Shown here piece by piece: positions 1 through 64,000 of a stretch of DNA of 64,000 nt. How positions within the stretch are numbered: position 1 is the stretch's first letter; each line of letters begins with the position of its first letter. Origin of the DNA: Candidatus Thorarchaeota archaeon (GTDB lineage Archaea; Asgardarchaeota; Thorarchaeia; Thorarchaeales; Thorarchaeaceae); contig JAGSHN010000016.1 in the NCBI GenBank assembly GCA_029855935.1, forward strand, positions 62,001 through 126,000, read 5' to 3'. Both the position numbers and the translations under genes were made by a program. The notes beneath the pieces are model-generated. The model did not search any database, was not told the DNA's origin, and worked only from the letters and a program-made list of their open reading frames with translations.

Positions 1-1
1 G

Positions 2-451
2 ATAGAGAAGGGCGACCTCCATCGTCATACCGGTGCTGCCCAGCTTGCGGCTGAGGCCTATCAGCGCGCCATTCACGCTGATCCCGAGAATGTGGAGGCT
101 TGGACAAAGGCAGCCCAGGCACATGTCATGCTTGAGGACCTTGACGGGGCTCTCCAGTACTACAACACTGCAGTCGCTCTCGATCCGGACAATGCTGAAT
201 GCGTCCATCTTCGGGGACTGCTGCTTCTGTCTCTGGGTCGTGCGGAGGAGGCACTCTCCGACTTTGACACCGCATTCTCACGGGACCCGTCCAATCCCGA
301 CCACCTCTACTGTCGCGCGAAGGCACTGCAGCAGCTTGGCGAGCTGGAACAGGCACGACGGACGCTGCAGGTGGCTGAGGTTCTGTACAGAGAGGCGGGC
401 AACATGGTCCGCGCTGCAGAGTGCGCTACTCTTGCTCAGAAGCTCAGCTGA
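2..451 (+). CDS. TPR-repeat protein, C-terminal part (cut by window edge)
   Basis: An open frame runs from the left edge without a start, so only the last 149 residues are visible. They form about three tetratricopeptide repeats: an A-Y-RAI-ADPEN unit, then A-QYYNTAVALDPDNAE, then LSDFDTAFSRDPSNPD, each with the small/large residue spacing of the 34-residue helix-turn-helix repeat. Such repeats are protein-protein interaction scaffolds, and the missing N-terminus could carry another domain. The frame ends with a TGA that overlaps the last bases of the convergent giant gene by 8 bp. No specific function can be given. Confidence 0.85.
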   Translation: MEKGDLHRHTGAAQLAAEAYQRAIHADPENVEAWTKAAQAHVMLEDLDGALQYYNTAVALDPDNAECVHLRGLLLLSLGRAEEALSDFDTAFSRDPSNPDHLYCRAKALQQLGELEQARRTLQVAEVLYREAGNMVRAAECATLAQKLS

Positions 452-3400
452 GGTCAAGTTCTGGCAACTGAGGCAGGTCCTTCAGGCTCTGGACGGTCTC
501 GCTGTTCATCGTCTCGAATAGGTACCAGTGTAGGGTGACGTGACTACCGGGGGCCAGCTCCACAAACCCCATCAGCATCAGGACATCACCGACATCTCTT
601 GAGATGTGATACACATCGATGCCGGACCGATTCTTCATAGGTGTCACCGCGCATAGCGACCTTCCCGACTTCGGGTTGCGAAAGACAATCCAGCCTGCCT
701 TGGGGGTGACACTGAAGCTCTTGTCCTCACTGGTCGGATGGAAGGTCGTGGGCTCACCCGCACGCACCATCAGAACCTCCTGTTCCGGGTCGCCCTCGAC
801 ACGGACGATACCGGCGAGTCCCACATTGACCCTCTTCCACTCAGGAGTGGTGTTCTTTGCCCTGATCCTCACGGCGAGGAGGGGGGTCCCCCTCAGATGC
901 AGATACTCTGCCATGAGTTCGAGGCCTCGAGCCCCAGGTGTGTGCTGCAACCGGCTCGTCAGGACGAATCCCGCCAGCGTGCCACACTCGACACGCCGGA
1001 TGTCCCATCTCTCTCTGTCAAATCCTGGTTCCCAGTCCCAGAAGCCGATTGCCTGTGCGACAGGCCGAAGACCGGAGTATCTGCGATCGGTCCAGATATA
1101 GGGCCGGACCTCTGGGAATGTGTCGTAGAAATGACCTACTCCGTCGGGAGTCTCGTATCTCACGAGCGAGCCAACCTGTTCCGGACAGACGGAGAGACCA
1201 TATCCTGCGGCCGTGCTGGTGTACAGCGTCGCCTTCTCGTACTCGGTCTTCTTCTCCGTCAATGGGACTGATGAGTCACATATGACCGCCGTGAGAGGAA
1301 TCTTCACAATTCGATCGCTGAGATGGAGGTGAATCTCTCCTCCTGTCCTGAGCCAATCTCTGTCGTGGTCGTCGGTCACCTTGAGAGTGAGTCTTGCCCG
1401 GTGCGGCTCTTCGATGCTCAACGACTCTATCTCGAAGTCGTACTCCCGTGAGCCGTTGATCAAGACTCCCTCAGGTGCGACAAGTTTCCCTGTGCCAGTC
1501 ACTGGTATCCGGTGGACAACTTGGATGACCATCTCAAGCGTGTTGGGCCCGGCGGCGTCCAGCAGAATTACAGGAGGCCTCCCACCTAGGGGTCGAGCTC
1601 TCTGCCGCCCCTCTCTGTGTTTCCCACTGAATGACTCGTCCTCCGGGACCGGGACGAACTCCATCTCCAAGTCATCTCGCACCTGCTGAACATCGACCAT
1701 CGGCCCACCTGTCGCATTCAGGGTCGCCCAGACGGACCTGACAACTCGCCAGTCGCCATTCCCAATCACGAAGCGCAGGAAAACTCGTTCAAGGCTCTCT
1801 CCAGGACCGAGATCCGGATAGCGGTACTCGATGTCTGGAAGTATTCTGCCACGTCGAGGCTGTACCTTGACAGCTTCCTTCCTCTGCCATATGGTGCCTA
1901 TGACCGTGCCGGAGTCTGGGTCCACACAGGCGCTCCACTCCTCGTGATACTCGTCAGGCTGTTCTGGGAGGTACCTGCCGCCGCTCCACTCTATTGATGC
2001 AAGCCTGTAGATTGACCCCCTGAGAGGAACGTACATAATGGGCCGGCGTGACTCCAGCCAGCCCATTGCCTTCATCCCAAGGTCCACAATACGGGACTTA
2101 CCCTCATTTGCAAGTCCGGCTATCACTTCAAGCTGCCCATCGCCCGCATGCGCTCTGAACCTCACGGTCAGCACAAGTCCCGGACGTTCTCGGGACTTTG
2201 CTGTGTATACCACTTCGGCGTTGTTGCCGTGGTTGGCAACGGCACAGTCGAACTCTCTGTTTGTCCACTCGCCACCTTCAGCAGGGAATGGATAGCCGGG
2301 CAATAAGGAGTACCAGCACTCAAGTAGCTCCCCGCTCGGCTTGAACACTATGCACCGCATGGCTGGTTCGTGTCCCTCGGCGAACACAATGCGATACGTC
2401 TCGGTCTCCAAGACAGTGGTCTTGTTGAGATGATGATATGCCACAGCTCCCGCTGTTCCAAGGACGGCTATGGACAGTGGCACCTCCTTTACTGCGACTA
2501 TCTCGCCCCCTGACTCGACCTCGATGACGGCTGTCAAGACAACAGCCGAGTTGGCATCTTCAGGGGTGGTGCTGACATTGATATCCAGTGCCGAGATCCC
2601 TCTCTCGGGAATCTCAAAGACACCCATCTCTGGGCTGACCCTAGCAGACTCCCGGCTGTCCCGCTCTCTCAAGAGGACTCGTCCTCTGATGTCGTCCGGA
2701 GTGTTGTTCCTGAGAACCATCGCGACGTGCACAGTCTGGCCCGGCGCAGCGGTCACATGGGGTGGGGCATACGAGACGGACAGAGCATCCTGAGGCACGA
2801 CACCCGCATACAGATCTACAGGGTGCTGGCCAAGTGTGATGCTCCAGTGCGCCTGTGTCTTGACTCTGTAGTACGGCTTGTCAGTGTCATAGTGTGTCGC
2901 ATTTCTCTCTACACGGTATCTCGTCGGTAGAACCGTTTCCTCTCCGGCTGCAATCTCTCCCGCATCTGGAGTGACGGGGTCCACCTTGAGATGACCCTCG
3001 GCATCGACCTCAATCGAATAGTTGAGCTTTCGACCCGTACCATTGAACAGTCTGATTCTCACAGGTACGTGACCCAGCCCTATGAACCCGATCTGCTCCT
3101 CAGGGGCAATCTCTGCAGCAATGGTGTCACCATTCATCGTTAGTTCAAAGGCACTGACGCCCTTTGCATACCTGTCCACAATGACTTCAAGTCTATCACC
3201 GTTCTCGCCCTCGAACCTGTACACGTAGACACCGCGTCCGTCACGGACGGTGTCATCAGGTGATTGGGTGATGTCGGGTTGCAGAGCGTCGTACCAGTAG
3301 TACTTCTCAAAGAAGTCTCTGAACAATGGGCAGTTCAGGATGCCCGGTATGTACGACTCCATCACAACTCGCGTCGAGGGCACCCACTTGAAGCCGACTC

Positions 3401-3821
3401 TCTTGTACAGGGGAACGGCCTTGAGATTGCCTGCCCACGTGTGGAGATAGACGCGTTGCTTCCCCAGTCGCGTTGCTGTTTCAAGGGCCTCAAGCAGGAG
3501 TGCCTTTCCAAAGCCTCTTCCCTGATAATCAGGGCGAACACCCAGAAGCTGGACGTACGCAGCCATAGGCTCATTCTCGGCAGGAGTGAGATTGCAGAAG
3601 CCGACGATCTTGTCATCAGCAGAGGCCACCATCGTCCTGAGATCGTCACTCTTTGACCTGTGGTCTAGAATCATGTCCGCGGTATATGGAGTACCACCTG
3701 TGAATCCACCAGGCCAGCTGTCAGAGTCATCAAAGGAGTTGAAGCAGTCGGCGAGCAATGCGGCATCTTCCTTGTTCATCCGAAAGTCGCGTACTCGGCC
3801 TCTAGAGTGTCCACCAAGCAA
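444..3821 (-). CDS. GNAT acetyltransferase fused to a very large beta-sandwich region
   Basis: 1125 residues. Residues about 10-155 are a GNAT N-acetyltransferase: the acetyl-CoA loop reads Q100-GRGFGK and is followed by the usual N-L-K-A-V-P-L-Y-K-R-V-G-F segment (132-144). The remaining ~950 residues have no signal peptide or membrane segment and look like successive beta-sandwich (Ig/CARDB-like) modules, with phrases such as VHVAMVLRNNTPDDIRGR and ALDINVSTTPEDA. Later parts resemble sugar-binding or glycosidase-accessory folds, but I cannot assign a family. A TTG start is chosen because a GGAGG sits 9 nt upstream and the GNAT fold begins before the first internal ATG (3779). The substrate is unknown. 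An amino sugar or protein N-terminus is possible, but nothing visible decides it. Confidence 0.85.
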   Translation of the reverse strand: MLGGHSRGRVRDFRMNKEDAALLADCFNSFDDSDSWPGGFTGGTPYTADMILDHRSKSDDLRTMVASADDKIVGFCNLTPAENEPMAAYVQLLGVRPDYQGRGFGKALLLEALETATRLGKQRVYLHTWAGNLKAVPLYKRVGFKWVPSTRVVMESYIPGILNCPLFRDFFEKYYWYDALQPDITQSPDDTVRDGRGVYVYRFEGENGDRLEVIVDRYAKGVSAFELTMNGDTIAAEIAPEEQIGFIGLGHVPVRIRLFNGTGRKLNYSIEVDAEGHLKVDPVTPDAGEIAAGEETVLPTRYRVERNATHYDTDKPYYRVKTQAHWSITLGQHPVDLYAGVVPQDALSVSYAPPHVTAAPGQTVHVAMVLRNNTPDDIRGRVLLRERDSRESARVSPEMGVFEIPERGISALDINVSTTPEDANSAVVLTAVIEVESGGEIVAVKEVPLSIAVLGTAGAVAYHHLNKTTVLETETYRIVFAEGHEPAMRCIVFKPSGELLECWYSLLPGYPFPAEGGEWTNREFDCAVANHGNNAEVVYTAKSRERPGLVLTVRFRAHAGDGQLEVIAGLANEGKSRIVDLGMKAMGWLESRRPIMYVPLRGSIYRLASIEWSGGRYLPEQPDEYHEEWSACVDPDSGTVIGTIWQRKEAVKVQPRRGRILPDIEYRYPDLGPGESLERVFLRFVIGNGDWRVVRSVWATLNATGGPMVDVQQVRDDLEMEFVPVPEDESFSGKHREGRQRARPLGGRPPVILLDAAGPNTLEMVIQVVHRIPVTGTGKLVAPEGVLINGSREYDFEIESLSIEEPHRARLTLKVTDDHDRDWLRTGGEIHLHLSDRIVKIPLTAVICDSSVPLTEKKTEYEKATLYTSTAAGYGLSVCPEQVGSLVRYETPDGVGHFYDTFPEVRPYIWTDRRYSGLRPVAQAIGFWDWEPGFDRERWDIRRVECGTLAGFVLTSRLQHTPGARGLELMAEYLHLRGTPLLAVRIRAKNTTPEWKRVNVGLAGIVRVEGDPEQEVLMVRAGEPTTFHPTSEDKSFSVTPKAGWIVFRNPKSGRSLCAVTPMKNRSGIDVYHISRDVGDVLMLMGFVELAPGSHVTLHWYLFETMNSETVQSLKDLPQLPELDLS

Positions 3822-4088
3822 CCAGACATCCTCCAGAAAATGACAGGCCCCCGCATCAGCATGTCCTTAAGAAACTTTGGCCCTGCACGTGACTTGGCCG
3901 AGGGGATGAAATGCTCTAGTGCCTAGCTCATAGTCCTCGGAGCGGACTGTGTCTCTCTCGTTGCCCCTCGCAGATCAAGGACAACACAGTTTCGAACACG
4001 TCGGGCGGTGATGAGGTGGGGTTGGGGCCACCAAGACGAGAGCATACGTCTCGGAGACCCCGTGTTGTTCTCGGCGTGCAGAAGAGCA
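3822..4088. other. Intergenic gap, promoter region of the GNAT giant
   Basis: 267 bp between two minus-strand genes. No convincing reading frame, tRNA fold or repeat is seen. It should hold the promoter of the GNAT-fusion gene and the 3' end of the operon that stops at 4089. Confidence 0.4.
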
Positions 4089-4844
4089 TCAACCGAGGAG
4101 TGCTGTGACGTGCCCGGTCTGGAGCGTGACCACTATCTTCAGCTTTGTTGCAGCCTCATCGTAGTCCGGGGTGATGTAGAAGCCACCGCTCCTTGTCCAC
4201 CTCGACCCCTCAAGGGTGATGTCTTCATCATCCACTGACCCAAGATACCAACCCCCAACACCAGCTGGCAGCCGGACTGTCAGGTTGACATTGCCAGTCG
4301 TGATGCGGATGCTGACGTCAACGCGGTCTTGCAGAGGTGCATCATCGGAGATTGTGAGGTCCACATTCCCCGTCGTCATAGTCACGAAGACCTCGGTGAC
4401 ATTTGCAGACTTGCCAATGTCGATTGCCACGTCTCCCGTGTCGACTTCAGCACCGATCACGTACCTAGACGAGTTTCCCAGTACCAGGTTGACGGTTGCC
4501 ACCGTGTAGTTGAGGATGTACACCCCATTATCGGACTGAATCGTGGGTACGCCCTGGGTCTGAAGTGTGGCGTTGGGCACTTCGACCTCGAAGAGATAGA
4601 CGAGGTCAGGTGAGTCGGTGAAGGTCACATTCACCGTGCCGACATCCAACTGCACTATCACCACAGCGCTGGACGGTGGGTTGTCCTCCTGTAGCATAAA
4701 CTGGAATGTGGTCGTGGGGCTATTGCCCCAACCAAAGCCCATCCATCCCCCTGTGTATGCAAGCCAGCCGGAGAGGGCCGCTCCGCCGACCACCACAGCC
4801 AAGATACACACTATCATCGCTTTGTTTCTCTTGTATTCACTCAC
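4089..4844 (-). CDS. Membrane-anchored toast-rack (DUF4097-like) surface protein
   Basis: 251 residues. A short basic N-terminus precedes one hydrophobic helix (about residues 8-30), then an extracellular-looking domain rich in N-x-T/S sequons. That domain contains repeating strands (EVDTGDVAIDIG, TMTTGNVDLTIS, RITTGNVNLTVRLP) typical of the DUF4097/toast-rack beta-helix fold, which in bacteria often sits beside envelope-stress regulators. The ATG overlaps the stop of the upstream HTH gene (ATGA), so it is the last gene of a four-gene operon. This pairing of two membrane proteins, a regulator and a toast-rack protein suggests a cell-envelope sensing unit. The family call is by pattern only. 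Confidence 0.75.
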   Translation of the reverse strand: MSEYKRNKAMIVCILAVVVGGAALSGWLAYTGGWMGFGWGNSPTTTFQFMLQEDNPPSSAVVIVQLDVGTVNVTFTDSPDLVYLFEVEVPNATLQTQGVPTIQSDNGVYILNYTVATVNLVLGNSSRYVIGAEVDTGDVAIDIGKSANVTEVFVTMTTGNVDLTISDDAPLQDRVDVSIRITTGNVNLTVRLPAGVGGWYLGSVDDEDITLEGSRWTRSGGFYITPDYDEAATKLKIVVTLQTGHVTALLG

Positions 4845-5491
4845 TCTCTCTCACTCCTCTTGTATCGTTTCAGAAAACTGTGCCATTTCTCTCTCAGATT
4901 TCTGTACGTTTCGTCCTGTTCGAGGACAAAACGTCTATAGATCCTTGATGCGTCACGCCTCACTGGTTCGGGAAGAGAACGATAGGCGGACTCATCGACG
5001 ACAGAGATTCCCGCACTGAGGCGGTTCTCTCTCTCTATGTAGGCCCCCAGAAGATTGGCAGCCTCATCGACCGAGGCCTCGTCGATGTCGACTCCATAGA
5101 CGGAGAGCGCTCTGATTATCGACCTCAGTCGTCCCTCAGCGAACCGGGCCACACCGTCATCGCTGTCCTTGAGCTCACCGAGACCAAGGCGGTACTCGCG
5201 TGCTGTTGCCCTGTAGTATCGCTGCACAATTCCGGTGACTGTCTGTTCGGTCCGTTCCTCCACCACCAGTCCCGCCTTCTTCAGCTTCTCGATATGATGG
5301 AGGATGGTGCCCGGGTTCTTTCCCAGGGCATCTGCAAGCTGCTTGACAGTCATCGCGCCATTGACGAGATACTTGAACAGTATCTTGGAGCGCGTCGGCT
5401 CCATCAGTACCTTGATTGTTGCAGGGTCACTGATGATTGCCAAGTCGCGCATTGGCGGGACGTTGCGTTTTCTCGGTGTCACCTCACCCAT
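4841..5491 (-). CDS. ArsR/winged-HTH transcriptional regulator
   Basis: 216 residues from the ATG at 5491, which follows a GGGGG stretch and overlaps the upstream stop by 8 bp. Longer frames into the neighbour are not needed. Residues about 30-80 form a winged helix: EPTRSKILFKYL, then TVKQLADALGKNPGTILHHI as recognition helix, then KKAGLVVEERT as wing. This is the ArsR/HTH_20 pattern. The C-terminal ~130 residues are helical and probably form a dimer or sensor domain; no cysteine metal site is seen. The position inside an operon whose promoter carries clear palindromes suggests autoregulation. An alternative start is Met14. Confidence 0.85.
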   Translation of the reverse strand: MGEVTPRKRNVPPMRDLAIISDPATIKVLMEPTRSKILFKYLVNGAMTVKQLADALGKNPGTILHHIEKLKKAGLVVEERTEQTVTGIVQRYYRATAREYRLGLGELKDSDDGVARFAEGRLRSIIRALSVYGVDIDEASVDEAANLLGAYIERENRLSAGISVVDESAYRSLPEPVRRDASRIYRRFVLEQDETYRNLREKWHSFLKRYKRSERE

Positions 5492-6410
5492 CCCCCACAA
5501 GATCGATATCGGGCTCCTCTGCCTCTGCACCGCTCTCATCCTCACCGCTCTCTCCCGTGAGTATGAGGTAGACCCGGCTGAGTGAGATGGTAGCGGCGGG
5601 GAGGACAACGAAGATGCTGAAAAGCATAGCAATCACGTTGTAGGCACCAAGGACCGGGTCCAACATCGGCGGGCCAGGATGATGCCCCTGAAACAGCATC
5701 ATAGGCAGCATCAGTAGCGCCGTGATCACCACGTACGCGTACCACGTCGAGAAGACCCGGTCAAAGTACGTCCTGCTGAGTTGCAGAGAGAGACCGAGAG
5801 CCTCCAGTGGCGAGTGGCCGTCGATGATGGCCGGGAACATCATACTGAGCATCCCCGAGACAACAAGGAACCACACAGCAGAGAAGACCGCGAGAATGAC
5901 CAGTGGACCGTCGGTGACGACTCCAGCGGTAGGAGCACCAAGGAGATACATCACAGCAATGGGCGGTCCGACGATCATGAGGAAGTAGATTGCCCCACCG
6001 ATGCTGAGCGGGACGAACTTCCTCCTATACCAAGTCAGGACACCACCGGCATTCGTGCCGTTGGTCTCAATCACCTCGCGTCCCATTCCAAAGATCGCAC
6101 CACTTGCCACAAAGGCCGGGAGAAGTATCGGTAGAACGAACAGCAGGACCGTGCCAACGACAACATAGCTTGGGATGCTCCCAACTGACTGGAAGAACTG
6201 CATCAGTCCTACCATCAACGTGTGAATGTCGCCCGCGAGGCCTATGACCACCGCCACAATCACTACGACAATCAGCGATATCAGCAGTCCGGCCACGATG
6301 AGGACTCCGAGGATTCCGAGCACGAAGGAGATGATGTTGCGAAGTGCAAACCTCACTCCTACCCCAACGTCCTTGAGGAGTACCCGGAATCCTGCGTTCT
6401 TGTTACTCAC
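5484..6410 (-). CDS. Polytopic membrane protein, paralogue of its upstream neighbour
   Basis: 308 residues with about six hydrophobic helices and an acidic C-terminal tail (ESGEDESGAEAEEPDID). GTG start with a strong GGAGGGAG just upstream. The segment FGMGREVIETNGTNAGGVL-WYRRKFVPL matches FGMTREAVTEGTTRAESSLGWLRHRFVPL in the preceding gene, so the two are tandem paralogues. The layout (amphipathic N-terminus, six helices, central Gly-rich loops) recalls the DUF7544/GDPD-membrane-domain style of archaeal membrane proteins of unknown role. It lies between its paralogue (20 bp gap) and the HTH regulator (8 bp overlap), so it is probably a membrane component of a sensing or envelope-maintenance unit. 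Confidence 0.8.
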   Translation of the reverse strand: MSNKNAGFRVLLKDVGVGVRFALRNIISFVLGILGVLIVAGLLISLIVVVIVAVVIGLAGDIHTLMVGLMQFFQSVGSIPSYVVVGTVLLFVLPILLPAFVASGAIFGMGREVIETNGTNAGGVLTWYRRKFVPLSIGGAIYFLMIVGPPIAVMYLLGAPTAGVVTDGPLVILAVFSAVWFLVVSGMLSMMFPAIIDGHSPLEALGLSLQLSRTYFDRVFSTWYAYVVITALLMLPMMLFQGHHPGPPMLDPVLGAYNVIAMLFSIFVVLPAATISLSRVYLILTGESGEDESGAEAEEPDIDLVGDG

Positions 6411-6430
6411 CCCACTCCCTCCGTGACTGT

Positions 6431-7372
6431 CTATACCACCGGGATCTCACCCGCTGGAGGCTCGACGACTGTCCCTCCCTCAACGTCCTCGACGTAGATC
6501 TTTGTCAGGACAATGAGTATTGCCGGGAATCCCAGCAGTATCCAGAAGAGCCACACTGCTATGGCCCACAATGCAACACCCGCGGCCACAGGCACAAAGG
6601 CCATCATATGAGCCCCACTGCTCCACATCGGAGCGGTACCCCACCACGATGTTGCGACCAAGCGGAAGGGCAGGAACGTCACGATGTAGATTAGAATCAC
6701 TGCTGCCCAGAGCCCGAAGACACGCTCAGTGTGCCTTCGTGCCGTGCTCAGGGAGGTCTCAACTGCCTCTCTGACTGAGAGACCTGCGACAACGCCTGGC
6801 ATTGTCATTGACATCAGTCCGAGGGTCAGAAATGTCCAGAGGTACGAGAACACTGTGAGCACTGCAGACATTGATGGCGATATGGAGCCGTAGTAGAGGA
6901 AGACTCCAGCCCAGACAATCAGCTGTGGCAGCACAATCACGAGAGCAAGGGCAAAGCCTGCACCCAAGAGTGGTACGAACCTGTGACGTAGCCATCCGAG
7001 CGAGCTCTCAGCACGTGTTGTCCCCTCAGTGACGGCCTCACGTGTCATCCCAAAGAGCGCACCAACAAGTGTGAAGCACAATGTTGCAAGCAGAAGTGTC
7101 ACGGTTATTCCCAGTACGGTGAACTGCGGTAGGTTCTCCCAGAACCACATAGGCATTGCCTCATCCCAGTGCGCGCCATACTCGCCCCAGTGCATCATGG
7201 GACCTATCCACAAGCCCCAGGTGGCCAGAGCCACAGGAATGACCACTGCGGCTATCATTAGTCCCCCGATTATGACCAGTGCAAGGAACGCCAAGAAGTA
7301 GCTGACCACGTTGTTCTTGGCGACCTTGAGGCCATACCGAAGGTCGTTCACGAGATTGTTGAAATCGGTCAT
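6431..7372 (-). CDS. Polytopic membrane protein, first gene of HTH/toast-rack operon
   Basis: 313 residues from the ATG at 7372, which has GGTGAT just upstream. The frame is open further back, but that part covers the promoter and operator. The N-terminus FNNLVNDLRYGLKVAKNN is an amphipathic helix preceding about six membrane helices. It is paralogous to the next gene across the FGM-RE-V motif and the R-RFVPL motif. No catalytic motif is visible. It opens the operon 7372-4089 (two membrane proteins, HTH regulator, toast-rack protein). Its leader holds perfect palindromes described separately, so its expression is probably repressed by the operon's own regulator. Confidence 0.8.
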   Translation of the reverse strand: MTDFNNLVNDLRYGLKVAKNNVVSYFLAFLALVIIGGLMIAAVVIPVALATWGLWIGPMMHWGEYGAHWDEAMPMWFWENLPQFTVLGITVTLLLATLCFTLVGALFGMTREAVTEGTTRAESSLGWLRHRFVPLLGAGFALALVIVLPQLIVWAGVFLYYGSISPSMSAVLTVFSYLWTFLTLGLMSMTMPGVVAGLSVREAVETSLSTARRHTERVFGLWAAVILIYIVTFLPFRLVATSWWGTAPMWSSGAHMMAFVPVAAGVALWAIAVWLFWILLGFPAILIVLTKIYVEDVEGGTVVEPPAGEIPVV

Positions 7373-7389
7373 CACTATCACCAAAGACG

Positions 7390-7401
7390 TCAAACGTTTG
7401 A
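7390..7401. promoter_or_regulatory. Palindromic operator half A (tcaaacgtttga)
   Basis: A perfect 12-bp palindrome just downstream of the expected transcription start of the 7372 operon. It shares the core CAAACG with the inverted repeat at 7407-7428. Likely binding site for the operon's HTH protein (inference). Confidence 0.7.
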
Positions 7402-7406
7402 TATTT

Positions 7407-7428
7407 GACAAACGTTCTATCGTTTGTC
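7407..7428. promoter_or_regulatory. Inverted repeat operator half B (gacaaacg-n6-cgtttgtc)
   Basis: Perfect 8-bp arms around a 6-bp spacer, placed between the TATA-like box and the start codon of the membrane-protein operon. Together with the neighbouring 12-bp palindrome it makes four CAAACG half-sites in 39 bp, a typical layout for a dimeric winged-helix repressor. Confidence 0.75.
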
Positions 7429-7429
7429 G

Positions 7430-7439
7430 CAATTTAAAC
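7430..7439 (-). promoter_or_regulatory. TATA box of the membrane-protein/HTH operon
   Basis: On the minus strand this reads gtttaaattg, an archaeal TATA element. A start about 25 nt downstream would fall near 7410, inside the palindromes, leaving a leader of about 40 nt before the ATG at 7372. Confidence 0.5.
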
Positions 7440-7556
7440 ATTGTGGCATGGTATTGCACCCTCCCATCAACCGCGATTGAGATGAATAGGATGTGGCCTC
7501 CGAGGTCCACGCCGTGTGAGATAAAAAGTCAGGCCTCTCTGACATCGTGAGACACC

Positions 7557-8216
7557 TTGAGAATCCCTCCACTTCACGACCTTCACATCCACACGGACTT
7601 CTCAGATGGCTCCTCCGAGATTGAGGACGTAGTGCAACGTGCGAACGAGCTGCGTCTTGGTGCAATAGCCATCGCGGACCACTTCTGGCCCTCGATTGGC
7701 GGTCGTCCTGGTGGATGGAAGATAATTCAACGTCGCAGGGAACGTATTGTGGAGCTCCGGGAGGAGTATCCACGTCTACTGATTCTTGATGGGGTGGAGG
7801 TGGACATCCAGTCCGACGGCACACTGGCGCCAGTGGCAGGCGGTCTCGATCAGTTTGACCTGGTGATAGCATCCGTCCACTTTCGGTGCGATTCGAGACA
7901 ATGGGCCGCGACAATCAGGCGACTTGTGGAGCGCGACAGGTTTCACGTCCTCGGTCACTGGGACGGCTACCTCGGCTCGTATCGCCGTGAGGATGGGGAG
8001 ATAGTCGCGTCAACGCTGGCAGAGACCAGTATTGCCATAGAGTTGAACACGAGGTACGGCATAGACCATCCAGAGTTTCTCGAACTGGCTCGTGATGCGG
8101 GCTGTGTGTTTGCTCTTGGCAGCGACTCTCACGTGGTTGACACAGTTGGTGATATTGCCGAAGCAAGGTCCATAGCGAGGACCATGGGACTGCCATTGCT
8201 TGAGGAGCTGAGCTAG
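7557..8216 (+). CDS. PHP-domain metal-dependent phosphoesterase
   Basis: 219 residues, TTG start (an in-frame stop lies 9 nt upstream, so no other start is possible). The PHP motifs are complete: HDLHIHTDFSDGS at the N-terminus, IADHFWPS, IASVHF, LGHWDGYLG, IELNTRYG and LGSDSHVVDTVGD, giving the His/Asp/Glu set for a trinuclear metal site. PHP proteins include histidinol phosphatases, polymerase-associated nucleases and many small phosphoesterases. The length and motif spacing fit the free-standing YcdX/HisK-like group. No histidine genes lie nearby, so the substrate is left open. Confidence 0.88.
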   Translation: MRIPPLHDLHIHTDFSDGSSEIEDVVQRANELRLGAIAIADHFWPSIGGRPGGWKIIQRRRERIVELREEYPRLLILDGVEVDIQSDGTLAPVAGGLDQFDLVIASVHFRCDSRQWAATIRRLVERDRFHVLGHWDGYLGSYRREDGEIVASTLAETSIAIELNTRYGIDHPEFLELARDAGCVFALGSDSHVVDTVGDIAEARSIARTMGLPLLEELS

Positions 8217-8227
8217 GTGTCCAGTAG

Positions 8228-9412
8228 TCAACTCCGGCGTTTCATCAGAAGGACTATTCCGGCGACTCCCGCCATTGTGGCGAGAGATCCTGCCATTATG
8301 GCCCATTGGTCGAGTGAGGGTGCTGGCGGGACGACTACGACCATGACGGTATGGTGTGAGGAGTTTCCCTCCCAGTCCTCGACCAGAATGGTGATGTTGA
8401 CCTCTCCCAGTCCGTGCCGCACTACCCGATATCGTACCGTATCGTTCACCAAGACTGCTGGTGCAAAAATAGCGCCATTGACAATCACTCTGTATCGTTT
8501 CGGGAAGTGATCGTGCACGGTCCACGTGACGATAATCTTCGCCAGTCCAGAATCATTGGCCTCGATGATGATCTCTCTCTGACCGCTCACCTCAGGGGGT
8601 GTGTCATCTACGAGTTGTCTGGGAGCGCGGTCAGACGAACTCGCGGGACCCGGAATGTCATACTCGTTTCCTGGCGTCCAGTCGTGCCACCGGTTTCCCG
8701 TGCCCTTTCCGTCATCCCACAGGTTGTACGTCCCGGAGTCGTAGGCGTTCGTTTCGCTGTCCCCGGCCTCGCTGTAGCCGTTCCATCCGATGCTGTTATC
8801 GTAGATCTGATTGTGATGGGCGTTGTACAGGGCTACGCCATATCGTGAGTTACCGAATAGCCAATCTCCCACGACACTGCTCTCATTGCAGTTGTCAAGA
8901 ACGATGCCCTGCGTGTTGTGATGTATCTGATTCTTCCTGATGGTCGACCTGAGAGACGAGATCGCCCATACCCCGGTCCCGCACACCGCTATCCTGTTGG
9001 AATCCACAGTCACATCTGTCGAGTTCGTAATCTGAATTCCAGCAGTACCAAGCTGAATCGTGTTGTTGCTGATGACCCCGCCTGTGACGTTGCACAACTC
9101 GATGACAGCGGTCCGTCCGCCGATGAGAGTACAATCCCTAATGATGAAGTGGGCGCGTGTGTTCATGACTGTGATGCAGAAATCATGCCCATTGATTGTC
9201 AGTCCCGCGATGACGTAGGGATTCTCCTCAGTCCCCGAACCGGGCCACTGGGCAAGACCACTATCGTCTAGGATGAGAATCTGCGAGTCGGCGGCTGTCG
9301 ACGGATGTGATGATAAGACTGAGCCACCTTGTACACGTGGCACGAGGAGTGACATCGTCATAAGAATAGCAATGGCGACCGCAACGGTTGGTTGAAGATG
9401 ATTGTGAATCAA
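8228..9412 (-). CDS. Secreted NosD-type right-handed beta-helix protein with C-terminal membrane anchor
   Basis: 394 residues. A signal peptide covers about residues 8-30 (VAIAILMTMSLLVPRVQGG). Residues ~50-220 are parallel beta-helix rungs of the NosD/periplasmic copper-binding type (VISNNTIQLGTAGIQITNST, VTVDSNRIAVCGTGVWAISS, NSRYGVALYNAHHNQIYDNS), followed by the common W-D-G-GNRW-D cap. Residues ~270-360 form an Ig-like beta domain. A C-terminal hydrophobic helix (AIMAGSLATMAGVAGIVLLM) ends in KRRS, so the protein is anchored facing outward. Such proteins decorate archaeal surfaces and may bind carbohydrates. It converges on the PHP gene with an 11 bp gap. Confidence 0.9.
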   Translation of the reverse strand: MIHNHLQPTVAVAIAILMTMSLLVPRVQGGSVLSSHPSTAADSQILILDDSGLAQWPGSGTEENPYVIAGLTINGHDFCITVMNTRAHFIIRDCTLIGGRTAVIELCNVTGGVISNNTIQLGTAGIQITNSTDVTVDSNRIAVCGTGVWAISSLRSTIRKNQIHHNTQGIVLDNCNESSVVGDWLFGNSRYGVALYNAHHNQIYDNSIGWNGYSEAGDSETNAYDSGTYNLWDDGKGTGNRWHDWTPGNEYDIPGPASSSDRAPRQLVDDTPPEVSGQREIIIEANDSGLAKIIVTWTVHDHFPKRYRVIVNGAIFAPAVLVNDTVRYRVVRHGLGEVNITILVEDWEGNSSHHTVMVVVVPPAPSLDQWAIMAGSLATMAGVAGIVLLMKRRS

Positions 9413-9507
9413 GATACTCGCCTACACCTTGGTCTATGTCGTCCTATGGGAGATGGCCCGCTTCGAGGTCGCATGGACCGTGGCATTGCGTGCCTTCGGA
9501 ACAGACG

Positions 9508-9515
9508 ATATAAGT
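9508..9515 (+). promoter_or_regulatory. TATA box of the DUF362 gene
   Basis: atataagt lies about 25 nt ahead of the ATG at 9537, which implies a leaderless or nearly leaderless transcript. Confidence 0.5.
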
Positions 9516-9536
9516 TGAGACACAAAAGTCTTGGCG

Positions 9537-10388
9537 ATGGCGATGTTGACCCGGTATTCAGCACGTGTCGTGCGTGTCCGTGTGGGTTCTGACCTCCAGA
9601 CCGCTATCAAGAAGGGCATCACTGCCCTAGACCACGAAGCGGCCTCCCTTGTCCCGGGCAAGACGTTCACCATCAAACCAAATCTCAACAGTGCTGACCC
9701 GTATCCGGCGTCAAGTGATCCTGCCTTCGTCCGTGCCCTGGGTGAAGTCCTACTTGATATGGGTGCGGCCAATCTCAGGCTTGTAGAGTGTTCGATGCTC
9801 GGCGTGAGGACAAGGGATGTTGCTACGAAGACCGGTATGATGTCTGTAGCCGAGGAGCTGGGTACGGAGATTGAGTTTCTTGATGAGGGCGAGTGGATAG
9901 AGCAGACGGTTCCTGGCGGAAGGTATCTTCGGCGTGTGCGGGTCGGAGACGCTCTGCTGAGGGCTGAGAACATAGTTCTTGCGCCGTGCCTCAAGACCCA
10001 CAAGTACGCGCGTTTCACCGGGGCTATGAAGCTCTTTGTAGCCTCTATGCGCAAGCGGGACAGAATACTTCTTCATGCACGTCACCTTGAGGAGAAGATT
10101 CCCGAACTTGCCTCGCTCTTCCATCCTGTACTGATAGTGATGGACGCCCGCAAGGTCTTCGTCACTGGTGGTCCCTTCTCGGGAAGAGTCGAGTCGCCTG
10201 GACTGGTCATAGTCGGGACCGACATGGTTGCTGTGGACGTGGTCGGTGTCAGAGTGCTGCAGCGGTATGAGGCAAAGAATCGGTTGGACGTGGATGCCTG
10301 GGAACTGCCGCAGATTAGGAGGGCCGTCGAGCTTGGTATGGGCGTTGTATCCGATGATCAGATAGAGCTCCTTGACATCGAGGCCTAG
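9537..10388 (+). CDS. DUF362 family protein
   Basis: 283 residues from the ATG at 9537. A TTG (9531) and a second ATG (9543) are alternatives. The sequence follows the DUF362 pattern: IKPNLN-ADPYPASSDPAFVRAL near residue 45, the LVECSMLG strand, LAPCLKTHKYARFTGAMKLF, and the closing VIGTD-like VGTDMVAVDVVGVRVL. DUF362 proteins are often fused to or adjacent to ferredoxin domains, and some act in quinone or cofactor chemistry. This copy has no iron-sulfur cysteine cluster. The biochemical role is unknown. It is monocistronic and converges on the next gene with a 2 bp gap. Confidence 0.85.
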   Translation: MAMLTRYSARVVRVRVGSDLQTAIKKGITALDHEAASLVPGKTFTIKPNLNSADPYPASSDPAFVRALGEVLLDMGAANLRLVECSMLGVRTRDVATKTGMMSVAEELGTEIEFLDEGEWIEQTVPGGRYLRRVRVGDALLRAENIVLAPCLKTHKYARFTGAMKLFVASMRKRDRILLHARHLEEKIPELASLFHPVLIVMDARKVFVTGGPFSGRVESPGLVIVGTDMVAVDVVGVRVLQRYEAKNRLDVDAWELPQIRRAVELGMGVVSDDQIELLDIEA

Positions 10389-10390
10389 AA

Positions 10391-11011
10391 TCAGACCTCT
10401 CTGCCGTCGTCATCCGTTGCCGGGACCATTGCCGGCCCGTCTATGACCACCGCATTGGTGCCATTCAGCATGAGGAAGCGACGCAGGTACTGTTCGTTGG
10501 ACAGTTGCAGGAGTACGATGCCCTTCCCTCTGTCAATCTTCAGCACGACGATCGCGCGCTCAAGAGCCCTCGGCAACGCAGAATACGCAACGAGGCCAGC
10601 CATCGACAATATCATGCCTGCAAGCAGTACGGCCGGAATCAGCACAGGACCGCCATAGCGAAGTGCCCGAATGGTTGCAAGGCTGAAGAACAGGATGGGA
10701 TACATCAGAATGAAGAATGCGACGGCCGCGACAAGCTTTGTTGTGGTCGTCCTCACACTGTGAGCGTGCATCTCACATACAGGGATGAGGAATGCCACCA
10801 TCCTATGAGGCTGGACTGTGGGTACGTGAGGACTGAATCCAGGTTGCCAGCTGGGATGGACGTTTGTGCTCTCAGAGGGCGCATCTGTCTCGGCAACCGT
10901 GAGTACTACTAGATCTTCAGGCTCCCCTAGACAGACAGGACAGGCCTCGGGCCATTTCAACTCAGAGAGTTTGCATCTCACTGTAGGGGCATTCTGTCGG
11001 CGCCACCTCAT
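10391..11011 (-). CDS. Zinc-motif membrane protein of unknown function
   Basis: 206 residues; ATG with GAGGAGAT upstream. The N-terminal ~85 residues are soluble with CPVC at about residue 25 and a second cysteine/histidine group IPVCEMHAH near 76-84, which could form a zinc site of the type C-x2-C...C-x2-H. Two membrane helices follow (about 90-115 and 120-143), then a cytosolic tail ending in a beta-rich piece (KIDRGKGIVLLQLSNEQYLR). I do not recognise a family. It is 20 bp downstream of the Alba-like gene on the same strand, so the two are probably co-transcribed. Confidence 0.7.
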   Translation of the reverse strand: MRWRRQNAPTVRCKLSELKWPEACPVCLGEPEDLVVLTVAETDAPSESTNVHPSWQPGFSPHVPTVQPHRMVAFLIPVCEMHAHSVRTTTTKLVAAVAFFILMYPILFFSLATIRALRYGGPVLIPAVLLAGMILSMAGLVAYSALPRALERAIVVLKIDRGKGIVLLQLSNEQYLRRFLMLNGTNAVVIDGPAMVPATDDDGREV

Positions 11012-11031
11012 GCAGAGATCTCCTCAGCCGC

Positions 11032-11424
11032 CTACGAGGAGTTCTTCTTCTCGTCCTCAGGCGGCATTATCACAATCTGGATGCTGGTGTGAGGTTTTCC
11101 CTCGCTGTCAGCGGCGTCGAAGGTGTCGAAGGCCATCTGGTAGATGAATCGTTTCTCCCGCTTCTTGATCTCGTGTGCGACGCGGACGGAGAGACCAACA
11201 CCTTTGAAGCCGTAGCCTCTGATGGCCACCATCCTACGGTCGTTCTTGACAAGATTGTGGACAGTGGCAGCTATCTTGCCGACATTGATGCGGCCAGCAC
11301 CTGGTGCTATCTCCAGCAGTACGTAGTCACTGGTGGGATAGACCTCCACCTCATTCTCCATCGTGATTGCAACTACCTCGTCGCCCACTCGAAGCGGCTC
11401 GGGAATCCTATCGTGGAGTGACAT
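11032..11424 (-). CDS. Alba-like small protein
   Basis: 130 residues from the ATG at 11424, which has GGGTGAT upstream. The open frame extends further back but without a good ribosome site. The central part runs INVGKIAATVHNLVKND, RRMVAIRGYGFKGVGLSVRVA, HEIKKREK, followed by HTSIQIVIMPPEDE. This copies the Alba fold order: helix, strand with R-G-x-A/G, helix of alternating hydrophobics, long hairpin, last strand. Alba proteins bind DNA or RNA in archaea. The N-terminal 40 residues (VGDEVVAITMENEVEVYPTS) are an extra beta-rich region not found in core Alba. The call rests on pattern only, so a related RNA-binding fold is possible. Confidence 0.55.
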   Translation of the reverse strand: MSLHDRIPEPLRVGDEVVAITMENEVEVYPTSDYVLLEIAPGAGRINVGKIAATVHNLVKNDRRMVAIRGYGFKGVGLSVRVAHEIKKREKRFIYQMAFDTFDAADSEGKPHTSIQIVIMPPEDEKKNSS

Positions 11425-11521
11425 GTCGATCACCCTTCTGGGCGGTCTCTGGTTGTGGTTGTGAACCTGACGCCATCGCTTATGATTGCGCAGATTGTTC
11501 ACGCAATGCCACTATCTTGCC

Positions 11522-11532
11522 CGTTATATACT
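11522..11532 (+). promoter_or_regulatory. TATA box of the ABC importer genes
   Basis: cgttatatact about 40 nt ahead of the ATG at 11566. The leader then carries GGAGAGG as ribosome site. Confidence 0.5.
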
Positions 11533-11565
11533 CTGAGGAAAGGGTGAATCCGGAGAGGAACGGCA

Positions 11566-12546
11566 ATGGAACGCAAGAAGACATACGCGCTGACGGTCGC
11601 CGTCATCGTGGTGGCCTCTGCGGCCCTTGTGGCACTGTGGTACCCGACGACGACCACGGATGTGCGAATCGGCTATCTCTCACAGGATCTTCATCAACTT
11701 GCTCTCAGAGTGGCCTTTGTCAAGGGCTGGTTCCAGGAGGCCGGTCTGAACGTGGAACTCGTACAGTTTCAGAACGGCGCATATGAGATGGATGGTTTTC
11801 TAGCAGGGCAGATAGACATGGGCTATCTTGGTGTCGCGCCGGCCCTCACGAAGTCGATAAGCCAGAACATATCAATCACAGTTCTCGCTGCTGCGAATCT
11901 GGAGGGCTCTGCGCTGATGGTGATGAAAGAGGAGTATGATGCAGGACGCATAACTCAGGTCAGTGACCTTGTTGGAAAGACGATTCTCCAGCCAGGTCCG
12001 TCCACTGTGCAGAACTTTCTGCTGCGTCTTGCGCTGAACCAGTCAGGTCTCTCTGTTGACGATGTCTTTCTGGAGACTGCAAGGGTACAGGACATGGGAA
12101 TCTCTCTGACGGCCGATAGACCTGCCTTCATCGCGTGGGAGCCATTCCCGGCGTTGGCCCAGGCCGAGGGTCAGGCCGTCCCTCTGCTGTTGTCGGGAGA
12201 CATATGGCCACGTCATCCGTGTTGCGTGGTGGCAAGTGGCAACACTTTCCTTGACGCCCACCCCGACATTGTTCAGAAGGTGGTAGAGATCCACAAGCGG
12301 GCCGAACAGTGGATTGTCAACAATCCTAGTGAGGCCCTTCAGATCGCCATCGATTGGCTCGGCATAGACCCCACTCCTGTCGAGACGGCATTCAACCGCA
12401 TCATCTACGACTTCAACGTGAATCGTACTGGTGTGGAGAGGTATCTGAGGTTCCTGATTGACCAGGGCCTGGTCAATATGGACCCCGGCAATGTCGATGG
12501 GTTCCTCGACTCCTTCATCGACACGTCATTCCTCGAGTCTGCCTGA
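11566..12546 (+). CDS. ABC importer substrate-binding protein (NMT1/SsuA-like)
   Basis: 326 residues. The N-terminal helix (YALTVAVIVVASAALVALWY) is an uncleaved anchor or signal. The mature domain begins VRIGYLSQDLHQLALRVAFVKGWFQEAGLNVELV and continues with QIDMGYLGVAPAL and GKTILQPGPSTVQNFLL, the pattern of the NMT1/SsuA/TauA/ThiY fold that captures sulfonates, nitrate, taurine or pyrimidine precursors. A double cysteine occurs at HPCCVVASG, where related proteins also carry cysteines. The neighbours are a matching permease (42 bp downstream) and an ATPase on the opposite strand. The substrate cannot be told from sequence. Confidence 0.88.
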   Translation: MERKKTYALTVAVIVVASAALVALWYPTTTTDVRIGYLSQDLHQLALRVAFVKGWFQEAGLNVELVQFQNGAYEMDGFLAGQIDMGYLGVAPALTKSISQNISITVLAAANLEGSALMVMKEEYDAGRITQVSDLVGKTILQPGPSTVQNFLLRLALNQSGLSVDDVFLETARVQDMGISLTADRPAFIAWEPFPALAQAEGQAVPLLLSGDIWPRHPCCVVASGNTFLDAHPDIVQKVVEIHKRAEQWIVNNPSEALQIAIDWLGIDPTPVETAFNRIIYDFNVNRTGVERYLRFLIDQGLVNMDPGNVDGFLDSFIDTSFLESA

Positions 12547-12588
12547 GCGACAGACACAAAAGATGGAGATGGCTCCGAGCGGACTGAG

Positions 12589-13416
12589 ATGCTGGACTCA
12601 CAGGTCGAATCTGAAAGGAGGCCCCAAGAGACCTCTCGCGCGTTGAACAGACAGATCCGACGACTGGTCATTCGGGGTCTTCTCCCATTTCTTATCGTAC
12701 TCGGTATCTGGCAGCTCGTCGCGTACCTTGCCCAGGGGATTGGACTTGTTGATGTCGCCACCGCGTTCGTCCGCCTGGTGGTGCAGGGCGACGCTGACGG
12801 TCGCACGCTTGGTCAACACACCGCCATGAGCGTGTATCGTGTCACGCTCGGATTCTTGGCCGCCATTGTGACGGGCGTGCCACTAGGCATAGCTGTGGGC
12901 AGATACAAGGTGGTGGACGCGATACTGGGACCAGTCATAGATGCCATGCGTCCCATCCCTCCCATTGCTTGGATACCACTGTCCATCCTGATGTTCCGCA
13001 CGAATATCACCGGTGCGCAGGTCTTCATCATCTGGATTGGCGCCTTCTTTCCAATTCTCATCAACACAACTGCGGGCGTCAAACGAACGGATCCCGTGCA
13101 TCTCGATGTGGCCCGTACGTTCGGTGCCACAGAGCGTCAAATACTCACGAAGGTGGTCCTACCGTCGGCCGCCCCTGAGATCTTCGCCGGTTTCCGAATC
13201 GGCTTTGGTATCGGCTGGATGTGTCTGGTGGCGGCAGAGATGATCGGCGGTGGTCTGGGCCTCGGCTATCTCGTGATAATCGCGGAGCAGCTCGGCCGGA
13301 CTGGCGAGACAATATCAGCGATGCTTGTCATAGGCGTGATAGGCTTCATCATAAGCTATGTCTTCCTGCAGATTGAGCGCAGGCTTCTCAGATGGAGGCG
13401 TGAGGTCTCTATCTAG
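12589..13416 (+). CDS. ABC importer permease (SsuC/TauC-like)
   Basis: 275 residues. About six membrane helices and the conserved cytoplasmic coupling loop (LDVARTFGATERQILTKVVLPSAAPEIFAGFRIG), which is the EAA motif of BPD_transp_1 permeases and docks on the ATPase. The N-terminal ~30 residues are polar and basic. The preceding substrate-binding gene and the convergent ATPase complete a SsuABC-type importer. The stop overlaps the end of the ATPase gene by 4 bp in convergent orientation, so the ATPase must have its own promoter. Confidence 0.92.
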   Translation: MLDSQVESERRPQETSRALNRQIRRLVIRGLLPFLIVLGIWQLVAYLAQGIGLVDVATAFVRLVVQGDADGRTLGQHTAMSVYRVTLGFLAAIVTGVPLGIAVGRYKVVDAILGPVIDAMRPIPPIAWIPLSILMFRTNITGAQVFIIWIGAFFPILINTTAGVKRTDPVHLDVARTFGATERQILTKVVLPSAAPEIFAGFRIGFGIGWMCLVAAEMIGGGLGLGYLVIIAEQLGRTGETISAMLVIGVIGFIISYVFLQIERRLLRWRREVSI

Positions 13417-14198
13417 GCCCCCTGACGCGCAAGGGCCTTCTCCTGTTCGACTCTCAGTGTATCAAGTATTCTTGCCCTATACTCCAGACACTGAGGGCTT
13501 GCACGCTTTCGTGGCCTCGGAATCTTCACGACGTACTCGTCGATTATCCTTGCAGGAACGTTGCTGAGGAGAAGTATGCGGTCCGACATAAAGACGGCCT
13601 CATCGACATTGTGTGTCACGAATATGACAGTCGAGCCTGTCTCCTGCCAGATTCTCAGAAACTCCTCCTGCAGGTAGTTCCTTGTCTGCGCATCGAGATT
13701 GGACAGTCCCTCATCGGCAACGAGGATGTCTGGAGAGGTCACGAGGCTCCGTGCCAACTCGGTCTTCCTCGCTTGCCCGCCTGAGATCTCGTGTGGCAGG
13801 TGATTCTCAAGTCCACGCATTCGAATCAGGTCGATCATCCTGTCCGAGAGCTGTCTTCTCTCCTCAGGCGGGACACCACGTATCTCAAGGCCGAACTCTA
13901 TGTTCTCACGGACAGTCCGCCACGGAAACAGGCTCTCCTGCTGGAAGATGTATCCAACACGGCTATGTCCGATCCCGACCACCTCACCGTCTATCATCAC
14001 CTCGCCCTCATCAGGCTCTAGCAGGCCCGCGACTATCTTTAGCAGCGTCGTCTTGCCACATCCCGATGGCCCTACAATGCTGAGGAACTCTCCCTCACGC
14101 ACTGTGAAAGAGATGCCATCGAGCACCCGCAAGACACCGTCGTCGTTCTCGAATGACTTGACTATGCCCCGAACGGTGAGCTTTGGTCGACCAGACAT
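13413..14198 (-). CDS. ABC importer ATPase (SsuB/TauB-like)
   Basis: 261 residues. Walker A GPSGCGKTT (near residue 43), Q-loop IFQQESLFPWRTV, signature SGGQARKTELARSL, Walker B DILVADEGLSNLD, and the switch His in VTHNVDEA. It is a full-length nucleotide-binding subunit of the nitrate/sulfonate/taurine group. The usual DEPF after Walker B is replaced by DEGLS and the signature has KTELA in place of QR-AIA; the catalytic Glu is kept. It is encoded opposite and convergent to the permease rather than in the usual cotranscribed order. Confidence 0.92.
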   Translation of the reverse strand: MSGRPKLTVRGIVKSFENDDGVLRVLDGISFTVREGEFLSIVGPSGCGKTTLLKIVAGLLEPDEGEVMIDGEVVGIGHSRVGYIFQQESLFPWRTVRENIEFGLEIRGVPPEERRQLSDRMIDLIRMRGLENHLPHEISGGQARKTELARSLVTSPDILVADEGLSNLDAQTRNYLQEEFLRIWQETGSTVIFVTHNVDEAVFMSDRILLLSNVPARIIDEYVVKIPRPRKRASPQCLEYRARILDTLRVEQEKALARQGA

Positions 14199-14337
14199 AG
14201 CCTGAGCCCTTTCAGAGTCTGTCTTATATGCTACGCTGTGGTCGCCGCGACTTCTCTCCGCCGTCTATGATGGTTCTGTGTAGTGCTCAAACCGGACTCG
14301 GCCTGTACTCACGAACGGGTAAGTCCGGGGTCGACCC

Positions 14338-14790
14338 TCATTCTGCGGGCGGGGATGGGACGGAGAACTCTCTCCAAGTGGCAATGACTGGGATGATGAC
14401 GAGTAGGAAGATCACCACATTCAGTATGACATTGATCCATACGGCGAAGAACATCGAGTAGCCAGTGTCGATGACGAACCAGAGGATGAGGCCTGAGAAC
14501 AGGCAGTCTCTTGCCCATCTCTCCCTTCTCTTGAATGGATACCGCGCTATGAACGTGGCAAACACGCCCCATCCAGCGACGGTAGCTCCCCATGCGCCAA
14601 AGACCCATCTCTGGAACATAGACACTCCCTCTGATGTGGTCTGGGAGCCAAAGAAGACGCTATTGATGCTTGTGTCAAACACGTTGAACACTATCGTACC
14701 ATTGAGGAATGCCATAAGCAGCCCAAAGAGTGTTATGATGACTCCGACGATGATCAGCCATCTCTGCCATAGATCGAATCCTGTCTTCAC
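14338..14790 (-). CDS. Four-helix membrane protein of unknown function
   Basis: 150 residues from the GTG at 14790, chosen because GGAGAGAAGGG lies directly ahead. An ATG at 14832 or GTG at 14853 would add up to 21 residues. Four hydrophobic helices are visible (LIIVGVIITLFGLLMAFL; VFGAWGATVAGWGVFATFI; LFSGLILWFVIDTGYSMFFA; WINVILNVVIFLLVIIPVI) with a basic loop YPFKRRERW between the second and third. No family is recognised. It stands alone between the ABC ATPase and a divergent GTPase gene. Confidence 0.65.
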   Translation of the reverse strand: MKTGFDLWQRWLIIVGVIITLFGLLMAFLNGTIVFNVFDTSINSVFFGSQTTSEGVSMFQRWVFGAWGATVAGWGVFATFIARYPFKRRERWARDCLFSGLILWFVIDTGYSMFFAVWINVILNVVIFLLVIIPVIATWREFSVPSPPAE

Positions 14791-15163
14791 CCCTTCTCTC
14801 CTCTCAACAGTGAATGCTGTGTACAGCGACATACCCCGACAGACCACCGCCACGGCCGTGTGGGCACATTAGACAGTCTTGACGTACATCCTCATAAGTA
14901 TGGCGAGTTCGCGCACCGAAATACAGATACCCCTTGGTATGTTGTTCATTCTTGAGGACCCTGATATCGTCAGACAAGGTGGTATGCGCCTTGTGTAGGC
15001 TCCTGCTCCTCCGAGGGGCTGATGGTGAAGATTGTGGGTGCGGTGATGGCAAGCGCACAAAGTACAAAAGGTTCTCGACAACGGAGATAGACTGAAGTCG
15101 GTGATGTTTAACGTACCATCAACAAGGTGTGGTACAGACCGATAGATTGGAAGGTATGTCGAA
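14791..15163. other. Intergenic region with divergent promoters
   Basis: 373 bp between the divergent membrane-protein and GTPase-fusion genes. A TATA-like gttta at about 15106-15112 lies ~55 nt ahead of the GTPase start. No other structure, RNA gene or convincing small frame is seen. Confidence 0.4.
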
Positions 15164-17506
15164 GTGGTGTCCCCGCGCATATTGATACAGCTCAGTGATG
15201 ATGTCAGCACGAGCGCAATCGCCGTAGGAGATGTCACCAGCTCTGGGCGGTCCGAGCTCTGTACGGGTGGCAGAGAGGGAGTGCTCAAGCTCTATGACGC
15301 CAACCAGAGCGAGGTTGCACTCTTGGCCCAGTCAGACCTTGGCGGCAGTATTCTATCAATCAGAATTGCGGATGCCAACAACGACGGCCAGATGGAGATT
15401 GTAGTAGCCAAGAGTCTCGCGCCGGGCGAGGAACCGGGCGTCGGGGGCACTCTTCAGGTCTACAGATACGCGCCCTCGGGCAGATTCGAGCTCTTGGCCC
15501 AGCATCCGATTGACAGATTCGTGACGACCCTTCAGGTCACGGATGTGACGGGTGACGGCAAGAATGAGATTCTCGCAGGAGGAAGCGACTCCACGTTGCG
15601 TATCCTCCGTATGACGCCTGACAATGAATTGACTGAAGTGGTCAATCACAGGCTGGAGGACATGCCGCTGACGATTGGCACCTGCGATGTCATTGGCGAC
15701 GAACATGAGGAGATTGTGATTGGGAATCGTGACAATACAATCCGAGTCCTCAAGTTCCAGAACGGCTCTGTGAAGGAGATAATGTGTCTTGATCTGCCAA
15801 GTCCTGTCATCTCCCTAGCATCGGGGGACCTTCTTGGTGACAGGAAGATGGAGCTCGGCGTTGTGACCCACGATGGCGCCATTCGCATCTATCGAAACGA
15901 GGAGAGTGAGCTTGAGCTATTCGCCAAGCTGGAGGGGGCGAATGCTCTCTCAATCCGCATCGCAGAGCTCAACGCGGACCATATGGATGAGATTGTGATT
16001 GCGACATCTGACTACAAGATCGAGTTCTATCATCTCTACATGGGTGAGCTGAAGCGGATTGCCTCAGTGGACATCGGAAAGAAGATACTGGCGCTGGCCG
16101 TCGGTGATGCTGGTGGCGATGACCGCAAAGAGGTGCTGGTGGGTATATCTAACGGTCCCCTCACGGTGATTCAGGGACTGTATGAGTTGATTCCGAAGTT
16201 CGAGGTAGTGCCCGCTGAGAATGGCGGGACTGGTCTGACTGGTCGGCTGAAGGTCATCAACGTGAGTGAGAGACCCGTATCGGGTGTCACCGGCAAGATA
16301 TACTGGTTCCCGAAGGAGATGATGGAGGTCAGTCCACAGCAGATCCGGATGGACCTCGGACCGCACGAGTCCAAGGTGGTCGAGATCAGGCTAATGCCCA
16401 AGGAACAGGGCACCATTGTAATTCGGCCCATTGTCCTGATGTGGACGGACGAGTCTGGTGATGTACGTCAGGTCACAACTCCTGAGACCGCCGTCCTTGT
16501 AGAGGAGGATGCGGTTGTCTCAGCACCAGCTGCCGAGCCGCCTGTTGTGGTCGAATCGGTTGAGGAGACGATTGCCTCGGAGTCGTCGACGGAGGAGCCG
16601 GCTGAGCTGCTCACCCCGACCGGTTTCACGCCCCTCACGGAGGACGAGAAGGCGGAGATTGAGGCCGAGGCGTCCGGAGTGGTCAGTGAAGACTCCCTCA
16701 AGGCTGCAGAGGCACTGCTTGACGAGCTCTTCGGTGAGGCCAGTGCAGAGGCAAAGGCTGCTCTCGAAGACGTCAAGTCTATGATGGAGGGAACTGGCGT
16801 TGGTGTCGATGCGGCTGTGACTGTCGAGGAGGGAGCCGCCCCGGCCGTTGAGGTGGAAGAGGTCACACCACCACCGTCTGCGGCAGTGGAGAGCGCACTG
16901 GTGACAGAGATAAAGAATCGCCAGCCGAAGCCGCCTCCCCCAAACGCGTCGCCCGACTCGTACAGTTATCTGTTCAAGGTTATGATCACCGGGGAGGGTG
17001 CGGTCGGAAAGACCACTCTTGTCAACAGGTATGTCACTGGCTCCTTCGAGCGAGACTACAAGACGACTATCGGCAGTCAGTTCGCCGTCAAATTGACCTA
17101 CATCTATCCACCTGAGTCTGAGTATGCTGTAGGGATCAAGATACAGGCCTGGGACGTGGCAGGTCAGGCACGTTTTGCAGCGGTCCGCAAGATGTACTAC
17201 AGTGGTGCCGCCGGAGTGATACTCGTCTATGATGTGACTCGACGTAGGTCCTTTACCGAGTTGGAGAAGTGGGTCAAGGAGGCTGATGAGTCCATAGGCG
17301 CAAGAGTGCCTATGGTGGTGGTCGGTAACAAGATTGACCTACCCGACAGAATGGTGTCTCCGGAGGAGGCGAAGAAATGGGCTGAAGACCACGGCTTTCT
17401 CTATATGGAGAGCAGCGCCAAGACGGGCGAGGGTGTGGCGGACATGTTCACGGTTCTTGCAGAGCTGATGTGGCGAGAGGCCACAAACAACACGGCGAAG
17501 AAGTGA
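15164..17506 (+). CDS. Beta-propeller / beta-sandwich / Ras-like GTPase fusion
   Basis: 780 residues, GTG start (a second GTG follows at once). Residues ~1-340 are seven or so FG-GAP/VCBS-like propeller blades with repeating phrases VTGDGKNEILAGG, VIGDEHEEIVIGN, LLGDRKMELGVVT, LNADHMDEIVIAT and AGGDDRKEVLVGI. Residues ~345-440 form a beta-sandwich (TGRLKVINVSERPVSGVTG). An acidic Ala/Glu/Val-rich linker (440-600) follows. Residues ~605-775 are a complete Rab/Ras-type GTPase: G1 GEGAVGKTT (610-618), G2 TTIGSQF, G3 WDVAGQ (663-668), G4 NKID (722-725), G5 SSAK (750-753). No C-terminal prenylation cysteine is present. The protein is cytoplasmic. The layout recalls eukaryotic propeller-plus-ear trafficking subunits joined to their GTPase (inference). 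Confidence 0.93.
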   Translation: MVSPRILIQLSDDVSTSAIAVGDVTSSGRSELCTGGREGVLKLYDANQSEVALLAQSDLGGSILSIRIADANNDGQMEIVVAKSLAPGEEPGVGGTLQVYRYAPSGRFELLAQHPIDRFVTTLQVTDVTGDGKNEILAGGSDSTLRILRMTPDNELTEVVNHRLEDMPLTIGTCDVIGDEHEEIVIGNRDNTIRVLKFQNGSVKEIMCLDLPSPVISLASGDLLGDRKMELGVVTHDGAIRIYRNEESELELFAKLEGANALSIRIAELNADHMDEIVIATSDYKIEFYHLYMGELKRIASVDIGKKILALAVGDAGGDDRKEVLVGISNGPLTVIQGLYELIPKFEVVPAENGGTGLTGRLKVINVSERPVSGVTGKIYWFPKEMMEVSPQQIRMDLGPHESKVVEIRLMPKEQGTIVIRPIVLMWTDESGDVRQVTTPETAVLVEEDAVVSAPAAEPPVVVESVEETIASESSTEEPAELLTPTGFTPLTEDEKAEIEAEASGVVSEDSLKAAEALLDELFGEASAEAKAALEDVKSMMEGTGVGVDAAVTVEEGAAPAVEVEEVTPPPSAAVESALVTEIKNRQPKPPPPNASPDSYSYLFKVMITGEGAVGKTTLVNRYVTGSFERDYKTTIGSQFAVKLTYIYPPESEYAVGIKIQAWDVAGQARFAAVRKMYYSGAAGVILVYDVTRRRSFTELEKWVKEADESIGARVPMVVVGNKIDLPDRMVSPEEAKKWAEDHGFLYMESSAKTGEGVADMFTVLAELMWREATNNTAKK

Positions 17507-17507
17507 G

Positions 17508-18131
17508 TCACTCTGTAGAAGTCCCCAGTACGGCCCTCCTCAACGCGAGTCCACGCTCAAAGGCCTGCAGGTTCATCTTCCTATCACCCGGCATGGTCTC
17601 AACACCCGCTCGAATGCTGGCCTCTGAAACCGGACTCCTATCCCAGCTGGCTAGGACTCCCAGCATGAGGGCGTTGAGCCTGCGCGCGCCCGTCCTCAAG
17701 CACTCCTTGCCGTCCAGCCAGAGAACTCTGCGGCAGAGATCCTTGAGTGCATGCCTCATCTCATCCAGGTCTGGGTATCTTCTGATACCTGAGAGCGTGT
17801 CGAGGGTCTCCACAATCCTTGGGCAGACTATTGCCTCGGTGCGCTGGCCTCCGAACTGAACGACTGCTCTGAGTGTCTCAAGAGGCTCTAGTCCGAGCAC
17901 AAGGTCGAGCTGTCCGCTGGGGATCAGCGGCCCGACCAAGTGGTTCTCGGACAGACGTATGTGCGTGAACACGGTACCCCCTCTTCGAGATGCTCCGAAT
18001 GTCTGTCCCACAACGGGCCGGAGCCCATCTCGGAGAGCGGCCTCGGCCACGACGCGGCTGCACACAAGGTTGCCCTGTCCTCCAACACCAGCCACAAGAA
18101 GATTGAATGCGTCATTACCCAACTGCGTCAC
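17508..18131 (-). CDS. iorB: Indolepyruvate:ferredoxin oxidoreductase, beta subunit
   Basis: 207 residues from a GTG that overlaps the iorA stop (GTGA). The longer frame inside iorA is not needed. The N-terminus LLVAGVGGQGNLVCSRVVAEA and FGASRRGGTVFTHIRLS are the conserved nucleotide and interface motifs of the gamma/beta domain of 2-oxoacid:acceptor oxidoreductases (IorB/PorC fold). With IorA it oxidatively decarboxylates aryl-pyruvates made from aromatic amino acids to aryl-acetyl-CoA, reducing ferredoxin. The end lies 1 bp from the end of the convergent GTPase gene. Confidence 0.93.
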   Translation of the reverse strand: MTQLGNDAFNLLVAGVGGQGNLVCSRVVAEAALRDGLRPVVGQTFGASRRGGTVFTHIRLSENHLVGPLIPSGQLDLVLGLEPLETLRAVVQFGGQRTEAIVCPRIVETLDTLSGIRRYPDLDEMRHALKDLCRRVLWLDGKECLRTGARRLNALMLGVLASWDRSPVSEASIRAGVETMPGDRKMNLQAFERGLALRRAVLGTSTE

Positions 18132-20020
18132 TCTCCGACAATCGCTCCGTGGGGGCACACATCGATACAGGCTCCACACCTGACACACTGGTCCTCTATC
18201 ACGTGCGGTCTATCACGATCCCAGTCCCAGGCCAGTGCTGTGCAGCGGTACTGCCCCACGCAGATTCTGCATCCTTGTCCCTTGCATAAGGCATCATCCA
18301 CAAAGACCCGAAGCCACCTAGTGATCAGTGAACCGCGGCGCTGGCGCTCAAGATAGCATGCTCCCTTGACGTGAACTACCTTGAGCCCACCAAGTCTCAC
18401 AGTGTCATACAGGATGTCTATCAGTTCGCCAATGCTCTCGCCATCAGCGTGAACATAGATGTCCGGTGCAATGCTCTCCACGAGGGCTCGGATGCTGACG
18501 GGCGTGGTGTCCTCTGTGTCGTCCCGTGTTCCGGGATGGGGCTGAAACCCTGTCATTGCTGTCGTCCCATTGTCGAGGATGAGAAATGTCAGGCTGGCAT
18601 TGTAATATCGGGCATTGACCAGTGCTGGTATGCACGCGTGAAAGAAGGTCGAGTCTCCCGTCACTGCGACAACAGGTGTGCGAAGTCCGAACCGCTGCAT
18701 CTGAGCAATGCCATTCGCTGTGCCTATCCCTGAGCCCATCGCCTGCATTGTGTCCATGGTGTTGTCATAGAAGACACCAAGTGAATAACAACCGATGTCA
18801 CCTGCGATGATGAGATTGCCTCCAAGGCGTTGCCGGACCCTCCTGAGTGCCCAGAATACATTGCGATGGGTGCATCCGGGGCAGAAGGTCAGCGGCCTGT
18901 CCACAAGCATCTCTCTTGCTCGGCTGAGTGCCTCGGCAGGGCGAACTGCCGTCTTGTCAGCCTGAGACCTTGCCACAGCGTCGGCTTCTACAAGGGCCTG
19001 AGACACAGTATCGGTGTCCATCTCGCCCCATGCTGGTACTGTCCCTGTCCTCTTCCCGTATAGGTCGACAGATAGCCTCTCGAGCCCGATGAGTACTCTC
19101 ACCTGCTCCTCGATGAATGGATCGGTCTCCTCCACGACAAGTAGTCTGCTGGCCGTTCTGGCGAATTCGCCGATCGTCCTCCTTGGCAATGGATACGTTG
19201 TCCCGAGGGAGAGAAGGCGCCACTCGTCGACACCTGATGACCGTAGTGCCTCTTCTGCATACAATCTGCAGACACCACTCGAGATCACTCCGAAGGGGTT
19301 CTCACTCCCTTCTGTGGTGATGGTCACATTCAGCGGCGAGTCCTCAAACTCTCTCTCCACGAGTTTCATCTTCCTGAGAAGATCTCTGTGACGGAGATGG
19401 GGGTCGGGGACATTGAAGAGGCCCCTAGGTAGCACCTGTCTCGACTGCCACGTCTCCTCACGTATCGATCCGACGATCACGGGCATTCTCGTATGGCTCA
19501 GACGGGTAGTGCTGCGTATCATCACGGGTATCTCGTATCGTTGTGACAAGTCAAGAGCATAGGAAATACCGTCCTTGGCCTGCTGTGCAGTGGCTGGCTC
19601 CAAAAGGGGTATCTCAGACGCCTTGGCATAGAAGCGCGAGTCCTGTTCGTTACTGGAGCTGTGCCCTCGCGGATCGTCGCACACCACAATAACAAGCCCC
19701 CCTTCGCCAGTGCCTGAGAGATTGAGGTTGAGCAGGAAGTCGGAGGCCACATTGAGACCCAGCGACTTCATTGAGCACAGAGCAGGAACACCCATCCAGC
19801 TGGCTCCGGCCGCCGTTTCCAGAGCAACCTTCTCGTTCGCGCTCCACTGTACGAAGGCCCGGCTGTTGCGCGTCAGCCGTGAGAACTCCGTTGCAATCTC
19901 TGTGGAGGGGGTACCAGGATACGTTGCCACCACTGCGATTCCCGCCTCGGCGGCGCCTCGTGCGATGGCCTCGTTGCCCGTCATCAGGCGGGCCTGCCTG
20001 TTCTCGGTCATCAGGTTCAC
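18128..20020 (-). CDS. iorA: Indolepyruvate:ferredoxin oxidoreductase, alpha subunit
   Basis: 630 residues, full length. The N-terminal pyrimidine-binding domain has MTGNEAIARGAAEAGIAVVATYPGTPSTEI and SSNEQDSRFYAK (split here as two motifs). The TPP domain has FCPGCTHRNVFWAL, GDIGCYSLG and GDSTFFH...NARYYNASLTFLILDNGTTAMTG. The C-terminal ferredoxin-like region has CVRCGACIDVCP and an upstream group CKGQGCRICVGQYRC. This matches archaeal IorA, the TPP- and Fe-S-carrying catalytic subunit. ATG 20020 is used; the ATG three codons later is equally possible. It forms an operon with iorB. Confidence 0.95.
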   Translation of the reverse strand: MNLMTENRQARLMTGNEAIARGAAEAGIAVVATYPGTPSTEIATEFSRLTRNSRAFVQWSANEKVALETAAGASWMGVPALCSMKSLGLNVASDFLLNLNLSGTGEGGLVIVVCDDPRGHSSSNEQDSRFYAKASEIPLLEPATAQQAKDGISYALDLSQRYEIPVMIRSTTRLSHTRMPVIVGSIREETWQSRQVLPRGLFNVPDPHLRHRDLLRKMKLVEREFEDSPLNVTITTEGSENPFGVISSGVCRLYAEEALRSSGVDEWRLLSLGTTYPLPRRTIGEFARTASRLLVVEETDPFIEEQVRVLIGLERLSVDLYGKRTGTVPAWGEMDTDTVSQALVEADAVARSQADKTAVRPAEALSRAREMLVDRPLTFCPGCTHRNVFWALRRVRQRLGGNLIIAGDIGCYSLGVFYDNTMDTMQAMGSGIGTANGIAQMQRFGLRTPVVAVTGDSTFFHACIPALVNARYYNASLTFLILDNGTTAMTGFQPHPGTRDDTEDTTPVSIRALVESIAPDIYVHADGESIGELIDILYDTVRLGGLKVVHVKGACYLERQRRGSLITRWLRVFVDDALCKGQGCRICVGQYRCTALAWDWDRDRPHVIEDQCVRCGACIDVCPHGAIVGE

Positions 20021-20235
20021 AGCACTCTCACGCGAGAGTTGTATCTCAAAATAGTTTCGAGAGCGGCGCTTGAATCAATATCTCTGCGGGTATGGTCGCG
20101 TTTCCCGTATCCAAGCAGACTCGGCTGTACTCTCAGGTGGGTCCACTTGTCAGTTGCTGCGCAGGTCCGGACCACGCTCTTTGGTTAGTTTCAAGGAAAC
20201 AGAAATATGTAGTGCGTGCAGGACACTAGACGGCG

Positions 20236-21351
20236 ATGACCGACTCAACCAGAACAGCGAGTCCTCGGTTTACACAGTGCTTTTCTATCTCTCACGACAA
20301 GGACGTCGATGGTCTCGTTTCAGCAGCAATAGTATGGCGCTATGCGAAGAAGAAGGGCCTGAAGCACTCACTTGAGCTGACAGACTACGGGTCATTCGAG
20401 TCGGCCTTCAAGAGGGTCGCAGAACTGAAGAACGCCCTCATAATAGTCACAGACCTGGGGCTTGATGACACCTCACGTGACACTGTTGTCGGTATCCTGC
20501 GCCGTGCCGTGACAAATGGTTGCAGAGTGGTTTGGCTTGACCACCACCAGTGGCCTGAGGTATCAATACGTGCAATCCTGAGTCTGAGAAACCGGACTGT
20601 CCTCAAGATCAATCACGGCTACTGTGCCTCCGAGATTGCTCACAAGGTACTGATGCCTAATGACAGCGTCTCTGCGGAACTGGCGAGGATCGCGCGTGAT
20701 ACGGACTTCAACGTCCGAGAGATCGAGGCGGCAACCGCTCTTACCGATGCCATCAATGTCTTGAGGTTTGCTGCCCTTGACAGAAAAGAGAACATCACCC
20801 TAGCGCTCTATCCTCTCGTGCAGCTTCTCGCCGAGGAGGGAATCTCAGGTGTCTGGGACGAGGCCAGGGGTCGCCTGAAGGATGATGTGCTCGCCAGACG
20901 TGTTGCGCACTACCGCAAGGAGAAACGAAAGAGGATGCGCAAGGCTCTCGAGGGGCATTGCGACTTTGAGATTCACGGCCGCCTCGTCAGGATAGTTGAG
21001 CTCCCTACAGGTGTCACAACCACAGACATGGGGACCTTTCTGTCGCAGCCTGAGAACCTCGTTGTCGGAAATAAGCAGCTCCCTGTTGCAGACCTTGTCA
21101 TCACCGTGGGTCAGGGTGGCAAGATTGGCTTCCGTCGCGGAAACGACTCCGTGAGATGCGATGCTGCAGCCAAGCTCTTCAATGGCGGTGGCCATCCATT
21201 CGCAGCGGGGGGTGACTACGGCACGTACAGCGACTTTACGGCTGTCTGTGACGACATATTTGTCACGCTCTCGAACAGCACAAGCTGGCTTGCCAAGGCG
21301 ACGGATGCCAGCGATGGTGGGTCGGGCTCATCTGCCCAGTCGGACAGATAA
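20236..21351 (+). CDS. DHH-family phosphoesterase (RecJ/NrnA-like)
   Basis: 371 residues. DHH-domain motifs: HDKDVDG (residues 20-26), TDLGLDD, and the name-giving DHH in WLDHHQWPE with IARDTDFNV afterwards. These supply the Asp/His ligands for two Mn ions. The C-terminal DHHA1 domain ends with the substrate-binding GGGHPFAAGG. The family includes archaeal RecJ-like exonucleases, nanoRNases and cyclic-dinucleotide phosphodiesterases. The ~370-residue length and lack of extra domains fit a RecJ-like or NrnA-like nuclease. It is transcribed alone, with a TATA-like aatatgta about 30 nt ahead of the ATG. Confidence 0.9.
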   Translation: MTDSTRTASPRFTQCFSISHDKDVDGLVSAAIVWRYAKKKGLKHSLELTDYGSFESAFKRVAELKNALIIVTDLGLDDTSRDTVVGILRRAVTNGCRVVWLDHHQWPEVSIRAILSLRNRTVLKINHGYCASEIAHKVLMPNDSVSAELARIARDTDFNVREIEAATALTDAINVLRFAALDRKENITLALYPLVQLLAEEGISGVWDEARGRLKDDVLARRVAHYRKEKRKRMRKALEGHCDFEIHGRLVRIVELPTGVTTTDMGTFLSQPENLVVGNKQLPVADLVITVGQGGKIGFRRGNDSVRCDAAAKLFNGGGHPFAAGGDYGTYSDFTAVCDDIFVTLSNSTSWLAKATDASDGGSGSSAQSDR

Positions 21352-21361
21352 GAATATTCGG

Positions 21362-22294
21362 CTAGTCTTCCGACTGCGGGGGAATCATCTGAACAGCATT
21401 CTCCCAAGCCGCCTCGAACACAGAGAGAAGGTCATCGATGAAGGCCTGCTGATGCGGGGCGAGAGCGAGTACCCCAACCTGTGGCGGATACGTATCATCG
21501 AGAATGAGCAAGGCCCTTGAGCGGTCAATTCCTATCGCAAGCGGTTTAGCCTCTCCACTCGTGTCGACCCTGACGACGAGGCCCTCGCGAAGCGGGGTTG
21601 CAATCCTTGTTCTTATGGCATCAATCACATTTCGTATGTCCACGGAGGTAGCTTTGCCGACCTTGTTCTGGGGAACTATGAGGACATGAAGTCTAGTTCT
21701 CCGTTCGAGCGTTGTCTGAGCCGCCTTTTGGAGCTGTATTATCCCGCCTCCACTATTGGGTAGTAGTGGAACTGGCGCTATGTGCCACACAGTCTCTCCA
21801 GGCCCGGCAGTCAGTAGGATGTTCTCTATCATGGCGGCACTAATCTCATCCTGGTTCCTCAGCAGCACGAAGCCACGTCTCTGGCGTGGCAGTCCTGCTG
21901 CCTGTGTCAGATGTGAATAGACAACCTCGCAATCAATCTGCGACAGCAGGTCAAGATCTCTCTCAAGCCTCTCCAGTTCTGCACTACGAATTTCCAGTTG
22001 TGACTTGAGGCGATGGTGAAGTCCTCTATTGAGATGACGGAGACTACTGTAGTAGAGATGCGGCTGCCGCACCTTGTCAATACCGACGAACCCCTCCTCC
22101 ACGAGTCTCTTCAGCGACTTGTATATCCAGTTCTTGGAGATCTTGGCCTTATTCCTTCTTGTGACCTCTCTGAATATGTTGTCGACAGTCACAGTCCGCC
22201 GATCACGTTCTGACAGTAGGAGCACGGCGGTGAGAACCTGCATCTCCGTGGACCCCAGGTCGATGCCCAGCAGGTCCAGCACATCGGTTTCCAT
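21362..22294 (-). CDS. TrmB-like HTH regulator, third of a tandem trio
   Basis: 310 residues. Residues ~10-75 are a winged helix (STEMQVLTAVLLL; DNIFREVTRRNKAKISKNWIYKSLKRLVEEGFV). A coiled coil follows (RLKSQLEIRSAELERLERDLDLLSQID), then a C-terminal alpha/beta domain (VWHIAPVPLL; RTRLHVLIVPQNKVG; ALLILDD) laid out like the PLD-like effector domain of TrmB proteins. It has the same architecture as the next two upstream genes. It is last in a three-gene operon and 27 bp from the second gene. The ligand and targets are unknown. Confidence 0.78.
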   Translation of the reverse strand: METDVLDLLGIDLGSTEMQVLTAVLLLSERDRRTVTVDNIFREVTRRNKAKISKNWIYKSLKRLVEEGFVGIDKVRQPHLYYSSLRHLNRGLHHRLKSQLEIRSAELERLERDLDLLSQIDCEVVYSHLTQAAGLPRQRRGFVLLRNQDEISAAMIENILLTAGPGETVWHIAPVPLLPNSGGGIIQLQKAAQTTLERRTRLHVLIVPQNKVGKATSVDIRNVIDAIRTRIATPLREGLVVRVDTSGEAKPLAIGIDRSRALLILDDTYPPQVGVLALAPHQQAFIDDLLSVFEAAWENAVQMIPPQSED

Positions 22295-22321
22295 ATTTGC
22301 GCTCGTCTCTCTCGACTCCTC

Positions 22322-23230
22322 TCATACCACATCGATTGGGGTGGCCCGACTGAATTCCTTGTCGAACGATTCTAACATTTCTTCGAGAAGCTCCGGACAG
22401 TCCTCGTAGGGAATGTACTGTGTGATCACGGGATTGATGGAGATCACAAGGATGATGGCGTGATTGTTCTTGGCGACGAATTGATGGAACCTTGATGGGC
22501 TCTGACGGTGACGTATGTCCATCCTTGCACCAGCGTCATGATCTTCTGCTATTCCTCTTGTGAGGGCCTCGAACAGATTCAGCCTCACGATGCTGGCTGG
22601 TGGGAGGAGAACTCTCAGCTCCACACCCCTGCTGAGAACACGCCCTACTTGCACCAGCATCGTTTCCATCGAAGCTGGGAACTCGTCCCTGACCTCAAGT
22701 GCAACTCGCAGGATGTCACCCCTCTGGAGCCCCTCGACAATCCTCGAATCAAACACTGCTCTGTCTTCGGATGTGTCTTCACGTGACTTTCGGCGCGACG
22801 GTCTTCGACCCGTCAGGGCCTGATACATTGCCTCCGACGCTCTGGAGAGGACAGTATCATCTTGACATAGGCCTCTCAGAATGTCAATCCCACTGGATAG
22901 CGTATCCATCTGCCCACTGATTCGTCGCCTCGTCCTCTGGATTGCCTCCTCAATCGCGCGTTCCACAGATGATGTCACCAGTCGATAGCTCTGCCGATAC
23001 GAGCCCCCCTCTCTGACAATGTACTCGTCTTTGACGAGGGAGGAAAGGGCCCTATACAGAGATGCCTTTGCACTCGCTGAGACCCTGTCGGTGAGCGCTC
23101 GCATCAGGAGGTCATTCGTCGTCAGTGGGGCTCCAGCTTGAGCGAGTACACGCAGTATCTTTTGACGGAGGCTTCCTGGTGACAGGTTCATTTCGCGCAG
23201 TATCCTATCAACAATCTCCTTGGCGTTCAT
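22322..23230 (-). CDS. TrmB-like HTH regulator, second of a tandem trio
   Basis: 302 residues from the ATG that overlaps the previous stop (ATGA). The N-terminal winged helix covers about 15-80 (LRQKILRVLAQAGAPLTTNDLLMRA; AKASLYRALSSLVKDEYIV). A helical hairpin follows (VERAIEEAIQRTRRRISGQMD), then a basic linker (GRRPSRRKSRED), then an effector domain with ILRVALEV, GVELRVLLPPASIVRLNLFEA and AIILVISINP. It shares fold order but little sequence with its neighbours. The C-terminal half resembles the sugar/PLD-like sensor of TrmB regulators. Confidence 0.78.
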   Translation of the reverse strand: MNAKEIVDRILREMNLSPGSLRQKILRVLAQAGAPLTTNDLLMRALTDRVSASAKASLYRALSSLVKDEYIVREGGSYRQSYRLVTSSVERAIEEAIQRTRRRISGQMDTLSSGIDILRGLCQDDTVLSRASEAMYQALTGRRPSRRKSREDTSEDRAVFDSRIVEGLQRGDILRVALEVRDEFPASMETMLVQVGRVLSRGVELRVLLPPASIVRLNLFEALTRGIAEDHDAGARMDIRHRQSPSRFHQFVAKNNHAIILVISINPVITQYIPYEDCPELLEEMLESFDKEFSRATPIDVV

Positions 23231-24288
23231 TCTGACATACACTCATCTCTTCTGTCATCCAGCCTTGGGCTGCTCTCCGCTGCGTGGAGTATCTCCGCCG
23301 CAGCTTCACTCGATTCGATACCGTTCTCTCTCAGCATTGACCGAGTGAGTTTCTCTAAGGGGAGAGCCTGTTTCCATACCCTGTCGAACCGCTCTACTAT
23401 TTGGTCGATGAGGTCCGCAGCATACTCTCGTGTCATCATTGTGGTCGCTATCGGCTCCTCCACGAGGATCAGTGCGACGGCATCTCGGTTGCGAATGACC
23501 GCATTGTATGCATCAGCCTCTCTGTGGAGTCTAATCTCAAACCTCAGGCCCTGCTTCCGCATCCTCCCTATCCCAACAATGAACTGGCCGACGGCCTGTG
23601 CAGTGGGTGCTCCGGGAACAATATCAATGACCCTCAGGAAACTGAACGGGGCAAGGTATCTGACCTCAGCACCCCTCTGCGCAGCCTCGATAAACTTCTT
23701 GGTGCGTTCAATTCCTCCCCGGACGAGCGGACGTGCAAAGGACGCCATCACTCTGATCACGTCCCCCCTACTCGCTGGTCTGGTGATGCCCTCCAGCACC
23801 AACTGGTGCATGCCGTCGGCGCCCTTTGCAAAACTCACAGTGGAGAACGCCTCAGTTCCAACGATTGACTGGGCAATCCTCTCCCCGAGCTTCGAGCAGT
23901 CAATCTGCCGCAGCATCTCCAATTGGCGCTCTATCCGGTTTCTCTCCGCCTCCAGTTGCTCCACAACTGTCGAATGGAGTCGATGCAGTCCTGCAATCAG
24001 TGATGTGGTGCTGATTGAGTATTTCTTTCTCTGTGCGCCGCGACCGCTGACACGTACGACACCCGCTTCCTTGAGGAGCTTCAGGTCCCTATAGATGCAG
24101 GTCCGACTGGGAACGTCATCAGGGCGGAGTCTCTGTATCGCGTCATATATCTCGTGGAACTGTTGTGGTCTCTTCTGGATCTGCTGAGTCCTCATCATGG
24201 ATCTGACGAGCTCGAGAAGCCTCTTCGTCCGTTTCTTGGAGAGGTCCACACCGAGCAGTCTCAGCTGCTCAATCTCATGTTCTTCCAA
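23227..24288 (-). CDS. TrmB-like HTH regulator, first of a tandem trio
   Basis: 353 residues. An N-terminal helical segment is followed by a winged helix (HEIYDAIQRLRPDDVPSRTCIYRDLKLLKEAGVVRV, written in full over 50-85), a coiled coil (VVEQLEAERNRIERQLEMLRQID; the ...LRQIDC end matches LLSQIDC in the third regulator) and an effector domain (DVIRVMASFARPLVRGGIER; GAEVRYLAPFSFLRVIDIVP; AVALILVEEP). It leads the operon of three homologous regulators. The shared coiled-coil/effector layout suggests they may hetero-oligomerise (inference). Confidence 0.8.
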   Translation of the reverse strand: MEEHEIEQLRLLGVDLSKKRTKRLLELVRSMMRTQQIQKRPQQFHEIYDAIQRLRPDDVPSRTCIYRDLKLLKEAGVVRVSGRGAQRKKYSISTTSLIAGLHRLHSTVVEQLEAERNRIERQLEMLRQIDCSKLGERIAQSIVGTEAFSTVSFAKGADGMHQLVLEGITRPASRGDVIRVMASFARPLVRGGIERTKKFIEAAQRGAEVRYLAPFSFLRVIDIVPGAPTAQAVGQFIVGIGRMRKQGLRFEIRLHREADAYNAVIRNRDAVALILVEEPIATTMMTREYAADLIDQIVERFDRVWKQALPLEKLTRSMLRENGIESSEAAAEILHAAESSPRLDDRRDECMSE

Positions 24289-24312
24289 TACTGGTCACCC
24301 TGGGGGCCGCTT

Positions 24313-24326
24313 TCTGTCTCGACAGA
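24313..24326. promoter_or_regulatory. Inverted repeat in leader of the regulator trio
   Basis: 6-bp arms tctgtc/gacaga around a 2-bp centre, 25 nt ahead of the first regulator's start. A candidate autoregulatory operator. Confidence 0.4.
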
Positions 24327-24518
24327 GATGTCAATGGTCGGACAGATAGCATTGCCAACATTGCCATCTGTAAAGATACTAGCAATATACCAGTCAAGAA
24401 TGAACAGCTCTTTATATCCTTACTTGCCATAGAACCATGCCATTCTCGTCAGAGATGTGCGGGTGATCATTCGCGCTTTCCATCGTGAAGGCCCTGACGT
24501 GAAAACCTTGCGGGGCAG

Positions 24519-24573
24519 GAGCACGAGAGTGCTCGTGTTATGAAGCAGGGGTTGGGGGGGCGACCCCTGCTTC
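24519..24573 (-). terminator. Tandem hairpins after the geranylgeranyl reductase gene
   Basis: Two stem-loops: gagcac/gtgctc around a 4-nt loop (24519-24534) and a perfect 11-bp stem gaagcaggggt/acccctgcttc around a 10-nt loop (24542-24573). They lie 47 bp beyond the stop of the minus-strand gene at 24620 and before the promoter of the regulator trio, so a transcription terminator or insulator is likely. Confidence 0.5.
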
Positions 24574-24619
24574 TCTCCCTATTAGTCATATCTTCTCAGT
24601 CTAGTTCTGGTTGCAGGCG

Positions 24620-25852
24620 TCACGGACCGACCACTGCAAGGCTCTTGAGATAGCCTCTTCCTATCTTGAACACCATCGGCAAGAAGTCCGTGAACAATCG
24701 CATCACCGTGGCCACACTGATATGACCCTGCACAATCTCGTTGAGCGTCGCTGCATCGAGCTCCCGGAGTACAATCTCCGCAGCCTCAAGGGGGTCATTG
24801 AGCATCGAATATCTTGACACAGCCCACATCCCCCTTCCGGTATTCTGAATGTTCCACGCAAGCTTTGACCCTCGGTACTCCTTCTCGTACTTGTAGACGC
24901 TTCGTCTGGAGAAGTCGTCCTGTTCCACCATCCTCTGTGCGTGCTGGGCGAGCAGAGATCCCGCGTGCAAGCAGGTGGTGACGCCTCCGCCAACAATCGA
25001 CGAGACCTGCCCTGCTGAGTTACCACAGAGTGCAACACCCGCATCGGTGAATCGTGGTATCAGACCCGCACAGGGGACCACCCCGCCATTGGCGCCCACG
25101 ATCTTCGCATCACGGGTCTCCTCGTGGGTCCTCATATACTTCAGCAGAACCTCTCTCATCGGGGGTAGACTGTGCCACTCGGAGCCCGTTGTTGGCACGC
25201 GTCCGATCCCGAGGTTGACCTCGGTCTCGCTTCGCGGATACAACCAGAGATAGCCAAGTCCCACATCACGCCCAACATAGAAATAGGCAGTCTCGGGATC
25301 GATGTTCTTGCAGTTGGCGAGCTTGAATCTGATGCCATATGAGAGTAGCCACTTTGGGTGAGTGAAACCAGCGGTCTCGGAGACTCGGCTGAAGGATCCG
25401 TCCGCACCAACCGTCAGCGATGCCTTCACAGAATCTGCACCACGGTTGTAGGTCACACCCGTGACCTGTCCGTTGTCCTTGGTCACCGAGTCTACTCTGG
25501 CGCCAAACCTGAACTCCGCTCCATCAGCCACAGCCCTCTCGTACATCAGTTCCTGGCACCTGTCCTCATCGAGCAGGTACGAGTTGCCAAGCAGTCTTCG
25601 GTCCACAGCAATACTTGCTCCGGTGTCGAGACTCGCCCCCACAATGGCAGAGAACTTGTTGCCAACATACTCCGAGTCAGGTCTCACACGGAGAAGCCTC
25701 AATGCCTTGTCGGTGACGAGCTCTCCCATCAGAGAGTCGGTGACCTTTGCGCGCTTCTCAAGAACGACTGTCTTCAGTCCTCTCGCGGCGGCCTGTTCAG
25801 CAGTCTTGAGGCCTGCCGGGCCAGTCCCAACAACGGCGACATCATACTTCAT
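24620..25852 (-). CDS. Geranylgeranyl reductase family flavoprotein
   Basis: 410 residues. The N-terminal FAD fold has VVGTGPAGLKTAEQAAARGL (dinucleotide motif) ending in TVVLEKR. Further motifs are the VGADGS strand, GLGYLWLYPRSETEVNLGIG and the C-terminal CGNSAGQVSSIVGGGVTT. These are typical of archaeal digeranylgeranylglycerophospholipid reductases, which saturate the isoprenoid chains of ether lipids, and of related menaquinone/chlorophyll GGR enzymes. The length matches the family. It is transcribed alone, divergently from the beta-helix membrane protein. Substrate identity is inferred from the archaeal context. Confidence 0.88.
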   Translation of the reverse strand: MKYDVAVVGTGPAGLKTAEQAAARGLKTVVLEKRAKVTDSLMGELVTDKALRLLRVRPDSEYVGNKFSAIVGASLDTGASIAVDRRLLGNSYLLDEDRCQELMYERAVADGAEFRFGARVDSVTKDNGQVTGVTYNRGADSVKASLTVGADGSFSRVSETAGFTHPKWLLSYGIRFKLANCKNIDPETAYFYVGRDVGLGYLWLYPRSETEVNLGIGRVPTTGSEWHSLPPMREVLLKYMRTHEETRDAKIVGANGGVVPCAGLIPRFTDAGVALCGNSAGQVSSIVGGGVTTCLHAGSLLAQHAQRMVEQDDFSRRSVYKYEKEYRGSKLAWNIQNTGRGMWAVSRYSMLNDPLEAAEIVLRELDAATLNEIVQGHISVATVMRLFTDFLPMVFKIGRGYLKSLAVVGP

Positions 25853-25995
25853 CCAGCTGGCACCTTCCGCAGTGGTCGCTCCACGGCAAAGAATGACGCT
25901 ATTATCTCTTTTCCATAGAGGCTGTAGTTCCGAGCAGATTAAAAGGAAGATCTGGTGCTGCGATTCGCGAGCTGGAATATCTTGAGGCTAGAGGA

Positions 25996-26853
25996 ATGAA
26001 GGCCCGGACGATTGTCTACGCTGTGTATCTCATTCTATCCATATTCGTGAGCATTACGGTAGCGGCGTTTCCCGCGATCGTTCTGTTCCTGATCTTCTTC
26101 AATCTTATCGACTCTATTGTGGCCAGTGTGATACCTCCTCTCAATCTGATTCGTGATGCGGTTCTGGCGCTACTTGGTACTCTTCTGCCTCAGTTCTTCG
26201 CCGATCACTTCTGGTTCTTTGTGCTGCTAGTTCCGGCGTTGCTCACCTGCTATGCGATATTCTTGGGCATCCTCCTTGTGATGTTCAGACTCTCCCGGCG
26301 AGGTCTTCCCTATCTCGAGGACGGCTACTACCCGATGGAGACAGAGGAGTGGATGCTCTACGAGTTCTACGAGGTCTACTACGTGATCTTTCCGTACTTT
26401 GCGTGGTTCTTCAGCGTCTTCCTTGACACTCGTCCAAGGCATGCTCTCTTTGGTGCAAAGATAGGCAAGAACACGGTCGTGGGAAACGGTCGCCTGTTCA
26501 ATCCCGAGCGGACGATCATCGGTGACAACTGCTTCTTCGGATATGATGCCATACTCAGCGGACACGTCTATGAGGGCGGTCGCCTGTATCTGAAGACGGT
26601 CAGGCTGGGAGATAATGTGACTGTAGGGGCCAACTCGGTCATCCTGCCTGGGGCCGACATAGGCGACAATGTGATCATTGCTGCGAACAGCACGGTGCCC
26701 AAGAATCGCGTCATCCCGCCCAACAGCATCTGGGTACATGGCAAGGCAATCCCTCGCAAGAAGAAGGAGGAGCTGCCTGAAGAGGTGGCAACAGAGCTGG
26801 AGGCCACTCTGCCCGCTGTGGAACCGGAGGACGAAGAGGATGTCGGTGAGTGA
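25996..26853 (+). CDS. Membrane-anchored left-handed beta-helix (hexapeptide) protein
   Basis: 285 residues. The first ~95 residues contain three or so hydrophobic helices (YLILSIFVSITVAAFPAIVL; HFWFFVLLVPALLTCYAIFL). A short helical segment FYEVYYVIFPYFAWFFSVF follows. Residues ~150-250 are hexapeptide repeats (IGKNTVVGNGRLF, IIGDNCFFGYDAIL, RLGDNVTVGANSVILPGADI, NVIIAANSTVP). A Glu-rich tail closes the protein. The layout resembles the membrane/beta-helix modules seen at the end of some peptide-synthetase-like proteins. An acyl- or acetyl-transfer role is possible, but the active-site His is not obvious. A TATA-like gattaaaa lies ~55 nt upstream. Confidence 0.8.
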   Translation: MKARTIVYAVYLILSIFVSITVAAFPAIVLFLIFFNLIDSIVASVIPPLNLIRDAVLALLGTLLPQFFADHFWFFVLLVPALLTCYAIFLGILLVMFRLSRRGLPYLEDGYYPMETEEWMLYEFYEVYYVIFPYFAWFFSVFLDTRPRHALFGAKIGKNTVVGNGRLFNPERTIIGDNCFFGYDAILSGHVYEGGRLYLKTVRLGDNVTVGANSVILPGADIGDNVIIAANSTVPKNRVIPPNSIWVHGKAIPRKKKEELPEEVATELEATLPAVEPEDEEDVGE

Positions 26854-26912
26854 GTCTAGTTCATATACGGAGGAGCCCCTCGGACACCTGATAGATGGCG
26901 GTGGTGGACAGG

Positions 26913-27311
26913 ATGATCCTATTGATGTTCCACCTTGAGAGCTTCTGGTATCGGCCGAACGAGGCTGAGACTGGTGTGCGGGATGAGCACAGGTTTGGCG
27001 AGTCGGTACTCGTCTGGATTCAGGCAGAGGAGCGGGACCATAAGAACCGCATTGCTGTTCTCAGGAAGATGGTCAAGAACATCAAGTGGCTTGCCCAGAA
27101 GGTCGGCTGCAACCGAATCATCCTTCACTCCTTTGCTCATCTTGGCACGAGCAAGGCCGATCCGGAGTTTGCGGATGCTCTCATCGAGGAGGTGGCGAAC
27201 AGGCTGAGGGAGCGAGGTTTTGAGGTTCACATAGTCCCCTTCGGGACGTTTCACGAGTTTGCGATGCACGTGAAGGGCCCCTCCCTTGCAAAGGTGTTTA
27301 AGACATTCTGA
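26913..27311 (+). CDS. Free-standing archaeal ThrRS-type editing domain
   Basis: 132 residues from the ATG at 26913; an ATG at 26895 would add 6 residues. The sequence follows the N-terminal editing domain of archaeal threonyl-tRNA synthetases (DTD-like fold): start MILLMFHLESFWYRP, central ILHSFAHLGTSKADPEFA, and end VPFGTFHEFAMHVKGPSLAKVF. In archaea this domain removes L-serine from tRNA-Thr. Here it is not fused to a catalytic core, so it could be a trans-editing factor or half of a split ThrRS. The next gene starts 30 bp downstream. Confidence 0.8.
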   Translation: MILLMFHLESFWYRPNEAETGVRDEHRFGESVLVWIQAEERDHKNRIAVLRKMVKNIKWLAQKVGCNRIILHSFAHLGTSKADPEFADALIEEVANRLRERGFEVHIVPFGTFHEFAMHVKGPSLAKVFKTF

Positions 27312-27341
27312 GCCGAGAGTATCGTCAGGAACAGGCTGACG

Positions 27342-28763
27342 GTGACTATGACGGACAAGGAGAAGACGTACACACCAAGGGGTTATCAGCGCTATCTTCT
27401 TGAGCGGATTGAGGCCCTGAGGGGAACGAACCTGCTGCTTGAGCTCGACTGCGGACTGGGCAAGCGCTTCATCACACACCAGCTCGTGGTCGAGAGATTC
27501 CCGGAGTCTAGGTTCATAATCGTCGTTCATTCCTCGTCCTCACTGGCCGAGACCGTAGAGTACCTTCAGCAGGCCTATGGGGGGCTCGAGTCGGACCTTG
27601 GGGAGCTCTCCTCCCGCGTACCGTCACGTCTTCGGCCGCGAGTGCTTGACGAGAAGCGCGTCATTGTGACCACCCCGCAGATACTCGCGAGGATGTTGCA
27701 GACTCACTACGAGTTGTTTGAGGACTTCCGAATCCTGCTCATCAACGAGGTCGACACTATTGTGCGCCGGAGCGGCGGACGTACCAATCTGGTCTATCCT
27801 TGGCCAACGATACTCTCTCTGTTGGGAGACCGATGGATCATCGGGATGAGCGGAACTCTGCGAGACGACCATGCTGTCTTCACTGACGAGCAGGTGGAGA
27901 TACGACGCGAGCTGTTGACGCTACAGCAACACATCCCGGAGTCTGTCGTCATCACAATGGAGGAGCTGTACGGCACGGATGTCGGAGAATACGTCGAGCC
28001 GACCCTGATACAGGTCGAGCGAGTCGCTGACAGTCGCATCCGGTCAATCTCACGAGTGCTCGACGAGCTAATTCGTGACACGAGAGAGCAGATCGGCATG
28101 GAACTCGAGGATGATGGTCACCAGGACCTCATCGCTGATGACCCCCGGCGCGTTCATCTGATGCTGGAGCGACTGCCAGTTTCAGACGAGTTGAAGAGCA
28201 GGTACATGCACCTGCTGATGCTGCGCAAGTACGTATTTGCAATGCCTCCGCGGCAATTCCTCCGGATGTTCCATGGCCACTATCTGCATCACTACTTCAA
28301 CCTCTCCGACCTCTCACGGATACTCCCCTCGATATCGACGAAGGCTCAGCGGGTACTCGATATCGCGCTCGCTCATAGCAAGACTGTGGTGCTGACTTCC
28401 TATCTTGAGATGGTGTCCCAGATCGCTGGCCTGCTCAAAGATGCTGGACTGACCGTGCTGACGGTGACAGGTCGGACGAAGAACAAGGGCGAGGTCCTGC
28501 AGAGGTTTCGCGAGAGTCCCGAGGTGAACGTCCTCGTGATGTCGCCTGTTGGAGAGCGCGACCTCGACATTCCCAACGCCGACGTCATGGTGGTCTGCGA
28601 CACGATCAATACTGTGAAGACGATGTATCAGAAGTTCAAGCGGACGCGCGGCGGCCGTGTCGTTATTCTGGTCTACGAGGGCACATCCGAGGAGCGGAAG
28701 GTCAGACGACTTGTGAGCACACTTGTCGAGAGGTATCCCTGGTCGACAGCGACCACAGAGTGA
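27342..28763 (+). CDS. SF2 helicase-like protein with altered Walker motifs
   Basis: 473 residues (GTG; an ATG two codons on is equally good). The frame has SF2 order: YQRYLLERI at the Q-like start, motif I CGLGKR (37-42), VVHSSSSLAE, motif Ib VTTPQI, motif II INEVD (134-138), motif III SGT (170-172), a helical insert (~200-310), then the second RecA domain (VVLTSYLEM, VLTVTGR, VLVMSPVGERDLD) and motif VI YQKFKRTRG (~430). The helical insert and small size recall Hef/Fml1-type helicases. Motif I has Arg where Ser/Thr normally holds Mg, and motif II has Asn-Glu in place of Asp-Glu. ATP hydrolysis may be weak or absent. Confidence 0.85.
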   Translation: MTMTDKEKTYTPRGYQRYLLERIEALRGTNLLLELDCGLGKRFITHQLVVERFPESRFIIVVHSSSSLAETVEYLQQAYGGLESDLGELSSRVPSRLRPRVLDEKRVIVTTPQILARMLQTHYELFEDFRILLINEVDTIVRRSGGRTNLVYPWPTILSLLGDRWIIGMSGTLRDDHAVFTDEQVEIRRELLTLQQHIPESVVITMEELYGTDVGEYVEPTLIQVERVADSRIRSISRVLDELIRDTREQIGMELEDDGHQDLIADDPRRVHLMLERLPVSDELKSRYMHLLMLRKYVFAMPPRQFLRMFHGHYLHHYFNLSDLSRILPSISTKAQRVLDIALAHSKTVVLTSYLEMVSQIAGLLKDAGLTVLTVTGRTKNKGEVLQRFRESPEVNVLVMSPVGERDLDIPNADVMVVCDTINTVKTMYQKFKRTRGGRVVILVYEGTSEERKVRRLVSTLVERYPWSTATTE

Positions 28764-28825
28764 CTCTCCCGCGCCTAAGACATGAGGCTGCCTCCACCAG
28801 CTGGGCAACGCTCATAGGTCATTAT

Positions 28826-28835
28826 TATTATAAGT
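28826..28835 (+). promoter_or_regulatory. TATA box of the acpS-fkbH-ACP operon
   Basis: ttattataag about 30 nt ahead of the TTG at 28865, so the transcript should have a very short leader. Confidence 0.55.
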
Positions 28836-28864
28836 GCCATTCAGGGACCTGTCCGTGAATCGCC

Positions 28865-29317
28865 TTGGAAGCAGAGCGCACAGACAATGATCCGATAGTT
28901 GGTACGGGCGTCGATATTGTCCAGATCTCCCGTCTGAGACGGATTGACCTAAAGGCGCCGTTCTATCGGAGAGTATTCACCACCCGAGAGATGGAGTACT
29001 GCAAGAGATTTGACGATCCGCTTCCCCATCTGGCTGGGGTATTCGCAGCCAAGGAGGCTGTCTGGAAGAGTATCTCCCACCTATCCCCTCCCGCTCTCTC
29101 TGGCATAGAGATTCTACACGACCCACCCGGGCGTCCTCAGGTGCATCTGTCCGGCCATGTTGACTGCAGAGTCCATCTCAGTATCTCCCACTCTGGCGAC
29201 TACGCAGTGGCAGTGGCCATTGCCGTCGATTCCGAGATGGGCATCGATGGCGACTATGCGAGCAGGCTCGCGTCGCTCGTCACGGACCTGATCCAGTCGA
29301 AGGAGGTCCCCCGATGA
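28865..29317 (+). CDS. acpS: Holo-acyl carrier protein synthase (4'-phosphopantetheinyl transferase)
   Basis: 150 residues, TTG start (no in-frame ATG/GTG fits). AcpS motifs are complete: GTGVDIVQISRL with the Mg-binding Asp17, FTTREMEYC, and HLAGVFAAKEAVWKS with the catalytic/metal Glu64, then LSISHSGDYAVAVAI. The enzyme transfers phosphopantetheine from CoA to the serine of an acyl carrier protein. Its stop overlaps the start of the FkbH gene (ATGA), and an ACP gene follows in the same operon, so that ACP is its obvious substrate. ACP systems are uncommon in archaea. Confidence 0.92.
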   Translation: MEAERTDNDPIVGTGVDIVQISRLRRIDLKAPFYRRVFTTREMEYCKRFDDPLPHLAGVFAAKEAVWKSISHLSPPALSGIEILHDPPGRPQVHLSGHVDCRVHLSISHSGDYAVAVAIAVDSEMGIDGDYASRLASLVTDLIQSKEVPR

Positions 29318-31149
29318 ACGATTCCGCTGACAAGCTCACAACTCTTCTTGAGACGGTCAGACAGGACCCATCGTATCTCAATCTATGGAGTGCGTACCGC
29401 CGCATTCGCGCCATGGGTCTTCCGGAACCCACTGACGAGAAGACCGCCGTCAGGCTTGCAATCATAGGCTCATCTACCCTTGAGCCGCTGGCCGCCTGCA
29501 TAGACGTCAAGATCCGGCTGGAGGGGCTCACCCCCGTGACCTACGTGGGCGGCTTCAATACATTTCGTCAGGAGGCACTGGACAAGTCCTCGGCACTGTA
29601 TGCTCACAGGCCCAATGTTGTTGTCCTCAGTGTTGACGCGTGGTCGCTGCTGAGTCAGACATTCCTTGCCGAGTTTGTCCGAATGGACAAGGCGCAGAGG
29701 GGGCAACATGCCAAGGCGATTGCCAGTGAGGTCATCGATGTTGCTCGTGCCATCGAACAAGAATCATCTGCGCTGGTTCTTGTCAACAACTTCATTGTCC
29801 CCGTGTTCTCCCCTGTCGGCATAGTTGACAGCAAGCAGGAAATTGGTCTGCGCGAGTTCTTCAGGCGTGCCAACAGTCTTCTCGAGGAGGCGTTCAGGGA
29901 CAGTAGCAGGGTCTTCGTGGTTGACCTCGACGCAGTGGCCTCTCAATTTGGAAAGAGGGACACCATAAACTGGAACACGTTCTATCGCGGAGGAATTCAG
30001 TTCAGCGAGTCCTTTATGCCCGTGCTTGCGGACGAGTACCTGCGCTATGTCCGAGCATTGAAGGGCAGGTCGAAGAAGTGCATTGTACTGGATCTGGACA
30101 ATACACTCTGGGGTGGCATAATCGGTGAGGATGGTATCGAGGGCATCCGGCTCGGTCCCACCTCCCCCGGCGCGGAGTACCTCGACTTTCAGAGAGTGCT
30201 TCTCAGTCTGTACAATCGCGGGATAATCCTCGCAGTCAACAGCAAGAACAATCCTGATGATGCCCTCAAGGTGCTGAGAGAGCATCCCTACCAGCTACTG
30301 AGAGAGGAGCACTTCGCAGCACTGAGGATCAACTGGCAGAATAAGGTTCAGAATCTCATAGAGCTCGCTCAGGAGATCAACATTGGTCTCGACAGTATGG
30401 TGTTCATCGATGACAGCCCTCAGGAGCGAGCGCAGGTCCGACAGGCGCTGCCAGAGGTACTTGTGGTCGACCTCCCGGAGAATCCACGACTCTACAGGGC
30501 CACACTCGAACGGCTCAACGTCTTTGATGTGCTATCACTGACCCCCGAGGATATGCGCAGAGGGGAGATGTACGTCGGCAAGAGAAAACGCGCCGAGTTG
30601 CAGCAGAGTGCTGCGTCCCTTGAGGACTTTCTACGGACCCTCCAGCTCCGCGTGGAGATAAAGCTGGCCGACGACTTTGACATGCCACGTGTGGTCCAGC
30701 TGATTGGCAAGACCAACCAGTTCAATCTGACGACCCGGCGCTATACTGATGCCGAGGTGCGCGGGTTTCGTGAGAGCCCTGATGTCCGGGTGTACAGGAT
30801 GGCTGTGAGCGACAGGTTCGGGGACGAGGGGATTGTTGGTGTGGCGATAGTCAGGAGCGAGAAGGACGCTTGGGTGATCGACTCGTTTCTGATGAGTTGC
30901 AGGGTCATCGGCCGGAATGTCGAGACTGCCTTTCTTGCCAAGATAGCCTCTGACGCACGCGAGAACGGTGTCCGGCGGCTGATTGGTGAGTACATCCCGA
31001 CCAAGAAGAACGTCCCGGCGAGGGATCTCTACGAACGACACGGCTTTGAGCTCATCGGTACAGATGAGGACGGTGTCACACGATGGCAGCTCGATCTGTC
31101 GACCTCCACTATTGAGGTGCCAGAATACATAGAACTTGTCGAGGAGTGA
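29314..31149 (+). CDS. FkbH-like HAD protein (acyl/glyceryl-ACP formation)
   Basis: 611 residues. The N-terminal ~230 residues look like an SGNH-type alpha/beta domain (AIIGSSTLEPLAA; VVVLSVDAWSLLS). The HAD core follows with LDLDNTLWGG (nucleophile Asp260, Asp262), SKNN (310-313) and FIDDSPQER (366-). A C-terminal GNAT-like domain (~435-595) has LIGKTNQFNLTTRRY, DRFGDEGIVGVAIV and ARDLYERHGFELIG. FkbH/FkbH-like proteins dephosphorylate 1,3-bisphosphoglycerate and load glycerate on an ACP in polyketide and other pathways. The ACP gene 3 bp downstream and the overlapping acpS upstream support ACP loading here. Confidence 0.92.
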   Translation: MNDSADKLTTLLETVRQDPSYLNLWSAYRRIRAMGLPEPTDEKTAVRLAIIGSSTLEPLAACIDVKIRLEGLTPVTYVGGFNTFRQEALDKSSALYAHRPNVVVLSVDAWSLLSQTFLAEFVRMDKAQRGQHAKAIASEVIDVARAIEQESSALVLVNNFIVPVFSPVGIVDSKQEIGLREFFRRANSLLEEAFRDSSRVFVVDLDAVASQFGKRDTINWNTFYRGGIQFSESFMPVLADEYLRYVRALKGRSKKCIVLDLDNTLWGGIIGEDGIEGIRLGPTSPGAEYLDFQRVLLSLYNRGIILAVNSKNNPDDALKVLREHPYQLLREEHFAALRINWQNKVQNLIELAQEINIGLDSMVFIDDSPQERAQVRQALPEVLVVDLPENPRLYRATLERLNVFDVLSLTPEDMRRGEMYVGKRKRAELQQSAASLEDFLRTLQLRVEIKLADDFDMPRVVQLIGKTNQFNLTTRRYTDAEVRGFRESPDVRVYRMAVSDRFGDEGIVGVAIVRSEKDAWVIDSFLMSCRVIGRNVETAFLAKIASDARENGVRRLIGEYIPTKKNVPARDLYERHGFELIGTDEDGVTRWQLDLSTSTIEVPEYIELVEE

Positions 31150-31152
31150 ACG

Positions 31153-31395
31153 TTGACGGACGACATTGACGCGAAGATCACCGAGATAGTGTCAAAGGTC
31201 CTGCTGCTGGACGAGGACAAGGTGACCGACACCCTGCGGCGCAAGGAGTACGAACCGTGGGACTCGATGGCGCATCTCATTCTTGTCAGTGAGGTTGAGA
31301 ACGAGTTCGGCATCTCCTTCACCGACGATGAGGTCGTGGAGATATGGACCGTTGGCGACCTTCGGCGGATGGTCACTGAGAAGGTCCATCGCTAG
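31153..31395 (+). CDS. Acyl carrier protein
   Basis: 80 residues, TTG start just after the FkbH stop. It has the four-helix ACP pattern: IDAKITEIVSKVLLLDEDKV, then EPWDSMAHL with the phosphopantetheine Ser38, then LVSEVENEFGISFTDDEVVEIWTVGDL. D-S-M in place of D-S-L is common in ACPs of the FkbH group. The protein should be modified by the AcpS two genes upstream and loaded by the FkbH protein. Its last 23 bp overlap the 3' end of the convergent acyltransferase gene. Confidence 0.93.
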   Translation: MTDDIDAKITEIVSKVLLLDEDKVTDTLRRKEYEPWDSMAHLILVSEVENEFGISFTDDEVVEIWTVGDLRRMVTEKVHR

Positions 31396-31858
31396 ACCCG
31401 TCGCTGGCCCGGCGTGTGTCTGGGTGGTCAAGTCTCTGGATCACTCGTGCTGGGTTGCCCGCCACCATCGTCCACGGGGGCACATCACGGCTCACCACGG
31501 CACCCGCGGCCACGATGGCCCCACGGCCAATCCGCACTCCTGGAAGGATGATGGCCCCACTTGCTATCCACGCCCCATCCTCTATGACCACCTTCTTCGG
31601 AGGCTGTCGGTAGGCGCCGCTCATTCTATGGTAGGGACTGGTGCCGGAATGGGCCATTATCTGCACGCCAGGACCGATTGAAACCCAGTCTCCAATCTCG
31701 ACGAGGTCTGGATGCTCGCTGTCAATCTGAACAAGATAGCCCACGAACACACCCTTCCCTATCTTGACACCGCATCTCCTGTGCACGGCCGCTCGGAATT
31801 GCCAGAAGGGTGCGAGCCACGCCAGTATTCTCAGAATCCGCCCCACTATCTTGCCCAT
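31373..31858 (-). CDS. Hexapeptide-repeat O-acyltransferase (maltose/WbbJ-like)
   Basis: 161 residues. N-terminal helix (ILAWLAPFWQFRAAVHRRCG), then left-handed beta-helix repeats: VKIGKGVFVGYLVQID, VEIGDWVSIGPGVQIMAHSG, VVIEDGAWIASGAIILPGVR and GRGAIVAAGAVVSRDVPPW, ending with the typical VAGNPARVI. The catalytic His is in MAHSGTSP. This group acetylates or acylates sugars. It is the likely acceptor-side enzyme for the neighbouring ACP system, although its usual donor is acetyl-CoA. The deacetylase gene is 4 bp upstream on the same strand. Confidence 0.88.
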   Translation of the reverse strand: MGKIVGRILRILAWLAPFWQFRAAVHRRCGVKIGKGVFVGYLVQIDSEHPDLVEIGDWVSIGPGVQIMAHSGTSPYHRMSGAYRQPPKKVVIEDGAWIASGAIILPGVRIGRGAIVAAGAVVSRDVPPWTMVAGNPARVIQRLDHPDTRRASDGSSDGPSQ

Positions 31859-31862
31859 CTCT

Positions 31863-32747
31863 CTATCCTCCCTGTGCCATCTGATATCGCCACAGCTGCC
31901 TTCGTAGATAGTCCGAGAAGACCCAGTTGTCGATATCGCCCGTCAAGAGGAGACAGAATGAGGCATCACTGGGCCATCTGCCGTGCGAACGCCACCGAAG
32001 GACGGCCTCGGAGGGGGTTGGTGCCCAGGCTCCACGTCCAATCGCATGTTCGACGGCCCCCTCCAGACAGCCGACGTACCTTTTCTGCCCCATCCTAATT
32101 GGGTGGAGGTCGAACATCAGGACACCGCCTTGTGCCGCTGCGGAATCAATCTCCAGAATCAGACGTTGTGTCACCTGTTCAGGGGTCATCTTCAGTGTGT
32201 CAATCATCCGGTCGTCGCTCCACACGCTGAGAGGGATGTAGGTGACCGACGAGGGTCCTCCCCCCACAGTCACGTGAAAGAAGTGACGGCGCCGACGATG
32301 TTCCGGTCGGTAGCCGAGACCCCCGTCCCAGAGTAGACCTGCTCTCTCAAGCATCTGCGGCATGTCGTCGGTGTAGTTGTCGTAGGGTGCCCTGAAGCCT
32401 CGAACCGTGACACCGAGTTGTCGCAGTGTTCGAAGGCTCATCTGCAGGTCCCTCTCGCGTTCCTGTGCCGAGACGCGCGGATAGCGAATGTGGATGTAGC
32501 CGTGACTGGCGACCTCATGGCCCTCGCGCTCGATCCATCTCGTGAGGTCCGGGCGCATTGCTGCCACTGCAGCGACGACGGGGAAGGCGAATCTTGCTCC
32601 GTGCTTGTCCAAGACATCGAAGGTGTTCGACAGAATCTCCTCGAACGATATCCTGTGTAGTCGGTACATTCTGAGGAACTGAATGGGGGCTCTCAGCCCC
32701 CATCTGTGGAGAAGTTGTCGAACATACTCCGTGCCGGTCAGCATCAC
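31863..32747 (-). CDS. NodB-type polysaccharide deacetylase, apparently circularly permuted
   Basis: 294 residues (GTG, with ATG as next codon). NodB features: helix and strand NTFDVLDKHGARFAFPVV, motif 2 HEVASHGYIH (His82-x3-His86), motif 3 RGFRAPYDNYTDD, and VLMFDLHP as motif 5. The usual N-terminal motif 1 (TFDDG) is missing. A matching strand occurs at the C-terminus instead: FCLLLTGDIDNW with Thr269-Gly-Asp271-Ile-Asp273. The order therefore looks permuted while a full catalytic set is kept. No signal peptide is seen. The enzyme would deacetylate an N- or O-acetyl sugar. It is cotranscribed with the acyltransferase. Confidence 0.82.
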   Translation of the reverse strand: MMLTGTEYVRQLLHRWGLRAPIQFLRMYRLHRISFEEILSNTFDVLDKHGARFAFPVVAAVAAMRPDLTRWIEREGHEVASHGYIHIRYPRVSAQERERDLQMSLRTLRQLGVTVRGFRAPYDNYTDDMPQMLERAGLLWDGGLGYRPEHRRRRHFFHVTVGGGPSSVTYIPLSVWSDDRMIDTLKMTPEQVTQRLILEIDSAAAQGGVLMFDLHPIRMGQKRYVGCLEGAVEHAIGRGAWAPTPSEAVLRWRSHGRWPSDASFCLLLTGDIDNWVFSDYLRRQLWRYQMAQGG

Positions 32748-32827
32748 GACCCCATGCCTGTGGTCTTCGTATGAGTCGGCGCGGGGCCGGAATTAAGGCT
32801 TGTGGGCGCTCCCGTCTGACTACCCCA

Positions 32828-33739
32828 TCACGGGACGTAGACGAAGGCCGACGCCAGAAGCCGGAGAATCGGGTCCACGAGGCTCCTGTCGAGGTGGCCC
32901 CAGACATAGTTGCACATTGCGATGAACTCTTCCGTGCGGAGCTCAGCATCGGACTTGCCGCCAACAATCTGCTTGGCCATCTTGACAAGCGTCTTCACAA
33001 TGTTCTTTGCATCCCTGTGGTCGCCCAGTATCTTCGTTGTTTCCTGCTCAATGTGCTGGATTCGGCTCTTGATGCGGATGTCTGCAATCTCGTCGCTACC
33101 CAGTGACTTGACGAGGTCCATCAGGACATCGAGTATGCCGTTGTGCAGCCCGGCAATGACCGCCTCCACCTCGTATGCTGTGAAGCGGATTTCCTCTCCG
33201 TCTACGTTCAGCGACCACTTCAGATCGCTGCTTCTGACGAGGTCGAACTGGCGTCCGTCGATGGTTATGTGTTCCTCAAAGTATCTGCTCTCCACACTGC
33301 TCTGAATGGACATCTTGAGGATTGCCGCCTCGGTGACCTTGATCGGTGCTCTCTTGTCGCCGCTTCTCAGCTCCAAGCAGAGATCGTCCTTCGGAGTGAT
33401 CTTTCTGACATAGTCTGACGCAGGCGCGACCTCCACCGGCGGGAGATTCTTCAGAAGCGATGCGAGGTTCCGGACCTCCTCCTCGGTCAGGAGATAGGTC
33501 TGCCTATCGCCTGATATCTTGATGCTACCATCCTCGGTGCGTTCGAAGATGATCTTGTTGCCACCACCCACGTTGGTGGTCTTACGATATTCCTGTCGGT
33601 AGTTGCGCACAGTCTGAGCCAGCTTCTCCAGTGCCGCAGCCACCATATGGGCCTCTCCATACCCTATGGTGATCTCGCCAGCGCTGTCGGTGGCGCGACC
33701 CAGCCCAACAGCTCCATCTCTCCTTATCTTGACGTACAT
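32828..33739 (-). CDS. Unknown protein with beta-rich core and helical C-terminus
   Basis: 303 residues from the ATG at 33739; a longer frame back to 33808 has no better start. The sequence begins MYVKIRRDGAVGLG. It then has beta-strand pairs (KIIFERTEDGSIKISGDRQT; LCLELRSGDKRAPIKVTEAA; RQFDLVRSSDLKWSLNVDGE) and a helical end (AKNIVKTLVKMAKQIVGGKS). The repeated D-G-x-I/L strands and the phrase TAYEVEAVIAGLHNGI suggest two related halves, possibly an internal duplication (LTEEEVRNLASLLKN matches FTAYEVEAVIAGLHN). No family is recognised. No signal or membrane segment is present. Confidence 0.7.
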   Translation of the reverse strand: MYVKIRRDGAVGLGRATDSAGEITIGYGEAHMVAAALEKLAQTVRNYRQEYRKTTNVGGGNKIIFERTEDGSIKISGDRQTYLLTEEEVRNLASLLKNLPPVEVAPASDYVRKITPKDDLCLELRSGDKRAPIKVTEAAILKMSIQSSVESRYFEEHITIDGRQFDLVRSSDLKWSLNVDGEEIRFTAYEVEAVIAGLHNGILDVLMDLVKSLGSDEIADIRIKSRIQHIEQETTKILGDHRDAKNIVKTLVKMAKQIVGGKSDAELRTEEFIAMCNYVWGHLDRSLVDPILRLLASAFVYVP

Positions 33740-33910
33740 CTTGAGTAACCACTGTGCCAGAGGCCACGGCTGTAAAAAACTGTTGTGACGACGGAGTGTC
33801 CAGTCCATTGCAAAAATGAGTTCTGGAGGAGGTCGGTCCCTCTGCCGCCACTGTGACAGGCGCTCAAGAGGCGGCTCCTCCCACAGAGACTGTTCGTACT
33901 ACTATTGCGA

Positions 33911-34270
33911 CTATATGCCGTCCTTGACATCAAACTTGAGTAGTCCGGCCTCTTTGGTCTTGATTGCAATGTCTATCTTGTGGTCTCCGGGCGATAGCTG
34001 TTCGCCCTCGACCGTGACGACAACCTCTATGCCCACCTTTATCGTGAAGGGGTTGTTCTCCGAGATCTCTGATGCCTTGACCTTGACGTCACCAGACTCG
34101 ATGATTGTCTTCTCCAGCGGATACTCCTTGTCATCGACCTTGAATGGCTCTATGGCGATGGCAGTCCCTGGCGAGAGGGAGTTCTTGATCTTGAACTGGA
34201 ATCCATTGTCCACGTTTGTGAGACTGCCCTTGACGTAGAGCTTTCTCAGCAGGAAGCTTGGTATCTGCAT
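33911..34270 (-). CDS. Small beta-rich protein of unknown function
   Basis: 119 residues from the ATG at 34270, preferred over ATG 34306 because the TATA element at 34324-34331 puts transcription start near 34302. It begins MQIPSFLLRKLYVKGSL and continues with alternating strands (FQFKIKNSLSPGTA; YPLEKTIIESGDVKVKASEI; VGIEVVVTVEGEQLSPGDHK; IDIAIKTKEAGLLKFDV). The pattern of an Ig-like or arrestin-like sandwich is clear, but no family is recognised. It has no signal peptide, so it is probably cytoplasmic. Confidence 0.7.
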   Translation of the reverse strand: MQIPSFLLRKLYVKGSLTNVDNGFQFKIKNSLSPGTAIAIEPFKVDDKEYPLEKTIIESGDVKVKASEISENNPFTIKVGIEVVVTVEGEQLSPGDHKIDIAIKTKEAGLLKFDVKDGI

Positions 34271-34323
34271 AGTATCATCGCTCCATATGGTCTTGTGGTC
34301 CTGCATTGACCTGTCGTCTGCAG

Positions 34324-34331
34324 TTTTTATA
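34324..34331 (-). promoter_or_regulatory. TATA box of the small beta-rich protein gene
   Basis: Reads tataaaaa on the minus strand, about 55 nt ahead of the chosen ATG at 34270. The implied leader of ~30 nt includes GGAG. Confidence 0.6.
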
Positions 34332-34446
34332 CGTTCCGAGTGAACATCAACGCTAGGCCCGACTAGTGCCCCCGATCACACAGGTATGACAGAAGGGGGC
34401 GGGCGGACCTCATCACCCGACGCCACGACTGCCGTCTTGCCGTACT

Positions 34447-37400
34447 CTAGATGTCTCCGGGCTTGAGCATCTTGGTACGCGCTTGAAAGATCGGTCCCGT
34501 GATGCCCATTACTATCTTCACAAGATCCGGGTTCTCACTCACAATGCCGATGACGTCACGATCGGCCCCTGACGCTGGCGCGAGCATGACCTCCTCGCTG
34601 TCGATGATGCATGCGTAGAGGTCCTTTTCTCCACGCACCCTGACACGGATGTTGCCTCGGCCGACGAGCGGGCCAGCACGCTCCGCCAACAGTGGTCCCT
34701 CTGTGACGACGAGTTCTACGCCCACCACGGACTTCAGCCCCGTCAACAGATCGGTCGGTATCTCCCGCGGGTCTGGGACAATCATCGTCACCTTCGACTT
34801 GGCGCGCTGGAGCATATCCGCCATGTGGGTCAGCACGGCATTCCGGCCGGACACGAGCCACGTGTTCTTGGCGCCCGGGAACTCTGTCTGACGCAGCATA
34901 TCCTTCACACGAGACAGCATCTCGGCCACATCCTCGGTGCCACTGACAGTGACGGCCCCTGCGAATGTTTCGTCGAGGTACTCGTCGGAGATGCCGAGCA
35001 TAGGCGATGCCTCCGCCTCTTTGAGTAGTCTCTCCAGCGACCCGACTATCCCGTCCACGGTCTTGTTGATGGCGTCGAATCCCCTACCAATGCCCTCCTC
35101 AAGGTCAGTCCGCAGTGTATTCAAGAGACCCCTCGCGCCGTCGATTCCTGCCGCCACCCTATCGCTGGCGGCCTGAGCAAGGGCATCTGCGGTACTCGCC
35201 GCCGATTCTTGGAGTTTCTCGCCGGTGTCTGTGATACTGGAGCGACCGGACTCCGCAGCACCCTCTAGGGCCGTCTTGTGCTTCTCCACGAGCTGGTCGA
35301 CCTGAATCTCGTACCGGTTACTGGCGTGTTCTATCTGGCTGACCATCTCGTCACACTGTGTCGAAATATCACTGGCAACGGACTCCAGTGTGGAGCGGAC
35401 GCCGGACTTCACGGATTCTTCTGTTCTCGCCAGTTGTGTCACTGTTTCAGAGAATGTCTCGGTCAGAGATTCGCTTGCTGTTGTGAGCGACTCGACAGAT
35501 GCCTCTCTTGTCTGCGCCAGACGGTCCTTGGCAGACTCCTCCGCCTGCGACAGCTGCTGTAACATTGCAGCATTGATCTCTGTCATTCGCTCCTTCAAAT
35601 CGGATATGTGACTGCCTATGTCCTCCGCGATGGATGATTTCATAGCTATACTCGCATCTGCAATCCCAGTGCTCAGATTGTTCACCAGCGACTCAGTTGC
35701 ATCGGAGAGTGTCACTCTGGCCTCCTCCGTCGACCTTGAGAGAGTGTCACCCGACATACTGAGGTCTCGTTTCGTGGACGCTACACTGTCGGCAATCGTG
35801 CCTCCCAGCGACTCGAGGATGGCACTCGTCTCTTGAACCATTGAGTCCACGGACTGTCTCGTTGCCATCGCTATCTCACTCTCTCTCTGTTTGATACTCT
35901 CGACGGTGCGCTGGCGTGTCTCGTCAATCTGCTCAATCAGTGATCTGTGAACCTCGCCGACCGTGTTCACTAGCCTATCGAGGTGCTGCGACTGAAGGCT
36001 CAGGCTGTCTGCCACAGTGCTGCTAATGCGGGAGGACATCTCATCGTGACGGCTCCGGTAGTCGGCCAGCCGCTGGGTCATCGAGGTGTCTATTGTCTCA
36101 AGCCGTGTCTTCACAGTGGTCGTGACCTCGTCGATGGCTGACCTTGTCAGATCGTTGACAGTGGACACAGTCTCCTCAACAGCCTGCTCTATCGCCCTCT
36201 GCACCTGCTCTGCCATTGCCTGGACGCGTTCCGCGGCCGAGGATGCAAGCCGCTCCAGTTGTCCGCGCAGAGAGTCCACGACTTGGGTGAGGTCCTGTGA
36301 CAGACTCGTTCTCGTGCTGTCCAGAAGACTTGTAGAGCTGTTGAGAGCCTCACGGTTGAGTTCGGTCAGGCTGTCCCCTAGCTGACGGACCACGGAGTCC
36401 ACATCCTCTTTCAGAGACTGCACCCCCGCCCGCGTCTTCGCATCTGCCTCCTCTGTCGCTGCGGCAGCGCTCTGGAGAAGAGTGGTCCCTGCATCAGCAG
36501 CGACACCGCTCATCGACGCGGCCGCGCCCTCGACGGTCCGTCCCACCTGCCCCGCAAACCCCTCAAGTTGTTGTCCAAGGGAATCTCTGGCCGATGCGGT
36601 GGCCTCTTCGAGACTGTTCATAGTCGAGTCGATGGACTGTCTTAGTGCCTCGATACTCTCTCTCTGTTTCGCATCGTGCTGACTCAGTGCTGTTGTTGCA
36701 CCTTGGCGGAACTCCTCGACGGCCTGTTGCAGGCCCTCATTGAGTCCGTCGACGTGCTCCGTCATACTATTCTGAATCTTGTCCAGAGATGCTATGACTC
36801 CCTCTGTGGTGTCCTTCAGAGTGGAGTCTAGGCTGGACCCCAGCGTGTTGAGTACGTTGGAGATGTCTGTTGCGACCTGTTGCAGTGCCGAGACGGTCTG
36901 ATCACGGGCCGACTCAAGGCTGCCCGTACTATCGCCGGCGGCCGTTTCCACCGTATCGCGTGCGGAGGATATCGTTCTCTCGGTCTCGCTCTCAGCTCTC
37001 TGCGCTAGGCCGTCAACTGATGAACTGACCCTGTCCTTCAGTCCATCAACGCCAACTCGCAGCTCGTTGACAAGATCCTGTCCGCTGCTCTTGGCGGCAG
37101 ATCCCCACGACGTGAGATCAGCAACGAGTGCGCTTGTGGTGCTGCTCAGAGTGTTACGAAGCTCCGCTATGGCCGGCTCTATCTGCTCCGGGAGCTGACT
37201 CTTCCACTCGCCTGCTGCAGTGGCGATGTCACGCGAGACTGCCCCACGCGTGTCCGCCAGAGACGTGATAGCAGTGTCGACCTTTGTGGCAATCTTTGTC
37301 AATGCCTCATCTCTGACTCCTGAGCCCTCTGTTCCTGCCCTCTCCACCTCGGCAATGGCATCCTGCACAGTCTTGACGACAGCATCGCGGACCTTGGTGG

Positions 37401-37707
37401 CAGCATCCCTGACTTGCTGCTTCAGGTCCTCGCGAATTCTAGCTATCTGTTCTCCCACGCCCTGCAGCTCTTGGGCGATGCCCTCGAATGGTGGTATCGC
37501 CTGATAGCGAGGGACAATGCCGGGTACCTTGGTGAGCACCTCCTTTGACACTAGGCCTCTGACGATCTCTTCAGCCTCGTCAAGGCCCACATCCATCATC
37601 AATGCCACGTCGCCGATCGTGAGACTTCCGGTCGACAGTACGAGCGAGTATGCTTTGAACTCTCTCTCATCAAGTCCTGTGATCCTCTGAAGAATATCCT
37701 CAGCCAT
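34447..37707 (-). CDS. Giant HTH / coiled-coil / TrmB-effector protein
   Basis: 1086 residues. Residues 1-70 are a TrmB-type winged helix (ITGLDEREFKAYSLVLSTGS; LTIGDVALMMDVGLDEAEEI; VSKEVLTKVPGIVPRYQA). Residues ~75-940 are one long helical region rich in Ser, Thr, Asp, Gln and Ala with heptad spacing, of the kind seen in chemoreceptor stalks and apolipoprotein-like repeats. It has no transmembrane segment and no conserved receptor tip that I can see. Residues ~960-1086 are an alpha/beta domain (KNTWLVSGRNAVLTHMADML; SKVTMIVPDPREIPTDLL; GVELVVTEGPLL; DLYACIIDSEEVMLAPAS) like the PLD-like TrmB effector. It is soluble and presumably DNA-associated. The normal TrmB linker is a few turns; here it could span over 100 nm if fully extended. 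Confidence 0.85.
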   Translation of the reverse strand: MAEDILQRITGLDEREFKAYSLVLSTGSLTIGDVALMMDVGLDEAEEIVRGLVSKEVLTKVPGIVPRYQAIPPFEGIAQELQGVGEQIARIREDLKQQVRDAATKVRDAVVKTVQDAIAEVERAGTEGSGVRDEALTKIATKVDTAITSLADTRGAVSRDIATAAGEWKSQLPEQIEPAIAELRNTLSSTTSALVADLTSWGSAAKSSGQDLVNELRVGVDGLKDRVSSSVDGLAQRAESETERTISSARDTVETAAGDSTGSLESARDQTVSALQQVATDISNVLNTLGSSLDSTLKDTTEGVIASLDKIQNSMTEHVDGLNEGLQQAVEEFRQGATTALSQHDAKQRESIEALRQSIDSTMNSLEEATASARDSLGQQLEGFAGQVGRTVEGAAASMSGVAADAGTTLLQSAAAATEEADAKTRAGVQSLKEDVDSVVRQLGDSLTELNREALNSSTSLLDSTRTSLSQDLTQVVDSLRGQLERLASSAAERVQAMAEQVQRAIEQAVEETVSTVNDLTRSAIDEVTTTVKTRLETIDTSMTQRLADYRSRHDEMSSRISSTVADSLSLQSQHLDRLVNTVGEVHRSLIEQIDETRQRTVESIKQRESEIAMATRQSVDSMVQETSAILESLGGTIADSVASTKRDLSMSGDTLSRSTEEARVTLSDATESLVNNLSTGIADASIAMKSSIAEDIGSHISDLKERMTEINAAMLQQLSQAEESAKDRLAQTREASVESLTTASESLTETFSETVTQLARTEESVKSGVRSTLESVASDISTQCDEMVSQIEHASNRYEIQVDQLVEKHKTALEGAAESGRSSITDTGEKLQESAASTADALAQAASDRVAAGIDGARGLLNTLRTDLEEGIGRGFDAINKTVDGIVGSLERLLKEAEASPMLGISDEYLDETFAGAVTVSGTEDVAEMLSRVKDMLRQTEFPGAKNTWLVSGRNAVLTHMADMLQRAKSKVTMIVPDPREIPTDLLTGLKSVVGVELVVTEGPLLAERAGPLVGRGNIRVRVRGEKDLYACIIDSEEVMLAPASGADRDVIGIVSENPDLVKIVMGITGPIFQARTKMLKPGDI

Positions 37708-37965
37708 TGGCCTCTCCTCTGTCCAGTCCAGTGAATGTGGTGCATATGTGAGCGGTTCCTAATACTTGTATCGTTCACTCCGGGGCGTCTCCAGTGCTAG
37801 AGTCTCGGTGATCTCAAGACCCTGCACTCACCTGCGACCTCGTGCCTGACATCTGTCATCGATGAGACGCGGAGGCAGGGCGGGAGAATACCGGCTCTGA
37901 CGTGTTGAGCAATGAGTAGTGACATCTCTTCTGCTAGCCTCGGAGTCGGTCCGGCCCGGGACTGC
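37708..37965. other. Intergenic region upstream of the giant coiled-coil gene
   Basis: 258 bp. It must hold the promoter of the minus-strand giant gene and the end of galK. A minus-strand tacaagtatt near 37762-37771 is a weak TATA candidate. Nothing else is recognised. Confidence 0.35.
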
Positions 37966-39144
37966 TCAACCCGCGAGCTGAGTGATCCTGCGGACAGTGA
38001 CCCCGCCTGGTATGCCTGTGATGATGACATCTGGCTCCAGGCCAGTCTCCATCTGATATTGCCGACCGACAGCAATTGCAATGTCACGTGCGTCGGACCT
38101 CTCTGCCAGTATCACGACGGATCCCCCTAGACCCGCTCCCGTCAGACGTGCTCCCACTACGCCCCTCTGCTGACGAGCAATCTCTACCAACAGGTCGAGG
38201 TTCGGATGTGACACCTCAAAGAGCTCCTTTGAGCTGCTATGAGACTCGTACAGGAGCTCTCCGAACTCCCTGTAGCGACCGTCTCGCAGGAGCCGAACAC
38301 CGCGTCTTACGCGCTCGTTCTCTCTTACGACGTGTTCGACTCTCTTTCCGAGAGCTGTTCCAACGGTATCGATTGCACGTTCCAGATGCCCGACCCGCAA
38401 TTGACCGAGTGCCGAGATGTCCCATCCTGCTCGTCTCAGGGCGATGACGGCTCTGTCACACTCAATTCTTCGTTCGTTGAGGGCATCACCAGCGGTCCGC
38501 GAGACGCCCGAGTCTATGATCAATATAGCCAGCTCAGGCGGTAGAGCGACATCTGCAGTCTGCATGTTGGCACAGTGGATCTCAAGAAGCGAGTCAGGTC
38601 TGCACAGTTGGGCTGTGAACTGGTCCATGATGCCACATGACACACCGCAGAACAGACGCTCGGCCTCGAAGGCAATCATTGCCAGTGACTTTGGCTCCAT
38701 CTGCAGACCGTTCAGGTGGGCTACGAGGTTTACGATGGCGACCTCAAGGGCCGCGGACGAGCTGAGCCCCGCACGTATGGGGACACTGCCATCAATGACG
38801 GCTGTCATCCCGGTGGTGGGTCTCCCCCGACGCTCAAGGGCCCAGAATACTCCCCGGACGTAGTCGTGCCACTCATTGGTGAGCGCTCTGTGCTGGCCAA
38901 TGTGGTCAAATTCTACGGTCTCGTCGAAGATCAGTGAGCGCACGGTCACACGCTCGGAGGGCACCCCGAGTGCCCAGACATAACGCTCTATTGTGGCTGC
39001 CAACACCAGTCCGCCATTGTAGTCCGTGTGATTGCCAAGTATCTCCACTCGTCCCGGCGCCTGTGCCAGTACCAGCTCGCTGTCCTCCGAGACATCTGTC
39101 AGGGTCTGCAGTTCCTCCAAGAGGCGCGGGACCACTCCGGTCAT
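37966..39144 (-). CDS. galK: Galactokinase
   Basis: 392 residues from the ATG at 39144, whose A is also the last base of the galT stop. GHMP-kinase motifs: APGRVEILGNHTDYNGG (galactose-kinase signature), VPIRAGLSSSAALEVAIVNL (ATP-binding loop), CGIMDQFTAQLC, and GARLTGAGLGGSVVIL (motif 3). It phosphorylates galactose to galactose-1-phosphate with ATP, the first Leloir step. The length is normal. A longer frame into galT is not used. It forms a two-gene operon with galT. Confidence 0.93.
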   Translation of the reverse strand: MTGVVPRLLEELQTLTDVSEDSELVLAQAPGRVEILGNHTDYNGGLVLAATIERYVWALGVPSERVTVRSLIFDETVEFDHIGQHRALTNEWHDYVRGVFWALERRGRPTTGMTAVIDGSVPIRAGLSSSAALEVAIVNLVAHLNGLQMEPKSLAMIAFEAERLFCGVSCGIMDQFTAQLCRPDSLLEIHCANMQTADVALPPELAILIIDSGVSRTAGDALNERRIECDRAVIALRRAGWDISALGQLRVGHLERAIDTVGTALGKRVEHVVRENERVRRGVRLLRDGRYREFGELLYESHSSSKELFEVSHPNLDLLVEIARQQRGVVGARLTGAGLGGSVVILAERSDARDIAIAVGRQYQMETGLEPDVIITGIPGGVTVRRITQLAG

Positions 39145-40085
39145 CAGATCGCCTCTCTCAGCTCGTGAGCCCTGTCCTCTGGTAGCGAGTCGTTGGTGTA
39201 CGTCCAGGCACCAGTTTCCACGCCCGCGAGGTACTTCCGTAGTCGTCTGTCGCGCCACGGGGGATACATCTCGACGTGGAAATGCCAGCAGCCCGTCGAC
39301 GGCTTCACTGGGGCGTCGTGCAGGACCATCACGTACGCCAGTTCGTCAAAGACAGCCACATAGCGCCGGACGATGTCCTGTACCATCCGGGCAAGCCCTG
39401 GGAGGAGTTCGCCGAGGTCTGACAGAGACCGCACGTGGCGCCTCGGGTAGATGTGAACCTCATATGGGAGGCGAGCTGCAAAGGGGACGATTGCCACAAA
39501 CTCGTCGTCCTGTGTCACCACTCTGTCCCCCGACTTTAGTTCGCCCTCAATGGTCTGACAGAGGAGACACTCCCCCTCGCTCTTCCAGACCTTGTCGAAC
39601 TGTCTCAGCTCGCGTTCGATTCGCGGAGGGACGAACGGTAGGGCATAGGCCTGAGCGTGGGGATGGTCTAGGCTGACTCCAATGGCCCGCCCCCTGTTCT
39701 CAAAGATCAGGACGTATTCGATGCCATCAATCGACCCGAGTTCCTCTCTCACGCGAACGTACTCCTCAAAGACACGAACCAACTGTTTCTCGTCCATCCT
39801 CTCAATCTGCTCGTCGTGGTTCGGAGACAGCACTATGACCCTGCACTCACCGTATGCCGGTGTCTCCATGACATAGCCCTCGCGCATCGGCAGCAGTCCG
39901 GCGCCAGTGCTCAGAGCGGCGTATCTGTTGCTCAGTGTCAGAACATCCCATCCCTCGGCCGTCTCAGGCTGGCCGGGACAGAACGGGCAGGGGTGTTCCG
40001 GGTCTTGGAACGGCCGCTGAGCGCGTTCCGGTGTCACTATGACCCACTCGCCGAGGAGGGCATTCCAGCGGAGCGTGTTCATCAT
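39144..40085 (-). CDS. galT: Galactose-1-phosphate uridylyltransferase
   Basis: 313 residues; ATG with AGAGGT upstream. The N-terminus LRWNALLGEWVIVTPERAQRPF and the zinc motif CPFCPG are typical. The catalytic HIT-like motif reads HPHAQ, with Ala where bacterial GalT has Gly. The second ligand motif is HFHVEMYPP near the C-terminus. It exchanges UMP between UDP-glucose and galactose-1-phosphate. The length (about 313) fits the archaeal and Gram-positive short forms. The stop overlaps the galK start by one base. Confidence 0.92.
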   Translation of the reverse strand: MMNTLRWNALLGEWVIVTPERAQRPFQDPEHPCPFCPGQPETAEGWDVLTLSNRYAALSTGAGLLPMREGYVMETPAYGECRVIVLSPNHDEQIERMDEKQLVRVFEEYVRVREELGSIDGIEYVLIFENRGRAIGVSLDHPHAQAYALPFVPPRIERELRQFDKVWKSEGECLLCQTIEGELKSGDRVVTQDDEFVAIVPFAARLPYEVHIYPRRHVRSLSDLGELLPGLARMVQDIVRRYVAVFDELAYVMVLHDAPVKPSTGCWHFHVEMYPPWRDRRLRKYLAGVETGAWTYTNDSLPEDRAHELREAI

Positions 40086-40135
40086 CTGACCTCTCTTCGG
40101 GCGTGGACGGCGACCAATATAATGTCACTGTTGAA

Positions 40136-40146
40136 TCAGATATATA
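40136..40146 (+). promoter_or_regulatory. TATA box of the GNAT gene at 40182
   Basis: cagatatatac about 35 nt ahead of the ATG at 40182, supporting that start over upstream frames that run into galT. Confidence 0.5.
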
Positions 40147-40181
40147 CTTCAGGTGACCGCACGTGGTGGCGTGTGAATACG

Positions 40182-40958
40182 ATGACCGACGGGCGTACTG
40201 CATTGATCACCGAGCTCGAGATAGCCGGACACCGTGCCTGGCCCGCAGCCGAGGTCCACCGGTTGCACGGCTGGCTGCTTCGTGCGGACAAGGGCATAAC
40301 CAGAAGGGCGAACAGCGTGCTCCCCTGCACGTATTCCGGGGAGGACCCTGATGCAGACATAGATGCTGTGATCTCCTTCTACGGCGACCGCAACCTTACT
40401 CCGATGTTTCAGGTCACCGAGGCGAGCAGTCCCCGTGGCCTTGATGCGATTCTTGATCGGAGAGATTTCGAACGAGAGCTTCAGGTACACGTCCAGACGG
40501 TGGCCCTAGATGGCATCACCGACGGTCTCGGGGCTTCTGATGTGACCATCACTGTGAGTGCGACCATTACTGAGGATTGGCTGAACAACTACCCGTTGGT
40601 GACGGGCTACGATGACGTGACATGTATCGTGCGCAACACAATCATGGCACGAGCGCCATCTCCGAAGGCCTTTGCTCTCGCGTTCGTGGACGGCCGACCT
40701 GCCGGGGTGGGGTTTGCGGTCCTTGATGGTCAGTGGGTGGGACTCTTTGGAATAGCCGTTCACCCGGGCCTTCGCAGGAGGGGCGTTGGAACGGCGGTGA
40801 GTGCACGGCTGATGCACTGGGGAGTGAGCAAAGGGGCGACAGACGCCTACCTGCAGGTCGAGGTTGACAACCATCCTGCGCTTGCGCTGTACAAGCGCCT
40901 AGGCTTCACTACACTCTATACCTACTGGTACCGACTCTACCCTGACTCATCGGCGTAG
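40182..40958 (+). CDS. GNAT-family N-acetyltransferase
   Basis: 258 residues from the ATG at 40182; the frame is open further back but overlaps galT and the TATA box. The N-terminal half starts with an EIAGHRAWPAAEVHRLHGWL segment and LRADKGITRRANSVLP, seen in a group of two-domain GNAT proteins. The C-terminal GNAT domain has VGLFGIAVHPGLRRRGVGTA (acetyl-CoA loop R-R-G-V-G) and DNHPALALYKRLGF. The substrate is unknown. It converges on the gelsolin-like gene with a 23 bp gap. Confidence 0.88.
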   Translation: MTDGRTALITELEIAGHRAWPAAEVHRLHGWLLRADKGITRRANSVLPCTYSGEDPDADIDAVISFYGDRNLTPMFQVTEASSPRGLDAILDRRDFERELQVHVQTVALDGITDGLGASDVTITVSATITEDWLNNYPLVTGYDDVTCIVRNTIMARAPSPKAFALAFVDGRPAGVGFAVLDGQWVGLFGIAVHPGLRRRGVGTAVSARLMHWGVSKGATDAYLQVEVDNHPALALYKRLGFTTLYTYWYRLYPDSSA

Positions 40959-40981
40959 GCCCGTTGATCTGCTGAGATCCA

Positions 40982-41806
40982 TCAGAGGGACTTTGTCAGT
41001 TCCTCGAATGCAGCCTTTATGGCCTTGGCTTGGTCAGAGTCGCCAAAGTGGGGTGGCCTTATGTTCAGTCGGTCTTTCTCGATGTCCACCTCAAGAATCA
41101 TCGCGCCGGGGACCTCGATTCTCAGGCCCGACTTTCCACCGCGCTCGTAACGCTCTGCGTATATCAGGTCGCCGTTCTTGACTGCTGCATAGAGCAGATG
41201 CGCAGCCTTCAGCTCTCCGGGTGAGAGTGCTGTGCTGATCGCTGGCTGCGGGCTGGGTGTCGCCCTCTCTTTCTTCGGCGGTGCAGGTGCTGGTCGTCTT
41301 GGCTCGGCCCTCTTCTCCACAGCAGGGCGCTCTGGTGCTGCAGCCGGTGCCGATTCTGTGGCGCTCTCACGCACCTTGACCGGTGCCACCTCATACTCGC
41401 CTGCCAGGCTCTCGTCGTAAGCGAGGACCTCGTCCTCGAACTTCCAAGGTCTGTTGATGACCCTCTTGAATTCCTCTATGTTGGCCGCGACCTCGGGGTC
41501 ACTCGCGTCCTTCTCCAACATCTCAACCAGACGCGATGTGGCCATACCAATAGTGGTGACGCCGACCTTGTGTCCGCTCTTCTGAGTACTCCGTGCAATT
41601 CGCAGTGTGTGCATCCTTGTCGGCATACTGACGTTCTTGCCGACCCACACCCAGCAGGTGTCATTGTATTCGTCGAGCACGATGAGCGCATTGTTGCTGT
41701 TGACAAGGTCCGGATCCAACTTGACCTCTTCAATCTCGCCTGCGTCATCACGAAGCATTAACATAAACGGCTTTCTGGACAGCGGCTTCTTCGGAATCTC
41801 CAACAC
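40982..41806 (-). CDS. Gelsolin-like domain protein (Asgard cytoskeleton-type)
   Basis: 274 residues. Residues ~28-118 follow the gelsolin/ADF-H-type repeat: DPDLVNSNNALIVLDEYNDT, CWVWVGKNVS (53-60, the V-W-x-G-K core motif), then helix RMHTLRIARSTQKSGH. A Pro/Ala/Glu-rich linker spans ~145-190. The last ~80 residues form a separate small domain (SPGELKAAHLLYAAVKNGDL; LRIEVPGAMILEVDIEKDRL). Gelsolin-like proteins of Asgard archaea bind and remodel actin. No actin gene is in this window. No signal peptide is present, so it should act in the cytosol. Actin binding is inferred from the family. Confidence 0.78.
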   Translation of the reverse strand: MLEIPKKPLSRKPFMLMLRDDAGEIEEVKLDPDLVNSNNALIVLDEYNDTCWVWVGKNVSMPTRMHTLRIARSTQKSGHKVGVTTIGMATSRLVEMLEKDASDPEVAANIEEFKRVINRPWKFEDEVLAYDESLAGEYEVAPVKVRESATESAPAAAPERPAVEKRAEPRRPAPAPPKKERATPSPQPAISTALSPGELKAAHLLYAAVKNGDLIYAERYERGGKSGLRIEVPGAMILEVDIEKDRLNIRPPHFGDSDQAKAIKAAFEELTKSL

Positions 41807-41895
41807 ACTCCTTGCTTAGTGCGGTCCCTGAGACAGACCTGCCGCTTCATACATTTAACAGAATCTCGGATGAATCGTTCTGCGTATAGCTACCC

Positions 41896-42159
41896 CTATG
41901 ATGCGAGTCGCGAAGACATATCGAGTTCCACATCGACAACAAGGAGGGTCTGCGTGTCCGCAATTCCGGGAATCCGGCGAATCTTCCGAGTGATATATTC
42001 GACAAGGGTCTCCATGTCACGTCCTCGAATCTCGGCGACGAGGTCAAACTCGCCGAAGACAGTATGAGCCTCCTCGGTCACCGGCATCTCCAAGATCTTG
42101 CGCGCGACCTCGTCTTCTTTTCCGCTCTCAATCTTGATCAGGACGTAGGCCTTTACCAT
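41896..42159 (-). CDS. Lrp/AsnC-type ligand-binding (RAM) domain protein
   Basis: 87 residues, full length of a stand-alone RAM domain: MVKAYVLIKIESGKEDEVA, EEAHTVFGEFDLVAEIRGRD, then IRRIPGIADTQTLLVVDVEL. The G-E-F-D-L-V loop is the ligand- and oligomer-forming segment of Lrp/AsnC regulators. It lacks the HTH half, like archaeal stand-alone RAM proteins that bind amino acids and may partner with full-length Lrp proteins. No obvious partner is adjacent. Confidence 0.88.
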   Translation of the reverse strand: MVKAYVLIKIESGKEDEVARKILEMPVTEEAHTVFGEFDLVAEIRGRDMETLVEYITRKIRRIPGIADTQTLLVVDVELDMSSRLAS

Positions 42160-42234
42160 CTGAATGACTCACCGCATCGCCTGACATCTGGCGCCCGTAT
42201 AACTCTTCCCGTCTTGGGGGCTCCGTGCAAGAAG

Positions 42235-42777
42235 TCACCTCCCATCACATCTCAGGAGCTTCAGTCGGTCAATGTTGTGGAGCACCACCTTCAGCAACAC
42301 CTCTCGCCGCTGCTCCCTGTAGCCTTTGGAATTCAGACTCCCTCCGGACCGCACCTTCATCATACTGAAAACGGTTTCCATAAGACTTCTCCTCCCATAC
42401 TTGTGGGTTCGCCTCCACTCCTCAGGACCTCTCTGATACTCCCTGACAAACTCCCTGTACCCGCGATATCTGCGGGGACCGAGCCCTCCGCCCCCTCCTC
42501 GGCTCGATGGCTGGGTATGCACCGAGGTCGGAGATGTACTGGATGTTCGTCATTGATATATGCCCTGTCGTCATAGACGTACTCCAGACGTCTGTGTTGG
42601 TACCTGTTTCAGCAGTGGGACCAGCCCTCTCACATCACCACCGGGTCGCGCCCTTTGTTCAGACCGCGTGGGCCAATCAAGGAGGTGTTGATTGTCTCTC
42701 ATAGATCCGCAAGGTCCCAGCAGGGAGCAGGGGATTGAGGACCGACCATTCGACAGGAGAGAATGTCGAGACATCAC
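42235..42777 (-). pseudogene. Decayed DDE transposase (IS4/IS5-like), frameshifted
   Basis: Three successive minus-strand frames together read as the C-terminal half of an IS4/IS5-type transposase: GDVRGLVPLLKQVPTQ in one frame, RRLEYVYDDRAYINDEHPV in a second (with the expected Asp), and WRRTHKYGRRSLMETVFSMM followed by KGYREQRREVLLKVVLHNID in the third (42235-42522), which holds the catalytic Glu region. At least two frameshifts separate the pieces, and the N-terminal half is absent. No terminal inverted repeats were recognised. It is an inactive relic marking the left edge of the accessory island. Confidence 0.72.
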
Positions 42778-43467
42778 GGATGATTACTGTGCTTCATTCG
42801 TTTCCCCCAGAATTGGCTCGTGCTTGATGTGTTCTCAAGAACTTCACAGTCCGTAGACGGGCATAGTCACTCCGATTGGCACAAGAAAAAGGAATATCGT
42901 ACCAACAATCGGTGCGATAGGGGGTGGGATCTCTCCCGGCTCACCGATGGCGTTCCCAAGAGTGGACATCAACTACTAGCCCGTCTAGAAGAAGCGGGAA
43001 ACAGCTCGCCATCTCATCGAACAACTACTAGCTCAACATTCAGTCTTCGGTGAATCTTGCCTGAGGATTGATCACCTTGACATAGTCGATTGCTGAGGCG
43101 AGATGTACCCAACACCCTGAGGAACAGCATTCTGACAAGACTCATCCCGGTGTTTGCATTGTATTGCGTCTGCACCGATGCTTGATGGAGTGAGATGCAG
43201 GATGAGTTCGTAGAAGAACCGAGACTGTAGTTCATCCTCGCCTCGTCTACGAGAATCCCCTCCTTGATAGCCTTTTCCCCCTCAGATGCACGCAAGCCCT
43301 GCTGACCGATTGGCCCTGTGTGGAGAGTCCACAGCAACGAGTTCATATCTACAGGCTACGCACTGGGCGATTGGGGGTCTCGCTCCAAGACTCGCCGTGG
43401 CCGTCGTCCTCTCTAGTTCGGACGCACGTAGTGACTTATCACGCACCTCTCGACCAATTTGATAGCT
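42778..43467. other. Gene-poor stretch in the accessory island
   Basis: 690 bp without a convincing gene. It contains copy A of the 114-bp repeat (43241-43354) and a weak 73-residue minus-strand frame beginning at the ATG at 43235 after GAGGCGAGG. That frame has poor composition and no match to its paralogous position, so it is probably decayed. A plus-strand phrase SLRLAQEKGISYQQSV near 42868-42915 looks like an isolated HTH fragment between stops. Confidence 0.45.
43241..43354 (-). repeat. Copy A of a 114-bp direct repeat (leader cassette)
   Basis: Aligns without gaps to 45304-45417 in the same orientation, about three quarters identical by eye. On the minus strand both copies end in a purine-rich ribosome site followed by a start codon. 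Differences are spread evenly over the three codon positions of the only shared frame, which argues for a noncoding promoter/leader. Confidence 0.75.
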
Positions 43468-44097
43468 CTATGCGGACCAATTGGCAGAGACTGGGCGCGG
43501 TGTGCCATTCACGGGAACAAGTTCTAGTCTGTAGGAGTTGCGTTGACGCCTTATCATGCTGAACTGTAGACGAAACCCCTGTCTATGTGCGACACGACTG
43601 GCCCTGTGGTATTCAATGAGATTGACAAGCGCAACAACAGAGGCGAAAGAGGCGCCCGGAAGACCGATGAACATGGCCAACAGGTTGCCCGTGTTCGGAG
43701 AGGGACAGACAGCATTCCACAGTGCCTGTACTATGATTGACCAGGCAATTCCGAGCAACGGGCCGGACAATATCAGAAAGACACGTAGTGCGCCAAGTTG
43801 AACGACGTGGTGATGAAGAGCATCGGTGTACAACCGGTGGACGGGGACGTACAGAAGCAGGCCGACCATTCCACCTGCGGTGATACAGAGGTACAGGACG
43901 GGCTTCACACGTTCAACGCCCAAGAATGCAACCAGAGCACCATCTACGGGATTGTGAACAATGAAGACATAGGGCGACAGGAGATAGGGCAATAGGATGA
44001 TGAGCAGGAGTGGCAAGGTCATCAGGTAGAGCCAGTTGGTCCGCACCAGAGGCTGTGGAACTCTCTGGGAATCCGAACCTGTATTGGTCTCGTCCAT
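43468..44097 (-). CDS. Four-helix membrane protein, partner of the secreted protein
   Basis: 209 residues from the ATG at 44097, which follows GGGGGTGAT; the frame is open 15 codons further back. Four hydrophobic helices are visible (LYLMTLPLLLIILLPYLLSP; VLYLCITAGGMVGLLLYVPV; VFLILSGPLLGIAWSIIVQA; LLAMFIGLPGASFASVVALV), then a basic cytosolic tail (RRQRNSYRLELVPVNG). No family is recognised. It starts 19 bp after the secreted-protein gene and is cotranscribed with it. An immunity, export or anchoring role for that partner is the natural guess (inference). Confidence 0.7.
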   Translation of the reverse strand: MDETNTGSDSQRVPQPLVRTNWLYLMTLPLLLIILLPYLLSPYVFIVHNPVDGALVAFLGVERVKPVLYLCITAGGMVGLLLYVPVHRLYTDALHHHVVQLGALRVFLILSGPLLGIAWSIIVQALWNAVCPSPNTGNLLAMFIGLPGASFASVVALVNLIEYHRASRVAHRQGFRLQFSMIRRQRNSYRLELVPVNGTPRPVSANWSA

Positions 44098-44116
44098 CTG
44101 TATCACCCCCTGCGGA

Positions 44117-45295
44117 CTATGATCTGATGTAGTGGCCATCACAAGGCTCAGGCCAAGCGATGCCAGACGAACCGTCGCTTATCATATGAATCCACCAGCC
44201 ACAGCCAATCTTCATTCGCATATGATTCCTCTCAAGTATCTCGTAGAAGACCCAACCCGAGTCTGTCTCATCAGGTAGAACTGGAGAAATGACCACTGCA
44301 ACGGTGAATCCAGCAAGTGCCAAGACAGCTGCGATAAGTCCTGCAACCGGTACAGAGATGCCAGCGGTCACGGCCGCAGCTTCAACGCCTAGAGCCACTA
44401 CAAGTCCAGCAAGTGAAACGATACCTCCGTTTTTCCAGAATTCGACGGTGCCTCTCGAGACGTGATTGACCTGCATACCACCAGTGGCTATACCACTACT
44501 GTCTCTTGTCGTACGATCAATGGTGAAGTCAACAGCTGGTCCAACCCCCATCGTGGTGTAGTAGTATGTGTAGTCTGGATGGTCGTAGAACACCTCGTGG
44601 TCAGGATCGATACTGTACGCATCCCAGTATATTCCCTTGTAGTAGAAGTCATAGGTGGTGGATGGTGGAGCAGGCGGGGAACCGCCTCCGACGTAGTGCA
44701 GAAAGATAGGTGCATCTGGGTCCGAGAAGAGGTCAATCAGACGCCTCCTGAACTGGGATAGAATGTTGACAACGGTGACCGGCTCTCTTGCGGACGAGAA
44801 CAGTAGATACGAAGTGACCAGAGCCCCCAAGACGGCATCTACTGTCCCGAAACCAAGCACGGAACCTCTCTCTGCGTACCGGGTGATCTCAATCGAGCCA
44901 CACGCCAACACGATGTCCTCTCCGGGGGTCAACTCAGTTCTACTACTGAACGCGCGCCAACTGAGAACCAGCGGTCCTGCAAGAATTCCTGCCTCTGACC
45001 CATGGGACACCCATACGACCTTTCCGAACACCCGATGGACGGTCAGGACATATTCCAACGAGCCGTATTCCACCACCCGCACATCCGGCACGTTCTCTGT
45101 GATGGTCCGAACCGCTGTGTTCACTGCACCGTCGTGATGCATGACGACCACCACATCCGAGATCACGGGTGCCGAGAGGGGCATGACCCACAACGGTAAC
45201 ACCATCACGACGACTAGCAGAACAAGCTCAAGCCTCAAGAAGGCACGGCTATGCGACAGACCTAGCTTCCTACGTACACCGACTGCACAACTCAC
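44117..45295 (-). CDS. Secreted protein with HG/CG pair and long hydrophobic segment
   Basis: 392 residues from the GTG at 45295, chosen because GAGGTGA lies 5 nt ahead. The upstream open frame belongs to the repeat. A signal peptide is clear (LELVLLVVVMVLPLWVMPLS). Next comes an alpha/beta domain with VVWVSHGSEAGIL (~95) and EDIVLACGSIEI (~130), a spacing reminiscent of the His-Gly and Cys of caspase-like clan CD folds. Then a Tyr/Asp-rich region (TYDFYYKGIYWDAYSIDPDH) and a long hydrophobic stretch at ~290-330 (SLAGLVVALGVEAAAVTAGI; SVPVAGLIAAVLALAGFTVA). A Cys-containing tail (KIGCGWWIHM, WPEPCDGHY) closes it. The layout recalls precursors of secreted antimicrobial peptides, but no family match can be claimed. 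Confidence 0.72.
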   Translation of the reverse strand: MSCAVGVRRKLGLSHSRAFLRLELVLLVVVMVLPLWVMPLSAPVISDVVVVMHHDGAVNTAVRTITENVPDVRVVEYGSLEYVLTVHRVFGKVVWVSHGSEAGILAGPLVLSWRAFSSRTELTPGEDIVLACGSIEITRYAERGSVLGFGTVDAVLGALVTSYLLFSSAREPVTVVNILSQFRRRLIDLFSDPDAPIFLHYVGGGSPPAPPSTTYDFYYKGIYWDAYSIDPDHEVFYDHPDYTYYYTTMGVGPAVDFTIDRTTRDSSGIATGGMQVNHVSRGTVEFWKNGGIVSLAGLVVALGVEAAAVTAGISVPVAGLIAAVLALAGFTVAVVISPVLPDETDSGWVFYEILERNHMRMKIGCGWWIHMISDGSSGIAWPEPCDGHYIRS

Positions 45296-45303
45296 TATTC
45301 TCA

Positions 45304-45417
45304 CCTCATCGACGAGAACCCCATCCTCGATAGCCATCTCCCCCGCAGATGAATATGAGCCTTGCCGACCAGTTGACCCTGTGTGGAGAACCCGCAACAA
45401 TGAATTCAGGCCTACAG
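45304..45417 (-). repeat. Copy B of a 114-bp direct repeat (leader cassette)
   Basis: Partner of copy A at 43241-43354, directly ahead of the secreted-protein gene. Its downstream end provides the GAGGTGA ribosome site for the GTG at 45295. Confidence 0.75.
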
Positions 45418-46172
45418 ACCAGACGCTTCTGGGTCTAGCTCATAGATCTGCTGTGGGCATTGATCTCTCTGATTCGGACCTACTTGATGGCTCTTCCCAT
45501 AGAGCCCGTCTTGGTCGCTAAGTGTGGACTGCTGGACTGTGTCCGTCATAGAGAATGTGAAGACACTGTGTGATGGGAATTCGATGTGCCACCAAGCATA
45601 GAATACGACGAGAGTGGGACCTCAGCGCGTCTTCTTAGTCATCCATTGGTTTCAATGGTAGGTCCCTCAGTCACTATCTCGAATGCGATAGTACTCGCAT
45701 CCTTCGTGCATTCGACGGCCGGCTTCAGTCACGGGAGAACAGCAAGGGGCATCTCCGGCGGGACGCCGATGACTGACCAGTGGCTGCTGGGAAACAGCAG
45801 GTTGGACCGAGCGCGTTGCCGCAGAGCGGCCGGCTCAGCCCAACATGCCCGAACTACTGGCTACTTGCCCATCGCAAAACGCGGGCACTTCTCTTTGGTC
45901 ATGCCCGGCGTCTCACAGGGCTTGTTCATCCCTTCGTAGAACTTGAATCCATCAACGCCACAGGTATTGTTCTCAGCATTATACTCCGGACAGGTCATTG
46001 GTCCTATCTCCACATCGTGTCAGTTGAGATTGTCAGATCCCCGTCGCCGTGTCACCATGGGGAACGGACACTCTAGGAAACAAGTCTCGCACCATATTAA
46101 GATTGTTAGGCTGTCACTGCAGAAAGCCCCGAAAACGCCCCCAGAGGGCGATTTGTGGCACATTGATGTCAT
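45418..46172. other. Gene-poor stretch containing one small gene
   Basis: 755 bp. Apart from the 45-residue cysteine protein at 45861-45998 no gene is supported. Plus-strand frames over 45586-46203 are the complement of that gene or have random composition. A minus-strand TATA-like cttaatat near 46096-46105 could serve the small gene. Confidence 0.45.
45861..45998 (-). CDS. Small four-cysteine protein (45 residues)
   Basis: Short minus-strand frame: MTCPEYNAENNTCGVDGF, then KFYEGMNKPCETPGMTKE, then KCPRFAMGK and a TAG stop. Four cysteines form two C-x9-C pairs, each followed closely by Pro or Gly. GGAGATAGGA lies just ahead of the ATG. The strong residue bias (Cys, Pro, Gly, Asn, Lys) in an otherwise noncoding stretch supports a real gene. 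It could bind zinc or an Fe-S cluster, or be a disulfide-stabilised peptide. It has no signal sequence. A GTG five codons upstream is an alternative start. Confidence 0.6.
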   Translation of the reverse strand: MTCPEYNAENNTCGVDGFKFYEGMNKPCETPGMTKEKCPRFAMGK

Positions 46173-47009
46173 TCATATCAGACTGCGGTCTTGGAGGACC
46201 TGACGGAGAAGCCCCGGATTGTCGGTGAAGATACCATCGGCCCCGACCTCGATGAGCCATTCCATTGTCTCTCTGTCATTGACTGTCCACACGTGTACGG
46301 CCACGGAGCGTTCGTGTGCCGCTCTGATGAACCTCTCAGTCACGACTCTGATTAGACCGTACTTGATTGGCACCTGCAGAGCACGATACTCACAGTGCTT
46401 CACGACCAGTGGCAGTAGTCGTGACTTGACACCGAATAGAAACCGTGTCACCTCGGAGGGGTTGGCTGCGGTCGCCACCTCGGGCATCAGCCGGCGAAAG
46501 GCCACGACCTGCGCATCGTGAAACGAGCCGACAATGACCGAGTCACCTCTGTCATACTCGGCTATGATCTCTGCAAGGACCCTTGGTGCCCGAGAGTCCC
46601 TGTCCTTGATGTCTATATTGAACTTCATCTCGGGAAAGCGTTCGAATGCCTCACGTAGTGTTACAATCGTGAGTCCCTGTCCCCTGAAGGGATAGGTTCG
46701 ACCACCATCTGGCGAGAACGACCAGCCTGCATCCATCTGCTTGAGCTCCTCAAGCGTGTAGTCGCCCACTCGCCCGGTGACGCCTGTCGTGCGCTCCAGC
46801 GTCTCATCGTGGAAGAGTACAATCTCGCGGTCGCGTGTCATCCGCGCATCGGTCTCGAGGACATCAACCCCGACCTCAACGGCCCTCTCCATCGAGAGGA
46901 GTGTATTCTCCGGTGCAGAGGCAGAGTCCCCTCTGTGAGCCATTATGAGTGGGCGCCCAATGTCGAAGACAATCTTGCCACTCGGATCAGCCAAGTCTAA
47001 GACCTCCAC
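46173..47009 (-). CDS. Glycerophosphodiester phosphodiesterase
   Basis: 278 residues. GDPD motifs: AHRGDSASAPENTLLSMERA, DVLETDARMTRDREIVLFHD and ETLERTTGVTG near the N-terminus, FNIDIKDRD in the middle, and VHVWTVNDRETMEWLIEVGA with DGIFTDNPGLL at the end. The catalytic His pair (AHRG, LFHD) and the Glu/Asp metal ligands are present. It hydrolyses glycerophosphodiesters to glycerol phosphate and an alcohol. Cytoplasmic (no signal peptide), transcribed alone. In an archaeon the substrate would come from lipid head-group turnover. Confidence 0.93.
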   Translation of the reverse strand: MEVLDLADPSGKIVFDIGRPLIMAHRGDSASAPENTLLSMERAVEVGVDVLETDARMTRDREIVLFHDETLERTTGVTGRVGDYTLEELKQMDAGWSFSPDGGRTYPFRGQGLTIVTLREAFERFPEMKFNIDIKDRDSRAPRVLAEIIAEYDRGDSVIVGSFHDAQVVAFRRLMPEVATAANPSEVTRFLFGVKSRLLPLVVKHCEYRALQVPIKYGLIRVVTERFIRAAHERSVAVHVWTVNDRETMEWLIEVGADGIFTDNPGLLRQVLQDRSLI

Positions 47010-47232
47010 TCACGCAACAACGCTGACCGGACAATGCCATCACTGCTATTTGTGGTAATCGCATTTGCAGTTCGCGGTCTCTGCGCTGGCCTGTCCGTAC
47101 GGGATGGAAGGCGGTGAACAGAAGACAGAACGCGTCAGACGGGATGTGTCTGAAAGATATCGATTGACGACAAAAAGGAGAGGGGCGGTGGAACGGGCGC
47201 ACGCGCGCCCACGGCGCCCGTCACCTGCTCCA
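47010..47232. other. Intergenic region between GDPD and POR genes
   Basis: 223 bp, both flanking genes on the minus strand. A GC-rich inverted segment (gggcgcacgcgcgcccacggcgccc, read in parts over 47197-47219) could form the terminator of the por operon. No gene is seen. Confidence 0.4.
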
Positions 47233-48174
47233 TCACTCAAGGCCGCATTTCTTCCGAAGCAGGTGCCAGTCCTCGATGATCTGTTCCTGCACCTGTTTCC
47301 TGAAGTCCTCCCACTGCGGGGTGAACAGATGCTTGAACTGTCCCTGCAGCTTGAGGTATTCATCGAGAGGCTTGAGCTCCTTCAGCCTCTTGCTCGGTCC
47401 GGACATTATGTACTCCTTGCCGTCGATGACCTCGTACAGCGGGTGTATGCCGGTCTCCACGGCGAGCTTGGACAGTTCGATGCTCTTGGATGTGTCCGAC
47501 CTCCAGCCACGGGGACACGGGGAGAAGGCGTGGATGAATGCTGGCCCCTCGACTTCAAGTGCCTTTCTGAACTTCTGGATGAAGTCGCGCCAGTAGTACG
47601 GCGAGACGGTCGCGACGTACGGTATCCTGTGGGCTGCCACAATCTCGGCAAGAGGTTTCTTCCTCTCCCTCTTTCCCGGCTCGACCTTTCCTGCCCATGA
47701 AGTCGTGGTCTCTTGACCGGGTAGTGTTGCGCCAGACCTCTGGATCCCGGTGTTCTGGTACGCGCCGTTGTCGTAGACGAGGTACACAAAGTCGTGACCA
47801 CGCTCGAGGGCACCACTGAGAGCGCCGAAACCGATGTCAAATGTGCCACCATCACCGCCGATGGCGATCACGTCGACGTGTTCGTACCTACTGCGCCCCT
47901 TCTCTCTCAGCACGTTGAACGCCTCAACTACGCCCGAAGCGACAGCGGCGACGTTCTCGAAGGCGACATGTATCCACGGTACCTTCCACGCAGTGTACGG
48001 GTAGATGGTGGTCGCCACCTCAAGGCAGCCTGTCGCATTACAGATCACTGTGGGACCCCGCAGGGCCATGCCCACCAGCTTGATTATCGTCGGTGCCGCA
48101 CAGCCGGCGCACATTCTGTGGCCAGAGCTGAGGATCTCTGGCACCTTCAGCATCTCTTTCAGTTTCACTGCCAT
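47233..48174 (-). CDS. porB: 2-oxoacid (pyruvate):ferredoxin oxidoreductase, beta subunit
   Basis: 313 residues from the ATG at 48174, which shares one base with the porA stop (TAATG); the longer frame into porA is rejected. The TPP-binding subunit has HRMCAGCAAPTIIKLV (Cys ligands of the 4Fe-4S cluster), ICNATGCLEVATTIYPY, GGDGGTFDIGFGALSGALER and NTGIQRSGATLPGQ. It decarboxylates pyruvate or a related 2-oxoacid and passes electrons to ferredoxin. It is last of the porCDAB operon. Confidence 0.93.
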   Translation of the reverse strand: MAVKLKEMLKVPEILSSGHRMCAGCAAPTIIKLVGMALRGPTVICNATGCLEVATTIYPYTAWKVPWIHVAFENVAAVASGVVEAFNVLREKGRSRYEHVDVIAIGGDGGTFDIGFGALSGALERGHDFVYLVYDNGAYQNTGIQRSGATLPGQETTTSWAGKVEPGKRERKKPLAEIVAAHRIPYVATVSPYYWRDFIQKFRKALEVEGPAFIHAFSPCPRGWRSDTSKSIELSKLAVETGIHPLYEVIDGKEYIMSGPSKRLKELKPLDEYLKLQGQFKHLFTPQWEDFRKQVQEQIIEDWHLLRKKCGLE

Positions 48175-49385
48175 TACTTTCGCACCCCCAGTGTTTCGTA
48201 GAGTGGAGCCTTGCCCTTTGCAAGATACTCCTTGGTCTTCTCGTAGCCCTCCACTATGGTGGTCGGTGGCACATCGCGTCCTCCGAGGCCAATCACAAAG
48301 TCGGTCACCATCGGCCTCTCCTTCAGATCGTATAGTGCGGCCCGGACCTCCAGAGCCAGCGGGTTGCACACAGCGCCGAACGACCTACACTTCTCGAAGA
48401 CGGCCACGGCCTTTGCGTGCTTGATTGCCTCTGCGACCTCTGCTGCCGGGAACGGCCTGAACATCTTGAGCCTGAGGACACCGACCTTCTCACCCTTCTC
48501 GCGCAGCACATCCACCACAGCCTTCGCTGTGCCAGCTGGTGTGCTGTGTGTCAGAATGATGATCTCGGCATCATCAGTCCTATACTTCTCGAACATGCCG
48601 TAGGACCGTCCGGTCATCTTCTCGAAGGCCGCCTCGACCTCCTTGTACACCTCTGGGACAGCATCCATCGCCCGGTCTTGGCCCTCCTTGATCTCGAAGT
48701 AGTAGTCTGTCAGTGCCAGTGGTCCCATCGTTATTGGATTGTCTGGGTCGAGCGGTAGGACTGGGTCTCTGACGCCAAGGAAGTTCCTCACCGCCTCATC
48801 AGGTAGCATCTCGACACGCTCGACATTGTGGCTCAGGATGAACCCGTCAATACAGACCATCACTGGCAAGAGTACCCTGTGGTCCTCAGCAAGCTTGAAT
48901 GCCATTATCGTGGTGTCGTAGGCCTCCTGAGAGCTCTGACAGTAGAGCTGGATGAAGCCGGAGTCTCTTGCACCGTACGAGTCGGACCAGTCGTTGTGGA
49001 TGTTGATGGGCGCACTCAGTGCCCTGTTCGCGATAGTGAGTACGATTGGCAGCCTCAGTGAGGCCGCACAATACAGAATCTCCCACATCAGGGCCAGCCC
49101 GGCCGAGGCTGTGGCGGTCGCCACGCGCGCGCCAGCGGCTGACGCACCAACACAGGCCGACATGGCGCTGTGTTCGGACTCCACCGGGATGACCTTTGTC
49201 TGAACCTCGCCATTGGCTGCAAACTTCTGGAAGTCCTCTACTATGATTGTCTGTGGAGTGATCGGATATGCAGCAAGAACATCAATGTCGCACTGTTTGA
49301 GTGCGTGGGCAATTGCAGCATCTCCGGTCAGTCCCTCAATTCTCATCTCCTCTGCAGGAACTCTCTCAACGACCGTCACTCTCAC
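48174..49385 (-). CDS. porA: 2-oxoacid (pyruvate):ferredoxin oxidoreductase, alpha subunit
   Basis: 403 residues. LTGDAAIAHALKQCDIDVLA, AAYPITPQTIIVEDF, VESEHSAMSACVGASAAGAR, then NIHNDWSDSYGARDSGFIQL (the substrate and CoA-facing loop) and the C-terminal FVIGLGGRDVPPTTI are all typical of PorA. The ATG overlaps the porD stop (ATGA) and the stop overlaps porB, so expression is tightly coupled. Substrate preference (pyruvate versus other 2-oxoacids) cannot be settled from sequence alone. Confidence 0.94.
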   Translation of the reverse strand: MRVTVVERVPAEEMRIEGLTGDAAIAHALKQCDIDVLAAYPITPQTIIVEDFQKFAANGEVQTKVIPVESEHSAMSACVGASAAGARVATATASAGLALMWEILYCAASLRLPIVLTIANRALSAPINIHNDWSDSYGARDSGFIQLYCQSSQEAYDTTIMAFKLAEDHRVLLPVMVCIDGFILSHNVERVEMLPDEAVRNFLGVRDPVLPLDPDNPITMGPLALTDYYFEIKEGQDRAMDAVPEVYKEVEAAFEKMTGRSYGMFEKYRTDDAEIIILTHSTPAGTAKAVVDVLREKGEKVGVLRLKMFRPFPAAEVAEAIKHAKAVAVFEKCRSFGAVCNPLALEVRAALYDLKERPMVTDFVIGLGGRDVPPTTIVEGYEKTKEYLAKGKAPLYETLGVRK

Positions 49386-49681
49386 TCACTCTCCATCTTG
49401 ATACTGCCTGTCGGACATTGGTTGGCACATATCCCACAGCCCTTGCAGTAGTCGTAGTCGTACTCGTAGGAGTACTCCCCGTCCTTCTCTATCAGCCGGA
49501 TTGCGTTGTCGGGGCAGAATATCCAGCACAGACCGCACGTGCCATTCTTGATCCACAGGCACGTTTCATCAGTATGGACCGGGCGTATTGCTCTCCAACC
49601 GCCAGTCTTGTACTCCAGTGCATTACCCGGCTCCACGATGTGTCCGGCCATTGGTATCTCGTTGAACTTCTTCAGATTCAT
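49382..49681 (-). CDS. porD: 2-oxoacid (pyruvate):ferredoxin oxidoreductase, delta (ferredoxin) subunit
   Basis: 99 residues with two 4Fe-4S motifs. The second is canonical (CKGCGICANQCP). The first reads ETC-x7-CGLCWIFCP: its first cysteine is seven residues away instead of the usual two, a small insertion (LWIKNGT) in the cluster loop. It carries electrons from PorB to external ferredoxin. The start overlaps the porC stop and the stop overlaps the porA start, both as ATGA. Confidence 0.93.
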   Translation of the reverse strand: MNLKKFNEIPMAGHIVEPGNALEYKTGGWRAIRPVHTDETCLWIKNGTCGLCWIFCPDNAIRLIEKDGEYSYEYDYDYCKGCGICANQCPTGSIKMESE

Positions 49682-50259
49682 CCGATCTGCACCTCCTCCG
49701 AGGCACGCTCCATAGCGGCCCTATTGAGCTCGCCAATCTTGCCGGGATAACGCTCCATCACGGTCTTGATGACCGTTTCAAGCCTCACGACTCCCGTCGC
49801 CTTCACTGCAGCCGCCATTGTTGGCATGTTGTAGAACGGGCGACCGAGGACCTCCATCGCAATCGTGCTCGCATCAACGGTCACGACGTTGCCGCCCTTG
49901 AAGTCGAACTTCTCCCGGACCTCCTCTGGGCTCATTGTTGTGTTCAGCACAAGAGTCCCGTCCGATTTCAGACCCTCTGTGGGGTTGACCACATCAAGCA
50001 GAGTCGGGTCGATGCAGATCACGACATCAGGATGATACACCTGCGCGTAGATCTGAATGGGGCTCTTGCTGATTCTCAGAAACGCCCGAACCGGAGCACC
50101 AGTTCTTTCTGGGCCGAACTCGGGGAAGGCCTGAATATAGTTGCCCTCCGCCAGGGCCGCCTTCCCCAGCATCTGGTTGCTGGTGACCACGCCCTGGCCA
50201 CCACGACCGTGCCAGCGGAACTCAGTGATTCCCTTTGCAAAATCCACCGCCATTGTCAA
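49678..50259 (-). CDS. porC: 2-oxoacid (pyruvate):ferredoxin oxidoreductase, gamma subunit
   Basis: 193 residues. FRWHGRGGQGVVTSNQMLGK and AFPEFGPERTGAPVRAFLRI are the conserved motifs of the gamma domain, which helps bind CoA and closes the complex. The rest is a compact alpha/beta domain (VYHPDVVICIDPTLLDVV; FKGGNVVTVDASTIAMEVLG) ending with RYPGKIGELNRAAMERA. It is first gene of the gamma-delta-alpha-beta operon, the usual archaeal order. Confidence 0.94.
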   Translation of the reverse strand: MTMAVDFAKGITEFRWHGRGGQGVVTSNQMLGKAALAEGNYIQAFPEFGPERTGAPVRAFLRISKSPIQIYAQVYHPDVVICIDPTLLDVVNPTEGLKSDGTLVLNTTMSPEEVREKFDFKGGNVVTVDASTIAMEVLGRPFYNMPTMAAAVKATGVVRLETVIKTVMERYPGKIGELNRAAMERASEEVQIG

Positions 50260-51051
50260 TCATCTCGTGTCTTGCAGAGATGCCTCTGGCGGGCTGCGGT
50301 CGGACCCCGCTTATGAGTTTTCTGTATTGACCTGTGGTACTCATTGTGAGGAGCAGAGATATGGGCATTGTTGGCCGAAACTCGAGGCTCCCCCAATAGT
50401 TCCGAGTTCTATCTCAGAATGCATCGACTCTGTTGATGGGAGCAGCGGTGGCTGGGCCGCTCGTCTACGTTTGCACCTCCGACGCCAGACGAAGAAGGGA
50501 TCTGAGGCAACCAAAGAAGAGGCGAAGGGGCCTTGGACGAAGACGATAGGAATTGCCCGATCGACGAATGCATCCGTGAAGTGCGCTCGTGTCGGGGACT
50601 GTGGTGCTCAGAGAAGGAGAGAGGCTTCGGCCATTCAGTGACTAGACTGTCACGCCTTGGATGGATAGACCCCGTTGAATGATCAACTGCTTTGCTCTTC
50701 GGGCGCGATACTCGTTGAGTTGCCCACGATGTCTCTGTGTCGGAGTGGAAATCTGTGGTCTGGACAGAGCCGTCCGTCCTTGCTCCTCGTTCTTCTCTGA
50801 GCTTGAGAATGAGAACCGTGCCACTGCCCGTATGTATCCTTGTGGGTGACCATCTTGTGTGGGCTCCATTCTGGGCTGGACGAAAGCAAAGTGGATCAAC
50901 ATTGGTTGCAGCAAGGGTATCCTGAATGGTTCCGGACCATTCGGTTGTACACACAAGTCTTTTCTATCTGCTCTGGTAGAAACGATACATTCTCATCTCT
51001 CCCCGATGTCCTCACATAAAGGGGGTATGAATCCTGATCAGGCTAATCAGT
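50260..51051. other. Gene-poor stretch between por operon and longin-like gene
   Basis: 792 bp. The left part holds the por promoter. Frames on either strand (for example minus 50409-50954) are Ser/Arg/His-rich with no motif and look random, although RARRAKQLIIQRGLSIQGV (50646-50711 minus) resembles a transposase or HTH helix and could be a relic. A TATA-like acataaag at 51013-51020 fits the start of the next gene. Confidence 0.45.
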
Positions 51052-53130
51052 GTGCTCGCGAGTGGCGGGGTTCCCGTCTACGTCCGAAGCATTGGCATGC
51101 CCGAGAGCGAGGTCCTGCTCGGCGCTCTCATCGAGGCGTCACGCAGTCTGAGCGCACTGATTGGTTCCGGTCACGCCCAGAAGATTGCGTTCCAGGAAGA
51201 CACTCTGATAATCACCGAGACGAAAAAGGGCTACACGGTGGTGATGCTCGTTGACCGCGCTGAGAGCTATATGGAGCGCCTGCTGAGTGTGGTTGCAGAG
51301 GCCCTAGATAGGTCCCCAGTCCCCTCGGCGGAGGATGCGGTGACGCAGGACACGCAGGAGATTGTCCAAGAGACGGTCGACCTCTATGTACTCGAGGCGG
51401 TCAGCACTCCAATCACTGAGGTCCTCGCGCGTGTGTGGGAACCACTTCGTGCGGCAATCGAGTCAGATGACCGGTTCCGCGAGGCCTACGTCCGCGTGAG
51501 GGAGATACTGTCGCGTCCCGAGCGGACAGAGGAGTGGAACGAGCTGGCCAGCACAGTTTCCGCCTCGCGGGAGATGGCGCTCGAATATGCTATGTCTGGT
51601 AACTTCGACTACGCGTGTGCAGCAAGCATTGGCCTCTCATCTCCGGCCGAGAGGGTCTTCGCGATAAAGATGGGAGCACTTGCCCACTCTATGGTGAATA
51701 CGACAGCTCCACCACTAAGTCTGCTCGTGGAGGTGGCAGACGGTCTTCCTGATGACTATCCGTTCACGGACTTGGCGCGGAGATTGGTCGCACATCTCTC
51801 TGGAGAGATTGCCCCGGCTGACTACGCGCGCGCACTACGCAGAGCCATCACAGAGACGGAGCTCGTAGACTCTGAGGACTCGCTGCTCACAGGTTTTCTC
51901 TTCCTCGATGGTCGCGTGACGGGTTTCCCGGAGTTTGCAGACCGGCTGATAGACCTCTATGCCGACAGGACGACACTGGTGTCCTCATATTTCGAGGCGG
52001 TCCGTGAACGGCAGAGAATCTTTGACCGGCTCTACTCCGTGACAAGCTTTGATGCGTTTCGAGGCGACTTGGCCGTCTACCGTTCTCGAATGGGCGGCGT
52101 GATTGAGCGTGCCAGTGCCCTTGTGAGGACTGGTGCTGAGCGATCCCCTCTTGAGAAGGACGTTATTGGTGCTCTCACAGTATCCTTCCGGATTCAGAAC
52201 TTCATTGCTCTACTGACCGCGCTATGCGAATCGCCGATTCTCGTGCTTGGTGAGAGGGCGGAGATACTCAAGGAGATTATACGTGTGTACGAGCAGCAGT
52301 TCCTTGGTCTGATAGACGCTGGGTTCCCATTATTCTCTTTCACCCTTGATAGTGTGTTCCAGAGCCTCAGCGTCGCTCTCGCTGAGTACTACCACATTGC
52401 GACTGGTCAGGAGCGAGTTCATCATCTTGACAAGATGCTTGAGTTCATCTCACGCATACACTCTACCCTGTTCAAGGAGCTGCCTAAGGCACATCTGCGG
52501 TTCTCCTTGCTGGTCATCGAGAACGCGCTTCTCCCTGTCTTCACGCGAGCAGGCATACTTCAAGACCAAGAGCTCCGGCTGCTCGTCCTCGCCCTTGAGA
52601 CTCTCGATGTCAACACACTCGACGCGATTCATCTCACGCGCCCTGAGTACTATACCACCGAGATTGGCAACCTCATCTCGGCACTCACCGCAGTGGCGCA
52701 TCAGGTCCTTCCCGAGGAGGAGAAGTCTCGTGTACTACCCTTCTGCATTGCCGTTGCACTGCAGGTCCACCTCAGTCTTCTCTCTCGGGGCGTCGTCTGT
52801 AGGGATGACATAGTTTCGCTCACCCATCACGTCCTTCTCTCGTCCGAGTACCTGTCTGATGAGGAGCTCCATAGAGTCGTCGAGCAGGTGTTGGCCCTCA
52901 ATATGGTGGCGATACAGGACATAGAGCAGTTTGACCATGAGGTCCCGATGGTGGCGAGTCCTCTGATTGGCGTCCTAGAGGTCGCTGCGGACCGCCTCAA
53001 AGATAGTGAGAGATACCGACAGGTTGCTGCACAGATCTACAGGGCCTGTATGTCCGCATGGGAGAAGTATGGCTTTCTCACCAAGGCCGAGAACTTCAGA
53101 AAGAAGTTCGAGAGGGTCGCAGGCTGGTGA
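51052..53130 (+). CDS. Large helical protein with longin-like N-terminus
   Basis: 692 residues from the GTG at 51052. The first ~95 residues (ASGGVPVYVRSIGMPESEVL; LIEASRSLSALIGSGHAQKI; EDTLIITETKKGYTVVMLVD) follow the longin/roadblock-type profile: strand with G-V-P-V-Y, helix, two strands, V-V-x-L-V-D. The codons just upstream (ILIRLISVL) also fit the first longin strand but lie between a TGA and the GTG; one base fewer at 51027-51031 would join them to an ATG. The other ~600 residues are all-helical with no recognised family. Longin domains act in membrane trafficking and GTPase regulation. This role is inference. Confidence 0.75.
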   Translation: MLASGGVPVYVRSIGMPESEVLLGALIEASRSLSALIGSGHAQKIAFQEDTLIITETKKGYTVVMLVDRAESYMERLLSVVAEALDRSPVPSAEDAVTQDTQEIVQETVDLYVLEAVSTPITEVLARVWEPLRAAIESDDRFREAYVRVREILSRPERTEEWNELASTVSASREMALEYAMSGNFDYACAASIGLSSPAERVFAIKMGALAHSMVNTTAPPLSLLVEVADGLPDDYPFTDLARRLVAHLSGEIAPADYARALRRAITETELVDSEDSLLTGFLFLDGRVTGFPEFADRLIDLYADRTTLVSSYFEAVRERQRIFDRLYSVTSFDAFRGDLAVYRSRMGGVIERASALVRTGAERSPLEKDVIGALTVSFRIQNFIALLTALCESPILVLGERAEILKEIIRVYEQQFLGLIDAGFPLFSFTLDSVFQSLSVALAEYYHIATGQERVHHLDKMLEFISRIHSTLFKELPKAHLRFSLLVIENALLPVFTRAGILQDQELRLLVLALETLDVNTLDAIHLTRPEYYTTEIGNLISALTAVAHQVLPEEEKSRVLPFCIAVALQVHLSLLSRGVVCRDDIVSLTHHVLLSSEYLSDEELHRVVEQVLALNMVAIQDIEQFDHEVPMVASPLIGVLEVAADRLKDSERYRQVAAQIYRACMSAWEKYGFLTKAENFRKKFERVAGW

Positions 53131-53188
53131 AGCGTGAGGAATGGAGGGTGTCATACGGGTCGTCCCAGTTCCCCTATCATCATTCTGA

Positions 53189-53683
53189 ATGAACCTCGGG
53201 TCTGAAACATCACAATGTTTTTCGCCCTCACTTACAGCTAGTCACGCTAGTGAATTGGCATTGTCTGAGGAGGAACGACTGCTATTTCCGTCAGAGGAGT
53301 GGATTGCCAAGTACGTCGAGCTGCTCAACAGCAGTAAGTCGTACGAGGAGGCGGCCAAGAACTGGGAGGGCGACTTCATCTTCCAGATAGAGCCGGACGG
53401 TGAGGTAATCAAGGAGCCCATCCGACTGTATTTTGACCTGTGGCACGGCAAGTGTCGCGAGGCCCATATGGCGAGCCCTGAAGACACTGCCGAGTTCACC
53501 TACTCGGGCAGCTACGAGAACTGGAAGCGGCTCCTTGCGGGTGAGATTCATCCCATCAAGGGCATAATGCAGCGAAAGTTCAAGCTCAAGGGCAGCTACA
53601 CGAAGGTGATGCGCGCCACGAAGGCCGCCATGGAGCTCGTTGCGACCGCTCAGAAGGTCCCGACGCGCTATTTGGACGAGTGA
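53189..53683 (+). CDS. SCP2 sterol-carrier-like protein
   Basis: 164 residues from the ATG at 53189, but the conserved part begins LLFPSEEWIAKYVELLNSSK, so the first ~30 residues may be untranslated and a TTG near 53258 may be the true start. The core has YEEAAKNWEGDFIFQIEPDG, IRLYFDLWHGKCREAHMA, FTYSGSYENWKRLLAGEIHP and MQRKFKLKGSYTKVMRATKA, the SCP2 fold pattern. It likely binds a lipid or other hydrophobic ligand. It is transcribed alone, 58 bp after the longin-like gene. Confidence 0.8.
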   Translation: MNLGSETSQCFSPSLTASHASELALSEEERLLFPSEEWIAKYVELLNSSKSYEEAAKNWEGDFIFQIEPDGEVIKEPIRLYFDLWHGKCREAHMASPEDTAEFTYSGSYENWKRLLAGEIHPIKGIMQRKFKLKGSYTKVMRATKAAMELVATAQKVPTRYLDE

Positions 53684-53917
53684 GGGTCAATCAGTTCGTC
53701 GACCCGACCCTCTGTCGCGGGGCTGGCCATCTCATAGTGCCAATGGGGGCACTCACAACTAGTCCTGTCGCATGTCGGCTGCTGTTTTGACTGGCGAACG
53801 ATACGTGCACAGAGAGCTGACCAGAGATTCCAACGAAGTCGACGCCAAGAATAAGAGAGTGGACGACAAGTAACATAGAGCACAGGTCTCAGCGGTCAGT
53901 TGGGTGGTGGTCGAGAG

Positions 53918-55093
53918 ATGGTATGGTGGTTTGACTCTCCCCGGATATCCTTCGGAGAGGATGCTCTGGACGATCTTGAGCGAATTCCTGGCGAGCACGT
54001 TGTGGTCGTGACAGACCCAGTGGTCCGTCGGCTAGGACTTGCAGACCGGGCACGTGCGGTGCTTGAGCGTGGCGAACGTCAGACAATGGTGTGGGACGGG
54101 GCAGAGCCGGATCCACGGGTGTCTGTCGTGAGACAGGCGTCAGAGGCGCTTCGCGAGGCGTCGGCAGACCTCATTGTTGCGGTCGGCGGTGGCAGTGTGA
54201 TAGACACCGCCAAGGCAGCCTGGGTGCTGTACGAGTCTCCCGGGACCGACCTTGTTGCCCTCAGCCCGTTTGACGAGCTGGGTCTGCGTCAGAAGGCACG
54301 ACTCGCGTGTGTGCCGACCACAGCAGGAACTGGTTCAGAGGCCACCAGGGACATTGTGATCAGGGAAGACGAGACGGGTCGCAAGTTTGGGACGATGAAC
54401 TCCGAGCTTGTCCCGGACTATGCAATACTCGATCCTGAGATGGTGCGCGGCCTCCCCCGCGATCTGACGGCGTACACGGGGATGGACGCTTTGACGCATG
54501 CTGTCGAGGGATACTTCTCAATATGGAAGAACGACTTCTCTGACGCCTGCAGTCTACAGGCAGTGAAGATGATATTCGAGTGGCTCCCGCAATCCGTTGA
54601 CAATCTCTCTGACACGACTGCTCGGGAAAAGATGCTGGCCGCGGCGTGTCTGGGCGGTCTGTCGTTCAGCAACTCTCAGGTCACGTTGGCACACACTCTG
54701 GGACACTCTCTTGGTTCCGTTCTCCGTGTTCATCACGGCTTGGCGGTGGGGATGGCACTGCCCTACGTCCTTGAGTATGTCCTGCGTGACAGTCCAGAGA
54801 CCACAGAGCACATAGCTCAGCTGGGACGGCTCATAGGTGTGACCGAGGTCGATGCTGCGACCGCGGCGCAGAAGTTCGTTGAGCGGTTGCGTGATCTCCA
54901 GGCCCGGGTCGGTTTTCCGCAGACCCTCAGTGAGGCTGGAGTCACCAAGAGCGACTTCGAGAACGGGCTTGAGAGGCTTGTCGAGTTTGCAATGATGGAC
55001 ACGAGTCTCACGATGACGCCTCGGGACATAGACGCCAATGGCATCAGACGTATCTACAAGTGTATGTTCAAGGGACGACACGTGGACTTCTGA
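53918..55093 (+). CDS. Iron-containing (group III) alcohol dehydrogenase
   Basis: 391 residues from the ATG at 53918, preceded by GGTGGTCGAGAG; a TTG six codons earlier is possible. Motifs: VAVGGGSVIDTAKAAWVLYE (NAD-binding), CVPTTAGTGSEATRDIVI, GMDALTHAVEGYFS (metal Asp/His), and HTLGHSLGSV with VHHGLAVGMALP (two further metal His). It interconverts alcohols and aldehydes with NAD(P). The aldehyde:ferredoxin oxidoreductase gene starts 11 bp downstream, so the pair can link alcohol, aldehyde and acid to NAD(P)H and ferredoxin. Confidence 0.92.
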   Translation: MVWWFDSPRISFGEDALDDLERIPGEHVVVVTDPVVRRLGLADRARAVLERGERQTMVWDGAEPDPRVSVVRQASEALREASADLIVAVGGGSVIDTAKAAWVLYESPGTDLVALSPFDELGLRQKARLACVPTTAGTGSEATRDIVIREDETGRKFGTMNSELVPDYAILDPEMVRGLPRDLTAYTGMDALTHAVEGYFSIWKNDFSDACSLQAVKMIFEWLPQSVDNLSDTTAREKMLAAACLGGLSFSNSQVTLAHTLGHSLGSVLRVHHGLAVGMALPYVLEYVLRDSPETTEHIAQLGRLIGVTEVDAATAAQKFVERLRDLQARVGFPQTLSEAGVTKSDFENGLERLVEFAMMDTSLTMTPRDIDANGIRRIYKCMFKGRHVDF

Positions 55094-55104
55094 GGTGACG
55101 GACA

Positions 55105-56955
55105 GTGTACGGCTACTGCGGACGGCTTCTTCACGTCAATCTGACTCGAGACAGGATAGCGACTCTGAATCTTGACCTCAGCCTTGTCAGACCGTTTCTG
55201 GGCGGTGCAGGACTGGGTTGTAGGATTCTATACAATATGATTGGTCCCGATACCGACCCTCTCGGACCCGAGAACCCCCTGCTCCTGCTCACGGGGCCTT
55301 TCACGGGAACTGCAGTCCCCGCTGGGAGCCGTGCAGTGTTCTGCGCGCGCTCACCTCAGACTGGTCTACTCGGGTACAGCGTCTTTGGTGGTCATCTTGG
55401 CGCGGACCTCAAGTTTGCAGGTTATGACGGCGTGATCATCACTGGACGTGCGTCACGCCCTTCGTACATCTTCATCGATGACTCGACAGTCGAGGTGCGT
55501 GACGCCACATCGCTGTGGGGCAAGGACACCGCGACTGTCTGGGACATCCTCAAGGAGGAGACTGGCCTCCGGCGGGCGGGCGTGGCAAGGATTGGCCCCG
55601 CTGGAGAGCGACTCATCAAGTATGCCAACGTGATGGTCGATCATCATAGAGCGGCTGGCCGGACCGGGATGGGCGCAGTAATGGGCTCGAAGCAGCTGAA
55701 GGCAATCGTGGTCCACGGTAGTCACCGCAGTGTTGATGTCGCCAATGCCGATGCGCTGCTTGAGTACGCGCAGCGACTGAATGAGGACAAGGCGGAGACC
55801 CCTCCCTACCAGCTGTATTCCGAAGTGGGCTCGGCTGGCTTCACCGAGACCGCACTTGAGCTCTGGGGGTCAATGCCCGTCGCCTACTATACTGAGGGCG
55901 AGTTTGACGGCGGAAGCATAAGTGGGACAACTGTGAGGGACACAATCCTTGTAGGGCGCACATCGTGCTACCGCTGTCCCATAGCCTGTGGACGTGTCAT
56001 CGAGGTCAAGGAGGGCAAGTACGCGACAGGGCGCTTTGCCGGGCCCGAGTATGAGGTGACAGGGACTATGGGGACACTGATCAAGAACAGCAATCTTGAG
56101 GCCTTGGCATTCATCAACAGGCAGATGGACCTCTACGGCATAGACACAATCACTGCAGGTAACACTATCGCCTTCGCGTACTATCTCTACAACACCGGCC
56201 GCGCATCGGCTGATGACTTGGACGGGATCACTCCGGAGTGGGGCGACCCGGGGCCTGCAATAGAGTTCATAGATAGGATTGTCAGACGCGAGGGCATTGG
56301 CGCTGTGATGGCAGAGGGCAGTCTCGCGCTGGGCGAGAGATTCGGAGTCCCCGAGCTTGCAGCACAGGTCCATGGCCTTGAGCTGGCACAGCACGACCCG
56401 CGGGCATTCTCCGGGATGACCATTGCGTACGCAACGGGGCCACGTGGGGCCTGTCATATGTCGGCAGACATGTATCCTGTGCAGATGGGACTGGAGGACG
56501 AGGAGTGGGGTCTTGTGAGCACCGACAGGTTCGGCAATGAGGCTGATGTGGCCGCTCGTCTTCAGGACCTCCGGTGTGTCACGAACTCTCTACTGATGTG
56601 CCACTTCTATCCAATTCTATCGGTGGAGCTCGTGGATATGCTCCGCCTGGTCACAGGGTGGGACTACACGCTGGACGAGATTCGAGAGACAGGCGAGAGG
56701 ATCTTCACTCTGATGCGGCTTCTCAATCTGCGGCTGGGATACAATCCGCGAGATGAGGGTCTCCCGAAGATTGTCCTCCAACCCCTAGAGGGCCCCACAG
56801 AGGGCTATGTCCCAGATGTGGAGGAACAGCTCAACACGTGGTATCGCTATAGAGGCTGGGACAGGGCCTCTGGCCAGCCATCCGAGAAGAGGGTCAGAGA
56901 GCTCGGTCTGACACCGGCGGAGCTCGACCAGCCAGTGGTCCGACTTGAGGAATGA
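55105..56955 (+). CDS. Tungsten-type aldehyde:ferredoxin oxidoreductase
   Basis: 616 residues, GTG start. The N-terminus YGYCGRLLHVNLTRDRI and PLLLLTGPFTGTAVPAGSRA are typical, followed by KFAGYDGVIITGRA and HHRAAGRTGMGAVMGSKQLK (pterin-binding). The 4Fe-4S ligands are C-YRC-PIAC (near residue 290) plus a distant Cys in LRCVTNSLLMC. The length matches the AOR/FOR family. It oxidises aldehydes to acids and reduces ferredoxin. It forms an operon with the alcohol dehydrogenase and converges on pepD with a 5 bp gap. Confidence 0.93.
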   Translation: MYGYCGRLLHVNLTRDRIATLNLDLSLVRPFLGGAGLGCRILYNMIGPDTDPLGPENPLLLLTGPFTGTAVPAGSRAVFCARSPQTGLLGYSVFGGHLGADLKFAGYDGVIITGRASRPSYIFIDDSTVEVRDATSLWGKDTATVWDILKEETGLRRAGVARIGPAGERLIKYANVMVDHHRAAGRTGMGAVMGSKQLKAIVVHGSHRSVDVANADALLEYAQRLNEDKAETPPYQLYSEVGSAGFTETALELWGSMPVAYYTEGEFDGGSISGTTVRDTILVGRTSCYRCPIACGRVIEVKEGKYATGRFAGPEYEVTGTMGTLIKNSNLEALAFINRQMDLYGIDTITAGNTIAFAYYLYNTGRASADDLDGITPEWGDPGPAIEFIDRIVRREGIGAVMAEGSLALGERFGVPELAAQVHGLELAQHDPRAFSGMTIAYATGPRGACHMSADMYPVQMGLEDEEWGLVSTDRFGNEADVAARLQDLRCVTNSLLMCHFYPILSVELVDMLRLVTGWDYTLDEIRETGERIFTLMRLLNLRLGYNPRDEGLPKIVLQPLEGPTEGYVPDVEEQLNTWYRYRGWDRASGQPSEKRVRELGLTPAELDQPVVRLEE

Positions 56956-56960
56956 TGTGG

Positions 56961-58472
56961 TCACACGTGGACTGCCGCTATGTCCCGCAGGACCAACTTG
57001 AGGAACTCGTAGAATACCTGCACGTCGGCAATCTTGACTCTCTCGTCCGGCGTGTGGGGATTCTTGATTGTCGGACCAATTGACACCATCTGGATGCCCG
57101 GTATGCGCGCGCCGATGATGCCACACTCTAGGCCCGCATGCACGGCCTCCACACGGACCTCGTGTCCCAGACTCTCCTCGTACTTCTTCCTGACGAACTT
57201 GAGCAGGGGGGCCTCCGGATCCGGCGCCCAGCCGGGGTACGCCTGGTCCAAGGTGGCGCTCCATCCACCAAGGCGGCCAATGTCTGCAAGCGACCTCCGA
57301 AATGCCTCCAGCTCAGCATCAATGTTGCTCCTCGCCGACACGATGACGCTCATCTTGCCCTCCTCGGTACGCACGATGGCAAGATTGCAGGAGGTCTCGA
57401 CAAGGTCGGGAATCTGCGCAGAGAAGGTCCGTGGTCCGTGTGGGATTGCATTGATTGTTCTCACGATGGTCTCCGACTCCTCGCGACTGAGAGTCGGTGC
57501 GTTGTCAGTCTCTACAAAGTTGATCTTGATCGACGGTTCGAGTGGTGCTCCTCCGACCTCCTGTTCATAGTACTCAAGGATGGCCCTTCTCTCCTCATCG
57601 AGAATATCACGCACCTGAACCAGTCTGTTTCTCCTCACCGCGACAATGGCCGTCGCCTCTCGGGTGATGGCATTATGCTTGGAGCCGCCGTTCCACGATG
57701 ACAGAAAGACCTCGTGTTCGGTCATCACAGCAGAGAGCAGACGTGCGATGATGACGTTCGCGTTGGCCCGATGAAGATGAATCTCCGCACCGGAGTGACC
57801 GCCACGCAGTCCTGCGACGGAGACTCGCAAGAACACAAGGCCCTCTCCGCCTGTCTCGGGCGCCTCAACCCTGACGTCCCGTTCGAGCTCCACCTCACCT
57901 CCGCCTGCCGAACCAATTGTGATGACACCAAGATCCTCTGAGTCGAGATTCAGCATCAGCCTGCTCTTGGGCTCGAGCCTGTCTGTGTCGAGTCCGAAGG
58001 CACCCGTAAGGCCTGTCTCCTCGTCTACGGTCAGAAGGATCTCCAGTGGGCCGTGAGTGACATCCTCGTCTACAAGCACAGCCAGCGCCATTGCGACACC
58101 TATCCCATTGTCTGCTCCAAGAGTGGTCCCATCGGCTATCACCCACTCACCATCTACCTTCACTGGAATCGGCTGGTTAGCAAAGTCGAATCCGTCCGAC
58201 CGGTCGGTCTCGCACACCATATCGAGATGGCCCTGCAGCATCAATGTGGGCGCCGACTCCATCCCGTGCGTTGCAGGCACTCGAATGAGTATGTTCCCGG
58301 TGGAGTCCTCAAGTACCTCGAGATTGATGCCACGCTCCTCGGCGACTCGACTGACCCAGTCTCTGACGGCGCGGCGCACCTTCTCCTCATGTTTGGACTC
58401 GCGAGGAGTTGCAGCCAGTATCTTCTCGAAAATCTCCCAGACGTGATGAGGTTCAAGGTTCTCAAGGACCAT
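56961..58472 (-). CDS. pepD: Aminoacyl-histidine dipeptidase (PepD, M20 family)
   Basis: 503 residues from the ATG at 58472, with GGAGG upstream. M20 ligands are in order: QGHLDMV (His), TTLGADNGIGVAMAL (bridging Asp), LTVDEETGLTGAFGLD (catalytic and metal Glu), LMLNLDSEDLGVIT (Asp) and VEAVHAGLECGII (final His). The length matches PepD. It cleaves dipeptides such as X-His in the cytosol, in line with peptide use feeding the 2-oxoacid oxidoreductases in this window. Confidence 0.92.
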   Translation of the reverse strand: MVLENLEPHHVWEIFEKILAATPRESKHEEKVRRAVRDWVSRVAEERGINLEVLEDSTGNILIRVPATHGMESAPTLMLQGHLDMVCETDRSDGFDFANQPIPVKVDGEWVIADGTTLGADNGIGVAMALAVLVDEDVTHGPLEILLTVDEETGLTGAFGLDTDRLEPKSRLMLNLDSEDLGVITIGSAGGGEVELERDVRVEAPETGGEGLVFLRVSVAGLRGGHSGAEIHLHRANANVIIARLLSAVMTEHEVFLSSWNGGSKHNAITREATAIVAVRRNRLVQVRDILDEERRAILEYYEQEVGGAPLEPSIKINFVETDNAPTLSREESETIVRTINAIPHGPRTFSAQIPDLVETSCNLAIVRTEEGKMSVIVSARSNIDAELEAFRRSLADIGRLGGWSATLDQAYPGWAPDPEAPLLKFVRKKYEESLGHEVRVEAVHAGLECGIIGARIPGIQMVSIGPTIKNPHTPDERVKIADVQVFYEFLKLVLRDIAAVHV

Positions 58473-58605
58473 CAATGAGGCCTCCGTGTCCGCACATCTC
58501 ATCAACAGTATAAGCATTGCCTATTATGACAACAGACACCTCTCAATGTCAGTCGAGTCATTTTTCAGTCACAATCTATCTTGATGTGATACCTTCACCA
58601 ACATC

Positions 58606-59499
58606 GTGAACTGTGAGGGATGTCCCGTGTTCTTTGACCCCGAAATCACGAACATCCTGAGGAATGCCCTCCCCTGGGCGGGACCCTTCTTTCGTGTCAT
58701 AACAGAACTCGGCTCAGAGCTCTTCTATGTGGTTCTGATCCTCATCGGCTACTGGGCCTACAACAAGCGAGAGTCGATCCTAGCAGCCTACGTCCTGCTC
58801 GTGTCTGTCGTCACCAACTACTGGCTCAAGCTCGCAATCGCCAACCCGCGACCCGACCCGTCATACTGGTACGAGGGTGTCGAGGCGACCAACTACAGCA
58901 CACCAAGCGGCCACGCTCAGAACTCGACCATGCTGTTCGGCTGGCTGTCCGTGCGTGTCAGACGTGCTTGGTTTGGAGTTCTCTCGGTGGCACTCATCCT
59001 TCTAATCGGCATCTCGCGTGTCTACCTTGGAGTCCATTACCTCGGCGACGTGCTCATCGGATGGGGCATTGGGCTTGTTCTTCTGATGATACTCGTTCGG
59101 CTGCAGGAGCCACTGATGACCCTGTTCCAGCGGTATCGGTCAGAGTATCTCTACCTGGCGATGCTCATCATTGGTCTTGCTCTCACCGTCGTCAGCACGT
59201 TGTTGCCCACCCCGCCCGGCGATAACTTCGGTTCGCTTGGAGGCCTGATAATGGGGATCGCCGTGGCCTTTCCTCTTGAGGCCAGATACGTGAACTTTGA
59301 CACTGCCCCACCGCATGGTCAGAGATGGCGGTTGATTCTCCGAGTGGTCCTGGGTCTCATTCTCGTCCTCGGCGTGATGGTTGGCCTGAGCGGTGTACTC
59401 CCGTCGAGCGATACTTGGTTCCGCGCTCTGAGGTATTTCCTCGTGGTGATTGTCGGAGCCTTTCTGTGGCCACTTGTCTTTGAGCGCGCTGGGATATGA
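58606..59499 (+). CDS. Membrane PAP2-family phosphatase
   Basis: 297 residues, GTG start. About seven hydrophobic helices. The three PAP2 motifs are present: KLAIANPRPDPS (K-x6-RP), STPSGHAQNS (PSGH) and SRVYLGVHYLGDVLIG (SR-x5-H-x3-D). The active site faces outward in this family. It dephosphorylates lipid or isoprenyl (pyro)phosphates, here most likely polyprenyl carriers or lipid precursors (inference). It is divergent from pepD. Confidence 0.92.
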   Translation: MNCEGCPVFFDPEITNILRNALPWAGPFFRVITELGSELFYVVLILIGYWAYNKRESILAAYVLLVSVVTNYWLKLAIANPRPDPSYWYEGVEATNYSTPSGHAQNSTMLFGWLSVRVRRAWFGVLSVALILLIGISRVYLGVHYLGDVLIGWGIGLVLLMILVRLQEPLMTLFQRYRSEYLYLAMLIIGLALTVVSTLLPTPPGDNFGSLGGLIMGIAVAFPLEARYVNFDTAPPHGQRWRLILRVVLGLILVLGVMVGLSGVLPSSDTWFRALRYFLVVIVGAFLWPLVFERAGI

Positions 59500-59522
59500 T
59501 GGGGGACTGGCAGGCTCTCCGG

Positions 59523-61232
59523 TCAGAGGTACTTTGAGGCCTCTATCTGTGCCAGCTCCACCCCCGCCGAGTGAGAGTACGACCTGAATGTGCGCACAGC
59601 GACCACGATGACACCAGCGAGTACGAGATAGGCGTACAGCGGTGATACGAAGATACCAATTACCAGCATCCCAAGCACCAGTGCAAATCCGGCCAAGTTG
59701 GGCACAAGCTGTACCTTCAATGCTGCAAGGCCGGTGATCGGTGGTTGTGCTGCCGCGCCACGCTGCCTCAGTATCATGCGTTCGGCCTTGAAGTCACCTG
59801 CCACTGCTGCCTGAAATGCCGCATACGGTCCTGCGATCAGAGTGATCAGAGGCATTGCGATGATCAGCAGTGGGACATACAGTGCAACGGGCGGATTGAC
59901 AATCAGGGCGACGATAGAGAACAGCACGCTGGCCGCGAGCGAGAAAGGCAGAGCGCTGTAGACCTTTCCCTTGGTGTACTCCTCGAAGTTGGCGGCTGCA
60001 AGCTGGAGGTTCATCAGGTTCTTCCCCTCGTAGACGGTCTCATAGCCAGCAAAGTACACACCGTACGACACTGCAAACGGAATGGCTGCAGCAGCAACGA
60101 GTATAGTCATGAAGGGTAGGAGTTCCTCTGGTGCTGTCAGAACGGGGAACAGTAGGAAGACGGTGAATCGTAGCGGGTTGAGCAGGTACTGCGCGAGCAC
60201 GCCTCCCTTTCGTCTGATAGACGTGATATTATACCACATGGAGGCACTGCAGGTCTGACTCATTCTCAGTAGTGGCAATGTTCTTGGCGCCCACCGTCCG
60301 TGCCGCGGCCTCACTTTCCTATCCGAGCTCCTCGTCGACTCGTAGGTCAACCAGCCGCTGTAGTGGGCAGCCTCGCTGACAACGGCATTGACGTACAGTA
60401 GTATCAGCGCGCTCGCCGCGAGTCCCAGCCCCGTCAAGACATCAACAAGTGTCACCCCACCACCAGCAATCGTACCTAGGATGAGCACGCTGAAGGTACG
60501 GCCGGGGCTCGTGTCTGATGTCAGTCCGAGCAGTCGACCGAATGAGATCAGACCACCGAGAAACTGAGAGTCCTCGGCAAAGTAAGCATTGTAGTACCAA
60601 AAGGTGCTCGCTAGTATTGCCAGAGCTGTGAGTATGAAGTATCCCGCCTGCTTGACGGTCCGGTGGCCCGCAACGAGTCGGGCAGCCGCAAGACCGACTA
60701 GGCCGCCCGCCCCGACGCCGATTCCGATGAACACAAGGACGAGACTGACGTAGAGCAGTGCAGCAACAATCGTCACACCCCATCCCGCCACGAGTGCAAC
60801 AGCGGCGACAACTGGCGTGCCAAGAAGGATCCAGAACTCAGACACGGCAAAGACCAGCACAAGCGTCTTCTCAAGAAAGATTGTCCGCGTGGCCACTGGC
60901 ATCGTGAGAACGTACTCCATCCGGGCGCTGTTGGCAACGATCATTGCTGAGTACATTACCGAGCCAATGAACCCAAAGAGGAGTATCGCGTTGAAGACGA
61001 AGTTGCCGAACTCAAGGTTATTCAGTATGAGTGGCCGGAGGCGGGTCCACCCAATGGCGGTACCGATAAAATAGACACCCCATCCTATGCCCACTCCGAC
61101 GAGCAGCATAATGAAGTGTATCACGAGTGAGCCTCTCCTTGACTTGCCACCCCTCTTGCCGCGCGGTTGACGGAGCCTGAACAGCTGTTTCAGGTCCAGT
61201 CGCAGCAGGAACAATAGGTCAGAGAGAGTCAA
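59523..61232 (-). CDS. ABC-2-type transporter permease
   Basis: 569 residues with about twelve hydrophobic helices in two groups, separated by a large cytosolic loop near residues 290-345 (STRSSDRKVRPRHGRWAPRT). The N-terminus has a basic stretch (RQPRGKRGGKSRRG). It starts with an ATG that overlaps the stop of the ATPase gene upstream (ATGA). No substrate motif is visible. The pair is an exporter of unknown cargo. Confidence 0.85.
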   Translation of the reverse strand: MTLSDLLFLLRLDLKQLFRLRQPRGKRGGKSRRGSLVIHFIMLLVGVGIGWGVYFIGTAIGWTRLRPLILNNLEFGNFVFNAILLFGFIGSVMYSAMIVANSARMEYVLTMPVATRTIFLEKTLVLVFAVSEFWILLGTPVVAAVALVAGWGVTIVAALLYVSLVLVFIGIGVGAGGLVGLAAARLVAGHRTVKQAGYFILTALAILASTFWYYNAYFAEDSQFLGGLISFGRLLGLTSDTSPGRTFSVLILGTIAGGGVTLVDVLTGLGLAASALILLYVNAVVSEAAHYSGWLTYESTRSSDRKVRPRHGRWAPRTLPLLRMSQTCSASMWYNITSIRRKGGVLAQYLLNPLRFTVFLLFPVLTAPEELLPFMTILVAAAAIPFAVSYGVYFAGYETVYEGKNLMNLQLAAANFEEYTKGKVYSALPFSLAASVLFSIVALIVNPPVALYVPLLIIAMPLITLIAGPYAAFQAAVAGDFKAERMILRQRGAAAQPPITGLAALKVQLVPNLAGFALVLGMLVIGIFVSPLYAYLVLAGVIVVAVRTFRSYSHSAGVELAQIEASKYL

Positions 61233-61999
61233 TCGTTGTTCACGTCCTCAAGAAACTTTGCGATTCGCTGCACATCGGGTCCTCCCGTCAGTGAGAGGAA
61301 GATCTCCTCAAGGGTGCCCTGTCGCTGTGCTCTCTCTCTGAGGTCATCCATCGTGCCCTCTGCGATCAGTTGCCCCTCCTGAATGATGCCAATCCGGTCG
61401 CACATTCTCTCCGCAATCTCAAGTACGTGCGTCGACATCAGGATGGTCGCTCCACGGTCACGCAGGCCCAGTAGTATCTCCTTGATGGTGGCCGCACCCC
61501 GCGGGTCGATTCCTGCCTGCACCTCGTCGAGTATTAGTACACGCGGCTTGTGGACCAGCGCAGCAACAAGGCTGAGCTTTCGGGCCATACCCTTTGAGTA
61601 GGTCTCTATCAGGTCGTCACAGGCATCGTAGATGTCAAGGAGCGTCATCAGGTCCTCTATCTCGGTGTCGCGCTCATGTCCACGTGGGATTCGCCAGATA
61701 TCACTGATGTAATTCACAAACTCCCAGCCTGTGAGTGTCTCGGGCAGGACTGGCTCTTCGGGGACATACCCCATGATTCTCTTGGCCGCCACAGGCTCTC
61801 TGAGGATGTCGTGGCCCGCGATTCGTGCCGTGCCCTCTGTTGGCCTGAGCAGCCCCAGTAGCATCCTCATTGTTGTGGATTTTCCAGAGCCATTCGGACC
61901 CAGCAGACCGTAGATCTCCCCGGGATTGACGCGGAACGTGAGAGAGTCGACCGCTCTCAGCTCGCCGAAGACCCTTGTGAGTTGGATGGCCTCTATCAT
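61229..61999 (-). CDS. ABC exporter ATPase
   Basis: 256 residues. Walker A GPNGSGKSTTMRMLLGLL, Q-loop-region GYVPEEPVLPETLTGWEF, signature YSKGMARKLSLVAAL (for LSGGQ), Walker B VLILDEVQAGIDPRG and switch STHVLEIAERM. The ABC-2/CcmA-like length and C-terminus fit the partner permease. The signature YSKGM and DEVQAGIDP deviate mildly from the norm but keep the catalytic residues. Confidence 0.93.
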   Translation of the reverse strand: MIEAIQLTRVFGELRAVDSLTFRVNPGEIYGLLGPNGSGKSTTMRMLLGLLRPTEGTARIAGHDILREPVAAKRIMGYVPEEPVLPETLTGWEFVNYISDIWRIPRGHERDTEIEDLMTLLDIYDACDDLIETYSKGMARKLSLVAALVHKPRVLILDEVQAGIDPRGAATIKEILLGLRDRGATILMSTHVLEIAERMCDRIGIIQEGQLIAEGTMDDLRERAQRQGTLEEIFLSLTGGPDVQRIAKFLEDVNND

Positions 62000-62126
62000 T
62001 GTTGTGGGCTATCATCAGGTTGGTGTGGTTATATGCGTTCGGGCTGGCACAATCGTAGTGGCGTGTGTGTATACTGAAAGCATTCCCCCAGCACGTTCTC
62101 CGTGCGCCGGAGTCCATCGCGGATTG

Positions 62127-62137
62127 TTTTATATATT
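62127..62137 (+). promoter_or_regulatory. TATA-like box upstream of the V4R operon
   Basis: ttttatatatt, the most A/T-rich element in the gap. A second element atataat lies ~30 bp on. Either could serve the V4R/roadblock/GTPase operon. Confidence 0.4.
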
Positions 62138-62196
62138 ACGCGTGGGCAACGAATAATAGCATATAATCCGACGGACAGGGACCTCCTGAGGACATG

Positions 62197-62232
62197 CTGC
62201 GACGCAGTACTTGAGCAAGTAGTCATACTGAC
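62197..62232 (+). ncRNA. Three contiguous small stem-loops in the V4R leader
   Basis: End-to-end hairpins without spacers: ctgc-gac-gcag (62197-62207), tactt-gagc-aagta (62208-62221), gtca-tac-tgac (62222-62232). If transcription starts near 62188, they form the 5' end of a ~140-nt leader before the ATG at 62332. They may be a structured leader or small RNA; function unknown. Confidence 0.3.
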
Positions 62233-62331
62233 GAGTAAGCTGCAAGGAGCGACGTCATGACTCTTGGTCGGTGGGACGTGGCATAGGTTTCAGCTGTGCG
62301 TGCCCTCTCCGTCAATGGAGTGTGTCTGACT

Positions 62332-62982
62332 ATGGTCAAGACTGTAGAAGCACCACCGGAGTTGCACGGACTCATTGAGAGCATCGAGGCGAAGTACGAG
62401 GAGATCTTCAAGACCCAGCTCGAGTTCAAGCCGGAGGAGAGCCGAATCAGGCTCGTCGGCGGTGAGGTCATGTTCATTGGCCTCAGGGCCATCGCCATCG
62501 ACCTCAAGAAGGAGCTGGACAGTGTACTCGGCGAGGCTGGTCGCAACCTGCTTATCTATCGTCTCGGGCAGTCCTTCGGCAGGGCGGAGGCAGAGCGTCT
62601 TCTCCCGGTCTTGGGACTGGACGACGTGGTGGCGAGAATCGCTGCGGGCCCCATATGGGCTGCATACTCCGGATTCGTCAGAGTCCGCCTGCTTCCGGGG
62701 AGCGTGATCGAGCCGAATGAGAACTTCTTTCTGTTCTATGAGCATCCCAACAACTTCGAGGCGTCCTTCTGGAAGAAGGAGGGTTTCAGTGCACAGGAGC
62801 CGGTCTGCTACTTCAATGCAGGATATTCCTCGGGCTGGTGTTCAGTGGCCACTGGTATCGACCTGGACGCAGAGGAGGTCCTGTGCGAGGCCAAGGGCGA
62901 TGCTGCGTGCCGATTTATAATGTTCCCCAGCAGCAGGAGAATGGAGTATTTGGAGCGCGCAGACGAGTTCAGGAATATGTAG
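62332..62982 (+). CDS. V4R (4-vinyl reductase) domain protein
   Basis: 216 residues from the ATG at 62332; an upstream start at 62296 lacks support. The C-terminal ~130 residues follow the V4R pattern: LLIYRLGQSFGRAEAERLLP, SGFVRVRLLPGSVIEPNENF, PVCYFNAGYSSGWCSVATGI, EVLCEAKGDAACRFIMFPSS. The Cys/His set of V4R (C...C...C-x-F) binds zinc or small ligands. V4R domains serve as sensors fused to or beside regulators. It is first of an operon with a roadblock protein and a small GTPase, suggesting an input module for that switch. Confidence 0.85.
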   Translation: MVKTVEAPPELHGLIESIEAKYEEIFKTQLEFKPEESRIRLVGGEVMFIGLRAIAIDLKKELDSVLGEAGRNLLIYRLGQSFGRAEAERLLPVLGLDDVVARIAAGPIWAAYSGFVRVRLLPGSVIEPNENFFLFYEHPNNFEASFWKKEGFSAQEPVCYFNAGYSSGWCSVATGIDLDAEEVLCEAKGDAACRFIMFPSSRRMEYLERADEFRNM

Positions 62983-62995
62983 GCGGGGATGAACA

Positions 62996-63358
62996 ATGAG
63001 TGCGAAGATAAAGAAACTCACGGAGACGTTGAGCCAGCTTATTGCGAACAGTGAAGTCGAGGGCTGTGCACTTGTCAGCACGCGCGGCCAGATGATGGCT
63101 GCAAAGCTCGGAAAGGATGTCGACGACAAGGCGGTGTCAGCAATGGCCGCGGCACTCCTCTCCATCGGCAATAGGGTGGGCGAGGCTCTTGACTCGGGTC
63201 CTCCCAAGAACATCCTGATTGAGGGAGAGCGGAAGATGGTCCTCGTCAGGAGTATCGGAAATGCCACGCTGATTGCGACGGCACCTGCCGATGCCAAGGT
63301 CGGCCTCATCGACTTTGAGATGGACAAGGTCGCCCGTGAGATGGAGCAGATACTATAG
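62996..63358 (+). CDS. Roadblock/LC7-domain protein
   Basis: 120 residues, a single roadblock domain: KLTETLSQLIANSEVEGCAL, VSTRGQMMAAKLGKDVDDKA, MAAALLSIGNRVGEALDSGP, MVLVRSIGNATLIATAPADA and VGLIDFEMDKVAREMEQIL. Roadblock dimers act as platforms or GTPase-activating partners (MglB, Ragulator type). It lies 13 bp after the V4R gene and 47 bp before the GTPase gene, so it probably regulates that GTPase. Asgard genomes carry many copies. Confidence 0.92.
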   Translation: MSAKIKKLTETLSQLIANSEVEGCALVSTRGQMMAAKLGKDVDDKAVSAMAAALLSIGNRVGEALDSGPPKNILIEGERKMVLVRSIGNATLIATAPADAKVGLIDFEMDKVAREMEQIL

Positions 63359-63405
63359 TCGTGCGTTGGGCTGACTAGTGTCACTGATGGAGGAGGCTGC
63401 CGTAA

Positions 63406-64000
63406 GTGCCGAAGCTTGACCTTCGCGCCTACGACTTCAAGGTGTACGTGACAGGACCCTTTCAGGCCGGTAAGACGACTCTGATCCATACTCTCGACCC
63501 AGATGCCATATCGATTGAACGAGAGATGCGTGAGGCGTACCGGGGCGAGAAGGGCACCACAACTACTGGCTTCGACCTTGGTCGGGTCATATGGGTCCGG
63601 AAGGACGAGTCACACGATGGCCTGATTGTCCCCAAGAAGGAGTTCGAGAGGGAGGCCAGCGAGTACGAGGGCTGGATTGTCAAGGAGATTGAGCTCAGGG
63701 GTGTTCCAGGGCAGCTCCACTTCAAGTTCGTCAGGGACACCATGCGGTCTAACACGGATGGGGTCCTGATGGTCGTTGACTCCTCGGACTACGGGATGAT
63801 CGGGGATGCCAGCGCCATTCTGGCCGAGACAATTGCTTCCTTCGGAGAGATACCTCTTGAGGTCATTGCCAACAAGCAAGACCGCGATGACGCCGCCTCT
63901 CCCGAAGAGGTGGCGACGTGGCTTGGTGTTGATAGGGCCACGGGAACTTGTGCCAAGGAGCAGGAGTCGGCCAAGAACGCGCTCATCCGTCTCTTGAGGA
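63406..64000 (+). CDS. Arf/MglA-like small GTPase, N-terminal part (cut by window edge)
   Basis: At least 198 residues from the GTG at 63406, which has GGAGGAGG upstream. The frame is open to the window end. Motifs: G1 GPFQAGKTT (17-25), a Thr-rich switch region TTTTGFDLG, G3 as RGVPGQ (98-103) in place of DxxGQ, G4 ANKQD (~156-160), G5 TCAKE. An insertion of about 25 residues (~65-92) lies between the switch strands. This resembles the small GTPases that sit beside roadblock genes in Asgard and bacterial MglAB systems. The missing Asp in G3 is notable, as it normally coordinates Mg. Confidence 0.88.
   Translation, partial: MPKLDLRAYDFKVYVTGPFQAGKTTLIHTLDPDAISIEREMREAYRGEKGTTTTGFDLGRVIWVRKDESHDGLIVPKKEFEREASEYEGWIVKEIELRGVPGQLHFKFVRDTMRSNTDGVLMVVDSSDYGMIGDASAILAETIASFGEIPLEVIANKQDRDDAASPEEVATWLGVDRATGTCAKEQESAKNALIRLLR

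Follow-up and report, generated by a model that had tools for sequence, protein, structure and literature searches.

Domain organisation of the fusion gene

The window, a stretch of 64,000 nucleotides from a genome that its named relatives place in the Thorarchaeia, contains at 15164-17506 (+) a single complete open reading frame with a GTG start, as given by the ORF list of the window. The encoded 780-residue protein comprises, from N- to C-terminus, a seven-bladed FG-GAP-type propeller, an Ig-like β-sandwich, an acidic disordered linker and a complete Rab-like GTPase. Pfam matches over cut-off include FG-GAP_3, BBS7-type and BBS2-type propeller profiles and the Ras-family GTPase. The first-pass annotation had read a propeller, an ear-like sandwich, an acidic linker and a five-motif GTPase in one frame, an arrangement borne out by Pfam, AlphaFold2 (AF2) and a motif scan. 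The features are as follows.

15164..17506 (+): fusion gene, propeller-ear-linker-Rab-like GTPase, 780 aa; open reading frame, full-length conservation across 13 genera
15176..16177 (+): seven-bladed FG-GAP/BBS-type β-propeller, residues 5-338; Pfam FG-GAP_3, BBS7 and BBS2_Mid, seven loop motifs, AF2
16184..16522 (+): ear-like Ig-fold β-sandwich, residues 341-453; AF2 strands 342-454, weak ASH profile match in 10/10 members
16523..16963 (+): acidic disordered linker, residues 454-600; 33 Asp/Glu versus 7 Lys/Arg, pLDDT < 50 over most of its length
16694..16735 (+): conserved linker helix LKAAEALLDELFGE, residues 511-524; mean pairwise identity 0.78 versus 0.21-0.31 in the flanking linker
16886..16963 (+): second conserved linker island ESALVTEIKNRQPKPPPP..., residues 575-600; mean pairwise identity 0.64
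16964..17479 (+): Rab-like GTPase domain, residues 601-772, five G motifs; Pfam Ras 157.8 bits, best PDB match Thor-Rab 7ezb
16991..17014 (+): P-loop (G1) GEGAVGKT, residues 610-617; invariant in 15/15 aligned sequences

The AF2 model of residues 1-455, obtained with 15 aligned sequences (pLDDT 90.1, pTM 0.85), displays seven three- or four-stranded repeats, with the propeller spanning residues ~6-336. An acidic blade-loop motif is present in exactly seven copies, at residues 23, 70, 127, 175, 222, 268 and 315 (spacing of 46-57 residues), and FG-GAP_3 covers five stretches of the propeller (78.5 bits). According to the AF2 strand order, the N-terminal strand 6-14 is left over and completes the last blade as its outer strand; loop motifs and model together reveal the BBSome-family trait of seven blades in which the first strand closes the last blade. 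BBSome propellers are closed by an N-terminal strand in the same manner (PMC7018513). The first propeller strand starts at residue 5-6, and inspection by eye of the N-terminus, MVSPRILIQLSDD..., identified no signal peptide or lipobox and no hydrophobic leader, a character conserved in 15 sequences. No membrane anchor was found in the protein, which is most likely cytosolic.

The ear comprises about ten strands at residues 342-454, all β and predicted with high confidence, and its presence in the AF2 model rules out a lipoprotein-type propeller lacking an ear, the outcome named beforehand as fatal to the proposed architecture. No Pfam family scores above cut-off for this domain. ASH (PF15780) is weakly matched by all ten aligned members (best E=3.8e-5), the window member reaching 13.2 bits against a curated cut-off of 27 bits, and other Ig-like families are matched by some members. 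Sequence comparison of the ear with the PDB gave chance-level matches only, and no sequence link to GAE was observed; its sequence leans towards ASH, a class of MSP-like Ig sandwich domains. Since OCRL1 binds Rab8a via an α-helix and the adjacent ASH domain (PMC4094338), the weak ASH match makes an ear-GTPase contact a reasonable hypothesis, no more. Within the linker helix, A515, E516, L518, L519, L522, F523 and G524 are invariant in the full-length alignment.

The GTPase matches Pfam Ras at residues 605-768. Besides the P-loop, it presents G2 (T634/T635), G3 (WDVAGQ, 663-668), G4 (NKID, 722-725) and G5 (SAK, 751-753), with Q668 occupying the position of the catalytic glutamine; GTP binding and hydrolysis are predicted from these intact motifs. 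Thor-Rab ranks first among PDB matches (7ezb, E=4e-45), followed by Rab14, Sec4 and Rab8. The earlier comparison with an Arf/Rab switch therefore holds for Rab but not for Arf. The chain ends in ...WREATNNTAKK and lacks a prenylation cysteine, no cysteine being present in the aligned C-termini, and any membrane attachment would have to involve partners. Thor-Rab likewise lacks a prenylated extension (PMC10933270).

Conservation, origin and genomic setting

The full N-terminal part was found in 41 of the 47 family genomes and in all 13 genera, and the fusion was present in 13/13 genomes of a high-quality subset (≥90% complete, ≤5% contaminated). A propeller-ear query at low stringency matched 46/47 family genomes, a count that includes a separate 338-aa paralogue. 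Across the 13 genera, propeller-ear copies are 60-78% identical and their frames run on into the GTPase; frame lengths are 757-807 aa, a small number of frames being shorter, mostly at contig ends. Mean pairwise identity in the full-length alignment is 0.75 for the propeller, 0.65 for the ear, 0.38 for the linker and 0.84 for the GTPase. Values of dN/dS, calculated from close pairs with unsaturated synonymous sites, lie at about 0.02-0.06 for propeller, ear and GTPase and reach about 0.2 for the linker. The fusion gene is under strong purifying selection. Conservation and low dN/dS together identify the fusion as a genuine gene under selection rather than an error of assembly.

A scan of named records, pattern-seeded such that remote relatives would escape it, recovered 31 archaeal records, which with few exceptions carry the label Thorarchaeota, and a single generic propeller from a deltaproteobacterium. 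With the fusion in 41/47 family genomes and these 31 records, its confinement to one assembly, the other outcome that would have spoken against it, can be dismissed. By the same token, it is extremely improbable that the gene is an assembly chimera or that a secreted lipoprotein-type propeller reads through into a GTPase gene: the sole argument for this is that such fusions are rare in general, and the idea is refuted by the conserved domain order, with the absent signal peptide and early first strand also against it.

In 181 other Asgard genomes the fusion gave no match at E≤1e-25. Thus, of the domain order that the first-pass annotation proposed to seek elsewhere in Asgard, the propeller type is shared by other Asgard genomes and the fusion was not found. 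Long-frame Rab-like matches in other Asgard were considered as the same fusion and rejected, as the eight such GTPases read have an N-terminal GTPase and a disordered tail, most with a terminal zinc ribbon. These proteins, from other Asgard families (L137-L144), are Rab-like GTPases whose long disordered tails are proline-rich and mostly end in the ribbon (CxxC...CxxC).

In a maximum-likelihood tree built from 37 GTPase domains, the 11 fused domains fell into one clade (support 100/100, recovered in all 200 bootstrap trees), with a free thorarchaeal Rab-like GTPase as its sister (88/83). The tree is midpoint-rooted and some free rows are long-branched, making the sister relation less sure than the single clade. 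With all fused GTPases in a single clade, a single origin of the fusion is probable; most simply, the ancestor shared by the group would have undergone a single duplication and a single fusion. A free-standing propeller-ear representing the pre-fusion state was sought in Asgard genomes with the ear profile and none was found; this profile alone identifies only the Thorarchaeia family and two genomes of family f11. The f11 ear-like domain forms the C-terminus of an unrelated 520-aa helical protein with a weak TRAP_beta match (L115:3307-4869 (-) and L116:2784-4346 (+)), and L116 also has an Arf-like GTPase gene two genes from it.

In about 26-29 of the 31 named loci, the fusion gene is flanked on one side by an ABC transporter (solute-binding protein, permease, ATPase) and on the other by IorB-IorA, after which a DHH gene comes in most cases. 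The gene order of window positions 10391-21351 is kept across Thorarchaeia (DUF genes, solute-binding protein, permease, ATPase, fusion, IorB, IorA, DHH), and the match between loci ends abruptly after 21351 (beyond about 21.4 kb). No counterpart of the membrane protein at 14338-14853 was found in the other loci compared. Positions 21362-24288 (-) contain three successive genes for winged-helix regulator-like proteins, each about 310-350 aa long; the first weakly matches TrmB, and the three are mostly missing at the same place in relatives. No trafficking gene lies beside the fusion, its conserved neighbours being the ABC transporter, IorAB and the DHH protein. Because the neighbours are on both strands, this represents linkage and not an operon.

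Structural similarity to BBSome subunits

A Foldseek search against the PDB using the AF2 model of residues 1-455 placed BBS2, BBS9, BBS7 and BBS1 at ranks 1-10, with E values from 3.5e-18 (BBS2) to 6e-13, followed by ITFG2 (2.1e-12) and integrin alpha6 (2.3e-12). A second, full-length model repeats this ranking (BBS subunits at ranks 1-9, E 3.4e-21). The proposed fold search against BBS1/2/7/9 thus returned those four subunits on top in both models, across propeller and ear. Alignments with the BBS subunits extend over 470-535 columns, compared with 353 for the propeller-only ITFG2, which indicates that they include the ear, although integrin and other multi-domain chains also reach that length. 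The rmsd of the BBS superposition is 21 Å, showing that propeller and ear are arranged differently from those of the BBS subunits. In the predicted models, these observations support a "BBSome-like adaptor with built-in switch" as an architecture.

Other BBSome elements were not observed. No heterodimerisation helix (hx) is present between residues 336 and 342 in the AF2 model, and the platform and C-terminal coiled coil of BBS2/7/9 are absent, the ear being followed by the disordered linker instead. BBS1 itself lacks the platform and C-terminal coiled coil. The fusion scores 54.7 bits with PF23743 (BBS7) and 53 bits with PF14783 (BBS2_Mid), and PF23743 matches only two genes in its own genome and none in 14 well-known prokaryotic control genomes. 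An extracellular thorarchaeal TSP3 propeller (L030), which unlike the fusion protein bears a hydrophobic leader, reaches 36.6 bits with PF23743 and 51.5 bits with BBS2_Mid, and its PDB match to BBS2 has an E value of 1.9e-5. In another Asgard genome, a winged-helix propeller (L149) scores 88.6 bits with BBS7 and 48.6 bits with PF14783, and matches ITFG2 in the PDB (E=2.4e-9). The BBS Pfam matches were therefore rejected as proof of kinship, these controls scoring as well or better. Since both also match BBS/ITFG2, Asgard archaea hold a broad set of BBS7/ITFG2-type propellers of which the fusion is one branch. The specific part of the BBS likeness would be the succession of propeller and Ig-like ear, as judged from the fold search alone. 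Of the BBSome-type comparison drawn beforehand, the fold and the domain pair were upheld and the Arf-like GTPase was not; neither was kinship by descent supported, given the unspecific Pfam matches and the three missing domains.

Related propellers were observed in the same searches. The L149 protein (L149:961-2637; also L155, L156, L157, L159, L147 and L163) belongs to cytosolic propellers of other Asgard genomes that are followed by winged-helix-like repeats; by sequence, propellers of this type are a possible archaeal source of the eukaryotic BBS7/ITFG2 propellers. On contig C8 of the fusion's own genome, a free 338-aa BBS7-type propeller without evident signal peptide (L029:1434-2450 (-)) has same-size relatives in nearly every family genome and is possibly a partner or paralogue of the fusion.

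Proposed mechanism and relation to known systems

The preferred reading, to which a probability of about 0.5 is assigned, is that the fusion is a cytosolic GTP-switched adaptor or scaffold that carries its Rab-type switch within the chain. Propeller and Ig-like ear would form a protein-binding platform, with the GTPase carried on an acidic disordered tether of ~145 residues. Depending on its nucleotide state, the GTPase would dock on the propeller/ear of the same chain, on that of a neighbour in the case of ear dimerisation, or on an outside partner, and docking would set the exposure of cargo or partner sites; the conserved linker helix may act as a second docking motif. GTP cycling, docking in cis or trans, the cargo or partner role and any membrane association are all predicted features. 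ARL6-GTP binds the BBS1 propeller at blades 1 and 7 (PMC7018513), which provides a precedent for the adaptor model, and OCRL1 provides another because here too a weak ASH-type ear and conserved linker islands precede the Rab domain. Domain anatomy, the fold search, the single clade and class-wide retention of the fusion and the closeness of the GTPase to Thor-Rab also favour this model. Against it, the full-length AF2 model displays no docked interface (pTM 0.52, linker pLDDT < 50, GTPase itself of low confidence), and a membrane anchor, a prenyl cysteine and an adjacent trafficking gene are all lacking. Propellers bind almost anything, and the platform role is therefore weakly constrained.

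RCC1-type propellers are exchange factors for Ran, and the propeller or ear might instead be a built-in exchange factor or GAP-like clamp for the fused GTPase, which alone would provide the output. The fusion would fix the stoichiometry of such a pair, and the GTPase, a derived copy of a thorarchaeal Rab, is the most conserved part. However, the propeller is FG-GAP/BBS-type and not RCC1-type, propeller and ear are also strongly conserved and bigger than a regulator needs, and no contact is predicted in the full-length model; a built-in regulator is thus rather unlikely. A KICSTOR/ITFG2-like nutrient-signalling scaffold with a Rag-type switch, converting uptake or metabolic state into a GTPase signal and not into cargo movement, is likewise rather unlikely. 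ITFG2 is the best PDB match by sequence profile (E=1.9e-6) and follows the BBS subunits by fold (rmsd 4 Å), and the neighbourhood, a conserved block with the ABC transporter and IorAB, lends mild support. Against this, the GTPase is Rab-like and not Rag-like, the ITFG2 alignment ends at ~353 columns and so lacks the ear, and linkage of neighbours on both strands may reflect mere slow rearrangement.

True descent from the ancestor of BBS1/2/7/9, the protein being a proto-BBSome subunit that gained its GTPase by fusion, is unlikely. It would account for the four BBS subunits topping both fold searches over propeller and ear, for the seven blades closed by an N-terminal strand as in the BBSome and for the PF23743 score over cut-off with 0/14 control genomes matching, but BBS profiles also match the extracellular L030 (BBS2_Mid) and match L149 better (BBS7), the hx helix, platform and coiled coil are lacking and the ear has no sequence link to GAE. 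BBSome ancestry is compatible with the adaptor model, and the likelihoods given here are not mutually exclusive.

In eukaryotes, the small GTPases that recruit coats and the BBSome are separate proteins. The protein could be a single-chain relative of the BBSome/coat-adaptor ancestor, namely an archaeal propeller-GAE adaptor carrying its own recruiting GTPase; this is unlikely, and if true GTPase recruitment of adaptors would predate eukaryotes and be found here in one chain. The class-wide Thorarchaeia protein joins a propeller-ear resembling cilia cargo adaptors to its own Rab-like switch, which are separate proteins in eukaryotes, and this pair in one soluble chain constitutes a testable model for adaptor-GTPase pairing. 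No description of a propeller-ear-Rab fusion was found in the literature searched, which left out supplementary files, preprints and most subscription papers, and its absence is provisional. The heimdallarchaeial-ancestry paper describes adaptor, COPI, retromer and other trafficking homologues, its main text mentioning neither a propeller nor BBS (PMC10307638), and the same holds for a 2026 review (PMC12993045).

Among known systems, BBS2, BBS7, BBS9 and BBS1 of the BBSome (PDB codes 6vbu, 6vbv, 6voa, 6xt9) share the N-strand-closed seven-bladed propeller followed by an Ig-like sandwich, as well as the pairing of a propeller with a small GTPase (ARL6 on BBS1). They differ from the fusion in the hx helix, platform and coiled coil that it lacks, in identity (10-14%) and in their Arf-like GTPase, which acts in trans, whereas the Rab-like GTPase of the fusion resides in the same chain. 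KICSTOR ITFG2 (PDB codes 9v6e, 9o5a) is the closest PDB propeller by sequence profile, its rmsd of 4 Å being that of a single domain, but the match covers the propeller only, without ear or GTPase. The OCRL1-Rab8a complex (PMC4094338) similarly combines an Ig-like ASH-type domain, a neighbouring helix and a Rab GTPase, although its Rab is a separate protein and the ear of the fusion remains below the ASH Pfam cut-off. Thor-Rab (7ezb) is the closest known match to the GTPase domain. Published Asgard fusions of GTPases with longin or roadblock domains (PMC10933270) also join a small GTPase to another domain. Three proteins of the fusion's own genome (L168, L169, L170), with longin-like N-terminal extensions on Arf/Rag-like GTPases and acidic or further C-terminal domains, resemble the longin type. 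In contrast, the partner in the present fusion is a propeller-ear, the GTPase is C-terminal and the protein was found only in Thorarchaeia; Asgard GTPase fusions thus extend past the published longin and roadblock types.
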